Shown here: positions 1 through 43,072 of the stretch, one piece after another
How the letters are laid out: each line of letters starts with the position of its first letter
Numbering within the stretch: the first letter of the stretch is position 1
Assembly (NCBI GenBank): GCA_026692705.1
Contig: JAPLOE010000126.1
Coordinates: 1 to 43,072, forward strand
DNA length: 43,072 nucleotides
Reading direction: 5' to 3'
Source: Planctomycetota bacterium
Lineage (GTDB): Bacteria; Planctomycetota; UBA1135; GCA-002686595
Translations under genes and position numbers: made by a program
The notes under the pieces: generated by a model
Seen by the model: the letters and a program-made list of their open reading frames with translations, nothing else
Told to the model about the DNA's origin: nothing
Databases searched by the model: none

Positions 1-266
1 CGCGCGTCGAGCTTGCCCAGCGACGCCATCTGCCCCGTGATCCGGCCCTGCAGGATGCGGTCGACGGTGCGCGTGATCGAGGTGGTGTCGAGCCCCGTGC
101 CCTGCACGAGCCCGCGGATCTGCAGCGGCGACGACGACGACACCTGCAGCGTCTGGCGCGAATAGCCCGGCGTGTTCGCGTTCGAGAGGTTGTGGCCGAT
201 CGTCTCGAGGTGCGCCTGCGCCGAGAGCAGCGACTTCAGACCGATGTTGATGCCCAGCGAGCTCAT
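1..266 (-). CDS. flgK: Flagellar hook-associated protein FlgK (HAP1), N-terminal part only
   Basis: FlgK forms the junction between hook and filament outside the cell. Only the first ~88 codons are present; the gene runs off the left edge. The N-terminus MSSLGINIGLKSLLSAQAHL is followed by IGHNLSNANTPGYSRQ, the D0-domain signature of axial flagellar proteins, in which NxANxxTPGYSRQ favours FlgK over hook or rod proteins. The start is the ATG at 264-266, just 3 nt after the flgN stop codon, so it is the last visible gene of the flgF-to-flgK operon. Family assignment is secure; nothing can be said about the C-terminus. Confidence 0.93.
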   Translation of the reverse strand, partial: MSSLGINIGLKSLLSAQAHLETIGHNLSNANTPGYSRQTLQVSSSSPLQIRGLVQGTGLDTTSITRTVDRILQGRITGQMASLGKLDA

Positions 267-269
267 CGT

Positions 270-746
270 TCAGCCCTCCGCATCGACCAGCGTGCCGCCC
301 TCTTCGAGCGAGCCCTGCCCGTCGGGCACGAGCACCGCCTGCAGCACGTCGGAAGCGATCTTGTGCTGAAAACGCGCGACCATGCCGTTGCGGCGGCTCT
401 TCTTCGCCACCTCGCCCGTGGCGCGCTTGAGGTCGTCGCGCTGCCGCGCGAGCCGCGCGCCTTCGTCGCCGATGCGCTGCACGATGCTGCCGAGCGACAG
501 CGAGCTCGGCGCGACGCCCCAGACCTGCGCGAGTCCTTCGATCAGCGCCGTGCGACGGCCCGTGCGCCGCGCCTGCGCCTCGATCTCGACGTCGAGCGCG
601 CGCGTCGCCTCGAGGATGCGCGCCGGCTCGTGCGAGCGCAGCGCGGCGCCCTGCTGGTCGAGCGCCGCCAGCACGCGGCCCTGCGCGCCGATCTCCTCCT
701 GCACGTAGGCCTCGAGCTGCCGCAGCAGCGTGATCACCTGGTTCAT
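270..746 (-). CDS. flgN: FlgN-type flagellar export chaperone
   Basis: A 158-residue, mostly helical cytoplasmic protein. FlgN proteins are export chaperones for the hook-filament junction proteins FlgK and FlgL. The sequence starts MNQVITLLRQLEAYVQEEIG and has a leucine/alanine-rich helical N-terminal half, a GVAPSSLSLGSIVQRIGDE turn segment typical of the FlgN family near residues 78-95, and a charged C-terminus. Its ATG overlaps the stop of the upstream rod-binding gene (ATGA), and flgK follows 3 nt after its stop, which is the usual chaperone-then-client order. Sequence conservation in this family is low, so position in the operon carries much of the weight. Confidence 0.82.
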   Translation of the reverse strand: MNQVITLLRQLEAYVQEEIGAQGRVLAALDQQGAALRSHEPARILEATRALDVEIEAQARRTGRRTALIEGLAQVWGVAPSSLSLGSIVQRIGDEGARLARQRDDLKRATGEVAKKSRRNGMVARFQHKIASDVLQAVLVPDGQGSLEEGGTLVDAEG

Positions 747-1099
747 TGTTTCGTCTCGTTCCCGGCGGTGACCTGCGCCTCCGCCTGCTTGTCCCGGATC
801 GACAGCCGGATCGACTGCGCGAGGTCGAGCGCGCCGGTGTCGGCGAGCGCCTTCCCCACGTGCTGGTCGAGCCAGCCCTCGTACACGTCCGCTCCCGGGC
901 CGCCTCCGAAGAAGCCGCCCTCGACGCCGCGGCGCAGCTCGCGCACCATCATCGTGGCGAGCACTTCCTCGAACATCTTGGCCGCCTTCTCCGGGTCGCC
1001 GCGGCCGGAAGCGGCCTGCGCGCGCTCGAGCTGCGCGGACTGCGCGGCGACGAGCGACTCCTTCGAGCCGAGCGCGAGATCGGACTGGATCGGATTCAT
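743..1099 (-). CDS. flgJ: Rod-binding protein, FlgJ N-terminal-domain type
   Basis: 118 residues, against about 310 for enterobacterial FlgJ: only the rod-binding domain is present and the C-terminal muramidase domain is missing, as in many non-enterobacterial flagellar systems. Diagnostic segments are AAKMFEEVLATMMVRELRR near residues 39-57 and ADVYEGWLDQHVGKALADTG near 70-89. The start is the ATG at 1097-1099 (MNPIQSDLALG), which overlaps the flgI stop by one base (TGATG); its own stop overlaps the flgN start. It is expected to act in the periplasm as a rod-assembly scaffold or cap. A separate peptidoglycan hydrolase must be supplied from elsewhere; none is visible here. Confidence 0.88.
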   Translation of the reverse strand: MNPIQSDLALGSKESLVAAQSAQLERAQAASGRGDPEKAAKMFEEVLATMMVRELRRGVEGGFFGGGPGADVYEGWLDQHVGKALADTGALDLAQSIRLSIRDKQAEAQVTAGNETKQ

Positions 1100-2367
1100 C
1101 ACATCCTCCGGACCTCGGCCAGCAGGATGCCTGCCTGGTGCATGGCCTCGAGGATCTGGATCAGGTCGCGCGGCGTCGTGCCGAGCACGTTGAGCACCTC
1201 GACGACTTCGTCGAGCGTGACCGCGCCGGGCACCATCACGAGCCCGTTGGCGGCCTCGTCGACGTTGATCTCCGTGCGCGGGTTGGTCTGGGTCTGGCCG
1301 TTCGACATCGGGCCGGGCTGGCTCGTCTCGGGGCTCTCGGCGATCGTCACCGTCAGGCCGCCGAGCGCGATCGCGCCCGAACGCAGGCGCACGCCCTCGC
1401 CGATCACGATCGCGCCCGTGCGCTCGTTGACGACCACGTAGGGCTGCAGGCTCGGCTCGACCTCGAGCCGCAGCACCGCATCGAGGTACGCGACGTGCGC
1501 GGACTTCGGCAGGTCGGCCGGCACGCGCAGCTTGACGGTGCGCCCGTCGGTCGCGGCCTCGGCGGCGTTGGGGAAGATCGTGTTCACCGCGTCGCAGATG
1601 CGGACGAGGTTGGAGTACGAGCTCTGCGCGGCGCGCAGGTCGAGGTAGATCAGGCCGTGCTCGCTGACGAGCTCGCTGGGCAGCGCGCGCTGCACCGTGC
1701 CGCCGCCGATGATCGTGCCGACGGTGACCTGGTTCTTCTGCACCGAGGCCGAGGCGCCGGCCGCCATGAAGCCGCCGACGTTGATCGAGCCGGTGCCGGT
1801 GGCCCACACGACGCCGTTGAAGTCGCGCAGCTCCATGTTGCTCAGCAGGCCACCCTGCAGGCTCTTGGCGTCGCCGAGCGTCGACACGCGCACGTCGATG
1901 CGACGGCCGGGCTGCAAGCCGGGGGGCAGCGTCGCCTCGACCGCGACGAGCGCGCAGTTCTTCGGCGTGAGCTGCTGCGCGTTGATGCGCAAGTCGTTCG
2001 ACAGCAGCAGGTTCTCGATCAGCTGGCGCGTCATGTTGACCGAGTCGCCCGTGCCCGCGAGACCGCTCACGATGCCGATGCCCGTCAGCGTGTTCTCCTC
2101 CTGGCCACGCACGTCGACGATCGTCTCGATCGTCGCGGTGATCGCGCGGCCGGCGCCGCGACCGGGGCGCGGCTCGAAGCGCGGGCCGCGGCCGTAGGTC
2201 GCCGACGACTGCGTGTTCGGCTGCGCGGGAGCCTCGACGGCGCCCGTGAGCAGGCGCGTGTCCTGCGGGACGTTCTGGGGCGGAGCAGGCGGCGTGCTCG
2301 TCACCGGCTGCTGGCCGAAGGCGAGCGCGCACAGCGCGAACAGAGCGGAATGCCGGAGGATTCGCAT
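1099..2367 (-). CDS. flgI: Flagellar P-ring protein FlgI
   Basis: 422 residues from the chosen ATG (MRILRHSALFALCALAFG). This start gives a clean Sec signal peptide, whereas an upstream in-frame start would put 18 extra residues before it. FlgI polymerises around the rod in the peptidoglycan layer. The characteristic segments are all present: LTGIGIVSGLAGTGDS, NCALVAVEATLPPG, DAKSLQGGLL, and a C-terminal VTLDEVVEVLNVLGTTPRDL followed by ILEAMHQAGIL. A proline-rich linker of about 25 residues between signal peptide and ring domain is longer than usual. flgH lies 14 nt upstream and the rod-binding gene overlaps its stop by one base. Confidence 0.96.
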   Translation of the reverse strand: MRILRHSALFALCALAFGQQPVTSTPPAPPQNVPQDTRLLTGAVEAPAQPNTQSSATYGRGPRFEPRPGRGAGRAITATIETIVDVRGQEENTLTGIGIVSGLAGTGDSVNMTRQLIENLLLSNDLRINAQQLTPKNCALVAVEATLPPGLQPGRRIDVRVSTLGDAKSLQGGLLSNMELRDFNGVVWATGTGSINVGGFMAAGASASVQKNQVTVGTIIGGGTVQRALPSELVSEHGLIYLDLRAAQSSYSNLVRICDAVNTIFPNAAEAATDGRTVKLRVPADLPKSAHVAYLDAVLRLEVEPSLQPYVVVNERTGAIVIGEGVRLRSGAIALGGLTVTIAESPETSQPGPMSNGQTQTNPRTEINVDEAANGLVMVPGAVTLDEVVEVLNVLGTTPRDLIQILEAMHQAGILLAEVRRM

Positions 2368-2381
2368 GGTTTCGCTCGCTC

Positions 2382-3011
2382 TCAGAAGGGCCACAGCCAG
2401 GAGAACAGGTCGTGGATCCACGCGCCGATGCCGCGGCGGTTGGTGGAGTTGGTCAGCGGGCCGGAGCCCTTGTAGGAGACCGTCGCGTTGGCGACGAGCT
2501 CGCTGGCGACCGAGTTGTCGGCGGCGATGTCGTAGCGCCGCACGATGCCGGAGAACTCGATCAGCTTGGTCTCGTTGTCGATGCGGATCTCGCGCCGGCC
2601 GCTGACGACGAGGTTGCCATTGGGCAGCACGTCGACCACCATCGCGGCGAGCCGCGCCGTGAACGCGCCCGACTTCTCGTACTTGGCCTGCCCGACGAAG
2701 CCGTCGGTCGAGTCCGCGTCGACCACGGTCGGCAGCTGCCCGAACACGTTGGGCTTGAGGTCGAACAGGTTGACCTTGTAGTTGAGGTTGGTCGCGCGCG
2801 AGAGGTCGGACTGCTCCTGGTTGCGCACGTTCTGCGTCTCGGCGATCAGCACCGTGACGATGTCGCCCTTGTTGACGGCGATCTTGGCCGTGATCGGCGA
2901 GCCGGGGCTGCGGTCGGGGTCGTAGATCGAGCCGGGCCGGGCCTGGGCGGAAGCGAGGCTCGCGAGCGCGAGCGCCGCGAGCGGGACGAGCGGAAGTCGG
3001 TTGGGCTTCAT
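2382..3011 (-). CDS. flgH: Flagellar L-ring protein FlgH, lacking the lipobox cysteine
   Basis: 209 residues. FlgH forms the outer-membrane L-ring. Family features include PGSIYDPDRSPGSPITAKIAV, GDIVTVLIAETQNVRNQEQSD, FVGQAKYEKSGAFTARLAAMVVD (split here over residues ~105-127), LPNGNLVVSGRREIRI and the closing GIGAWIHDLFSWLWPF. Oddly, canonical FlgH is a lipoprotein, but here the signal peptide (MKPNRLPLVPLAALALASLASAQA) ends in a signal-peptidase-I type ASAQA site and the whole protein contains no cysteine, so lipid anchoring is impossible. The ATG at 3009-3011 follows flgA by 11 nt. The presence of flgH together with flgI implies a didermic envelope. Confidence 0.94.
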   Translation of the reverse strand: MKPNRLPLVPLAALALASLASAQARPGSIYDPDRSPGSPITAKIAVNKGDIVTVLIAETQNVRNQEQSDLSRATNLNYKVNLFDLKPNVFGQLPTVVDADSTDGFVGQAKYEKSGAFTARLAAMVVDVLPNGNLVVSGRREIRIDNETKLIEFSGIVRRYDIAADNSVASELVANATVSYKGSGPLTNSTNRRGIGAWIHDLFSWLWPF

Positions 3012-3022
3012 GGGTGCGGTTC

Positions 3023-3952
3023 CTAGCCTCGGTCGGAGAGTTCGATCAACGCGAGGTCGCGCGACACCACCGTCGCGGTCATGGCACGGCCGGACTCGGC
3101 GATCTTCACGCGGATGCGGTCGCCGGGATGCGCGTCGGCCTCGGCGATCGCGGCGACGCGCGCGTGCACGTTGCCGCGGCGCACCTCGAGCAACACCGTG
3201 TCGCCGCGCTTGACGATCACCTCGCGCAGCACGTCGATCTCGCGCAGCACCTGCCCCGTGGCGAGGTCGCGGCGCGCCGTCGCGCCCCAAGCGAGGCCGG
3301 CCGCGAGCGGTGCGCTCTCGCCGTCGCCGCTGGAGAGCACGCGCTTTTTCTCGAGCATGTCGGGCGAGATCGTCTCGCCGAGCGCGACCGGCCGCTTGAG
3401 CACGTTCGCGTCCTCCCACACTGCGAGGCGCCAGTTGGTCCACACGGTGCGGTACAGCGCGCCGTCGACCTGGATGCGCACCGGCACGTTGATCGGGCCC
3501 GGCCGGAGGATCGTGTCGCCGAGCACGCTGCGCACCTCGAGCGGCTGATTGCCGGCCGGCACGTCGAGCTCGACGATCGGAGCGTTGAGCGTGAGCTCGA
3601 ACTCGCGCCCGGGCAGCGCGCGCGCGACCTCGCGCCGCGCCGCCTGCTCGATCGTCGCCGCGCTCACGTGGTCGACGGCCGGCGAGACTCGGCAGGAGCC
3701 CGAGCCCTTCATCGTGGCCGTGACGCCGTAGACGAGGCGCTGCACGTCGGCCTGCAGTCGGCCTGCCGAGAGCGTGCGCGTGTAGCCGGGCGCCGGCGCG
3801 TAGCCGAGCTTGATCGCCCGCACGCGCGCGACCTCGTCGGGATCGGTCCCGTCGACGGTCGCGACCTGCGCGAGCTGGATCTCGGTGCCACGCACGGTGG
3901 CGTCGGGGTTGAGCGTGATCGTGACGCCGCCGAGGAAAAGTGCGAGGAGCAT
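3023..3952 (-). CDS. flgA: Flagellar basal-body P-ring formation protein FlgA
   Basis: 309 residues. FlgA is the periplasmic chaperone for P-ring assembly. The C-terminal SAF-like module is clear: RPVALGETISPDMLEKKRV near residues 187-205, RRDLATGQVLREIDV, and VIVKRGDTVLLEVRRGNV leading to GDRIRVKIAESGRAMTATVV. The N-terminus MLLALFLGGVTITL is a very short hydrophobic stretch with no basic residue before it, so the export signal is atypical. An in-frame TGA lies seven codons upstream, so this is the only usable start nearby. It sits 10 nt after flgG and 11 nt before flgH. Confidence 0.92.
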   Translation of the reverse strand: MLLALFLGGVTITLNPDATVRGTEIQLAQVATVDGTDPDEVARVRAIKLGYAPAPGYTRTLSAGRLQADVQRLVYGVTATMKGSGSCRVSPAVDHVSAATIEQAARREVARALPGREFELTLNAPIVELDVPAGNQPLEVRSVLGDTILRPGPINVPVRIQVDGALYRTVWTNWRLAVWEDANVLKRPVALGETISPDMLEKKRVLSSGDGESAPLAAGLAWGATARRDLATGQVLREIDVLREVIVKRGDTVLLEVRRGNVHARVAAIAEADAHPGDRIRVKIAESGRAMTATVVSRDLALIELSDRG

Positions 3953-3962
3953 GCGTTGGACC

Positions 3963-4751
3963 TCAGCGGATCATCTGGTTGACTTGCTGGAGCATCTCGT
4001 CGGACACCTTGATCGCGCGGCTGTTGATCTCGTAGTTGCGCTGCGCGAGGATCAGCCCGACGAGCTCATCGACCACCTGCACGTTCGAGCGCTCGAGGTA
4101 GCCCTGCTTGATCATGCCTGTGCCGTCCTGGCCGGGCGTCGCCTGCGCGGGCTGGCCGGAACTCGCCGTGTCCGAGTACAGGTTCGAGCCCTGCGCCTTG
4201 AGACCCGCCGCGTTGGGGAAGCGGAACATCGAGATGTTGGTCACGATCTCGGGGAGGCCGGACTCGCTGCGCTGCACGGAGACGGTGCCATCGGCGCCGA
4301 TGATCGTCTTGATCGAGTCGGGCGGAACGTTGACCGGCGGATCGAGCGGATAGCCCTCGGACGTGACGAGGTTGTTCGCGCCGTCCTGGCGGAACGAGCC
4401 GTCACGCGTGTAGCGGAACTCGCCGTTGGGCAGGCGCACGCGGAAGAAGCCCGCGCCGGTGATCGCCATGTCGAAGTCGTTGCCCGTCGGCGCGAGCTCG
4501 CCCTGGCGGAAGGTCTTGACCGAACCCGCGACTTCCGAGCCGCTGCCGACCTGCAGGCCGGTCGGCGCCATCTGCTGCGCCGAAGTCGGCGCGCCCGGAT
4601 CGCGCACGGTCTCGTACAGCATCTCGCGGAACGAGAGCTCGTTCTTCTTGAAGCCGGTCGTGTTCACGTTCGCGATGTTGTTCGCGATCGTGTCGACCTG
4701 CATCTGCTGCACCTTCATGCCGGAAGCGGCGGTCATCAGCGCTCGGATCAT
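3963..4751 (-). CDS. flgG: Flagellar distal rod protein FlgG
   Basis: 262 residues, the usual FlgG length. It starts MIRALMTAASGMKVQQMQVD and continues IANNIANVNTTGFKKNELSF, the classic rod-protein N-terminus. A FlgG-type core follows (LAPTGNDFDMAITGAGFFRV, then GEFRYTRDGSFRQDG), and the C-terminal helix VVDELVGLILAQRNYEINSR ends VSDEMLQQVNQMIR. The ATG at 4749-4751 has a GGAG ribosome-binding site about 11 nt upstream. A longer upstream open frame is only the shadow of flgF. It is the second gene of the sigma-54-driven operon, 29 nt after flgF. Confidence 0.96.
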   Translation of the reverse strand: MIRALMTAASGMKVQQMQVDTIANNIANVNTTGFKKNELSFREMLYETVRDPGAPTSAQQMAPTGLQVGSGSEVAGSVKTFRQGELAPTGNDFDMAITGAGFFRVRLPNGEFRYTRDGSFRQDGANNLVTSEGYPLDPPVNVPPDSIKTIIGADGTVSVQRSESGLPEIVTNISMFRFPNAAGLKAQGSNLYSDTASSGQPAQATPGQDGTGMIKQGYLERSNVQVVDELVGLILAQRNYEINSRAIKVSDEMLQQVNQMIR

Positions 4752-4780
4752 GTCTGTTTCTCCGTGGGGGTCGCCGCGCG

Positions 4781-5482
4781 TCAGCGCGGGTTGGTCAGGC
4801 GCTTGTAGGACTGGTCGATGCTGCTCATCACTCGCGTGCCCATCTCGTAGCGGCGCTGCACGGCGATCATCGCCACGAGCTCGTCGACGGCACTGGTGTT
4901 GGCCTGCTCGACGTGGCCTTGGCGCACTTGCGCTTCGCTTGGGATCGGCAGGGCCGTCTCGGGGGCGGTCCACAGGCCGCCCTGTTTCATCCGCAGGCGC
5001 TCGGGCTTCTCGAAGTCGACGATGCGCAGCTGGCCGACTTCGGCGTCGCCCTGCTTCACGCGCCCGGTGGAGTCGACCGTCGGCGCCTTGCCGTTGGGAT
5101 CGATCGTGCCGCGAGCACCCTCCCACGCGACCGGCAGGCCCTCCTGGGTCTGCAGCACGCCCGTCTCGTTGACGAAGAAGCGGCCGTCGCGCGTGTAGAG
5201 CTCGCCATCGGTGCCCTCGACGGTGAAGAAGCCCTTGCCCGCGAGTGCGAGGTCGAAGGTCTCGCCAGTCGGGCGCAACGTACCCTGGCTGAAGTCGATG
5301 CGGCGCTCGGAAGCGATGCTGCGCTCGAGGCTCTGCCCCAGGCGCGAGTCGAACGACTGCACGCGATCGATCGAGCGCTTGAACCCCGCGGCATTCAAGT
5401 TCGCGAGGTTTGCGGCGATCATCTCCATGCGGCGCTCGGCGGCGCCCATCGCCTGGACAGAGTAGGTCAGCCCGTCGGTCAC
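4781..5482 (-). CDS. flgF: Flagellar basal-body rod protein FlgF, GTG start, possibly leaderless
   Basis: 233 residues from a GTG at 5480-5482 (read MTDGLTYSVQAMGAAERRME). This start is chosen because it supplies the conserved rod-protein N-terminus leading into MIAANLANLNAAGFKRS; the next ATG would remove it. Core features are GTLRPTGETFDLALAGKGFF, DGELYTRDGRFFVNETG and the C-terminal helix VDELVAMIAVQRRYEMGTRV. It is shorter than FlgG and lies immediately before flgG, which suits the proximal rod protein FlgF, although the FlgF/FlgG distinction by sequence alone is soft. The -12 box of the sigma-54 promoter ends 12 nt before the GTG, so the predicted +1 practically coincides with the start codon and no Shine-Dalgarno leader can exist. 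Confidence 0.88.
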   Translation of the reverse strand: MTDGLTYSVQAMGAAERRMEMIAANLANLNAAGFKRSIDRVQSFDSRLGQSLERSIASERRIDFSQGTLRPTGETFDLALAGKGFFTVEGTDGELYTRDGRFFVNETGVLQTQEGLPVAWEGARGTIDPNGKAPTVDSTGRVKQGDAEVGQLRIVDFEKPERLRMKQGGLWTAPETALPIPSEAQVRQGHVEQANTSAVDELVAMIAVQRRYEMGTRVMSSIDQSYKRLTNPR

Positions 5483-5493
5483 GCGGTTCGCGG

Positions 5494-5509
5494 TGCAAGC
5501 TCGGTGCCA
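5494..5509 (-). promoter_or_regulatory. Sigma-54 (RpoN) -24/-12 promoter of the flgF-flgK operon
   Basis: On the minus strand the sequence reads TGGCACCGAGCTTGCA: TGGCAC, five bases, TTGCA, which is a full match to the -24/-12 consensus. The GC of the -12 element is at 5496-5495, placing +1 near 5483, right next to the flgF GTG at 5482. sigma-54 control of rod/hook operons by a FleQ/FlgR-type activator is well known in other phyla; here it is inferred from the motif. Confidence 0.88.
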
Positions 5510-5580
5510 AGCCTGAAAGGGCTGTCCACGGGCCCGCGGGGCGCGTTGCTCCGCATTCCGACCCGAGAGGTTCCTTCCAT

Positions 5581-5597
5581 GCCGGAAGGCCTTTCGG
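5581..5597. promoter_or_regulatory. Candidate activator (enhancer) site upstream of the flgF sigma-54 promoter
   Basis: The plus-strand 15-mer GCCGGAAGGCCTTTC (5581-5595) recurs exactly at 11002-11016, upstream of the fliK sigma-54 promoter. At this copy it extends to CCGGAAGGCCTTTCGG (5582-5597), a 16-bp palindrome with one mismatched pair. It starts 72 bp upstream of the -24 box, a normal distance for a bacterial enhancer-binding protein. Binding is inferred; no activator gene is in the window. Confidence 0.6.
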
Positions 5598-5605
5598 GTC
5601 AAACT

Positions 5606-5618
5606 TTCAGGACCTGAA
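5606..5618. repeat. Short perfect palindrome TTCAGG-A-CCTGAA
   Basis: A 6-1-6 inverted repeat between the end of the antiporter frame and the flgF promoter. The single-base centre cannot form a hairpin loop and there is no T-run, so it is more like a protein-binding site than a terminator. It lies about 10 bp upstream of the candidate activator site and has no counterpart at the fliK promoter. Function unknown. Confidence 0.35.
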
Positions 5619-6035
5619 GTTCCCTTCAGAACGGGCCTACGCACCCGCCCCGTAGCGGGAACGGACCGGCCCCGGCTGGCTCAGGGGCTGCCCGGAGGCC
5701 CGAACTCGCGCCCCAGCTGGCGCTCGCGCCGCAGCGTCCGCACCACCCCCACCCCGAGCCCGACCACGGTCAGCGGCACCACGAACCACAGCATCGCCGA
5801 GCTGAAGGCCGGCAGGGCGTCGTGCGCGGTCGAGGCGAGGCCGAGGTAGGCCGAGTACGCGACGTAGTAGCCGAGCAGCAGCCAGCCTTCCCAGCGCGAG
5901 ATCGTGAAGCCGGTGAACAGGATCGGCAGGCAGGCCAGCGAGACCGCGATCATCACCGGGAAGTCGAAGGCGAGCGCCGCCGGAGCGACCGCGACGCCGT
6001 CCGTCGCGATCAGGGCCGAGGGCCCGAGCACGCCG

Positions 6036-6070
6036 AGCACGTTGAAGATGTTGCTGCCGACGACGTTGCC
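6036..6070. repeat. 35-bp direct repeat, copy 1 (antiporter alpha-2 region)
   Basis: Identical over 35 bp to 6436-6470, exactly 400 bp away. Both encode the NVVGSNIFNVL part of the two antiporter alpha repeats. Sequence diverges directly at 6071, where the reading frame is lost: copy 2 continues into codons for DIALG, whereas copy 1 continues into the end of an upstream helix. Confidence 0.9.
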
Positions 6071-6435
6071 TCACGCCGAAGGACTTGGCGATGGCCGTCG
6101 CGGCGTCGACGAACAGGCTCGAGCCCGCGATGAGCAGCGCGAGGCCCGCGAGGATCTGCACGCCGCACACCCAGCGCTTCACCGGCGTTTTCGGCGCGTG
6201 CCCGTCGAACTCGGCCTTCACCGCCGCGGATTCCCTGCGCGCGCCCTGGACGCAGAACCACGTGAAGGCGACCACTCCGGCCGTGAGCAGCGCGCCCTCG
6301 AGGCGCGAGATGCGCCCGTCCCAGGCGAGCACCATCGCCAGCGCCGCGGTGCCGATCATGATCGGCGTGTCGATCCGCACGAGCTTGGCCGCGACCGCCA
6401 GCGGCGTGATCGCCGCCGACAGGCCGAGGATGAAC

Positions 6436-6470
6436 AGCACGTTGAAGATGTTGCTGCCGACGACGTTGCC
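6436..6470. repeat. 35-bp direct repeat, copy 2 (antiporter alpha-1 region)
   Basis: Partner of 6036-6070, inside the intact first half of the antiporter. Some similarity is expected because CaCA alpha repeats arose by duplication, but 35 identical bases including wobble positions is unusually high. Confidence 0.9.
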
Positions 6471-6752
6471 GAGCGCGATGTCGGCGTTGCCTTCGACTGC
6501 GGACGTCAGGCTCACGACGAACTCGGGCGCGCTCGTCCCGTAGCTCACGACCGTCAGGCCGACGACCAGCGACGAGACGCCCAGCGACGCCGCCAACCGC
6601 GACGCGCCGCGCACGAGCAACTCCGCGCCGCCGGTGAGCACCGCGAGACCGGCGACGAGCAACAGGATCTGGGTCCACATGGGCAGGGCTCCCCGCTCGC
6701 TGGCGGGGTGTTCAGGGCCGAGCGCCCCGGTCCGGGGCGTGAGGGGCCGCCC

Positions 6753-7091
6753 CTACGCGCGTCGGTGCGGAGCCTTCGCGCGAGCCGCACCCCTTTTGTG
6801 GTCGACGGCGTGCTCGACCGCGCGACGCAGCTTGGTCAGTGCGCTGGCGACGACGCGCTTGAGGTCCTTGCCCTTGGCCTCGACGCGCAGGATGCCGAGG
6901 TGCCCGCAGTTGACGATGACCTCACAGTTCTTGTCGAGCCCGCCCTTGGGGCCGTTGACGTCGTCGAGCTTGACTTGTGCCGAGACGACGCGGTCCTCGA
7001 CGTGCGCGAGCGCCGCACGTAGGTCGGCGTTGATCGAGTCGCGGAGGTCCTGTTCGAGCGTGACGTGGGGGGAGCGGAGGAGGACGCGCAT
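6753..7091 (-). CDS. HPF/RaiA-family ribosome-associated protein (short form)
   Basis: 112 residues, the size of short hibernation-promoting factors. The family's most conserved segment, VKLDDVNGPKGGLDKNCEVIV (split near residues 40-60), is followed by VEAKGKDLKRVVASALTKL and a basic C-terminal tail. Such proteins bind the 30S subunit in the mRNA/tRNA channel and silence or dimerise ribosomes in stationary phase. The family's old name is 'sigma-54 modulation protein', but this does not show that it regulates sigma-54. It lies 72 nt downstream of flgE on the same strand, so it may be co-transcribed with fliK-flgD-flgE. The Cys at NCGHLG is not a family feature that I know. Confidence 0.85.
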   Translation of the reverse strand: MRVLLRSPHVTLEQDLRDSINADLRAALAHVEDRVVSAQVKLDDVNGPKGGLDKNCEVIVNCGHLGILRVEAKGKDLKRVVASALTKLRRAVEHAVDHKRGAARAKAPHRRA

Positions 7092-7100
7092 TGCGAGTCT

Positions 7101-7115
7101 CTTTCGTGGCGAAAG
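7101..7115 (-). promoter_or_regulatory. Small hairpin overlapping the leader of the HPF-like gene
   Basis: CTTTCG-tgg-CGAAAG, a 6-bp perfect stem with a 3-nt loop, 10 bp before the HPF-like start codon. On the minus strand its 3' arm runs into GAAAGAGA, the only purine-rich candidate ribosome-binding site, so folding could mask translation initiation. The effect is inferred from position only. Confidence 0.3.
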
Positions 7116-7163
7116 GTGAAGCGGGGTAGTTCTGCCGGATTGTGGCGCGCCGGACGCCCGGAT

Positions 7164-9101
7164 TCACCCGGTGTTCGGCGTATCGATTTCCCATGGAGTC
7201 GCGGCCCCGCCGGAACGCGCCGGCGGGGCGCGCGCGTTGGCCTGGAAGCCGCGCTGGGCCTCGATCAGGCGCACGAACTCCTCGGCCACCGACACGTTCG
7301 AGCCCTCGAGCGCGCCGCCGTTGACCTGTCCGGCCTTGCCCTGCGCGCCCTTGGAGACCGTGCGCACGCCCGAGTTGGGCGTCTCCGACCACAGGTTGTC
7401 GCCGACCTCGCGCAGGCCGTTGTCGTTGACGAAGCTCGCGATGCCGAGCTCGCCCAGCACCTGGATCTGGCCGTTGGTGTAGAAGCCCTGGATGTCGCCG
7501 TCGGAGTTGACGGCCATGTTGGAGAGCTCGCCCACGCCGTAGCCGTCCTGGAAGTCGGCGAACACGCTCGCGCCCTGGCCGAACTGCGTCACGCCGTCGA
7601 ACAGGCCCGGCGTGCCGAAGTCGACCTTGACGGTCTGGGCGCTCTGGCCGGGGAACTGCACCGAGAAGCCCGAGTTCGCCGGCAGCGAGGCGATCGAGCC
7701 GTTGGAGTTGAAGCGCAGGCCGGTGACGAGGCCCGACACCGTGCCGTCGGCAGAACTGGGGATCATGTTCCACGAGGCGTCGTCCTGGCGCTCGAACGTG
7801 AGCGAGACCGTGTGCGACGTGCCGGCCGAGTCGAACACCTCGATCGACGTGGTGGTCTTGTCCGGGCCAGCGCCGGCGGTGGTCGTGATCAGCGAGTGCT
7901 GCGGCCAGTCCGTGCTGCCCGCGCCGCTCTGGTCGGAGAGCGTGAGCGACAGCCCCGTCGAGCCGGTCTGGTCCGCGCGGATCGAGAACTGGCCGGAGGT
8001 GGCGTCGAAGCTCGGCGTCGCGTTGGGGAAGGCGTTGTCGATGAACGTGAGCAGGTCGTTGACGGTCGTGCCGTCGTTGCCGGCGCCGTAGACGAAGCTC
8101 GCCAGCACGCTCGTGCCGTCGGTGTCGACGCCCGCGATCTCGATCACGTCGCCCGGCTGGTAGTCGACCAGGTTGGTCGGCAGGTCGTTGAGCGCGGTCG
8201 AGAGCGTCGCCGTCGACTCGGTGCCCGAGACCTGGCTGAGCGACAGGCCCGTGAGGGACGCGAGGTCCTGACCGCTCGCACCGCTCACCACCTTGAGCGT
8301 GCGCGCCGCGCCCGTGCGGTCGGTCGCGAGCTGTACGGCGCCGGCGTTGGCGACGGCCGTGACGCCCGTGGTCTGCGCGTTGATCGCGTTCGCGATGTCG
8401 AGCGCGGTGTAGGGCGCCGCCTGGCCGGCGAGCGACACCGTCTGCGGCGCGCCGCCGTCGACGACCACTTCCATCGTCCACGTCTGGCCGACGGGCACCG
8501 TGAAGGAGTTCGAGTTCACCGAACCCGAGAGCGACGCGCTCGTGCCCTGCTTGAGTGCCGTCGAGGCCGTCAGCACCTGCGCCAGCGGGCCGGTGATCGT
8601 CGCCGGCAGGTTGCCCGCGAAGCTGATCTGCGAGGTCTGCGTCGGCGGGAACAGCGAGGTCGTGTCGAGGTTGATCGGCTGGCCATTCAGGCCGAGCACG
8701 CGGAAGCCCGTGCGCTGGTCGACGAGCCGGCTGGTCGCGTCGAGGCCGAACGTGCCGACGCGCGTGTAGAGCGTGTTGTTGCCGTCGGACACCATGAAGT
8801 GGCCGCGGCCGTTGAGCGCGAGGTCGAACGTGCGGCCGGTGCTCGCCAGCGCGCCCTGATTGAAGTCGCGACCGATGTCGGAGAGCTGCACGCCGAGGCC
8901 GAGCTGCATCGGGTTGCGGCCACCGAGCGAACCCGACGGCAGCGACGCGTAGCGCAGCGTCTGGCTGAACTGGTCGCTGAACACCGCGCGCGCCGACTTG
9001 TAGCCGGGCGTGTTGGCGTTCGCGAGGTTGTTGCCGATGACCGAGATCCAGTTCTCGTGGGCCTGAAGACCGGAAAGGGCGGCGAAAAGTGCGCTGGGCA
9101 T
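7164..9101 (-). CDS. flgE: Flagellar hook protein FlgE, with an abnormal C-terminus
   Basis: 645 residues, long compared with ~400 in E. coli because of an enlarged central region. The N-terminus MPSALFAALSGLQAHENWIS leads into VIGNNLANANTPGYKSARAV, a hook signature, followed by NQGALASTGRTFDLALNGRG. The last conserved helix begins normally (NVSVAEEFVRLIEAQRGFQA, then NAR), but the expected closing segment of about 17 residues (a TTxDEMLQELVNLxR-like D0 helix) is absent. Instead the frame ends APPARSGGAATPWEIDTPNTG. A strong GC inverted repeat sits exactly where the homology stops. The D0 C-terminal helix is needed for hook polymerisation, so this is either a damaged gene or a sequence error. 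The start is the ATG at 9099-9101; flgD precedes it by 54 nt. Confidence 0.9.
   Translation of the reverse strand: MPSALFAALSGLQAHENWISVIGNNLANANTPGYKSARAVFSDQFSQTLRYASLPSGSLGGRNPMQLGLGVQLSDIGRDFNQGALASTGRTFDLALNGRGHFMVSDGNNTLYTRVGTFGLDATSRLVDQRTGFRVLGLNGQPINLDTTSLFPPTQTSQISFAGNLPATITGPLAQVLTASTALKQGTSASLSGSVNSNSFTVPVGQTWTMEVVVDGGAPQTVSLAGQAAPYTALDIANAINAQTTGVTAVANAGAVQLATDRTGAARTLKVVSGASGQDLASLTGLSLSQVSGTESTATLSTALNDLPTNLVDYQPGDVIEIAGVDTDGTSVLASFVYGAGNDGTTVNDLLTFIDNAFPNATPSFDATSGQFSIRADQTGSTGLSLTLSDQSGAGSTDWPQHSLITTTAGAGPDKTTTSIEVFDSAGTSHTVSLTFERQDDASWNMIPSSADGTVSGLVTGLRFNSNGSIASLPANSGFSVQFPGQSAQTVKVDFGTPGLFDGVTQFGQGASVFADFQDGYGVGELSNMAVNSDGDIQGFYTNGQIQVLGELGIASFVNDNGLREVGDNLWSETPNSGVRTVSKGAQGKAGQVNGGALEGSNVSVAEEFVRLIEAQRGFQANARAPPARSGGAATPWEIDTPNTG
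7204..7229. repeat. 10-bp perfect GC inverted repeat inside the 3' end of flgE
   Basis: Stem GCCCCGCCGG, loop of six bases, stem CCGGCGGGGC. It starts immediately after the codons for the conserved GFQANAR of FlgE, where the protein loses homology. There is no following T-run, so a terminator is unlikely. Such a stem is also a typical place for polymerase or assembly deletions. Confidence 0.75.
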
Positions 9102-9155
9102 GGTGCGGGGAGAGTGGGTTCGGGGTGGTGGGTCGTGGTGCGGAGCGCAGGGCGA

Positions 9156-9599
9156 TCAGGCGCCGGTGTCGGCCGTGGGCGGGACGCCGATCTCGAGCAC
9201 GCTGCCGAGCGGCACGCTCTTGCCGCCGATCTGCAGCTGGGCCGTGCCGTCCTCGATGCGGACCGCCTCGACCTTGCCCCACAGCTCGGTGCCCGCGTCG
9301 TCGGTGTAGAGCACGTCCTTGCCGATCAGCGCGCTCGAGCTGGTGAGCTGCTCGAGCACCGCGTTGGACTGCTGCAGCACCGCGAGGCCGACGATGTTGT
9401 CGTTGAGGTCGTTCATCTCCTCGAGCGACTGGAACTGCGCGAGCTGCGCGAGCATCTGGTCGTTCTTGGTCGGCTCCATCGGGTCCTGGTTCTTCATCTG
9501 CATCACGAGCAGGCTCATGAAGGCGTCCTTGCCGAGCGCGGATTCCTTGCCGCCGGAGAGCGAGATGGGATCGTTCGAGCTGATTCCGTCGATCTGCAT
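9156..9599 (-). CDS. flgD: Flagellar hook-capping (basal-body rod modification) protein FlgD
   Basis: 147 residues, at the short end for FlgD (231 in E. coli): the conserved N-terminal assembly segment is complete but the C-terminal domain is reduced. The diagnostic stretch is LGKDAFMSLLVMQMKNQDPM then EPTKNDQMLAQLAQFQSLEE near residues 22-62, followed by a small beta-rich C-terminal part (ALIGKDVLYTDDAGTELWGK onwards). FlgD caps the growing hook so that FlgE can polymerise. The start is the ATG at 9597-9599, 16 nt after the fliK stop. An upstream open frame extending to 10781 is arginine/serine-rich and only a shadow of fliK. Confidence 0.94.
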   Translation of the reverse strand: MQIDGISSNDPISLSGGKESALGKDAFMSLLVMQMKNQDPMEPTKNDQMLAQLAQFQSLEEMNDLNDNIVGLAVLQQSNAVLEQLTSSSALIGKDVLYTDDAGTELWGKVEAVRIEDGTAQLQIGGKSVPLGSVLEIGVPPTADTGA

Positions 9600-9615
9600 G
9601 GTCTGTTCCGTGAGT

Positions 9616-10887
9616 TCAGGCGTAGGTGTCGATCCCGCTCGTGGCGGGCAGGCGTGCGGAGAGCGCGCGGGCGAGGCTCGCCGGCGCGTTGAACTGGAGC
9701 GAGCGGCGCGTGGGCGCGGACTCGGGCGCCTCGTGGCGGCCCTCGCGCTCCTCGAGGCCGAGCTGCAGCGAGAGCTCGCCGCCGCCGAGACCCGCGCGCT
9801 CCAGCGCGGCCTCGAGCTCCGGCATCTGCTTCTGCAGGGCGTCGAGCGCCGAGCGCTTCTCGACGCGCAGCTCGGCATGGGCCGAACCGCCGCGCATCGT
9901 GACCTTGACCGAGATGCGGCCGAGCTCGCGCGGCTCGAGCTGGATCGTCGCCTGACGCAGCTCGGGCGAGAGCTGCAGGCGGATCTGGCGCAGCATGTCC
10001 GCCGCGCGCTCGGGCGTGACCGGCGGCTCGTTGCGCGGCGCGGACTTGGCGGCCTCGACCTCGGGGCGCGTCGCCGCCGTGGTCTCGCGCGGCGCGACCT
10101 CGCGCGTCGCGGCGTGCGTGCTCGTCGCGTCGTTGCGCGCGGCGGCCTCGAGCTTCTCCGCGCCCGCTGCGAGTTCCTTGGGCTGCAGCTCGTGCGCCTC
10201 GCCCTGCGCGGGCTGCGCGACTTCCTGGGCGACGTCCGTGCTCGCCGGAGCCTCGCCCTCGACCGCGAGCTCACCCTGCGGCGCTTCAACTGCCTCGTTC
10301 GCGCCCTCGAGCGCGAGGTTCGGCTTGGGCGCGAGCTTGGCGTGCGACTCGAGGCCCTTGCCCTGGCCGAGCTGCACCCCGAGCGTCTCCGTCGCCGGAG
10401 CCTGCTCGCCTTCGACCTGCGGAGCGCCCGCCGGCGTCTCGCCGCGCGCGGCCTTCGCAGGCTTCGCTTCGGTGCGAGCGGCGTCCGTCGCGCGCTCGGC
10501 GGTCGGTTCGTTGCAGGCCTGCGAACCTTCGTCGGCCTGCGTGTCCCGGGCCTTCGCGGCTTCCTCGACCTCACCCTGCGCCGGTGCGCGTTCGCGCGCC
10601 TCGTCGGTCGCTTGGGTCGAGCTCGACGACTCGGTCGTCTCCGTGGAGCGATTCCTGCGCTCGGACCGCTCGCTGCGGGCCTCACGGCGCTCGCGCGTCG
10701 CACTGAGTGTCTCGCGACGATCTTCGACGCGCTCTCCGGCGGCCTCGCGCTCGCGCAGGCGGCTGGAAAGCTTCGCGTCAAAACGTTCGCCGGCCTCGCT
10801 CCGCTGGGGGCTGGTAGGAGCGAGCCGCCCCGTGCCGGACGGCCCGCCCTCAGCTACCAAGGAACGGAGAAAGGGATGGTTCTCCAT
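9616..10887 (-). CDS. fliK: Flagellar hook-length control protein FliK
   Basis: 423 residues from the ATG at 10885-10887 (MENHPFLRSLVAEGG). The first ~290 residues are a low-complexity Glu/Ala/Arg/Thr-rich ruler region. The C-terminal FliK/Flg_hook domain is recognisable as AADMLRQIRLQLSPELRQAT then IQLEPRELGRISVKVTMRGG and AHAELRVEKRSALDALQKQM near residues 295-370. FliK sets hook length and switches export specificity. Two upstream in-frame ATGs (10899, 11019) are rejected because the first lies between the -12 box and the predicted +1 and the second lies upstream of the promoter. The chosen start is only ~4 nt after the predicted +1. First gene of fliK-flgD-flgE. Confidence 0.9.
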   Translation of the reverse strand: MENHPFLRSLVAEGGPSGTGRLAPTSPQRSEAGERFDAKLSSRLREREAAGERVEDRRETLSATRERREARSERSERRNRSTETTESSSSTQATDEARERAPAQGEVEEAAKARDTQADEGSQACNEPTAERATDAARTEAKPAKAARGETPAGAPQVEGEQAPATETLGVQLGQGKGLESHAKLAPKPNLALEGANEAVEAPQGELAVEGEAPASTDVAQEVAQPAQGEAHELQPKELAAGAEKLEAAARNDATSTHAATREVAPRETTAATRPEVEAAKSAPRNEPPVTPERAADMLRQIRLQLSPELRQATIQLEPRELGRISVKVTMRGGSAHAELRVEKRSALDALQKQMPELEAALERAGLGGGELSLQLGLEEREGRHEAPESAPTRRSLQFNAPASLARALSARLPATSGIDTYA

Positions 10888-10901
10888 CGTGCCCTCCATG
10901 G

Positions 10902-10917
10902 AGCAAGGGCGGTGCCA
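10902..10917 (-). promoter_or_regulatory. Sigma-54 (RpoN) -24/-12 promoter of the fliK-flgD-flgE operon
   Basis: The minus strand reads TGGCACCGCCCTTGCT: TGGCAC, five bases, TTGCT, matching the -24/-12 consensus. The GC of the -12 element is at 10904-10903, so +1 is predicted near 10891, about 4 nt before the fliK ATG at 10887. It is the second such promoter in the window and shares its upstream element with the first. Confidence 0.88.
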
Positions 10918-10988
10918 AGCGCCGGAATGCCCGCGAAAGTGGCTGGGAGCGGGGTCGGTGCGCGCGAGCAGGGAAAGACCGTCCCCCC

Positions 10989-11016
10989 GCCGGAAGGAAA
11001 CGCCGGAAGGCCTTTC
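10989..11016. promoter_or_regulatory. Tandem candidate activator sites upstream of the fliK sigma-54 promoter
   Basis: Two direct copies of GCCGGAAGG (10989-10997 and 11002-11010) spaced 13 bp start to start; the second is part of the 15-mer GCCGGAAGGCCTTTC shared with the flgF promoter region. The first copy begins 72 bp upstream of the -24 box, exactly the distance of the single site at the flgF promoter. The rest of the 10888-11207 gap between fliK and the divergent cytochrome gene shows no further gene. Confidence 0.6.
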
Positions 11017-11207
11017 CATCTGCGACTTCCTTCGTATTCCGGGGGCTCCACAGGGCCTGCTTTGGAACCGTTCCCGATCGGCGTGCGTCGGGTAGTCTTG
11101 GCTGCTCGGTCCACGCCCCTCCGGGCGGGGCTGAGCGTGCGTGCGTCTCCGGCCCGGTCCGGGCGCGCCGCCCCAAAGGAACCTCCACGAGTCTCGAGCT
11201 CCACCTC

Positions 11208-14153
11208 ATGAGTCACGCCCCGCGTTTCGCTCTCGCTGCCGCCCTGCTGCTCGCCCCGGTGGCCCTGAACCAGCAGGCCCAAGCGCAGCTGCTCTCCACG
11301 CAGCACGCCCAGGTCCACTCGGTCGCCGCCCACCCCTCCAACCCACGCGAGGTCTGGGTCTGCAACCGCGACAACAACTCGGTCTCGGTCGTCGACACCG
11401 CCATCGGCTCCGCCACGCACGAGATCCCCGTCGGCGTCCGCCCGATGTCGCTCTCGTTCAGCGCCGACGGCAGCCGCGTGTACGTCGCCAACCAGCGCGG
11501 CGACATCCCGGTGACGGCCAACTTCGTCACGGGCTTCGGCACGAACAGCTCGCGCGGCTCGGTGACGGTGATCGACGTCGCCACGCGCGCGGTCGTCACG
11601 ACGATCGGACAGGTCGGGACCGAGCCCTACGGCGTCGCGGTCTCGCCCAACGGCCGCTTCTTCGTCGTCTCGGGCTTCCGCTCGGGCACGATCAAGCTCT
11701 ACCGCACGTCGAACAACTCGCTGGCGGCGAGCCACCAGTACATGAACGACGTGAGCCACATCCCGGCTCCGTTCACGATCGCCGACGTCGACTCCAACCG
11801 CGACGGCATGGCCGACCTCGGCGAGCCGCGCGCCTTCACGATCCGCGCCGACAGCACGCGCCTGTACGTGACGCACAACCGCTCGCCCTTCGTGTCGGTG
11901 CTCGACATCGCGCTCGACGCCAACGGCGACCCGACCGGCCTCACGCTGGCCGGCAAGATCGACCTCGACACGTACCCCTACGACCCGATCTACAACCCGA
12001 CGCCGGTGCGCTCGATCCAGAGCCAGGGCCTGCCGCGCTTCACCGACGACGTCGCGCTCTCGCCCGACGGCACGCGCGCGCTCGTGCCGCACCTGCTGCA
12101 CAACATCAACCACGACGTCAACTTCAGCTACCCCGCGTGGTTCCCCGGCGATTTCGCCAACCGCGTGTACCCGGCGCTGAGCCTCGTCGACGTGCAGGCC
12201 GGCACCTTCGCGGCGCCCGGCGACCAGTCGCGGCGGCTGCACAACGAGCTGCAGGACGACCTGACTCCGGCCGAGTACGCGGCCTTCGGTCGCGCGGCCG
12301 CGACGCCGGTCGGCATCGCGACGGTCGGCGGTGCGGGCGAGCCCGTCACCGGCGGCACGATGGAAGTGCACGTCGCGGGCCTCGCGCCCGGCCAGACCGC
12401 GGTGCTCTACATCGGCCCCCAGACCGACATCGACCGCGGCTCGCTCGGCGTGCAGTACGTGCTGCCGCGCCGCGCGTTCCCCGTGCCGCCCTCGGGCGTC
12501 GTGCAGATCCCGATCCCGGCGCGCGCGGCGCTGCGCGACACGCAGATCTACGCGCAGGCGGTGGTCTTCACCGGCGGCTTCCTGACGCAGTTCTCCAACG
12601 GCCTGAAGACGCGCTTCGAACGCACTGGCACGGGCCTCAACAAGCTCGGCCACCGCGCCGGCCACCCCAGCCGCGTCGTCTACAACTCCGACGGCACGCG
12701 CGCGCTGATGCTCAACCGCGGCTCCGAGGACGTCTTCCTGTACGACGTCAACGGCTCCGACCTGCGCCTCGCCGCCGTGTACCCGCCGCGCATCGACTTC
12801 CAGGAGCGCGCCTCGCTCGACACGTCGACGCCGATGGGCGACCTGCCGACCGGCATCGTCGCGGTCGACGACCCGACGACCTCCAACGACGACGCGCTCG
12901 TGTACGTGATGAACGAGCTGACGCGCTCGCTCACGGTGCTGCGCGTCGACTGGGCCGCGCGCACGATCCTGCCCGAGTCCGCGCAGATCCCCACGCGGCT
13001 CTCGCCCGACCTGTACACGCCTTCGCAGATCCTCGGCGACGAGCTGTTCGAGGACGCCTCGCGCGCCCAGACCACCGGCGCTCCGGGCACGATCGGCGAG
13101 TTCAACAACTCGTGCGCCTCGTGCCACTTCGAGGGCGGCGAGGACGGCAACGTCTGGCAGCGCCCGGCGGGCCCGCGCAGCACGATGCCGACCTACGGCG
13201 GCACGCTCGGCACCGGCCTCATGCTGTGGAAGGGCGTGCGCCTCAACATGGGCGAGACGGGCCCGATGTTCGGCGGCGAGAACGGCGGCCACGGCCAGCT
13301 CTCGAACGCCGAGCAGCAGGCGCTGGTCGACGCGCACGAGACGATGCCCGTGCCGCTCAACCCCCACCTCGACCCGGTGACCGGCGACCTGACGCCGCTG
13401 GCGGCGCTCGGCCGTGACCTGTTCTTCGGGGAGGACTCGACGGGCCTCAACCCGACGCTGCGCCGCGCCGGCTGCGCCGACTGCCACGCCATGGTCGATC
13501 CCTTCGGCTCCGGCGGCGCGCGCGGCTTCACGATGGACTTCGTCGACCCGACGCTCTCGGGCGGCGAGAACCTCGAGCAGATGGACCCGACCTGCTTCTC
13601 GCTGCAGGGCAACGTCGTCGCGATCAACGTCCGCAACATCAACAGCGGCGTGAACATCGACTTCAACAACGACGGCCAGCCAGACCCCGACCGCAACTCG
13701 GACGGGTACATCGACGTCGAGACCTACGCGCCGATGAACGCGGACCGCAACGACCCGTTCCAGCGCGACGACGGCAACAGCTACCCCTGCCCGCTCGATC
13801 CGCAGGATCCGCAGAGCCCGCTCAAGACGTTCCTCCGCGACCAGCGCGTGTTCTCGATCCCGACCAAGTTCGGCGTGTTCTCCAGCGGCCCGTACTTCCA
13901 CGACCACGTGGCGTACTCGCTGCGCACGATCCTCGACCCCGAGGCGCAGGCGATCAGCCCGATCTACGGCTCGCCGGCGTTCCCCTCGGGCCCCGCGTTC
14001 CCGGGCATGAACAAGTTCTTCAACGAGTTCCACGACGTGCGTGGGCACGAGCAGTTCGCCCCGGGCGCGTCGAAGGTGCAGGTCAACCTGCTCAGCGGCG
14101 CGAACGTCAACCAGGACATCGAGGCCCTGCTCGCGTTCATCCAGTCGATCTGA
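11208..14153 (+). CDS. Secreted beta-propeller / di-haem cytochrome c fusion protein
   Basis: 981 residues with a Sec signal peptide (MSHAPRFALAAALLLAPVAL, cleavage near AQAQ). The N-terminal part is a YVTN-type beta-propeller: VWVCNRDNNSVSVVDTA, PVGVRPMSLSFSADGSRVYV and EPYGVAVSPNGRFFVVSG are consecutive blades. A second part (~residues 610-980) has two haem-binding CXXCH motifs, C636-ASC-H640 and C756-ADC-H760, and GVFSSGPYFHDH near the end, a distal-loop motif of MauG/cytochrome c peroxidase-like proteins. It should act in the periplasm or outside, transferring electrons or reducing peroxide; the substrate is unknown. It also carries Ca-loop-like DxNxDG segments (DVDSNRDG, DFNNDGQPD). Monocistronic, with its own terminator; no haem-maturation genes nearby. 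Confidence 0.85.
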   Translation: MSHAPRFALAAALLLAPVALNQQAQAQLLSTQHAQVHSVAAHPSNPREVWVCNRDNNSVSVVDTAIGSATHEIPVGVRPMSLSFSADGSRVYVANQRGDIPVTANFVTGFGTNSSRGSVTVIDVATRAVVTTIGQVGTEPYGVAVSPNGRFFVVSGFRSGTIKLYRTSNNSLAASHQYMNDVSHIPAPFTIADVDSNRDGMADLGEPRAFTIRADSTRLYVTHNRSPFVSVLDIALDANGDPTGLTLAGKIDLDTYPYDPIYNPTPVRSIQSQGLPRFTDDVALSPDGTRALVPHLLHNINHDVNFSYPAWFPGDFANRVYPALSLVDVQAGTFAAPGDQSRRLHNELQDDLTPAEYAAFGRAAATPVGIATVGGAGEPVTGGTMEVHVAGLAPGQTAVLYIGPQTDIDRGSLGVQYVLPRRAFPVPPSGVVQIPIPARAALRDTQIYAQAVVFTGGFLTQFSNGLKTRFERTGTGLNKLGHRAGHPSRVVYNSDGTRALMLNRGSEDVFLYDVNGSDLRLAAVYPPRIDFQERASLDTSTPMGDLPTGIVAVDDPTTSNDDALVYVMNELTRSLTVLRVDWAARTILPESAQIPTRLSPDLYTPSQILGDELFEDASRAQTTGAPGTIGEFNNSCASCHFEGGEDGNVWQRPAGPRSTMPTYGGTLGTGLMLWKGVRLNMGETGPMFGGENGGHGQLSNAEQQALVDAHETMPVPLNPHLDPVTGDLTPLAALGRDLFFGEDSTGLNPTLRRAGCADCHAMVDPFGSGGARGFTMDFVDPTLSGGENLEQMDPTCFSLQGNVVAINVRNINSGVNIDFNNDGQPDPDRNSDGYIDVETYAPMNADRNDPFQRDDGNSYPCPLDPQDPQSPLKTFLRDQRVFSIPTKFGVFSSGPYFHDHVAYSLRTILDPEAQAISPIYGSPAFPSGPAFPGMNKFFNEFHDVRGHEQFAPGASKVQVNLLSGANVNQDIEALLAFIQSI

Positions 14154-14172
14154 CGGACGCGCCAGAACGTGT

Positions 14173-14216
14173 GCCGCCCCGCGTCAGGCGACTGACGCGG
14201 GGCGGCGTTGTTTTCT
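14173..14216 (+). terminator. Strong intrinsic terminator after the cytochrome gene
   Basis: Perfect 15-bp stem GCCGCCCCGCGTCAG / CTGACGCGGGGCGGC (14173-14187 and 14192-14206) with a GCGA loop, followed by GTTGTTTTCT. It is the clearest Rho-independent terminator in the window. It begins 20 bp after the stop of the 981-residue gene and also lies 20 bp beyond the stop of the convergent rpiA. Confidence 0.93.
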
Positions 14217-14235
14217 CGAGCTCTTCCGCGCGTGC

Positions 14236-14922
14236 TCAGCGCTGGCGCACTTCGGCCCGGCCGTCGGGGTGACCGATCACGAGCGCATGCGCGAGGCCGA
14301 CGAACAGGCCCGACTCGACCACGCCGGGGATCGCGTCGATGGCGCGCTCGAGCGCGGGCACGTCGGCGATGCCGGAGGCGAAGCGGCAGTCGAGGATCTC
14401 GTTGTGGTTGTCGGTCAGGTACGTCGCGCCGTCGCGCGTGGTGCGCAGCTTCGGTTCGCAGCCGAGCTTGGCGAGCGCGCGCCGCACCACGGGCCGCGCG
14501 AAGGGCGCGACCTCGACCGGCAGGGCGAACGTGGTGCCAAGGCGCGGGACGACCTTCTCAGGCCCGACGACGATCACGACGCGGCGCGCGATCGAGGCCA
14601 CGACCTTCTCGCGCAGGAGCGCCCCGCCGCCGCCCTTGACCATCGCGAAGTCGCCGTCGATCTCGTCGGCGCCGTCGATGCACAGGTCGAGGCTCTCGAC
14701 CTCGTCGAGCGTGGCGAGCGGGATGCCGAGCTCGAGCGCCTTGCGCTCGGTGTCGAGCGAGGTCGGCACGCCGCGCACCCGCAGGTGGCCCGCGCGGATG
14801 CGCTCGGACAGCGCCAGCAGCGTGAAATAGACCGTGGAGCCGGTTCCCAGGCCCAGGGTCATGCCATCGGTGACGAACTCGGCCGCGCGGCGCCCGGCGA
14901 CTTCCTTGGGGCTCTGGTTCAT
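14236..14922 (-). CDS. rpiA: Ribose-5-phosphate isomerase A
   Basis: 228 residues, the normal RpiA length. It interconverts ribose-5-phosphate and ribulose-5-phosphate in the pentose phosphate pathway. Active-site motifs are complete: LGLGTGST at residues 23-30 (phosphate binding), DGADEID at 83-89, and KGGGGALLREK at 96-106 containing the catalytic glutamate. The start is the ATG at 14920-14922 (MNQSPKEVAG); the far longer upstream open frame is antisense to feoA/feoB and not coding. It is divergent from feoAB and probably monocistronic. Confidence 0.96.
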   Translation of the reverse strand: MNQSPKEVAGRRAAEFVTDGMTLGLGTGSTVYFTLLALSERIRAGHLRVRGVPTSLDTERKALELGIPLATLDEVESLDLCIDGADEIDGDFAMVKGGGGALLREKVVASIARRVVIVVGPEKVVPRLGTTFALPVEVAPFARPVVRRALAKLGCEPKLRTTRDGATYLTDNHNEILDCRFASGIADVPALERAIDAIPGVVESGLFVGLAHALVIGHPDGRAEVRQR

Positions 14923-15028
14923 GCAGGCAGGGCCCTTGGAGCGGGTCCCGTGCCGCAGATCGTAGGGCTCCCTGCGCACGAGGGCCACTTCCCCAAAACG
15001 CCGCGGACGGGGTACATTCTCCTTGTCA

Positions 15029-15045
15029 TTGAGATTCAGTCTCAA
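15029..15045. promoter_or_regulatory. Fur-box-like palindrome upstream of feoA
   Basis: TTGAGATTCAGTCTCAA: 6-bp arms TTGAGA/TCTCAA around TTCAG. Read as the 7-1-7 core TGAGATT-C-AGTCTCA, it matches the symmetry of Fur operators (TGATAATNATTATCA type) with one mismatched pair. It lies 22 bp before the feoA GTG in one of the few less GC-rich stretches. Iron-dependent repression of feoAB is a reasonable inference; a DtxR-type regulator cannot be excluded. Confidence 0.6.
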
Positions 15046-15066
15046 GAAGCCGATACTGCTCCACCC

Positions 15067-15300
15067 GTGACCTCCCTCGACCTGCTCTCCCCCGGTGCCC
15101 GCGCCCGCCTCGTCTCGATCGGCGGGGAACGCTCGTTCCGTTGCCGCCTGATGGAGCTGGGCCTCCTGCCCGGCACCCCGGTGCGCCTGATCCGCAAGGT
15201 CGACCTCGGCGGCGTGCTCGAGCTCGAGGTGCGCGGCTGCCGCCTGACCGTCCGCCACGGCGAGGCTCGTCAGGTCACCGTCGACACCGTCGAGGGCTGA
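15067..15300 (+). CDS. feoA: Ferrous iron transport protein FeoA
   Basis: 77 residues with a GTG start (VTSLDLLSPGARARLVSIGG). It is an SH3-like cytoplasmic partner of FeoB. Family motifs: RLMELGLLPGTPVRLIRKVD near residues 27-46, and VLELEVRGCRLTVRHGEARQ before the end. The GTG is chosen because the upstream open frame crosses the Fur-like site and lacks FeoA similarity. feoB follows after 33 nt, and the palindrome upstream suggests iron control. Confidence 0.93.
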   Translation: MTSLDLLSPGARARLVSIGGERSFRCRLMELGLLPGTPVRLIRKVDLGGVLELEVRGCRLTVRHGEARQVTVDTVEG

Positions 15301-15333
15301 GCGTCCCGGTCGCGGCCTGCCGCCCCACTCCCC

Positions 15334-17559
<2,226 letters not shown>

Positions 17560-17917
17560 GCAGCCGGTCGCTCGACTCCGTGCCGAACCGGGCACCACGT
17601 CGCGACCGAGGTCGTCCGCTTGGAGGTCCTTTCCGCCTCCGGCGTTGGAGCTCGGACCACGTTGAGCGCGACGAGCAGAAGCGTGCGGAGGTGCTCGGCG
17701 CAGTCGGCGAGGGAGCAGGGAAACGTCGAGTGCCGAGCTTCGAGCACCGGTGCAAGCGAGCGCAGGGATGGCGCTCTGCATGGCCAAGTCGATGGTGCAC
17801 ACTGGCGACCGCGCGTTTCGCTGTCGCTGCAACCCGAGAGGCAGGGCAACCGGGTTGCAGGTTCCCGCGAACGACGTGGATCGTCGGGGTGGCACGCGCC
17901 TCGTCGCCCGACGGAGC
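17560..17917. other. Gene-free stretch between feoB and the FGE-like gene
   Basis: Open frames here are short, arginine/serine-rich, lack start signals and resemble nothing known. The only structure seen is the inverted repeat at 17827-17860. It holds the 3' ends of two convergent genes, so it needs no promoters; no U-tailed terminator was found. Confidence 0.55.
17827..17860. repeat. 10-bp perfect inverted repeat downstream of two convergent genes
   Basis: Arms CTGCAACCCG (17827-17836) and CGGGTTGCAG (17851-17860) around a 14-nt spacer, which itself overlaps a smaller repeat GCAACC-G-GGTTGC. It lies 58 bp beyond the stop of the minus-strand FGE-like gene. It could act as a transcript-end stabilising hairpin; there is no T-tract on either strand. 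Confidence 0.45.
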
Positions 17918-18805
17918 TCAGGGCGCGACGATCGACAGCGCAGGCCGGAACCCGATGAAGTCGCGCCGAGCATGCCGACCGAGGCTGGCGCGATGCGACA
18001 GGGCGGCGCCATCGGCGTCGGCGACCCACGAACCGCCTGCAAGCTCGAACCCGGCTTCGGCACCGGGTGCGGCGGCACACCATTCCTCGACGTTGCCGAT
18101 CAGATCGAAGAAGCCGAGCGCGTTCGCTTGCAGGCTCGCCACCGGCGCCACCAGCGCGAAACCATCGTCGCAGGCCAAGGGCACGTTGAAGTCGGGGAAG
18201 CGCCGCATTCCCGCCTGATCCTGCAGGTTCGCGCAGCGACAGGCGCCGTCCGGCTCATCGCCCCACGGGAAGCGCGTGGTGGCGCCAGCACGCGCGGCCC
18301 GTTCCCACTCGGCAGCCGTCGGCAATCGCAGCGCAAAGTGCGCGACGTACGCTTCGGCATCCGCCGCTGACACGTAGAGCACGGGCAAGTCGTCGCGCAG
18401 CACTTCGGCGCCGAGCAACGGGAAGATCTGATCCCAACGCGCACGCTCGCTCCACTCGCGGCCGCCCGAGGGAACCGCGGAGAACGCTCCAACGGTGTAT
18501 TGATCGTCCGGCACGCCTCGTTCTGCATCGGTGCGATAACCGCTCGTGGCGACAAAACGCCGCCAGGCAGCGACGGTCAGTTCCGTCTCGGCCAGGTAGA
18601 ACGGAGGAGTGCTCCCGGCGCCCGGAACCAAACGAAGGGCGACGCCACTCGGCGAGTGCACAACGCGCATCGGGTGACCCGTGCTCGCATCGACGCCCGC
18701 GCGCGAATCTGCCGTGAGCCCAGCTGAAAGCGGTGGCGTGGGAGCAACACACGCAGCCCCCGTGGCCAGAACAGCAGCGAGCGAACCGAGAAGCGATCGG
18801 CGCAT
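17918..18805 (-). CDS. Formylglycine-generating-enzyme (SUMF1)-like exported protein, no catalytic cysteines
   Basis: 295 residues with an export signal (MRRSLLGSLAAVLATGAACV); the Cys at its end gives a weak lipobox. The FGE-sulfatase fold is visible in order: FYLAETELTVAAWRRFVATS, LPVLYVSAADAEAYVAHFAL, RLPTAAEWERAARAG with TRFPWGDEP, GFFDLIGNVEEWC, ELAGGSWVADA and RRDFIGFRPAL. True formylglycine-generating enzymes have a catalytic cysteine pair after the GGSW motif; here that segment has none, so it is probably a binding or structural SUMF1-fold protein rather than a sulfatase activator. No sulfatase gene is adjacent. Codon usage is slightly less GC-extreme than neighbouring genes. Confidence 0.85.
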   Translation of the reverse strand: MRRSLLGSLAAVLATGAACVAPTPPLSAGLTADSRAGVDASTGHPMRVVHSPSGVALRLVPGAGSTPPFYLAETELTVAAWRRFVATSGYRTDAERGVPDDQYTVGAFSAVPSGGREWSERARWDQIFPLLGAEVLRDDLPVLYVSAADAEAYVAHFALRLPTAAEWERAARAGATTRFPWGDEPDGACRCANLQDQAGMRRFPDFNVPLACDDGFALVAPVASLQANALGFFDLIGNVEEWCAAAPGAEAGFELAGGSWVADADGAALSHRASLGRHARRDFIGFRPALSIVAP

Positions 18806-19137
18806 GAGCCAGAGTCTGCGCGAGAGCCGTTCGCCGCGAGCGCGAAATCTGCGCCAGCGACAGCTGCCGATTGCCAGTGCGCAAGGTCCCGATTCCAGAT
18901 CGCTCCCACGTCGATGAAGCGCGCGCGCGTCTCAAGCTGCATCCGTAGCCGCCTGAAACCAACCCTGCCGCCGCCCTTCACGCCGCCGAGCACGCCCCCA
19001 CACCCGCGACCCGCGCCAGCGGCCAGGCCCGGTCGTATCCAAGGCGCGCACGCGCTCGGCTTCGCGTGAAAGAGGCGCGCAAGCGTCCGGTTTGTGGCGT
19101 TGCGCTCGCGCGTGGGCTCGCGTCCAATCGGGTCACC
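18806..19137. other. Gene-free divergent spacer
   Basis: It separates the start of the FGE-like gene (minus) from the start chosen for the alkyltransferase (plus), so it should contain both promoters, but I see no convincing -35/-10 pair. A possible N-terminal extension of the alkyltransferase from 19066 is not supported by family length. Open frames crossing it are arginine-rich shadows. Confidence 0.5.
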
Positions 19138-19677
19138 ATGGAAACGACCCTCGCTCGCGCCGTGACGTCCAAGCCGCTCTGGCTGGCGTCGATTCCGACT
19201 CCGCTCGGTCGCATGGAAGCCGCCGCGTGCGACGAAGGCGTGTGCGAGCTCGCGTTTCCGCGGCCGGAGTCGCGCGCGAAGGAACTGGCGAGCCTGTGCG
19301 AGCTGCTCGACGCGGAAGTCGTGCGCGGCGGGCATCCGCATCTCGAGCAGCTCGAGGACGAGCTCACGCGCTACTTCGCGGGCAAGCTGAAGCGCTTCCG
19401 CGTGCCGCTGCACGCGCCGGGCACGCCCTTCGACGAACTCGCGTGGAAGGCGCTGCTGCAGATTCCGTGGGGCGAGACGCGCTCCTACGGCCAGCAGGCC
19501 GCGCTGATGGGCCGCCCGTCGGCCTCACGCGCGGTCGGCGCCGCCAACGGGCGCAACCGCATCGCGATCGTGATCCCGTGCCACCGCGTGATCGGCTCGA
19601 CGGGCAAGCTCGTCGGTTACGCCGCGGGCGTCGAGCGCAAGCGCTTCCTGCTCGAGCTCGAACGCCGCGACGCCTGA
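19138..19677 (+). CDS. ogt: Methylated-DNA--protein-cysteine methyltransferase (Ogt type)
   Basis: 179 residues from the ATG at 19138 (METTLARAV), giving the normal family size; starting at 19066 would add 24 residues without similarity. It repairs O6-alkylguanine by irreversible transfer to a cysteine. The active-site motif IPCHRVI has Cys148, preceded by the helix-turn-helix region IPWGETRSYGQQAALMG and the arginine-finger segment RAVGAANGRNRIAIV. An N-terminal domain of ~90 residues ends in YFAGKLKRFRVPL. It ends against the convergent HDOD gene. Confidence 0.95.
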   Translation: METTLARAVTSKPLWLASIPTPLGRMEAAACDEGVCELAFPRPESRAKELASLCELLDAEVVRGGHPHLEQLEDELTRYFAGKLKRFRVPLHAPGTPFDELAWKALLQIPWGETRSYGQQAALMGRPSASRAVGAANGRNRIAIVIPCHRVIGSTGKLVGYAAGVERKRFLLELERRDA

Positions 19678-19688
19678 AAGCTCAGGCG
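19671..19688. terminator. Hairpin shared by the ends of ogt and the HDOD gene
   Basis: CGCCTGA-aagc-TCAGGCG, a perfect 7-bp stem with a 4-nt loop. Both convergent stop codons (TGA at 19675-19677 and TGA on the minus strand at 19682-19684) are inside the stem. No T-run follows on either side, so termination efficiency is uncertain. Confidence 0.5.
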
Positions 19689-20533
19689 ATCTCGAGGATG
19701 CTCTTCGCCTTCGCGAGTTCCTCGCGGAGCGGCTCCTCGAGCGCGAGGAATCCGTCGCGATCGAGACCCAGCCGCGCGAGCGCGACGTCGTGCATGCGGT
19801 ACTGCGGCAGCGCACCCGCGATCTCGCCGAAGTGGAACGTGTGCGTCGCCATCTCGGCCACGTGGCACAGGGACGCGAGGTCGGGATCGATGTAGGCCGC
19901 TTCCGGGTTGTGGTGCGTGCGGATCGCGTCGATCAGCACGTCGGGGAAGTCCCACTTGCGCGCGAGGCGCGCGCCGATCTCGGCGTGGTTCATGCCGTAG
20001 ACCTGCTTCTCGGCCTCGATCAGCTCGAGCCCGCCGTCGAGCGCGCGCTGCAGTTCCTCGCGGCGTTCCGGCACGAAGCGCATCAGCACGACGTGACCGA
20101 TGTTCTCGAGCAGGCCCGCGGTGTAGGCGCGGTTGCGTTCGGAGCGGTGCGTGCGCGCGGAGAGCGCGCTCGCGCCGAAGGCCGTCGCGATCGACTGCTC
20201 CCACAGCCGCATCGCGGCCTCGGGATCCGAATAGCCGTAGTCGCGCAGGTAGCGGCCCGTGCACGAGGTCAGCACGAGGTTGACGAGCGTCTGCACGCCG
20301 AGCAGGTTGCCGGCTTCCGGCAGCGACGCGATCTCGCGCTGGAAACCGTACAGGGCGCTATTGCACAGCTTGAGCACCTTGGCGGTCACGCCAGGGTCGG
20401 TCTGGATCAGGTCGACGAGGTCGCGCGGGACCACGTCCTCGCGCCCGGAGAGCTGCATCACCCGCGTGGCGACTTGCGGCAGCGGCTCGATGCTCTTGAT
20501 GTCTTCCAGAAGGTCGGCAAGTACGGTCGGCAT
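19682..20533 (-). CDS. HDOD-domain signalling protein
   Basis: 283 residues, one HDOD domain (a degenerate HD hydrolase fold without metal-binding HD residues) covering most of the protein. Typical segments: IEPLPQVATRVMQLSGREDV near residues 15-34, DLIQTDPGVTAKVLKLCNSA then LYGFQREIASLPEAGNLLGV near 41-80, and YTAGLLENIGHVVLMRFVPE, HAEIGARLARKWDFPDVLID with RTHHNPE later. HDOD proteins act in signalling, often with chemotaxis, second messengers or stress. No partner domain is attached. It is downstream of dsbD on the same strand with a 121-nt gap and is probably independent. Confidence 0.92.
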   Translation of the reverse strand: MPTVLADLLEDIKSIEPLPQVATRVMQLSGREDVVPRDLVDLIQTDPGVTAKVLKLCNSALYGFQREIASLPEAGNLLGVQTLVNLVLTSCTGRYLRDYGYSDPEAAMRLWEQSIATAFGASALSARTHRSERNRAYTAGLLENIGHVVLMRFVPERREELQRALDGGLELIEAEKQVYGMNHAEIGARLARKWDFPDVLIDAIRTHHNPEAAYIDPDLASLCHVAEMATHTFHFGEIAGALPQYRMHDVALARLGLDRDGFLALEEPLREELAKAKSILEIA

Positions 20534-20654
20534 GGCGGTGGTGGGCCGCGTGAAGGCGCGGGTCCAGCGCAGGTTTCGACCGCGAGCTCTCGGGACCTGA
20601 ACGTTTTTGCCTGTGCCCCGTCCCGCGACGTACGGAAAGCCGTTCCGTGCGTTC

Positions 20655-23087
20655 TCAGTGGAGCGCGCGGTTCAGGAACTCTGCGAACTTGGTCCCATCC
20701 CCGATCGGGGGCAGGTCCGGGCCCTCGTGCCGCCCGAGCACCTTGCGCGTCACGGGATCGAAGGCGAGGTAGTACGGCGTCGCGCGCGCGCCCGCGATCT
20801 CGTCCTGCAGCTTCGTGGCGCGCTCGATCGACCCCGGCGTAGAGAAGTCGTCGACGTGGATGCGGGCCTCGACGTAGTGCTCGCGCAGCACGTCCTGCAC
20901 GTGCGGCCGCGGGAAGATGTTGAGCTCCATCGCGCGGCAGCTCACGCACAGGTGGCCCGTGAAGTTGATCATCACGAGCTTCTTCTCCTGCTTGGCGCGC
21001 TCGATCGCGGCCTCGAGGTCGTCGAGCACGACCACGTGGCCTGCGACAGCCTGCGGCGCTCCGCCCCCGCCGCTCGCCTGCGACGCTCCCTCCACACGCT
21101 GCGCCGAATACGGCGGGACGATGGCCGTCATGACCACGTCGAGCTGGTAGCCGAGCATGCCGTAGCCGCAGTAGGTCGCGAGCGCGAGGAACGACGAGCC
21201 CACGAGGAGCCGGCCCGCACCGATCTCGCCCGACTCGCCGTGGTAGCGGATCATCCCGAGCAGGTAGAGCGCGGTGACGACGAAGATCGCGAGCCAGATG
21301 GCGAGGAACAGCTCGCGCGGCAGCGACTGCCAATGCAGCTCCAGGTCGGCGTTCGAGAAGAACTTGAGCGCCGCCGCGAGCTCGACGAAGCCCAGCGTGA
21401 TCTTGAGCGTGTTCATCCACTCGCCAGCGCGCGGCATCGACGCGACGCGGCCGGGCACCATCGAGAGCGCGACGAACGGCAGCGCCATCGTGAGCCCGAA
21501 CGTGCCCATGCCGAGCGCGATGCGCTCCCAGTTGCCGCTCGATGCCCCGACCGACAGCAGGCTGCCGACGAACGGCGCCGTGCACGTGAAGGACGTGATC
21601 ACGAGCGTCGCGCCCATGAAGAACACGCCGAGGTAACCGCCGGTCGAGCGCGCGCGCCCGGCGAGACCCATCAGGAACTGCGGCGGCTCCAGGTTGAAGA
21701 GCCCCATCAGCGACAGCGAGAAAACGACGAACAGCGTGCCGATCACGAGGTTCGTCGTCGGGTGCGTCGCGAACTTCACGATCGGCCCGCCGACGAGCAC
21801 GCCGATCAACACGAACATCAGCACGATCCCGAAGCCGTAGAGCGCGCTCAAGGTCAGCCGCTTGCCCTTCGACTGCGACGACTGCTTCGTGAAGAACGCG
21901 ATCGTGATCGGGATCATCGGGTAGGTGCACGGCATCAGGAGCGAGAACACGCCCCAGAACACCGCCAGCCCGAGGAATTCGAGCAGTCCCGACTCCTGCT
22001 TCGGCGCGTCGCCCGCCGGCGCGTCCGGCGCGCTCGCGGTCGAGCCGCCCGCAGTTCCGCTCGTGCTCGCGCCCGCCGCCGGGAACTTCGCGAACAGCGT
22101 GTCCGGCCCCGCTCCGAGCGTCGCCACCTTCGCGCGGAACTGATCGCACACCCTCGGGTCGCAGGTCTGGCCCGTGACCTCGACGTGCGCCTTGGCGAGG
22201 TCCGCGCCGGTTCCCAGCTTGCCGCGCGCGTACAGCACGATCGTGCCTTCGTGCTGCCAGACCCACGTCGGCTCGCCGTTCGAACCGTACTCCTGCGGCG
22301 CCTTGTGCGGCTCCGGCCAGTAGAGCTCGCCCCACTCGACGCCCGCGCACGAAAGCTCGACCGCAGTCGGCTTCGCCACCGCGTCGTCAGGCCCGAGCTC
22401 CTTGTGGAACAGGTGCCACGTGTCGTCGATCTCGATGCGGATCGCAGCGCGCGCCTCGCCGTCGACGGCGCGGGTGAAGAGCTCGACCCGCGCGTGCGCG
22501 TCGGGATCCTCGAAGCCCTCGAACTCGTCCTCTTCCGCGGCATCTTCCGACGTCACCGCCTGCCCAGGCCCGGCGAGATCGGCCGGGAAATCCGCGAACA
22601 GCGTGTCCGCGCCCGCCCCCTGCGTCTTGGCGTCGCCCTTGTAGATGATGCAGGTGCCACCGGTCTCGCAGGTCTGGCCCTCGAGCGCGACCGCCGCCGT
22701 CGACCCGTCCGCGCCCTCGGCGAGCTTCCCGCGCGCGTAGACGAGCACCGTGCCTTCGTGGATGTTGACCTTGACCGGCGTGCCGAAGTTCTGCTCCTCG
22801 TGGCCCGGCGCCGGCCAGCGCGCGGCGCCCCACTCGATGCCCTCGCCCGCGAGCGTCAGCACGCTCGGCCGCCCGACGGCATCCGGACTGCCGAGGTCGG
22901 TGTGGTAGAGGTGCCAGTTGGCCGTGATCTTGATGCGCACCACGGCGCGGACCTCGCCGGCCTCGGCGCGCGTGAAGAGCTCGAGCTTGGCCTTGGGCGC
23001 CTGGGCGCCGAACTGGGCGGGGCTCGCCGCCGCCGCCGGGGCGAACAGCGCGAGGAGCCACAGGCAGGCGATCTGGAGGAAGTGCAT
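20655..23087 (-). CDS. dsbD: Thiol:disulfide interchange protein DsbD with duplicated N-terminal alpha domain
   Basis: 810 residues from the ATG at 23085-23087, which starts a signal peptide (MHFLQIACLWLLALFAPAAA). DsbD carries reducing power from thioredoxin through the inner membrane to periplasmic proteins. There are two tandem DsbD-alpha-like domains: residues ~25-165 (NWHLYHTDLGSPDAV, GQTCETGGTC) and ~185-335 (TWHLFHKELGPDDAV, GQTCDPRVCDQF). The DsbD-beta membrane domain has MPCTYPMIPIT and SFTCTAPFVG, each with a conserved cysteine. The C-terminal thioredoxin-like gamma domain has C714-VS-C717. Normal DsbD has one alpha domain and ~565 residues. An in-frame ATG 21 codons upstream is disfavoured because it would bury the signal peptide. 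Confidence 0.94.
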   Translation of the reverse strand: MHFLQIACLWLLALFAPAAAASPAQFGAQAPKAKLELFTRAEAGEVRAVVRIKITANWHLYHTDLGSPDAVGRPSVLTLAGEGIEWGAARWPAPGHEEQNFGTPVKVNIHEGTVLVYARGKLAEGADGSTAAVALEGQTCETGGTCIIYKGDAKTQGAGADTLFADFPADLAGPGQAVTSEDAAEEDEFEGFEDPDAHARVELFTRAVDGEARAAIRIEIDDTWHLFHKELGPDDAVAKPTAVELSCAGVEWGELYWPEPHKAPQEYGSNGEPTWVWQHEGTIVLYARGKLGTGADLAKAHVEVTGQTCDPRVCDQFRAKVATLGAGPDTLFAKFPAAGASTSGTAGGSTASAPDAPAGDAPKQESGLLEFLGLAVFWGVFSLLMPCTYPMIPITIAFFTKQSSQSKGKRLTLSALYGFGIVLMFVLIGVLVGGPIVKFATHPTTNLVIGTLFVVFSLSLMGLFNLEPPQFLMGLAGRARSTGGYLGVFFMGATLVITSFTCTAPFVGSLLSVGASSGNWERIALGMGTFGLTMALPFVALSMVPGRVASMPRAGEWMNTLKITLGFVELAAALKFFSNADLELHWQSLPRELFLAIWLAIFVVTALYLLGMIRYHGESGEIGAGRLLVGSSFLALATYCGYGMLGYQLDVVMTAIVPPYSAQRVEGASQASGGGGAPQAVAGHVVVLDDLEAAIERAKQEKKLVMINFTGHLCVSCRAMELNIFPRPHVQDVLREHYVEARIHVDDFSTPGSIERATKLQDEIAGARATPYYLAFDPVTRKVLGRHEGPDLPPIGDGTKFAEFLNRALH

Positions 23088-23270
23088 CGTCGAGAAGTCT
23101 CCGCGGGAGCGGGGCGGCTTACGGGAGCTGGGCCCGGGGACCCGGCCCATTTCCGGTTTCCAGCGTGGATCTTACGCACGCCTCCGGGGGCCCGGCCCGA
23201 CAAGGGGGCCGAGTATCATGCCGCCGCGGCGCTCCCGCCGCACCCTCTCCGGACGCCCAAGGAGCTCCCG

Positions 23271-23909
23271 ATGCACTCCACCGCCCTCGCCGCTCTCGCG
23301 GCCCTCGTGCTGCTCCCGCTGGTCGCCTTGCAGGGCACGCCTCCGCCTGCGCCCGCCGGGCAGGATCCCGCGGGGCAGAAGCCGGTTCCGGCCGAGCCGA
23401 AGCTCCCCTCGCGCACCAAGCGCGTCTCGGAGGCCGATCGTGTCCGCGCCGAAGTCCTCGGCGTGTGGCAGCTCGATCGGACCGAGCTCGCGGGCCGCAG
23501 CTACGTCGGCGGCGACTGCGGCGGCTACCTGACGGTCGTGCCCGAGTACGCGACGCTGATCGCGCGCCTCGCCGAGCCGCTCCAGGGCCGCCCCAACCTC
23601 GAGGACCAGGCCTTCACCGCCGGCACGTACCGCTGGAGCTACGACGACTCGCGCCTGCAGTTCACGCTCCAGACGCTCCTGCACGGCAGCGACATCGACG
23701 ATCCCGATGGCCACGTGCTGTACGAGGCCCCCGGCTCGCGCCGCGACTACGACATCATCGTCTCGGGCAACGACCTGACGCTCACCCGCGCCGGTGGCCA
23801 GACGCGCATGTTCTTCCGCCGCCTGACGCGTGGCATTCCGCCCGCGCCGAAGGACGACGCCGCGCCCGCCGCGAGCCCCGCCGGATCGACGCCGCCCGCC
23901 AAGAAGTAG
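23271..23909 (+). CDS. Secreted protein of unknown function, lipocalin-like pattern
   Basis: 212 residues; the ATG at 23271 has AAGGAG seven bases upstream. A signal peptide (MHSTALAALAALVLLPLVAL) and a Pro/Ala linker are followed by an all-beta-looking domain: VLGVWQLDRTELAGRSYVGG, DCGGYLTVVPEYATLIARLA, TYRWSYDDSRLQFTLQTLLH and DYDIIVSGNDLTLTRAGGQT with RMFFRRLTR. The 'GxW plus strand-rich' layout resembles lipocalin-like stress or DUF domains, but I cannot name the family. The C-terminus is Pro/Ala-rich. It is divergent from dsbD across a 183-bp spacer in which no clear promoter was seen. Confidence 0.7.
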   Translation: MHSTALAALAALVLLPLVALQGTPPPAPAGQDPAGQKPVPAEPKLPSRTKRVSEADRVRAEVLGVWQLDRTELAGRSYVGGDCGGYLTVVPEYATLIARLAEPLQGRPNLEDQAFTAGTYRWSYDDSRLQFTLQTLLHGSDIDDPDGHVLYEAPGSRRDYDIIVSGNDLTLTRAGGQTRMFFRRLTRGIPPAPKDDAAPAASPAGSTPPAKK

Positions 23910-23997
23910 CGCTCGACTTGCATCGCGACGTTTGCACGCGCCGCGTCCGAATTGCGACGAATGCATGCGAGCAGCGCGGACGTCATCATCTCCGCCC

Positions 23998-25299
23998 ATG
24001 CACCGCAACGCGAACGAGTGGAAGCAGGCCGCCGCCTCGGCCGAAGAAGTGGTCTCGCACATCCGCAGCGGGATGAACGTGTTCCTGCACGGAGGCTGCG
24101 CGACGCCGGCGGCGCTCGTCGACGCGCTCGCCCGCCGCAAGGACATCGAGGGCGTCAAGCTCTTCCACCTGCACACCGAAGGCACGTCGAACTTCGCGAG
24201 CCGCGAGCAGGCGCCGCACGTGCGCTCGGTCTCGCTGTTCGCCGGAGCGATGGTGCGGCGCGCGATCGAGGAAGGGCACGCCGACTACGTGCCCGTGTTC
24301 CTGTCGGACATTCCCGACATGTTCGAGTCCGGCGGCATCCGGCTCGACGCCGCGCTGCTGCAGGTCTCGCCGCCCAACGCCCACGGCCACTGCACGCTCG
24401 GCACCTCGATCGACGTCGCCAAGGCCGCCGCCGACGCCGCTCCGCTGCTCTTGTGCGAGATCAACGAGCGCATGCCGCGCACGCATGGCAATTCCGTCGT
24501 GCCCTACTCGCGCATCGCGGCCCACCTGCACTCCAACCGCCCGCTCTACCAGCACCAGCTCGCGCCGGAGACCGAGGTCGAAGCGCGCATCGGCGAGATC
24601 ATCGCCGACCTCGTCGAGGACCGCTCGTGCCTGCAGATGGGCATCGGCGCGATCCCCGACGCCGTGCTGACGCGCCTCAAGGGCAAGCGCGACCTCGGCG
24701 TGCACACCGAGATGTTCTCCGACCGTTTCGTCGAGCTCTTCGAGAGCGGCGCCGTCACCAACCGCTACAAGGAAGTCGGCCCCAGCCGCACGATCACGAG
24801 CTTCGTCATCGGCACCCAGAAGGTGTTCGACTTCGTCGACGACAACCCGCTGGTCGAGTTCCACCCCTCCGACCGCACCAACGACACCTCGGTGATCCGC
24901 AAGAACGAGCGCGTCGTCGCCATCAACTCCGCGCTGCAGGTCGACCTCACGGGCCAAGTCTGCGCCGACTCGCTCGGCCACCGCATCTACTCCGGCATCG
25001 GCGGCCAGATGGACTTCATGCGCGGCGCCGCGCTCTCCAAGGGCGGCAAGCCGATCCTCGCCTTCTCCTCCACCGCCGCCAACGGAACCATCTCGCGCAT
25101 CACGCACGAGCTCAACGCCGGCGCCGGCGTCGTCACCACGCGCGGCCACGTGCACTGGATCGTCACCGAATTCGGCGCCGTCAACCTGCACGGCCGCTCC
25201 CTGCGCGAGCGCGGCGAGGCCCTGATCTCCATCGCCCACCCCGACTTCCGCCCCGAGCTGCGCCGTCAGCTCCACGCGATCCGTCACTTCACCTTCTGA
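23998..25299 (+). CDS. Acetyl-CoA hydrolase / 4-hydroxybutyrate-type CoA-transferase
   Basis: 433 residues from the ATG at 23998. It belongs to the family I CoA-transferase group (Cat1/Cat2, acetyl-CoA hydrolase), which moves CoA between short-chain acids through a glutamyl-CoA thioester. The catalytic glutamate is E238 in LGVHTEMFSD; the glycine motif GIGAIPDAV is at 215-223; SPPNAHGHCTLGTSIDV near 124-140 and a C-terminal GVVTTRGHVHWIVTEFG segment are also typical. Whether the substrate is acetate, butyrate, 4-hydroxybutyrate or another acid cannot be read from the sequence. Its 3' end overlaps the convergent membrane-protein gene by 11 bp. Confidence 0.93.
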   Translation: MHRNANEWKQAAASAEEVVSHIRSGMNVFLHGGCATPAALVDALARRKDIEGVKLFHLHTEGTSNFASREQAPHVRSVSLFAGAMVRRAIEEGHADYVPVFLSDIPDMFESGGIRLDAALLQVSPPNAHGHCTLGTSIDVAKAAADAAPLLLCEINERMPRTHGNSVVPYSRIAAHLHSNRPLYQHQLAPETEVEARIGEIIADLVEDRSCLQMGIGAIPDAVLTRLKGKRDLGVHTEMFSDRFVELFESGAVTNRYKEVGPSRTITSFVIGTQKVFDFVDDNPLVEFHPSDRTNDTSVIRKNERVVAINSALQVDLTGQVCADSLGHRIYSGIGGQMDFMRGAALSKGGKPILAFSSTAANGTISRITHELNAGAGVVTTRGHVHWIVTEFGAVNLHGRSLRERGEALISIAHPDFRPELRRQLHAIRHFTF

Positions 25300-25933
25300 G
25301 CGCGCCGGCCCCCAGCGCGTCGATCGAGCGATCGTGCGCCCGCGAGAGCAGCGTCAGGCTCGACACCGCGCCGACGAGGGCCAGGAACATGTCCCACTGC
25401 GTGTCCCACGGATCCCCTTGGGTGCCGAGGAAGGCTTCGGCGGCTTCTCCGGTGAGCAGCGCCGTCCACCACTCGACCAGCTCGTAAAAGGCGCTGAACG
25501 CGAGTGCGGCGCAGACGGCGAGCACCGGCAGCCACCACGAACGCGGAACCCGGGCGACCCGCAGGAACAGCTCACGCGCGAACAACGCCGGCACGAATCC
25601 CTGCGCGAGGTGACCGAGCCGGTCATAGGGGTTTCGGGCGAGACCGAGCCCGTCGCGCACCCAGTCGCCCAGGGGCACCGCGGCGTAGGTGTAGTGGCCA
25701 CCGACCATCAGAATCAGGGCATGCACCGTGAACAGAGCCAGGCAGAGATGGCTCAGCCGGAAGCGCCCGCGCGAGAGCCACCACGCGACGATGCCGATCC
25801 AGACGGGCGCGTTCTCGAGCGCCCAGGTCAGCCGGTCGGCCTCGGGCGCGAGCCCGAGCAGCAGCTCCGCCGCGAGCGTGAACGCGACGCAGGCTGCGCC
25901 GAATCGGTCGTGAGGTCTCGCGGGCTCGCTCAT
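25289..25933 (-). CDS. DUF2238/YjdF-type integral membrane protein
   Basis: 214 residues from the ATG at 25931-25933 (MSEPARPHDR); an in-frame TTG two codons upstream is the alternative. About six hydrophobic helices. The family signature is NPYDRLGHLAQGFVPALFAR near residues 101-120 and SAFYELVEWWTALLTGEAAE with AFLGTQGDPWDTQWDM near 150-185. The function of this family is unknown; some members are annotated as hypothetical inner-membrane proteins. Its last 11 bases overlap the 3' end of the CoA-transferase gene on the other strand. It follows the DUF4136 gene on the same strand after about 40 nt. Confidence 0.85.
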   Translation of the reverse strand: MSEPARPHDRFGAACVAFTLAAELLLGLAPEADRLTWALENAPVWIGIVAWWLSRGRFRLSHLCLALFTVHALILMVGGHYTYAAVPLGDWVRDGLGLARNPYDRLGHLAQGFVPALFARELFLRVARVPRSWWLPVLAVCAALAFSAFYELVEWWTALLTGEAAEAFLGTQGDPWDTQWDMFLALVGAVSSLTLLSRAHDRSIDALGAGALRR

Positions 25934-25975
25934 AGTCAACTCACGGGCAGTTCGCGCCGCCGAGTGCGGGGCGGG

Positions 25976-26557
25976 CTAGGGCCGACGCTGGAGGGGAAAG
26001 GATTCGAGCAGGGCGGCGACCTTGGCGCGGACCTTCCAGTCGCGCGGGGAGCCGGTCTCGACGTAGCGCAGGGTGTAGAGGCCGTAGCCCTCGGCGACGT
26101 CGCGCAGGCGGCTTGTGCCGGAGGCGTGCCACAGGCGCTCGCCCGAGCTGGCGTCGAAGACCGACAGCGAGAGCGTGCCCTCCTCGAAGCGCGCGGACTC
26201 GGAGCCGGTGAAGTACGGGTCGCGGCGCTCGAAACGCACGTGCACGCCGGCGCGCTCGACGAGCAGCAGCTCGGCGTGCTCCGGCGGGCAGGAGTGCAGG
26301 CCGCGGGCGGCGAGCTCGGCCTCGACGGCGGCGCGCACCTGTGACGAGAGCGCAGGGTCGTCGATGCGACCGCCGTCGTGCCAAGTCGCGTCGAACACCT
26401 CGGGCGCCGGGGCCTCGTCGACCCAGGCGAAGGAGGCCGGCTCGCGCAGGCGCTCCCCGCTGGAATCCTGCACGCGCGTCTCGATCGTGCGGCAGGAGGC
26501 GAGCAGGACGAGCGACAGGAACACGCTGGATTTCGTGAGTTTGGCGAGCGCAATCAT
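25976..26557 (-). CDS. DUF4136-like lipoprotein
   Basis: 193 residues. A lipoprotein signal peptide ends LVLLASC, with Cys22 as the likely lipidated residue. The mature part follows the DUF4136 pattern: an early SFAWVDE strand, a central AVEAELAARGLHSCPPEHAE helix then LLLVERAGVHVRFERRD, and GTLSLSVFDASSGERLWHAS near residues 128-147. Most DUF4136 proteins are outer-membrane lipoproteins of unknown role. It is followed by the DUF2238-type gene (same strand) and preceded by the TesA-like esterase 48 nt upstream, so the three may form an operon. Confidence 0.8.
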   Translation of the reverse strand: MIALAKLTKSSVFLSLVLLASCRTIETRVQDSSGERLREPASFAWVDEAPAPEVFDATWHDGGRIDDPALSSQVRAAVEAELAARGLHSCPPEHAELLLVERAGVHVRFERRDPYFTGSESARFEEGTLSLSVFDASSGERLWHASGTSRLRDVAEGYGLYTLRYVETGSPRDWKVRAKVAALLESFPLQRRP

Positions 26558-26605
26558 GCGCAGGAGCTAAGTCCAGCGCGGGCGGCGCTCAAGCCGGGAA
26601 CGACT

Positions 26606-27319
26606 TCAACGCGAAACGAGCGCCTCGAGCTCGGTGCGGAGCGCAGGCAGGAGGTTCTGGGCGAGCAGGCGGTGGCCTTCGGGGGTCGGGTGCAGGCCGT
26701 CCTCGAGGGTCAGGCGCGCGACGCCGCCGACACCGGCGAGGAAGTGCGGCACGAGCGGGACGGATTCGGCGGCGGCGACGCGCTCGTAGAGCGCCGCGAA
26801 ATCGCGCGAGTAGTCGGGGCCGAGGCTGGTGGGCACGTCGATGCCGAGCAAGAGCACGCGGGCGCCCGACCCTTTCGCGCGCGCGACGATGGCGCGCAGG
26901 TTCGTCTCGACCGACGCGAGGTCCTGCCCGCGCAGGCCATCGTTGCCGCCGAGCTCGACCACGACGACGGCCGGCTTGCGCGCGAGCACCCAGTCGATGC
27001 GGCGCAGGCCGCCGGCGGTGGTGTCGCCGCTGACGCCGGCGTTGAGGAGCTCGAAGGGCAGGCCCGCGGCGGCGAGCTCACGCTGCGCCACGGCCGGGAA
27101 GGCCTGGTCGGCGGGCAGGTGCAGGCCGGCGGACAGGCTGTCGCCGAGGAACACGACCACGGGCGAGCCGGCGGGGATCGTCGGCGCCGCGGCCGCGCCC
27201 GCCTCAGGGCCCGCGACCCGGCTCGCGCCGTCGCCGGGCAGCGCGCGCGGGGCGGAATCGTCCGCTCCGCCGCAGGCGGCGAGCAAAACGATCAGAAAAA
27301 GCGAGGCGCAACGGTGCAT
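26606..27319 (-). CDS. tesA: TesA-like GDSL/SGNH esterase, lipoprotein
   Basis: 237 residues; the signal peptide ends LLAAC, with Cys16 as a lipidation site, whereas E. coli TesA is a soluble periplasmic protein. SGNH blocks: GDSL with Ser61 at 59-62, the block II glycine in NAGVSGDTTAGG (residues 93-104), GGND with Asn126, and DGLHP with Asp207 and His210. It is expected to hydrolyse acyl-CoA, lysophospholipid or aryl esters at the envelope. The start is the ATG at 27317-27319. It is divergent, over only 36 bp, from a YbbA/YbbP-like ABC pair, reproducing the tesA-ybbA-ybbP arrangement of E. coli, which supports the name. Confidence 0.9.
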   Translation of the reverse strand: MHRCASLFLIVLLAACGGADDSAPRALPGDGASRVAGPEAGAAAAPTIPAGSPVVVFLGDSLSAGLHLPADQAFPAVAQRELAAAGLPFELLNAGVSGDTTAGGLRRIDWVLARKPAVVVVELGGNDGLRGQDLASVETNLRAIVARAKGSGARVLLLGIDVPTSLGPDYSRDFAALYERVAAAESVPLVPHFLAGVGGVARLTLEDGLHPTPEGHRLLAQNLLPALRTELEALVSR

Positions 27320-27355
27320 CGTGGGGCTCAACGTATCAGATTCGCTTCCCCTCCT

Positions 27356-28042
27356 ATGACCATGCTGGCCTGCCATCAACTGACCAAGCGCCTGTCTTCG
27401 GGCGCGACCGAGCTCGTGGTGCTCGACCACGTCGAGCTCGAGATCCGCGCGGGCGACTTCGCCGCCATCCTCGGCCCCTCGGGCAGCGGCAAGTCGACGC
27501 TGCTCGGGCTGCTGGCGGGCCTCGACCGGCCGAGCTCGGGCGAAGTGTGGCTCGACGGCGAGCGCATCGACGACCAGAGCGAGGACGCGCTCAGCCTGCT
27601 GCGGCGGCGCAAGGTCGGCTTCGTGTTCCAGTCGTTCCAGCTGCTCGGCAACCTGACGGCGCTCGAGAACGTGCTGCTGCCGCTCGAGCTCGCTGGTGCC
27701 CGCGATGCCCGCGCGCGTGCGAGAGAGCTGCTCGCGCAGGTCGGTCTCGCCGATCGCACGCACCACTATCCGGCGCAACTCTCCGGCGGCGAGCAGCAGC
27801 GCGTGGCGCTCGCGCGCGCGTTCGGGCCGCGGCCGAAGGTGCTGTTCGCCGACGAGCCGACCGGCAACCTCGACGCCGCGACGGGGGCGCGCGTGCTCGA
27901 GCTGCTCGGCGACCTGCGCGCGCGCGAAGGCACGACGCTGGTGCTCGTCACGCACGATCGCGAGGTCGCGCGGCTCGCCGGACGCCGCATCCACCTGCGC
28001 GCGGGCCAGGTCGAGCGCATCGAGGAAGGCGCGCTGGCGTGA
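27356..28042 (+). CDS. ybbA: ABC transporter ATP-binding protein, YbbA/LolD type
   Basis: 228 residues. Walker A GPSGSGKST at 40-48, Q-loop in VFQSFQLL near 90-97, signature LSGGEQQRVALARA at 142-155, Walker B VLFADEP at 162-168 and switch His200. Sequence and size place it with the MacB/LolD/YbbA group that powers FtsX-type permeases. The start is taken at 27356 (MTMLACHQLT); the ATG two codons later is equally possible and neither has a clear ribosome-binding site. Its stop overlaps the permease start by 4 nt (GTGA). Divergent from tesA. Confidence 0.94.
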   Translation: MTMLACHQLTKRLSSGATELVVLDHVELEIRAGDFAAILGPSGSGKSTLLGLLAGLDRPSSGEVWLDGERIDDQSEDALSLLRRRKVGFVFQSFQLLGNLTALENVLLPLELAGARDARARARELLAQVGLADRTHHYPAQLSGGEQQRVALARAFGPRPKVLFADEPTGNLDAATGARVLELLGDLRAREGTTLVLVTHDREVARLAGRRIHLRAGQVERIEEGALA

Positions 28043-30564
28043 GGCTCGCGCTGGTGGTGACGGCGGCGCTGCGCGAGTCGCGTGGCGCGCGCGGCCGGCT
28101 CGCGTTCTTCGTGCTGTGCCTCGCGCTCGGCGTCGCGGCGGTGACGGGCGTGAGCGCGCTGGTCGCGTCGATCGAGTCGGTGCTGCGCTCGCAGTCGCGC
28201 GAGCTGCTCGGCGCGGACCTGTCGATCGACGCGCGTCGCCCCGTGCCCGAGGTCGTCGATGGCTACTTCAACTTCGGCGGCATGCCGGAGCGCAGCGAAG
28301 TGCGCGAGCTCGCCACGCTCGTGTCGGCGGGCAGCAAGACCAAGCTCGTCGAACTCAAGGCCGTCGAGAGCACGTTCCCGTTCTACGGCGAGATCGTGCT
28401 CGACCCGCCGGGGCGGCTGGGTGACGTGCTCACGCCGCAACGTTGCGTCGTCGCGCGTGACCTCTTGGTCGAGACGGGCCTGAAGGTCGGCGACTCGCTC
28501 AAGCTCGGCGGCGAGGAGTTCGAGATCGCTGCGGTCGTGCTCGACGAGCCGGGACGGCTCGACCTCGCGTTCACGCTGGGCCCGCGCGTGTTCACGAGCC
28601 GCGAAGGGCTCGCACGCACGAAACTCGAGGGTTTTGGCAGCCGCGTGAGGTACCGCGCGTTGTATCGCCTCGCGACCGATCCGGGCGAGCGCGCGTTGCG
28701 CGAGGCGCGCGAGCGCGTCGATGCGGAGGTCGAGGAAGCGCCGTACCTCAAGATCGAGTCGCACCGCGACGCGCAGCCGGCGCTGCGGCGTTCGCTCGAG
28801 CGTTTCGAGAGTTATCTCGGGCTCGTGGCGCTGCTCTCGCTCGTGCTCGGCGGCACCGGCGTCGCGCAGATCGTGCGCGCGTGGGTCGCGTCGCGCACGC
28901 AGGGTGTCGCGGTGTTGCGCGCGATCGGTTTCCGGCCGCGCGAGGTGCTGGCGATGTACCTCGGGCACGTCGCGTTGCTCGCGCTCGCGGGCAGCGCCGT
29001 CGGGGCCACGCTGGGATCGCTGCTGCCGTTCCTCGTGCCGCTGGTCGCGCCGGAGCTCGTGCCGAAGGGCCACCAGATCCTGTGGGAGTTCGCGCCGTTC
29101 GCGAAGGGGCTGGTGCTCGGGCTGGGCGTCGCGCTGGTGTTCAGCGTGCCGCCGCTGGTCGCGATCTGGCGCGTCGCGCCCGTGCGGGTGCTGCGCAGCG
29201 ACGTCGAGCCGTTGCCGGCGCCGAAGCTGGTGACATGGAGCGCGGCCATTGCGCTCGCGGGCGGCATTTTCGCCGCGGCTTTCGCGCAGGCGCGCGACCC
29301 GCTGTACGCGCTCGCGTTCACGGGTGGGCTCGCGGTGCTCGCGGGCACGCTCGCGCTCGCCGCGCGTGGGCTGGTGTGGATCGCCGGGCGTTTGCCGCGC
29401 GAAGGGCTCGATCCGTACCTGCGGCACGGTGTCGCGGCGCTCGCGCGGCCCGGTGCGGGAGTCGTCGGAGCGACGGTGGCGCTCGGCCTCGGCGTGCTCG
29501 TCGTCGTCTCGATGGCGCTGATCGACTCGCGCCTGACGGAGCGCCTGCGCACGGCCTTGCCGGAGGACGCGCCGAGCGTGTTCCTGATCGACGTGCAGCC
29601 GGACCAGTGGGACGGCGTCGAGAGCGAGCTGAAGGGCCTCGGTGCGGCGTTCGTGCGCGACGTGCCGGTGCTCACCGCGCGCATGAGCGCGATCGACGGT
29701 GTCGACGTGAAGGTGCTTTCGCAGAAGCGGCCCGACGACAGCGGTGTCGGCCGCGGGCGCTGGGTCCTGACGCGCGAGCAGCGCATGACGTGGCTCAAGG
29801 AGCTGCCGAAGGACAACAAGCTCGTCGCGGGCGCGCTGTGGAGCGATCCAGAGCGGCTCGAACTGAGCGTCGAGGAGAAATTCGCCGCCGATCTCGGCGT
29901 CGGGCTGGGCTCGCGCATCACGTTCGACGTGCAAGGCGTTCCGATCGAGCTCGTGATCACGTCGCTGCGCAAGGTCGAGTGGGAGAGCTTCGGCATCAAC
30001 TTCTTCCTCGTCGCCGAACCCGGTGCACTCGACAGCGCGCCGCACTTCCGCCTCGCCGCCGCGCGGCTCGAGCCCGATGGCGAGACGCGCCTGCAGGAAG
30101 TGCTCGCGGAGCGTTTCCCCAACGTCACGCCGGTGCGCGTGCGCCCGATCCTCGACAAGCTGCTCTCCGTGCTCTCGCGGCTCGCGCTGGGCGTGCGTGT
30201 GCTCGGCCTGTTCACGATCCTCACCGGCCTCGTGATCCTCGGCGGCGTCGCGACCTCGACCGCGCTGCAGCGCGGCCGCGAAGTGGCGCTGCTCAAGACT
30301 CTCGGCCTCACGCGCTTCGGCATCGTGCGCCTGTTCGGCCTCGAATTCGCGCTCGTCGGCCTCGTGTCCGGCCTGCTCGGTGCCATCGCCGCCTTCGTGC
30401 TGTCCGCGCTGTTCCTCGAGCGTGTCGTCGACACGCCCGCGAACCTTCCATGGTGGGCGCTGCTCCCCATCGCTGTCGCCGTCGCTCTCGCGAGCGCCTT
30501 CTGCGGCCTCATCGCGAGCGCGAAGGCCCTGCGCTCGCGCCCGATCGAGAGCCTGCGCGGCTAG
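28039..30564 (+). CDS. ybbP: FtsX-like ABC permease, YbbP type
   Basis: 841 residues, GTG start overlapping the ATPase stop (MRLALVVTAALRESRGARGR). Topology follows YbbP: one N-terminal helix (~20-45), a periplasmic domain, a central helix block (~257-450), a second large periplasmic domain and three C-terminal helices (~714-830). FtsX motifs: SRTQGVAVLRAIGFRPREVL after the second helix, and LQRGREVALLKTLGLTRFGI near 745-765. The E. coli YbbA-YbbP-TesA set is thought to act on envelope lipids or hydrophobic compounds; the substrate is unknown. Its TAG stop and that of the convergent CIA30-type gene share the same CTAG. Confidence 0.93.
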   Translation: MRLALVVTAALRESRGARGRLAFFVLCLALGVAAVTGVSALVASIESVLRSQSRELLGADLSIDARRPVPEVVDGYFNFGGMPERSEVRELATLVSAGSKTKLVELKAVESTFPFYGEIVLDPPGRLGDVLTPQRCVVARDLLVETGLKVGDSLKLGGEEFEIAAVVLDEPGRLDLAFTLGPRVFTSREGLARTKLEGFGSRVRYRALYRLATDPGERALREARERVDAEVEEAPYLKIESHRDAQPALRRSLERFESYLGLVALLSLVLGGTGVAQIVRAWVASRTQGVAVLRAIGFRPREVLAMYLGHVALLALAGSAVGATLGSLLPFLVPLVAPELVPKGHQILWEFAPFAKGLVLGLGVALVFSVPPLVAIWRVAPVRVLRSDVEPLPAPKLVTWSAAIALAGGIFAAAFAQARDPLYALAFTGGLAVLAGTLALAARGLVWIAGRLPREGLDPYLRHGVAALARPGAGVVGATVALGLGVLVVVSMALIDSRLTERLRTALPEDAPSVFLIDVQPDQWDGVESELKGLGAAFVRDVPVLTARMSAIDGVDVKVLSQKRPDDSGVGRGRWVLTREQRMTWLKELPKDNKLVAGALWSDPERLELSVEEKFAADLGVGLGSRITFDVQGVPIELVITSLRKVEWESFGINFFLVAEPGALDSAPHFRLAAARLEPDGETRLQEVLAERFPNVTPVRVRPILDKLLSVLSRLALGVRVLGLFTILTGLVILGGVATSTALQRGREVALLKTLGLTRFGIVRLFGLEFALVGLVSGLLGAIAAFVLSALFLERVVDTPANLPWWALLPIAVAVALASAFCGLIASAKALRSRPIESLRG

Positions 30565-31058
30565 AACGAGCGAATCGCGAACAGCTCGAGCGAGAACGGG
30601 CCAGCCTGCTTGTCGCCGACGAGGAGGCCGAGCTGCGTCGCGCGGGCGGGCTCGAAGGCAGGCGCGCCAGGAACGCGGCGGCCGCGGAACGTCGGGACGA
30701 GCTCGGCGAAGTCGACGCGCACGAGCGAGCGCCGGCCCGCTGGCGCCGTGAACGTCGCCTGGTACGTGATGCCGTCGAAATCGTCGTCGAGGCGCAGGCC
30801 CAGCTTGCAGGCGTGGCCGTCGCCGATGAGGTCGAGCTCGAGTCCACGCTGGCCCGCGAGCCCGAGAGCGCGCGGCAGGCAACGCACGGAGGCGAAGCCG
30901 CCGTTGTTCTCGAGCGAGACGAAGCCGCGGAAGGCCGCGCGATCGCCGAGGAACTCGAGCGCGCTCGCGGAGCGGCCCCCCATCACGACGTCGTCGATGC
31001 TGCGCCACGCGCGGGCCGCGCTCGGGTCGGAGAAATCGAACAGCGTGAGCGAGGTCAT
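30561..31058 (-). CDS. CIA30/NADH:ubiquinone intermediate-associated-domain protein
   Basis: 165 residues, almost entirely one CIA30 (galactose-binding-like beta-sandwich) domain: LFDFSDPSAARAWRSIDDVV then MGGRSASALEF, FRGFVSLENNGGFASVR near 44-60, ELDLIGDGHACKLGLRLDDD, and TYQATFTAPAGRRSLVRVDF with the closing TQLGLLVGDKQAGPFSLEL. In eukaryotes CIA30 assists complex I assembly; bacterial members are uncharacterised. The start is the ATG at 31056-31058, which overlaps the methyltransferase stop (ATGA), so the pair is translationally coupled. Confidence 0.9.
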   Translation of the reverse strand: MTSLTLFDFSDPSAARAWRSIDDVVMGGRSASALEFLGDRAAFRGFVSLENNGGFASVRCLPRALGLAGQRGLELDLIGDGHACKLGLRLDDDFDGITYQATFTAPAGRRSLVRVDFAELVPTFRGRRVPGAPAFEPARATQLGLLVGDKQAGPFSLELFAIRSF

Positions 31059-31813
31059 GGTGAGCCCGGCTTGCGGCCGACGCGCAGCGCGATCGGCCAG
31101 ACGACGTCGCGGGCTTCGGAACCCCAGGCGCGTTCGAGTCGCGGCGCGAATTCGGCGAGGACGTCGGTGGGAAGCTCGCGGCGCGCGCGCTGCACGGCGG
31201 TCCAGGTCGCGGCGTAGCCGAGGAATTGCGGCGCGGTCCAGCTCATGCGGCACTGGAAGCGCGGTGCCGCAAGGTCCGCATAGGGAAACGGCAGCGTGCG
31301 ATAGCCAGAGTCGACGAACTTGCGTTCCGGCGGCCAGAAAGATGCGACGCGGGCGCCGAGGGCAACGAGCACTTCGTCGACGGGCTCGCTGACGCTCGCG
31401 GGCGCGTAGTTCCAGACGGCGAGCACGCCGCCGGGCTTCAAGATGCGCTCGACTTCCGCGTGGAAGGCGCTCGAATCGAACCAGTGCGCGGCGGTCGCGG
31501 CGGTGATGAGGTCGGCGCTCGAGGGTTCGAGCACGCGCTCGTGCGCGAGGGCGCAGCGGTACTCGACACGCGCGTGCGGAGTGGCGCGTTCGAGCTGCTC
31601 GCGGCTTGGATCGGTGGCGACGACACGCGCGAAGTGCTCGGCCAGTGCGACCGCCGCCTGTCCGTTGCCGGTGCCGACATCGAGCGCGAGCTCGCGCGCG
31701 CCGCACAGCTCGGCGAGCCACTGGAACAGCTCGCGCGGATAGGTTGGCCGGTGCGACGCGTACTGGCCCGCGATCGCGCTGAAGTGGTCGGAAAAGCCCG
31801 GAGTCTTGCCCAT
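31055..31813 (-). CDS. Class I SAM-dependent methyltransferase
   Basis: 252 residues from the ATG at 31811-31813 (MGKTPGFSDHFSAIAGQYAS). The Rossmann methyltransferase core has motif I LALDVGTGNGQAA at 43-55, motif II with VVATDPSREQLERA, and the post-motif region LITAATAAHWFDSSAFHAEV before ILKPGGVLAVWNY. The N-terminus (FSAIAGQYASHRPTYPREL) matches the 'Methyltransferase_11, YPREL' group of small-molecule methyltransferases similar to trans-aconitate methyltransferases of fungi and bacteria; the substrate is not predictable. Coupled to the CIA30-type gene downstream. Confidence 0.9.
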   Translation of the reverse strand: MGKTPGFSDHFSAIAGQYASHRPTYPRELFQWLAELCGARELALDVGTGNGQAAVALAEHFARVVATDPSREQLERATPHARVEYRCALAHERVLEPSSADLITAATAAHWFDSSAFHAEVERILKPGGVLAVWNYAPASVSEPVDEVLVALGARVASFWPPERKFVDSGYRTLPFPYADLAAPRFQCRMSWTAPQFLGYAATWTAVQRARRELPTDVLAEFAPRLERAWGSEARDVVWPIALRVGRKPGSP

Positions 31814-31900
31814 TCCGCTGCCACGGTAGCGGGCTCGGGCGTCGTGCGCATCGACGAACGCGAAGGCGCGCCGTAGCTTCTCCGTTTCGAGGAGCCCGCC

Positions 31901-32446
31901 ATGAACGCCGATGCCACGAACGTGCTGCCCGCTTCCTACCGCGACACGATCCGCGTGCTCGTCAAGTACGCCGTCGTCATGACCGTCGTCGGCCTGCTCG
32001 CCGGCGTCGCGTTCCAGGAGTCGTCGAAGAAGCTCGACTACGCGGACGTCGCGCCGGGAGTGCGGCTCGAGGCGATCCTGTCGCTCGCGCTGGTGCACGG
32101 GCACATGCTCGTGACGGCCGTGATCTTCCCGCTCGTGCTCGCGGGCGCGCTCGACCTCGCGCGGCGCGCGGGAGGTGCGGAGCTTTCGCTCGGTGCGCAG
32201 CGCTGGCTGACGCGCGGGTACCTGCCGTCGGTCACGCTGACGGTCGCGCTGATGCTCTACAAGGGCTACCACATGCTGCTTGCGGTGCGTTTCGGCGAGC
32301 GCGACTTCGCCGCGATCGACGCGGCCTACTTCGGCGGCGTCCTGCCGTTGCGCCACGCGGTATGCGGCCTCGTGCACGTCGCGATGGCGGTCTCGCTGAT
32401 CGCCTTCGGCGTCGCGCTCTGGCGCAGCTTCGGCCGCAAGGCCTGA
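31901..32446 (+). CDS. Four-helix integral membrane protein, DUF2871-like
   Basis: 181 residues with GAGGAG starting 12 bases before the ATG. Four predicted membrane helices near residues 22-40, 58-80, 105-125 and 150-172. Conserved-looking segments are VVGLLAGVAFQESSKKLDYA and SLALVHGHMLVTAVIFPLVL; a VHGHM/LHTH-type histidine motif in helix 2 and another histidine pair around LPLRHAVCGLVHVAM recall DUF2871 proteins, whose role is unknown. Assignment to that family is tentative. It lies between a divergent methyltransferase and the SPFH gene, with its own leader. Confidence 0.65.
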   Translation: MNADATNVLPASYRDTIRVLVKYAVVMTVVGLLAGVAFQESSKKLDYADVAPGVRLEAILSLALVHGHMLVTAVIFPLVLAGALDLARRAGGAELSLGAQRWLTRGYLPSVTLTVALMLYKGYHMLLAVRFGERDFAAIDAAYFGGVLPLRHAVCGLVHVAMAVSLIAFGVALWRSFGRKA

Positions 32447-32494
32447 GCGGCTCCGCGCTCCGCGGGCCCTGCGCGCGTAACGTTCCCGCGAATT

Positions 32495-32555
32495 CGGCTT
32501 TAGCTATTGCGGTGATATCATCGAGATACTACACCTGAGTCCGGCACCCAAGGAG
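32495..32555 (+). promoter_or_regulatory. AT-richer promoter/operator region of the SPFH-Arc operon
   Basis: This is the least GC-rich stretch between genes in the window. It contains the perfect palindrome TGATATCA (32513-32520) and the -10-like element GATACT near 32525, followed by AAGGAG (32550-32555), eleven bases before the SPFH ATG. No convincing -35 is visible. A ribbon-helix-helix protein is encoded in the same unit, so autoregulation at the palindrome is possible but unproven. Confidence 0.4.
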
Positions 32556-32565
32556 CCCCAAGCCG

Positions 32566-33456
32566 ATGCAAGCCCGCAATCCCTCCCGTGAAACCGCGTT
32601 CTCACCCCTCTCCGGCTACCTGATGCTGCTAGTGACGTTCGCCTTCCTCGCCGCCGGCATCATCGCCGTCGCCTGGGGCGCGTCGCAGCACCAGCCGGCC
32701 GCGGCGCTGATCGTGATCCCCTGCGCCCTGGGGTTCTTCCTGTCGCTCCCCGGCTACTTCGTGGTCGAGCCGAACATGGGCCGCGCGCTCGTGCTGTTCG
32801 GCAAGTACCGCGGCACCGTGCGCACGCCCGGCTTCTGGTGGACGAACCCGTTCACGAGCAAGAAGTCGATCTCGCTGCGCGCGCACAACCTCAACGGCGA
32901 CAAGCTGAAGGTCAACGACCTGCTCGGCAACCCGATCGAGATCGCGGTGGTCGTCGTGTGGCAGGTGCAGGACACCGCACAGGCGCTGTTCGACGTCGAG
33001 CAGTTCGAGCATTTCGTCAGCGTGCAGTCGGAGAGCGCGCTGCGCATGGTCGCGAGCCGTCACCCCTACGACGACGGACAGGCCGGTGACATCCTGACGA
33101 CGCTGCGCGGTTCGTCCGACGTCGTCGCGGAAGAGCTGCAGACCGAGCTCAGCACGCGCCTCAAGCTGGCGGGCATCGAAGTGCTCGAGGCCCGGCTCTC
33201 GCACCTCGCCTACGCGCCGGAGATCGCCGCCGCGATGCTGCAGCGCCAGCAGGCGAGCGCGATCATCGCCGCGCGCAAGCTGATCGTCGAAGGCGCCGTC
33301 GGCATGGTCGAGATGGCGCTGGAGAAGCTCTCCGAGAAGAAGACGGTCGTGCTCGACGACGAACGTCGCGCGACGCTCACCGGCAACCTGCTCGTGGTCC
33401 TGTGCGGCCAGCAGAACGCGCAGCCCGTCCTCAACACGGGTTCGCTCTACAACTAG
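32566..33456 (+). CDS. SPFH/band-7 domain membrane protein
   Basis: 296 residues. Two close N-terminal hydrophobic helices (~18-40 and ~45-62) are followed by a complete SPFH domain: [30 protein letters not shown] near 86-95, [37 protein letters not shown], and [20 protein letters not shown] near 203-222 leading to the coiled-coil [20 protein letters not shown]. It is of the short prohibitin-like group without flotillin repeats. SPFH proteins form ring scaffolds in membranes and regulate proteases or lipid domains. A 60-residue Arc-like gene follows 12 nt downstream, a pairing I regard as functionally linked. Confidence 0.93.
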
Positions 33457-33468
33457 CGACGCGAAACC

Positions 33469-33651
33469 GTGGCGAAGAGCGAGCGCAAGGTCGAGGAGGA
33501 GCCGCCGGAGCGCAAGCCGTTCCTGCTGCGCCTCTCACCGGACCTGATGGCCGAGCTGAAAGGCTGGGCCGCCCAGGACCTGCGCTCGCTCAACAGCCAC
33601 ATCGAGTTCCTGCTGCGCGAGGCGGTCAAGCGGCGCAAGGGCACGAAGTGA
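33469..33651 (+). CDS. Small Arc-like ribbon-helix-helix protein
   Basis: 60 residues, GTG start (MAKSERKVEEEPPERKPFLL). The C-terminal 40 residues fit an Arc-type ribbon-helix-helix: strand KPFLLRLSPDLMAELKGWAA, then QDLRSLNSHIEFLLREAVKR, including the conserved N-S-x-I motif of the second helix. Such proteins bind DNA as dimers, but forms co-encoded with SPFH proteins may instead act as adaptors. Only 12 nt after the SPFH stop, so co-transcribed. The acidic N-terminal tail (EEEPPE) is unlike most Arc repressors. Confidence 0.82.
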   Translation: MAKSERKVEEEPPERKPFLLRLSPDLMAELKGWAAQDLRSLNSHIEFLLREAVKRRKGTK

Positions 33652-33679
33652 GCGCGGCGGGTAAGCTCCCCCGCGCGCC

Positions 33680-34648
33680 ATGAAGTTCCACTTGCTCCGC
33701 AGCCTCGCCGCTCTCGTCGCCCTGGCCCTGTTCGCGCCGCGCGTGCCCGCGCAGTCGACCTGCCACTCGCTCAACGACACGGCGACGTTCCTCAACACGG
33801 TCTCGACCGGCAACGCGTGGTTCGCGATCCGCGTCGACCTGCCGGCGAGCACCACGGTCACGCGCATCGAGCTCTTCACGGGCGAAGTGACCGCGCTGCA
33901 TCAGATCGACCTGTGGATCCACGACGTGTCGACGGGCAAGCCGCTCGCGCTGCTCGGCTCGGGCCCGTTCCCGATCGCGCCCACGAACGCGTGGCAAGGC
34001 GCCAATCTCGCCGCACCCGTCGCGCTCACTGGCGGCCAGACCTATTGGATCGTGTGGCGCGCGGCCCTCGGCGCACAGGCGAGCCTCGACCTCGTCGGCA
34101 CGAGCCCCGGCCCGCTGTGGACGATCTCCGTCGACAGCGGCACGACGTGGTTCACGCCGGTCCAGTCGAACGATCGTCAGTGGAAGTACCGCCTCGTCGG
34201 TTCGTGCGTGACGCCGCCGACGAGCTACTGCACTGCGGGCACCACGACCAACGGCTGCAACGCGACGCTCGCGAGCACCGGCATTCCTTCCGCGAGCGCC
34301 ACTTCGGGCTTCGTGATCACCGCGAGCCACGTCGAAGGCCAGAAACAGGGCCTGTTCTTCTACTCGCTCTCCGGCGCGCAGTCGCAACCGTGGGGCACGG
34401 GCTCGAGCTTCCTCTGCGTGCAACCTCCGTCGCAGCGCGGCCCGATCGCGACGAGCGGCGGCTCGACCAACGCCTGCGACGGCTCGCTCACCCTCGACTG
34501 GAACACCTTCCGCGCGAGCTCCCCCACGATCCTCGGCGCACCCTTCCAAGGCGGCGAATCCCTCTGGATTCAGGCCTGGTTCCGCGACCCGCCCGCCCCG
34601 AAGTCCACGAGCCTCTCCAACGCGCTGACGTTCATCGTCGCGCCGTAA
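33680..34648 (+). CDS. Secreted protein with cysteine-rich CTAGTTTNGC module
   Basis: 322 residues with a Sec signal peptide (MKFHLLRSLAALVALALFAP, cleavage after VPAQ). The first domain (~25-175) is a beta-sandwich-like region (WFAIRVDLPASTTVTRIELF, TYWIVWRAALG). The second begins SYCTAGTTTNGCNATLASTG and runs GLFFYSLSGAQSQPWGTGSS, FLCVQPPSQRG, ending in the strand-like WIQAWFRDP. I believe this second module recurs in secreted proteins of environmental Planctomycetota but I have no named family or function for it. It lies 28 nt downstream of the Arc-like gene and converges with the paralogue cluster 12 nt away. Confidence 0.72.
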   Translation: MKFHLLRSLAALVALALFAPRVPAQSTCHSLNDTATFLNTVSTGNAWFAIRVDLPASTTVTRIELFTGEVTALHQIDLWIHDVSTGKPLALLGSGPFPIAPTNAWQGANLAAPVALTGGQTYWIVWRAALGAQASLDLVGTSPGPLWTISVDSGTTWFTPVQSNDRQWKYRLVGSCVTPPTSYCTAGTTTNGCNATLASTGIPSASATSGFVITASHVEGQKQGLFFYSLSGAQSQPWGTGSSFLCVQPPSQRGPIATSGGSTNACDGSLTLDWNTFRASSPTILGAPFQGGESLWIQAWFRDPPAPKSTSLSNALTFIVAP

Positions 34649-34660
34649 CGAACCGCTTGC

Positions 34661-36616
34661 TCACGGCCTCGACAGGTCGAGGTCGAAGCGCGTGGTGCGG
34701 CCGTCGCGGACCTCGCAGCTCCATTCGATCGGTTCGGAGCTTCGCATCCTCACCGTGCCCCCGGACTGGGGGTCAACTTCGCGGTCGAGCTGGAGCAGTT
34801 GCCACGGACCCGGCGTGAGGCCCTCGAAGCGATAGCGTCCACCGGGACCCGCGCGGTACGAGCGGCCGAAGCCGTCGCCTCGCGACAGGCCGAGGATCGT
34901 GCCTTCGGCGTCGGCGCCGCCGGGGAGCAGAACGACGCCTTCGATGACGCCGCCGCGGACGAGCGCGAAGTCGAGCGCGGTCGACTCTTCCGGGACGAGC
35001 GGTCCGAGCTCGGACGGTGCGAAGCCGGGAGCGACGGCGCGGATCCACTGAGGCTCGTCTCCGCTGAACGGCAGCTCGAAGCGGCCCTCGGCGTCGGTGG
35101 TCGTCCCCGCCTCCGGCCAACCATCGTGCACGGCGCGAAAGCCGTTGACGGTGAGCGAGACATTCCCAGCGTCGGGGAAGCGGCTCACGCGCGCGTCGGC
35201 GACCGGCTGCCCCTGCGCGAGCACGCGCCCACGCAGCAACTTCGCGCGTGCGAGCCGGATCTCGATCGTCGAACGGGCAACTGGGCGGTCGAGCTTCTCG
35301 CCTTCATGCCGGACGTAGCCCTTGGCCTCGATCTCGAGGCGCATGCGGCCGATCGGCACGGGCAGCGCGTAGCGACCTTCGCCGTCGGAATTCGGTCGAA
35401 TGAAGTTGGCGTTCCAGGCTCCGCTGCGCGACTCGCGATAGAGCTGCACGGTGCATTCGTTGACCGGCTCGCCGTCGGGCCCGCGCAGCACGAGATAGAA
35501 CGGCTCGTTGACGCCCAGTCGCAGTTCGAACTTGCCCGTGCCGAGCTTCACGTCGAGGAGCGTTGCTTCGGAGTAACGCTGTTCCGGATCGCTCGCGGAC
35601 AGGTCGTAGGTGGAGAATCCCGGCTCCACCGCGAGTCGGAAGCGCCCGTCCGGTCCGGTCATCGCTCCCTTCGATCCCATGCGGGCCAGATTGCGGTACG
35701 AGCAGGACACCAAGGCTCCATTGACCGGATCGCCGTCGGGCGAAAGCACGATGCCAGCGACGACTTCATCGTCACGCAGGCGCGGCACGGTGAGCACGAA
35801 CCCGTGCAGATCGACGCCTTCGATGAGCGTGAACTCGTCGCTCCACACCATGCGACTCTCGGCGCTCTTGGCCCACAGCCGCGCCTTGCCGACGGAAAGC
35901 CCCTCGAGATGGAAGTCGCCGTTCAGTCCGGATTCGACGAACAGGGAAGATTCGAGGTGGCTGTACTCACGCGAGGTGCGGCCGGCTTCGTCGGCGGGAT
36001 CGAACTCCCCCATCTCCGGCCCGACCCAGACAAACGGAACCGCCGCTCCCGTCTCGTCGACGGTGCGGCCGTACACGTCCACTCCGGGGCCGAGCACGAC
36101 GTCGCCGAGCGTGGTCGTCTGGCCTGCCGTCAGCACGCAGTCCAACGCCTTCGACTCGCAACCCTTGCGGCGCACGACGAGCTCCACGGACCAGCTCGAG
36201 CCCATTCCCGGCGGCTGCGAGAGAGCGAGCGTGATGCGACCCTCAGCGTCGCTCATCGCGCGACTGTGCATTCGTTTGGCGCCAAGGACGAGCACATCCG
36301 GCCACGGGTTGCCGAGCGTGTCGACGAACCGCGCAGTCAACGTCGCGGTCGGCCTGTCCGTGCTTTCGTCATGACCCGACGTCTCGCTCGTCGCGGGCTC
36401 GTTCGACGTCGGCGCGACGGCCGTTTCGGTGCGCTCGACGGATGGCTCGGCAAATTCCGGTGCTTTCGCGATCGACGCCGCGGCCTCGCGGGCATCGATT
36501 CTGGGCGTCGCGCTCTCCTCCACCGCCTGCGGCCGACGCGGGATTCCAGTCCAGATCGCGAAGCCCAGTCCAAACAGCGCGAGGACGATGAAGAGGTAGC
36601 GCAGCGGCTTGGGCAT
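34661..36616 (-). CDS. Membrane-anchored carboxypeptidase-regulatory-like protein, paralogue 1
   Basis: 651 residues; the ATG at 36614-36616 has a perfect AGGAGGAAA ribosome-binding site. One N-terminal membrane helix (MPKPLRYLFIVLALFGLGFA) is followed by a Pro/Glu/Thr-rich linker (to ~90) and a series of beta-sandwich domains with the CarboxypepD_reg pattern, e.g. LTARFVDTLGNPWPDVLVLG, TVDETGAAVPFVWVG, GIVLSPDGDPVNGALVSCSY, RGRVLAQGQPVADARVSRFP and VEGVVLLPGGADAEGT-like segments. The end is IEWSCEVRDGRTTRFDLDLS-RP. It is probably exposed in the periplasm or outside as a binding or structural protein; no catalytic motif is seen. Third in a tandem run; the most diverged of the three in its middle part. 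Confidence 0.85.
   Translation of the reverse strand: MPKPLRYLFIVLALFGLGFAIWTGIPRRPQAVEESATPRIDAREAAASIAKAPEFAEPSVERTETAVAPTSNEPATSETSGHDESTDRPTATLTARFVDTLGNPWPDVLVLGAKRMHSRAMSDAEGRITLALSQPPGMGSSWSVELVVRRKGCESKALDCVLTAGQTTTLGDVVLGPGVDVYGRTVDETGAAVPFVWVGPEMGEFDPADEAGRTSREYSHLESSLFVESGLNGDFHLEGLSVGKARLWAKSAESRMVWSDEFTLIEGVDLHGFVLTVPRLRDDEVVAGIVLSPDGDPVNGALVSCSYRNLARMGSKGAMTGPDGRFRLAVEPGFSTYDLSASDPEQRYSEATLLDVKLGTGKFELRLGVNEPFYLVLRGPDGEPVNECTVQLYRESRSGAWNANFIRPNSDGEGRYALPVPIGRMRLEIEAKGYVRHEGEKLDRPVARSTIEIRLARAKLLRGRVLAQGQPVADARVSRFPDAGNVSLTVNGFRAVHDGWPEAGTTTDAEGRFELPFSGDEPQWIRAVAPGFAPSELGPLVPEESTALDFALVRGGVIEGVVLLPGGADAEGTILGLSRGDGFGRSYRAGPGGRYRFEGLTPGPWQLLQLDREVDPQSGGTVRMRSSEPIEWSCEVRDGRTTRFDLDLSRP
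34663..34732. repeat. 70-bp near-identical repeat, copy 1 (3' end of paralogue 1)
   Basis: It corresponds to 36651-36720 and 38632-38701 with one or two base differences over 70 bp. It encodes the last 20 residues plus part of the stop region of each paralogue and contains the hairpin CCTCGA-cagg-TCGAGG directly beside the stop codon. Confidence 0.88.
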
Positions 36617-36648
36617 CGATTTCCTCCTGGGAGAGGAGTGCTCCGACT

Positions 36649-38595
36649 CTACGGCCTCGACAGGTCGAGGTCGAAGCGCGTGGTGCGGCCGTCGCGGACT
36701 TCGCAGCTCCATTCGATCGGCATCGAACCGCTCGTGATCCCGATCGTCGTCGAGTTGGGGCCAACCTCCTGCGCGCGCGGCAGGACTTGCCACGGACCGG
36801 GCGTGAGGCCTTCGAAGCGGAAGCGGCCGTCGGGACCTGTCCGCAGCGTGCGGACGAACCCGTCGCCACGTGAGACGCCGACGATCGTGCCTTCGGCGTC
36901 GGCGCCCTCGGGCAGGATCACCACACCTTCGATGACGCCGCCTCGCACGAGCTCGAACTCGAGCGCGGAAGGATCCTGAGGCGATACCGGGCCGATCTCG
37001 GCGGCCGCAAAGCCGGCGAGCTCCGCGCGGATCCACAGCTTTGCAACGCTATCGCAGCGCAACTCGAACGAGCCGTCGTCCGTCGTGGTGGTCTCGCAGC
37101 CGATCTCGGCGTCGTGCAGGCTGCGGAAGCCGTTCACCTCGAACACCGTGTCGCCGACGTCCTTGAAGCCGCGCAGTCTCGCGCCAGCTGCGGGCTTGCC
37201 ACCGGCGAGCACTCGCCCGCGCAGGAGGCGCAGGCGTTCGAGCCGGATCTCGAGCGTCGACCCGGGCGCGGGCGCGTCGAGTTCGGCGGTTTCATGCTTG
37301 CTGTAGCCCTGCGCCTCGATGGCGAGACGAAAGCGCGAGGAGGGAGCGGCGAGTTCGAAGCGCCCTTCACCCTTCGCCTTCACGACCACGTCCCGTTCCG
37401 ACCAGTGACCCTCGCGCACCTCGCGGTGGACCTTCACCGTGCACTCGGGGACGGGCTCGCCCTCGGGCCCGCGCAGGAGGATCGAGAACGGTGCCTCCTC
37501 TCCCAACCGCAGTTCGAGGTCGTGCGTGCCCGGCTTCACGCCGTGAACCGAGACTTCGGAATAGCGACTCTGCGGATCGGCCGCGCTCAGGTTGTAGGGT
37601 GCGTCGTCGGCCTGGACGACGATGCGGAAGCGGCCGTCGTTCTCGGTCGACTTCACGACCGAGCTGGACTGGCTCGCTGTCTCGAACGAGTACGAGAGCG
37701 TCGCGTTCGGCAGCGGCGAGCCATCGGGCGCAAGCACGATGCCGGTGATCAGGTCCTCGTGGCGCAAGGCCGGCACGAGCACCTCGAGCCCGCGCGCGTC
37801 GACTCCTTCGACGAGCGTGAACACGTCCGTCCAGCCGTAGCGCGTCTGGGCGCCGCAACCCCACACCCGCCACTCGCCCGGCGCGACGCCGCGGATCACG
37901 AACGTGCCGTCCTCGCCCGTCTCCACCGCGAGGTCCCTGCTGAACTGCGGTGCGCCCCGCCGGCGTGTCGGTCCGTCGTCGACGAGCTCCCGCTCGACGC
38001 CCGCGAGACCCACTTTCGCGCGGATTCCGCGCTGATTCTCGTCGATCGCACGGCCATGGACGTCGACACCTGGGCCGAGCACGACGTCGCCGAGTTTCGT
38101 CACCGTCGAGACCGTGAGCGTGCAACGCAGGACTTTCGTCGCGCAGGTTGCCCGGCGTGCGATGAGCCTGCCGGACCACGTCACGTCTGCGGCCTGCAGG
38201 GGGAAGTCGAGCGCCACGTTTCCAGTCGCGTCGCTGGTGGCAGACACGGCTTCGCGCTGGGGATCGAACAGGAGCACGCCCGGCCAGGGGTTGCCGAGCG
38301 TATCGACAAATCGCGCCGTGAGGCTCGCAACGCCGACCTTCGGGCTTTCGGGCGCCGCAGCCGGCGCTGGGTCCACACTCGGCGCGTTGGATTGCGGTGT
38401 GGTTTCGATGCGCTCGCCTCCGGCCGCGGAAAACTCCGGCGGATTCTCACGATCCGCCGTGGCCTCGGGCGCGATCGCCTGCGGTGCGGCGCCATCTTCC
38501 GCGGCCCGCGGGGCGCGAGTGAGTCCGTTCCAAGCCACAAATGCGAGCGCGACGAGCGCGATCACGATCAGGCAGTACCGCAGCGCTCTCGGCAT
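36649..38595 (-). CDS. Membrane-anchored carboxypeptidase-regulatory-like protein, paralogue 2
   Basis: 648 residues, preceded by a GGAGGA ribosome-binding site. Its anchor (MPRALRYCLIVIALVALAFV) differs from those of paralogues 1 and 3. Domain order is as in its neighbours: LTARFVDTLGNPWPGVLLFD, LGDVVLGPGVDVHGRAIDEN, ITGIVLAPDGSPLPNATLSY, GRVLAGGKPAAGARLRGFKD and IEGVVILPEGADAEGTIVGV, ending with the same WSCEVRDGRTTRFDLDLSRP. Many segments are closer to paralogue 3 than to paralogue 1 (for instance GSPLPNATLSYSF), suggesting two rounds of duplication. It starts 34 nt after the stop of paralogue 3. Confidence 0.85.
   Translation of the reverse strand: MPRALRYCLIVIALVALAFVAWNGLTRAPRAAEDGAAPQAIAPEATADRENPPEFSAAGGERIETTPQSNAPSVDPAPAAAPESPKVGVASLTARFVDTLGNPWPGVLLFDPQREAVSATSDATGNVALDFPLQAADVTWSGRLIARRATCATKVLRCTLTVSTVTKLGDVVLGPGVDVHGRAIDENQRGIRAKVGLAGVERELVDDGPTRRRGAPQFSRDLAVETGEDGTFVIRGVAPGEWRVWGCGAQTRYGWTDVFTLVEGVDARGLEVLVPALRHEDLITGIVLAPDGSPLPNATLSYSFETASQSSSVVKSTENDGRFRIVVQADDAPYNLSAADPQSRYSEVSVHGVKPGTHDLELRLGEEAPFSILLRGPEGEPVPECTVKVHREVREGHWSERDVVVKAKGEGRFELAAPSSRFRLAIEAQGYSKHETAELDAPAPGSTLEIRLERLRLLRGRVLAGGKPAAGARLRGFKDVGDTVFEVNGFRSLHDAEIGCETTTTDDGSFELRCDSVAKLWIRAELAGFAAAEIGPVSPQDPSALEFELVRGGVIEGVVILPEGADAEGTIVGVSRGDGFVRTLRTGPDGRFRFEGLTPGPWQVLPRAQEVGPNSTTIGITSGSMPIEWSCEVRDGRTTRFDLDLSRP
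36651..36720. repeat. 70-bp near-identical repeat, copy 2 (3' end of paralogue 2)
   Basis: It differs from copy 1 at one base and from copy 3 at one base. The flanking coding sequence is much less similar. Confidence 0.88.
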
Positions 38596-38629
38596 CGAAC
38601 GTCCTCCGGGAAGAGGGGGCGTCCCAACT

Positions 38630-40594
38630 CTACGGCCTCGACAGGTCGAGGTCGAAGCGCGTGGTGCGGCCGTCGCGGACTTCGCAGTTCCATTCGATCG
38701 GCGTGGTGCCGGTCGACATGGTCGAGGAGGTCGATTGCGGATCGATTTCCTGCGTGCGGTGGAGCACTTGCCACGGGCCGGGGGCGAGGCCCTCGAAGCG
38801 GAAGCGGCCGCCGGCGCCGGCGCGCTGCGTGCGCGGGAAGCCGTCGCCGCGCGAGATGCCGACGATCGTGCCTTCGGGGTCGGCGCCTGCGGGCAGGATC
38901 ACGACGCCTTCGATGGCGCCGCCGCGCACGAGGTCGAAGGCGAGCGCGGGCGAGCTCGCGGGCGCGACGGGACCGGTCTCGGCGGCGGCGAAGCCCGTGA
39001 GCTCGGCCCGGATCCACATCAGGCCTTCGTCGTTGTACGGGAGCTCGAACGTGCCGTCGTCCTTGGTGCTCGTGGTGCAGTCGCCCCAGGCGTGGTGCAT
39101 GCAGCGGAAGCCGTTGACCATCAGCGTCGAGTCGCCGACGTCCTTGAAGCCGCGCACCTTGGCGCCGGCCGCGGGCTTGCCGTCGGCGAGCACGCGACCG
39201 CGCAGGAATTGCGGCCGTTCGAGCCGGATCTCGAGCGTCGAGCCCGGCGCGGGCGGCTCGAGCTCGGCGGTCTGGTGCTTGCGGTAACCCGTGGCCTCGA
39301 TCTCGAGCCGGAAGCGTGACGACGGCGCGATGAGCTCGAAACGCCCTTCGCCCTTCGACTTCGGCTCGGTGGAACTGCCCGACCAGTGGCCTTCGCGCAC
39401 CTCGCGATGGAGCGTCAGCGTGCATTCGTCGACGGGCTCACCCGCCGGACCGCGCAGCAGGAGCGCGAACGGCGCGTGCTCACCGAGCCGCAGCTCGATG
39501 TCGAGCGTGCCCGGCTTCACGCCGCGTTGTGTCGCCTCGGAATAGCGGCCTTCCGGATCGGCTGCGCTGAGGTCGAAGGGGGCCTGGTCGTCGTCGATCA
39601 CGATGCGGAAGCGCCCATCGTTGCCAGCCGAGCGCGTGGTCGAGCTCGACATGGTCTCGGTCGCGAACGAATACGAGAGCGTCGCGTTCGGGAGCGGCGT
39701 GCCATCGGGCGTGAGCACGATGCCGGTGATCATGTCGCTGCCCCGCATCGCGGGCACGACGAGCTCGATCCCGCGCGCGTCGGCGCCCTCGACGAGCGTG
39801 AACTTGTCGGTCCAGCCAAAGCGAGTGCCTTCGCCTTGCCCCCAGAGGCGCCACTCGCCGGGCGCGACGCCGCTCAACACGAACGCTCCGTCTTCCGCGG
39901 AGTCGACGACGCCCCTTCTGTCGAAGTCCGACCCGCCCTGCCGACGCGTCGGCCCGTCGTCGACGAGCTCCTGCACGGCGATCGCAAGACCCACTTTCGC
40001 CTTGATTCCTCGGCGTTTTTCGTCGACCGCGCGGCCGTGGACGTCGACGCCGGGTCCGAGCACGACATCGCCGAGCTGCGTCGTCGTCGCGACGGTCAGG
40101 GTGCAGCGCACGTTCTTCGTGGCGCAGCCCGCGCGGCGCGCGACGAACTCGCCCGACCAGCTGGCCTCGCTCGAGTACTGGGGCACATCCAGCGTGATGC
40201 GCCCGGTGGCGTCGCTCTTGGTCGCGATCTCCGGATTGTCGGGATCGAGCACGTCGACGCCCGGCCACGGAGTGCCGAGCGCGTCGACGAAACGTGCGGT
40301 GAGCTTGCCGAACTCCACCTTCCGCGCCTGGTCGCGCTCGAGGCCCGGCACGGGATTGACGTGCGCGTTGTCGGGCGTGGTCGAGCTCGGCTCCGGCGCC
40401 GTCTCGGTGCGCTCGACGGGTTGTTCGGTGTAGCTGCGGATCGTCCTCGTCTCGGTGACGACCTCGGGCCCGGCAGCCTGCGGCGCCGCGCTTTCCTCCG
40501 CAGCCTGCGGCCGGCGCGGAATTCCGGTCCAGATCGCGAAGGCGAGGCCGAACAGCGCGAGCACGATGAAGAAGTAACGCAGCGGCTTGGGCAT
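38630..40594 (-). CDS. Membrane-anchored carboxypeptidase-regulatory-like protein, paralogue 3
   Basis: 654 residues from the ATG at 40592-40594 (MPKPLRYFFIVLALFGLAFA), chosen because it matches the starts of both paralogues; an upstream ATG at 40627 would lie inside the preceding gene. Single N-terminal membrane helix, linker, then repeated beta-domains: LTARFVDALGTPWPGVDVLD, GVDVHGRAVDEKRRGIKAKV, ITGIVLTPDGTPLPNATLSY, GRVLADGKPAAGAKVRGFKD and IEGVVILPAGADPEGTIVGI. It has WNCEVRDG where the others have WSCEVRDG. First of the three to be transcribed, 13 nt after the ACT-domain gene, so all four may be one operon. Confidence 0.85.
   Translation of the reverse strand: MPKPLRYFFIVLALFGLAFAIWTGIPRRPQAAEESAAPQAAGPEVVTETRTIRSYTEQPVERTETAPEPSSTTPDNAHVNPVPGLERDQARKVEFGKLTARFVDALGTPWPGVDVLDPDNPEIATKSDATGRITLDVPQYSSEASWSGEFVARRAGCATKNVRCTLTVATTTQLGDVVLGPGVDVHGRAVDEKRRGIKAKVGLAIAVQELVDDGPTRRQGGSDFDRRGVVDSAEDGAFVLSGVAPGEWRLWGQGEGTRFGWTDKFTLVEGADARGIELVVPAMRGSDMITGIVLTPDGTPLPNATLSYSFATETMSSSTTRSAGNDGRFRIVIDDDQAPFDLSAADPEGRYSEATQRGVKPGTLDIELRLGEHAPFALLLRGPAGEPVDECTLTLHREVREGHWSGSSTEPKSKGEGRFELIAPSSRFRLEIEATGYRKHQTAELEPPAPGSTLEIRLERPQFLRGRVLADGKPAAGAKVRGFKDVGDSTLMVNGFRCMHHAWGDCTTSTKDDGTFELPYNDEGLMWIRAELTGFAAAETGPVAPASSPALAFDLVRGGAIEGVVILPAGADPEGTIVGISRGDGFPRTQRAGAGGRFRFEGLAPGPWQVLHRTQEIDPQSTSSTMSTGTTPIEWNCEVRDGRTTRFDLDLSRP
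38632..38701. repeat. 70-bp near-identical repeat, copy 3 (3' end of paralogue 3)
   Basis: Same element as copies 1 and 2. The only differences are synonymous or the Ser-to-Asn change in the penultimate conserved block. Confidence 0.88.
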
Positions 40595-40607
40595 GGCGAA
40601 GATCCTC

Positions 40608-41039
40608 TCAGGAGCGGGGAAGCTCACCCTCGATTTTGTGGCCTTCGGCCTCGAGCGCGGCCTTCGCGAGCGCGAACTGCTCGGCCCGCACGATCAGCCA
40701 GTCCGTGTCGTAGGTCGAGATCACGAACACGCTGACCTTGGCGCGCGCGAGCGCTCCGCACAGCGCGGCGAGCACGCCGATCGTCGTCATCTCGACGACA
40801 CCGACGATGCCGAAGGCGACACGCTCGCGCTCGTGCACGACTCCGGGCGGCACGTGCGCCTGCGAGCAGACCACCGAGACCTCGTCGGCGGTGCGCGCAA
40901 GGTTCACGAAGCCGCCGCGCGCCCAGTCGGGGAAGGCGGCGGATCGGTCGAGTCGCGCGATGGCGAGCCGCTCGGGATGGACGCGAAAGTGGAAGGCGGT
41001 CACGGGGCGCTCCGGGTAGGGCCGCGACGGATCGTGCAT
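40608..41039 (-). CDS. ACT-domain (CASTOR/ACT_7-like) protein
   Basis: 143 residues from the ATG at 41037-41039 (MHDPSRPYPERPVTAFHFRV). The N-terminal half carries LAIARLDRSAAFPDWARGGF with TADEVSVVCSQAHVP, and the C-terminal half the ACT segment VVEMTTIGVLAALCGALARA then KVSVFVISTYDTDWLIVRAE, typical of small stand-alone 'ACT domain-containing' proteins related to the amino-acid sensor CASTOR and aspartate-kinase-like ACT_7 domains. It probably binds an amino acid or other small ligand. Divergent from pduS over 87 bp; the paralogue cluster follows 13 nt downstream. Confidence 0.85.
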   Translation of the reverse strand: MHDPSRPYPERPVTAFHFRVHPERLAIARLDRSAAFPDWARGGFVNLARTADEVSVVCSQAHVPPGVVHERERVAFGIVGVVEMTTIGVLAALCGALARAKVSVFVISTYDTDWLIVRAEQFALAKAALEAEGHKIEGELPRS

Positions 41040-41126
41040 CGCGCGGGCCCGGGCCACAAGCTCGCGCCCCACGACGATCCGCTCCGGGCGCCCGGGTGGC
41101 CCGCGGCGTATACTCCCGCCCCCACC

Positions 41127-42446
41127 ATGCCGGCCGTCCAGTCCAACCTCATCGAGCGCGCCCGTGCGAACGGCATCGTCGGAGCCGGCGGGGCGGGCTT
41201 TCCGCTCTACAAGAAGCTCGACGCCACCGCCGACACGGTGATCCTCAACGCCGCCGAGTGCGAGCCCCTGCTCCACAAGGACAAGGAGATCCTGCGCCAC
41301 GACATGGGCGGGGTGCTGCGCGGGTTGCGCACGGTGATGACGCAGGTGCGCGCGAGCCGCGGCATCGTCGGCATCAAGGACAAGTACAAGGACCTGATCG
41401 CGGAGCTGCGCGTCGCGGGAGCGCCGCTGGGCATCGAAGTGTTCGAGCTCGGCGACTACTACCCGGCCGGCGACGAGTTCATCACGGTCTACGAGGCCAC
41501 GGGCCGCGTGATCCCGCCCGGCGGCATCCCGCTCGATGTCGGGTGCCTCGTGTGCAACGTCGAGACCGTGCTCAACCTCGACCGCGACCGCCCGGTGACG
41601 CGCAAGTTCTTCACGATCGCCGCCGACGTGCCCAATCCGGTCACGGTGTGCGCTCCGATCGGCGCGAAGTTCGGCGACGTGCTGCGCGCGGTCGGCGCGG
41701 ACCCCACGAAGATCGGGCACGTGCTGGTCGGCGGCGTGATGATGGGCCGCAACATGAAGAGCTGGGACGAGCCGGTCACGCGCACGACCGGCGGCCTCCT
41801 GTGCTTCCCCAACGAACACGTGCTGCAGCGCAAGTACCAGACCGAGTCGAAGGCGCGCAGCCTGATCGGCAAGTCGGCCTGCGACCAGTGCAGCTTCTGC
41901 ACCGAGATGTGCCCGCGCTACCTGATCGGGCACCCCGTCGAGCCGCACATGGCGATGCGGGGACTCGGCTTCAACATGGTCGGCGAGTCGCTGATGCTCT
42001 CCAGCCAGTTCTGCTGCGAGTGCAACCTGTGCTCGCTGTACGCCTGCCCCGAGGACCTGTTCCCCAAGGACGCCTGCGCGGACAACAAGGTGATCCTGCG
42101 GCAGAAGGGCATGAACCACCCGTCCAAGGGCCGCACGGACCTCAAGGCGCACAGCATGCAGGAGTACCGGCACGTGCCGGTGGCGAGCCTGATCAAGAAG
42201 CTCGGGCTGTCGGGCTACCAGAACAAGGGACCGCTGGTCGAGGTCGACTGGCGCCTCGACGAGGTCCGCATTCCGCTCAAGCAGCACATCGGCTCGCCCG
42301 CGGTCTGCGCGGTCAAGGTGGGCCAGCGCGTGCGCGAGGGCGACGTGATCGGCAGCGCGCCCGAGGGCCTCGGCGTGCCCGTGCACGCGTCGATCGACGG
42401 CGTGGTGGCGGCGACGGGCGACGAGATCGTGATCCGGAGGAGCTGA
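41127..42446 (+). CDS. pduS: PduS-like microcompartment electron-transfer flavoprotein (RnfC family)
   Basis: 439 residues, close to the ~450 of PduS. In Pdu compartments PduS is a flavin/Fe-S NADH-dependent reductase that recycles cobalamin or electrons. N-terminal nucleotide/flavin-binding motif GAGGAGFP at 19-26 and NAAECEP at 41-47; a central SLBB-like part (~165-215); two ferredoxin-like clusters C252-x2-C255-x2-C258-x3-C262 and C296-x2-C299-x2-C302-x4-C307; and a C-terminal RnfC-type barrel-sandwich segment (PLKQHIGSPAVCAVKVGQRV onwards). The start is the ATG at 41127, with a TATACT -10-like element at 41109-41114. The next gene overlaps its stop by one base and encodes the matching shell protein. 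Confidence 0.93.
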   Translation: MPAVQSNLIERARANGIVGAGGAGFPLYKKLDATADTVILNAAECEPLLHKDKEILRHDMGGVLRGLRTVMTQVRASRGIVGIKDKYKDLIAELRVAGAPLGIEVFELGDYYPAGDEFITVYEATGRVIPPGGIPLDVGCLVCNVETVLNLDRDRPVTRKFFTIAADVPNPVTVCAPIGAKFGDVLRAVGADPTKIGHVLVGGVMMGRNMKSWDEPVTRTTGGLLCFPNEHVLQRKYQTESKARSLIGKSACDQCSFCTEMCPRYLIGHPVEPHMAMRGLGFNMVGESLMLSSQFCCECNLCSLYACPEDLFPKDACADNKVILRQKGMNHPSKGRTDLKAHSMQEYRHVPVASLIKKLGLSGYQNKGPLVEVDWRLDEVRIPLKQHIGSPAVCAVKVGQRVREGDVIGSAPEGLGVPVHASIDGVVAATGDEIVIRRS

Positions 42447-43009
42447 TGGGCAAGCGAATGGAAGCGCTCGGCATGGTCGAGCTGTCGTCGATCGCGGTCG
42501 CGTACCTGGTCGAGGACGCGATGCTGAAGGCGAGCGAAGTCGAGCTGCTCGTGGCGCGCACGATCTGCTCGGGCAAGTACATCGTGATGGTCGGCGGTCC
42601 CGTCGCGGCGGTCGAAGCGAGCCTGCGCGCGGGCCGCGAGGCCTCGCGCGAGGCGCTGATCGACGAGCTCTTCATCCCCAACATCGACGAGCGCGTGTTC
42701 CCCGCGATCACCGGCAGCGTCGCGCTGAAGGACAAGGACAAGGACGCGCTCGGCATCCTCGAGGCCTTCTCGGTCACGTCGATCATCGAAGGCGCCGACG
42801 CTGCGGTGAAGGCCGCCGACGTCACGCTCTTCCGCATCCACGTCGCCATGGCGATCGGTGGCAAGGGCTTCCTGCTGCTGACCGGCGAGGTCTCGGATGT
42901 CACCGCCGCGATCGAGGCCGGCGCGAAGCAGATCGGCCGCCGCGGCCTGCTCGTCAGCAAGGTCGTGATCCCGCGCCCCGACGAGCGGCTCTTCAAGGAA
43001 ACGCTCTAG
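42446..43009 (+). CDS. pduT: PduT-like tandem BMC-domain shell protein with Fe-S cysteine
   Basis: 187 residues: two fused BMC domains (~6-92 and ~98-184), i.e. a BMC-T trimer subunit. Domain 1 begins ALGMVELSSIAVAYLVEDAM, domain 2 ALGILEAFSVTSIIEGADAA. The motif VARTICSGKYIVMVGG places Cys41 where PduT has the cysteine (TICPGK) that holds a [4Fe-4S] cluster in the trimer pore, so this protein should relay electrons across a shell. ATG overlaps the pduS stop (TGATG), with GGAGGAG just upstream. The PduS-PduT pair is known to interact. No BMC-H or BMC-P gene is in the window; they would have to be to the right or elsewhere. Confidence 0.94.
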   Translation: MGKRMEALGMVELSSIAVAYLVEDAMLKASEVELLVARTICSGKYIVMVGGPVAAVEASLRAGREASREALIDELFIPNIDERVFPAITGSVALKDKDKDALGILEAFSVTSIIEGADAAVKAADVTLFRIHVAMAIGGKGFLLLTGEVSDVTAAIEAGAKQIGRRGLLVSKVVIPRPDERLFKETL

Positions 43010-43022
43010 CAGCTCGCGCGAA

Positions 43023-43072
43023 ACCGAGCGGAATACCGAGCCAGCGAAAAATACCGAGCCAGAGCAATTTTT
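43023..43072. repeat. Short direct repeats at the right edge
   Basis: ATACCGAGCCAG occurs at 43033-43044 and again at 43051-43062 (18-bp period), with a degenerate AACCGAGCG at 43022-43030, ending in AATTTTT. It sits directly after pduT and is much more AT-rich than the rest. It may be the start of a terminator or of a repeat array cut by the window edge. Confidence 0.5.

Follow-up and report, generated by a model that had tools for sequence, protein, structure and literature searches.

A helix-phased palindrome upstream of sigma-54 flagellar promoters in Planctomycetota as a putative enhancer of rod and hook genes

Introduction

Two-component control of flagellar assembly has been described in several bacteria, in which FlgSR, FlrBC or FleSR together with sigma-54 activates the rod and hook genes after the MS ring, the rotor and the export core (PMC7064773). 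A separate flgF promoter has also been reported in Vibrio (PMC7064773). In Planctomycetia, sigma-54 promoters before motility genes have already been predicted, and the accessible part of that survey names no enhancer site, cognate activator or leaderless starts (PMC12316311); relative to that part, the enhancer site, its phasing, a candidate activator and predicted leaderless starts are therefore new here. Planctomycetota are mostly uncultured and their flagellar control is barely defined, and the literature found on this control names no enhancer site or activator.

The system proposed here shares with FlgSR of Campylobacter, FlrBC of Vibrio and FleSR of Pseudomonas the combination of a kinase and an NtrC-type regulator with rod and hook genes behind sigma-54 promoters, and by its sequence the system appears to resemble them in function. 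It differs from them in its phylum, in the position of the regulator genes before flgB-flgC-fliE-fliF-fliG, in having a defined, phased palindrome well upstream of the promoter, and in its predicted leaderless transcripts. Tandem, helix-phased dyads before a -24/-12 promoter, probably served by a REC-AAA+-Fis activator, also recall the NtrC-type UAS. The NtrC dyad itself is different from GGAA-N5-TTCC, the element found here having the half-site GGAA and a 5-bp gap.

Flagellar operons and their sigma-54 promoters

The window analysed is a stretch of 43,072 nucleotides with 70% GC (GCA_026692705.1 JAPLOE010000126.1:1-43072), taken from a Planctomycetota genome of 4.95 Mb in 348 contigs. The relatives used for comparison are uncultured Planctomycetota assemblies; the genomes are mostly incomplete drafts, and related species are non-independent, which testing one promoter per genus corrects in part. 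A sequence-only reading had assigned TGGCAC-N5-TTGC promoters to two flagellar operons, and both were located as described, on the minus strand at 5509-5495 and 10917-10903, as the sole exact matches in the window (Table 1). The GG and GC dinucleotides are 10 bp apart in both, orthologous positions in relatives keep the promoter, and PF04552 of RpoN is matched twice in the genome (E 1e-60 and 3e-50). Judged from the sequence, the promoters of fliK-flgD-flgE and flgF-flgG are both real. The promoter consensus alone was discarded as a regulon finder, as it gave five exact matches in the genome against eight for a reversed control, and no similar site was found upstream of the other three exact matches.

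Table 1. Putative regulatory elements and flagellar genes in the window; site positions are counted from the T of TGGCAC (-24 box)
Feature	Coordinates	Strand	Remarks
Sigma-54 promoter (-24/-12) of fliK-flgD-flgE, TGGCACCGCCCTTGC	10903..10917	-	Exact match; equivalent promoter before fliK in ~20 related genomes
Putative downstream fliK enhancer site, GGACGGTCTTTCC	10972..10984	-	Starts at -67; found with matrix from other genera; five relatives have it at -66 to -68
Putative upstream fliK enhancer site, GGAAAGGCCTTCC	11005..11017	-	Starts at -100; perfect GGAA-N5-TTCC; -98 to -101 in five related genomes
Extra GCCGGAAGG word	10989..10997	+	Half-site only, not full palindrome; source of the 72-bp coincidence
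fliK	9616..10887	-	PF02120; ATG 15 nt past TTGC
flgD	9156..9599	-	PF03963, PF13861
flgE-type hook protein gene	7164..9101	-	PF07559, PF00460
Sigma-54 promoter of flgF-flgG, TGGCACCGAGCTTGC	5495..5509	-	Exact match; kept in relatives
Putative downstream flgF enhancer site, GGAAGGAACCTCT	5566..5578	-	Starts at -69; -68/-69 also in G004, G005, G002
Putative upstream flgF enhancer site, CGAAAGGCCTTCC	5584..5596	-	Starts at -87; core of the 15-mer
flgF	4781..5482	-	N-terminus MTDGLTYSVQAM... fits FlgF; GTG 12 nt past TTGC
flgG	3963..4748	-	Second gene of flgF operon, start approximate; PF22692, PF06429, PF00460
flgA	3023..3952	-	3' of flgG, same direction; PF13144
flgH (inside this ORF)	2382..3443	-	Downstream, same direction; PF02107

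A conserved palindrome behind the repeated word

The sequence-only reading had further proposed that an exact word at a fixed distance marks the site of a shared enhancer-binding protein. Its observations were reproduced: GCCGGAAGG occurs in the window at 5581, 10989 and 11002 only, and the distances to the two -24 boxes are equal (5581-5509 = 72; 10989-10917 = 72). The 15-mer GCCGGAAGGCCTTTC is present at 5581-5595 and 11002-11016, its sole two exact copies in the 4.95-Mb genome, both at these promoters; read on the minus strand as GAAAGGCCTTCCGGC, it forms the core of GGAAAGGCCTTCC at fliK and of CGAAAGGCCTTCC at flgF. Repetition alone is unremarkable at 70% GC, with 281 15-mers present at two or more places in the window; for two given 150-bp upstream regions, the chance of having a 15-mer in common is ~3e-4. 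The match at 72 bp is misleading because a full site at flgF was paired with a half-site at fliK, and the two 15-mer copies sit 72 and 85 bp from the -24 box.

Related genomes bear the same promoters before fliK and flgF, and reading their upstream regions in register revealed a palindrome. By this comparison, the conserved element is the 13-bp GGAA-N5-TTCC, not the 9- or 15-mer. When GGAA-Nx-TTCC was counted for x from 0 to 12, 14 occurrences were obtained at x = 5, where 0.18 were expected, and at most one at every other x. An open dyad search was also carried out in 33 non-redundant upstream regions, which represent independent promoters of the family chosen without regard to the motif. GGAA-N5-TTCC ranked first, in 12 of the 33 regions against 0.13 expected, whereas in 60 shuffles no such dyad exceeded 6. 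The exact 15-mer was rejected as the operator: near-matches in the genome with at most two mismatches numbered 21 against 18 for the reversed control, and, although its core is kept at flgF in the closest relatives, the word is lost beyond them and absent from most relatives. The notion of a shared enhancer-binding-protein site is thus strongly supported by the comparison across genera, while neither the exact words nor the fixed spacing are conserved features.

Site geometry and helical phasing

Sites were located with a weight matrix trained exclusively on other genera. In the genus members read and in G010, it placed one fliK site at -98 to -101 and the other at -66 to -68, and the flgF sites at -86/-87 and -68/-69. 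Four genus members lack the word of the sequence-only reading at fliK; since the matrix finds both fliK positions in them, they show the same arrangement, with sites of ~7-10 bits compared with 16 for a perfect site. At least one site is present in 52 of 57 non-redundant promoters, and two or more in 29 (~7 and 0.3 in shuffles); some promoters in this count were picked by the motif, so that the dyad search is the unbiased test. About half of the promoters have a single good site, and five of the 57 have none above threshold.

The fixed distance of 72 bp is ruled out by the site positions in relatives, which extend over ~56-144 bp upstream and are helix-phased. Relative to the -24 box, these positions recur with a period of 10.8 bp (40 promoters with 58 sites, p ~0.00025), as tested with one promoter per genus and operon and with all periods from 6 to 16 allowed. 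Spacings from site to site are mostly 18-24, 31-34 and 41-43 bp; their periodicity by itself does not reach significance if every period is admitted, significance being confined to the phasing against the promoter. The sites are dyad-symmetric, often tandem, upstream of the promoter and phased to one helical face.

Distribution of the combined pattern

The pattern GGAA-N5-TTCC followed after 45-105 bp by TGGCAY-N5-TTGC was matched 42 times in 81 genomes of the family, against one match for the reversed pattern. Mainly flgF and fliK follow these matches, along with a FliO-like gene and an operon whose products resemble kinases and receivers and which continues into the cluster of a regulator designated EBP2 (see below). 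A third match in the window's own genome (C1:835-946) precedes a gene that is not recognisably flagellar and is probably due to chance.

In other families of the same order the combined pattern was not found (0/73), though EBP2-like genes are present, and the fliK and flgF loci there are mostly without a recognisable sigma-54 promoter. From this the motif had been taken to be confined to the family, a view that was withdrawn after a phylum sample of 244 genomes was searched. Outside the family, the pattern lies before flgB-like genes (G158, G179), fliE (G295), a FliK-like gene (G322) and flgF/G-type genes (G319, G330); Pfam support is weak or absent for the flgB and G330 calls, and these and the FliK call are resemblances by sequence reading. 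The putative enhancer thus extends beyond the family. The matches in the phylum sample that look like chance are few.

Candidate activator

No sigma-54 activator is encoded in the window, and the genome holds about 20. An NtrC-family regulator had been placed near these flagellar genes by the earlier reading; the candidate, EBP2, is instead encoded outside the window on contig C110 (C110:329-1711), where it is preceded by the end of a kinase gene and followed by flgB-flgC-fliE-fliF-fliG. It carries REC (PF00072), sigma-54 AAA+ (PF00158) and Fis-type (PF02954) domains with the motifs GESGTGKE and GAFTGA, and Walker A and GAFTGA/GSFTGA are intact in 24/24 EBP2 proteins. In nearly all family clusters read this arrangement is kept, EBP2 adjoining flgB, and in relatives a PAS-HisKA-HATPase kinase is encoded directly upstream; the contig of the window's genome holds only the 3' end of the kinase gene. 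Structure matches of EBP2 include NtrC-family activators and FlrC, with the AAA+ domain of Vibrio FlrC aligning at E 3.7e-75 (PDB 4qhs). EBP2 reaches no NCBIfam equivalog cut-off, including those of FlgR and FlbD, and scores broadly against NtrC-type families.

In two genomes outside the family, a site-bearing promoter immediately follows the gene that matches EBP2 best in that genome; it is the promoter of a flgB-like gene in G179 and that of fliE in G295. The EBP2 recognition helix is nearly invariant in the family and has the pattern (A/S)RT(L/I)xxKxxxW in common with both of these genomes; two families without matches have VRTLFNRLQE or PRTLYNRLKT, a correlation that rests on few lineages. 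Gene position, intact motifs and recognition helix make EBP2 the likely binder of the palindrome. EBP2 is likely a flagellar regulator of the FlgR/FlrC/FleR type acting on the rod-hook tier; the master role suggested by the earlier reading is unsupported.

A second regulator of the cluster, EBP1, is encoded near the flagellin genes in most genomes of the family; intact versions have REC, AAA+ and Fis domains. EBP1 might bind the palindrome as a FleQ/FlrA-like activator while EBP2 binds elsewhere. This we consider unlikely. Neither Walker A nor GAFTGA is left in the EBP1 of the window's genus, G010, G022 and G035, a loss that disfavours it as the activator, and of these the window's genus, G022 and G035 still have sigma-54 promoters with sites. 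The EBP1 recognition helix, NRTTLYNK, is moreover identical in the motif-lacking f6/f7 genomes, and the regulator that adjoins the site-bearing promoters of G179 and G295 is EBP2-like rather than EBP1. Where intact, EBP1 could share in the binding, and another of the ~20 sigma-54 activators could be the binder.

Slightly less probable still is that some other protein binds here, such as a repressor or an architectural factor, and that the site is not the enhancer of an activator. The palindrome by itself does not identify its protein, and the ATPase-dead EBP1 of the window's genus, which keeps its C-terminal Fis-type helix-turn-helix, would be one such binder. Yet phasing against the -24 box and tandem spacing of ~2-4 turns are the pattern of looping activators, and the motif accompanies sigma-54 promoters in different families of the phylum. 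That the common word merely reflects chance or a terminator-like inverted repeat in GC-rich DNA is very improbable: chance 15-mer repeats are abundant in this window and an inverted repeat is present in the stem region 5560-5600 (5560-5570/5590-5600), but the reversed-pattern and shuffle controls, the sites that stay at fixed positions while their flanks diverge, the helical phasing, and the linkage to flagellar genes in other families all contradict it.

Proposed mechanism

With EBP2 as the proposed activator, it is quite probable, as far as sequence comparison can tell, that a sigma-54 regulon of flagellar rod and hook genes has this palindrome as its upstream enhancer. The motif, its phasing, its linkage to the promoters and the gene neighbourhood are established, and from them we infer the identity of the binder, its phosphorylation, the order of expression and a transcription start beside the start codon. 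EBP2 dimers would occupy a single GGAA-N5-TTCC palindrome or a pair, located on one face of the helix ~56-144 bp before the -24 box. Once phosphorylated, EBP2 would assemble and loop to the sigma-54 polymerase at TGGCAC-N5-TTGC, driving fliK-flgD-flgE and flgF-flgG and, in some genera, possibly also fliO or the operon of the kinase and EBP2. Since EBP2 is encoded together with FliF and FliG, the rod and hook genes may come on after the basal tier of MS ring and export genes, the order known from FlgSR, FlrBC and FleSR. A distant phylum would in this way join those whose rod and hook genes are under two-component and sigma-54 control. For this phylum the analysis supplies a site with its geometry, names a candidate activator and lists a few target operons.

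Leaderless starts

The start codon lies 12-16 nt past TTGC in 58 of 60 promoters. For flgF the offset is exactly 12 nt in 20/31 promoters and 12-13 nt in 28/31. Transcription from sigma-54 promoters usually starts ~12 bp past the -12 element, and with these offsets a 5' leader of ~1-5 nt is expected. Since the fliK ATG follows TTGC by 15 nt, its transcript is predicted to be nearly leaderless, and that of flgF to be leaderless. Taking the start from promoter geometry, a conserved set of leaderless sigma-54 transcripts is predicted throughout the family. The planctomycete case is not addressed in the literature found on leaderless transcripts.

A broader reading, to which we give about even chances, is that GGAA-N5-TTCC enhancers and an EBP2-type activator constitute a regulon across Planctomycetota, and that the promoters of this family have shifted against their start codons, so that rod and hook mRNAs would be leaderless and activator-dependent initiation would be coupled to a different mode of translation initiation. 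In the phylum sample, leaders are mostly at least 34 nt long, but in G295 the fliE start codon follows TTGC by 15 nt. A similarly short offset was observed once among the order's other families, in G059.

Regulatory genes

The operon that leads to the PAS histidine kinase and to EBP2, the candidate activator, is preceded in some genera by a sigma-54 promoter with the palindrome GGAA-N5-TTCC or a near-match to it, and its first genes encode receiver and anti-sigma-type ATPase proteins (PF13581) (loci L131-L134, L217 and L222). Since this promoter of the operon itself bears the palindrome or a near-match, autoregulation is suggested in some genera. In several genera, EBP1, the second regulator of the flagellar cluster, has lost Walker A and GAFTGA and has retained its DNA-binding helix (loci L207-L212, L174 and L176), and judging from these motifs it is possibly a former regulator turned non-activating DNA binder. 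Two rpoN-type genes (PF04552) are present in the genome of the window (G000), on contigs C253 and C47 (L245 and L246).

Neighboring genes in the window

No clear sigma-54 promoter was found between the sites at 20598-20646 and the HDOD-domain gene.

Features of the window outside the flagellar genes
Feature	Position	Strand	Remark
Ribosome-hibernation-like gene (PF02482) and Na/Ca-exchanger gene	5637-7091	-	Interposed between flgE and flgF
Na/Ca-exchanger gene	5637-6680	-	Between flgE and flgF; seemingly broken
HDOD-domain gene	19682-20533		3' of the perfect site
Perfect site GGAACGGCTTTCC and weaker site 36 bp further	20598-20646	-	Upstream of HDOD-domain gene

Comparison of promoter positions revealed that the fliK and flgF sigma-54 promoters lie about 1 kb closer together in several relatives, leaving no space for both interposed genes between them. 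The exchanger reading frame shifts, the first half running in one frame to ...AIAKSFGV and the sequence resuming in another at GNVVGSNIFNVLG..., and the second repeat is incomplete, part of it being absent. Because a stretch of about 33 bases is common to both repeats, the defect may represent a deletion or an assembly collapse.

Follow-up and report, generated by a model that had tools for sequence, protein, structure and literature searches.

The contig analysed here, from an uncultured Planctomycetota bacterium, carries pduS and pduT as a closed, stand-alone two-gene satellite locus. We consider the pair probably an optional redox port that serves, from a satellite position, a microcompartment whose shell genes lie on other contigs; it would export electrons and regenerate NAD+ inside the shell. 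The window, 43,072 bases long, is all of contig C126 of a draft genome (G000, 348 contigs) whose completeness of 89% means that a gene missed in it alone is little proof of absence. pduS (41,127-42,446, plus strand, 439 aa) encodes a predicted NADH-dependent flavin and two-[4Fe-4S] oxidoreductase, and pduT (42,446-43,009, plus strand, 187 aa) a predicted tandem-BMC (BMC-T) shell trimer subunit. The two genes overlap by one base, the pduT start lying inside the pduS stop codon (TGATG), and a GGAGGAG ribosome site for pduT is found within the 3' end of pduS.

Three Pfam domains were recognised in PduS: Complex1_51K (1e-38), Fer4_17 (9.5e-12) and, at the C-terminus, RnfC_N (8.4e-14). Its identity to annotated Salmonella PduS is 40% over 94% coverage. 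Residues 19-24 read GAGGAG, a GxGxxG-type flavin motif, and two tetracysteine motifs follow (C252xxC255xxC258xxxC262 and C296xxC299xxC302xxxxC307), spaced exactly as the cluster motifs of Citrobacter PduS (C264/267/270/274 and C309/312/315/320; PMC2982820). An alignment of the ten orthologous pairs showed no variation in any of the Fe-S or flavin motifs. PduS is predicted to bind FMN and two [4Fe-4S] clusters and to oxidise NADH. The domain order of Complex1_51K, [4Fe-4S] dicluster and C-terminal RnfC_N is present, whereas RnfC carries RnfC_N at its N-terminus; RnfC and PrdC were excluded as identities of the gene by this order and by scores under cut-off. SLBB, a fourth PduS domain named in PMC6325248, had no Pfam match in the window protein.

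PduT contains two BMC domains (Pfam 1.2e-43). The structures nearest to it by sequence are the PduT entries 3pac and 3n79, and its AlphaFold model superposes on them with TM scores of 0.85-0.86. Its only cysteine, Cys41, lies in TICSGKY and aligns with the cluster-binding pore cysteine, where C41-S-G-K-Y matches the pore motif C-P/S/A-G-K/R/S-Y/F. This cysteine is kept in all ten orthologous PduTs and was found in 78 of 78 PduS-linked PduTs that were read, and one [4Fe-4S] cluster per trimer is predicted in the pore. PduT is not a strict equivalog of the NCBIfam model TIGR02526, scoring 104.6 against a cut-off of 250.3 bits. The initial annotation had described a PduS with two Fe-S clusters and a flavin motif, a PduT with pore Cys41, and the two together as the redox pair of a microcompartment; its coordinates were exact, the motifs and the pore cysteine were borne out, and the pairing gained support from a genome that encodes a microcompartment. 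A BMC-T on contig C78, tried as a second PduT, was ruled out by 40% identity and a missing pore cysteine (TPVQPGKY).

We found a self-contained unit where the initial annotation had seen the opening of an operon running to the right edge. Position 43,072 is a contig end, 63 bases beyond the pduT stop, and falls within a dispersed palindromic repeat that starts at 43,034 (43,034-43,072, no strand, TACCGAGCCAGAGCAATTTTT). Contigs C25, C70, C175, C253, C294 and C347 carry this repeat at or close to their ends as well. An intact copy, directly 5' of pduS in a relative (G004, L065:12645-12745), measures 101 bases and is a near-perfect palindrome whose arms are 49 bases long, a structure that would break short-read assembly and may explain why the contig stops here. 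The repeat family (TACCGAGCCAGAGC...) is palindromic, about 100 bases long and MITE- or REP-like. Flanks of the pair were read in nine relatives, with genes predicted by a purpose-written simple codon-usage caller. The downstream gene is convergent in eight of them (the six other genus members, G017 and G031), and G020 has just a doubtful 67-aa same-strand frame there. None of these nine flanks contained shell, cargo or other BMC genes near the pair, nor any pdu gene besides S and T. The short distance to the contig end would fit the pair being the front of a new microcompartment operon severed by the assembly. That reading is very improbable given the convergent neighbours, the repeat at the edge and the location of the shell genes on other contigs in 10/10 pair-carrying genomes.

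On the 5' side, genus members share a divergent ACT-domain gene (40,608-41,003, minus strand; Pfam ACT_7 1.5e-14, synteny), a conserved neighbour outside the module. By the gene calls, the intergenic region between it and pduS spans 41,004-41,126 (no strand) and encloses a promoter -10-like box, GTATACTC (TATACT; 41,108-41,115, plus strand), 18 nt 5' of the pduS start. GTATACTC has a single copy in the window, where chance would give 0.01. In seven of the ten pair-carrying genomes, the window among them, TATACT is found 18-24 nt 5' of the pduS start; one more genome has it at 36 nt, G004 has TATTCT in its place, at the end of the inserted repeat, and G017 has TATCCT. Nothing resembling a ribosome site stands in front of pduS, so its transcript may be nearly leaderless. 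Further left, 34,661-40,594 (minus strand) holds a tandem array of three paralogues, each about 650 aa long with a signal-like N-terminus; G004 has five at the same place.

The genome was checked for BMC shell genes, whose absence would have spoken against a compartment, and yielded six BMC-domain and five EutN/CcmL-domain matches. Contig C78 carries, after a gene reading as RodA-like (cell shape), a BMC-H, a CoA-acylating-type aldehyde dehydrogenase, another BMC-H, a 216-aa protein, two BMC-P and a BMC-T. Three further BMC-P genes accompany a class II aldolase (PF00596, 8.9e-42) on contig C265. The aldehyde dehydrogenase is nearest to the acetylating enzyme 5j78 (3.6e-143) and also to 3k9d. 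The 216-aa protein (L015:3923-4573) falls under the Pfam cut-off, but its predicted structure (pLDDT 90.9) resembles the double trimers of CcmP and Haliangium (TM score 0.90, 46% identity), and by this modelled fold it is a double BMC-T of the CcmP/CsoS1D kind. In a set of 61 related genomes, 37 of the 39 microcompartment-positive ones had the aldolase, as did 0 of the 22 negative ones. PduL was undetected in all 61, with positive controls detected. The main-locus aldehyde dehydrogenase (L015:1609-3531) has a long low-complexity linker followed by a helix-like stretch and a conserved cysteine-rich tail (CPLGPCKGC...TGAC); nearly all family members show this extension, which may be an encapsulation peptide that carries a metal site. 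In many family members the shell genes are also followed by genes for an ACT-domain and a DUF711 protein (L073:11309-13220 and relatives).

The initial annotation had suggested a new compartment type, and this suggestion is weakened by the aldolase, the CoA-acylating-type aldehyde dehydrogenase, the pentamer triplet, the CcmP-like double trimer and the fragmented loci, which together liken the compartment to described types. The likeness lies in a class II aldolase (PF00596), as in PVM and ACI, a BMC-P triplet, a CcmP-like double trimer, as in HO and MIC3, and genome-scattered loci, as in FRAG, which includes Planctomycetes (PMC4207490, PMC8217296). The PVM combination of a class II aldolase with BMC-P paralogues is present; a PVM-type core gathering PduL, acetate kinase and lactate/malate dehydrogenase in one locus is not, as PduL was undetected and the loci are scattered. 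The compartment differs from all five types in this undetected PduL, in a shell locus placed after a RodA-like gene and in pduS-pduT forming a separate accessory locus. It resembles PVM, ACI, HO, MIC3 and FRAG, and assignment to any one of them would take the type-specific HMMs of PMC8217296. The pair itself is contiguous, has too few shell genes and belongs to a genome with its main locus elsewhere, like satellite loci already described (PMC4207490, PMC8217296). Its non-shell gene makes it 'satellite-like' under the definitions of PMC4207490, and PMC8217296 would class it as a 'satellite'.

Of the 37 family genomes, 10 carry both pduS and a cysteine-bearing pduT, never one without the other. 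Carriers comprise all seven genus members and three other genera, and 26 further microcompartment-positive members have neither gene. A strict cut-off applied to 294 genomes from across the phylum left 9 with PduS. The PduS phylogeny, which the initial annotation had called for, placed the family sequences in one clade (SH-aLRT 100, in a quick tree with some long branches). The pair is patchily distributed in the family. Mapped on an aldehyde dehydrogenase tree built without G002, G003 and G004, presence and absence of the pair require four changes. Given these changes and the single PduS clade, the patchiness may reflect either old presence followed by losses or exchange within the family. 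It could also suit a decaying remnant, or a cytosolic pair belonging to no compartment, and a 5'-truncated second pduT in G001 (L064:8824-9483), an orphan with no adjoining pduS, fits such an account. We regard this explanation as distinctly improbable, since the main copy is intact, the motifs are kept in 10/10 pairs and the promoter-like box is conserved. Moreover, among 23 genomes sampled from other loci with no visible shell gene by pduS, all had BMC domains and 22 had BMC genes clearly beyond PduT. The G001 copy keeps its pore cysteine and is probably a decaying duplicate.

A satellite redox port would work as follows. PduT would build a trimeric shell tile whose three Cys41 residues hold one [4Fe-4S] cluster in the pore, and PduS would dock on it. 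An encapsulated CoA-acylating aldehyde dehydrogenase, expected from its family to form NADH, would do so inside the shell; PduS would take the electrons of NADH through FMN and its two clusters to the PduT cluster, which would deliver them to a cytosolic acceptor outside the shell, with NAD+ regenerated inside. Here we infer cofactor binding, shell incorporation, electron direction, acceptor and substrate. The Citrobacter PduS is reduced by NADH at its flavin and at a cluster and binds PduT; the potentials, -150 mV for the PduS flavin and +99 mV for PduT, run outward, on which grounds the authors proposed the passage of electrons out (PMC2982820). With PduL undetected, a glycyl radical enzyme (PF02901) found in none of the ten pair-carrying genomes (control detected) and an aldehyde dehydrogenase of an NADH-forming family, export with NAD+ regeneration is the most economical reading. 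The 26 microcompartment-positive members without the pair show that the core pathway can run in its absence and that they must recycle NAD+ in some other way.

Two other roles were considered for the pair. In the first, proposed for glycyl-radical compartments, electrons are carried inward to supply an encapsulated reductase or radical enzyme. Glycyl-radical compartments often have PduS-PduT pairs (PMC6325248), and the reaction could be reversible, so that PduS could also work inward. GRM1b, GRM3 and GRM5 resemble our case in having adjacent pduS-pduT without a B12 enzyme (PMC6325248), GRM5 also in its class II aldolase (PMC4207490), but the family's pair lies outside the main locus and its carriers lack the glycyl radical enzyme, as detailed above. 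As the Citrobacter potentials favour outward flow as well, we consider import unlikely. In the second, PduS, anchored by PduT, would reduce corrin (cobalamin) to serve a B12-dependent enzyme, the situation of 1,2-propanediol compartments. Cobalamin is reduced by Citrobacter PduS (PMC2982820), and the identity of the window protein to Salmonella PduS accords with such a function. The PDU systems of Citrobacter and Salmonella share the same two genes, domain order, cysteine spacing and pore cysteine, but their pair is embedded in a large pdu operon that also encodes a B12 diol dehydratase, whereas the window pair stands alone and its aldolase-type compartment is elsewhere. The compartment is tracked by the aldolase rather than by a dehydratase, and no further pdu gene is near the pair. 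The diol dehydratase large subunit (PF02286) gave 0/61 matches, a weak argument as the control genomes gave none either. Taken together, these points make corrin reduction improbable, and electron export remains our preferred role for the pair.

We tentatively extend electron export to a general, and at present speculative, picture of a modular port, exchangeable or repeatedly lost and independent of both B12 and glycyl radicals, in which aldolase compartments without PduL export electrons in place of NAD+ recycling by an internal dehydrogenase. The parts and satellite loci as such are known; in the openly licensed literature we found no description of pduS-pduT as a solitary, optional satellite that accompanies an aldolase compartment lacking PduL. 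The role of PduS and PduT outside B12 systems is an open question (PMC6325248), and a pair that is genetically separate, and present or absent among close relatives with the same compartment, offers a clean natural comparison for trans-shell electron transfer. It is also a small two-gene part for engineering an electron port across a protein shell.

Finally, the arrangement was surveyed in 80 species-collection loci, a stand-alone call needing at least 4 kb clear on each side and loci with less being kept out of that class. By this rule 21 pairs were stand-alone, 26 shell-linked and 33 not judgeable. The stand-alone pairs were from Planctomycetota (17), Cloacimonadota (2), Omnitrophota (1) and one unplaced lineage; four of the 21 fall inside the family clade, and some of these four are copies of genomes already counted. 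Acidobacteriota contributed 19 of the 26 shell-linked loci. For example, L108, L110, L121 and others from that phylum encode the pair with PduS 48-52% identical to ours and with an aldolase, an aldehyde dehydrogenase and pentamers nearby, so that the pair is linked to the shell locus there and unlinked in the Planctomycetota family. Similarly, L171 (candidate division KSB1) and L176 (Aminicenantes) unite the pduS-pduT pair with shell, aldehyde dehydrogenase and aldolase genes in one locus, possibly an unsplit form of the scattered loci.
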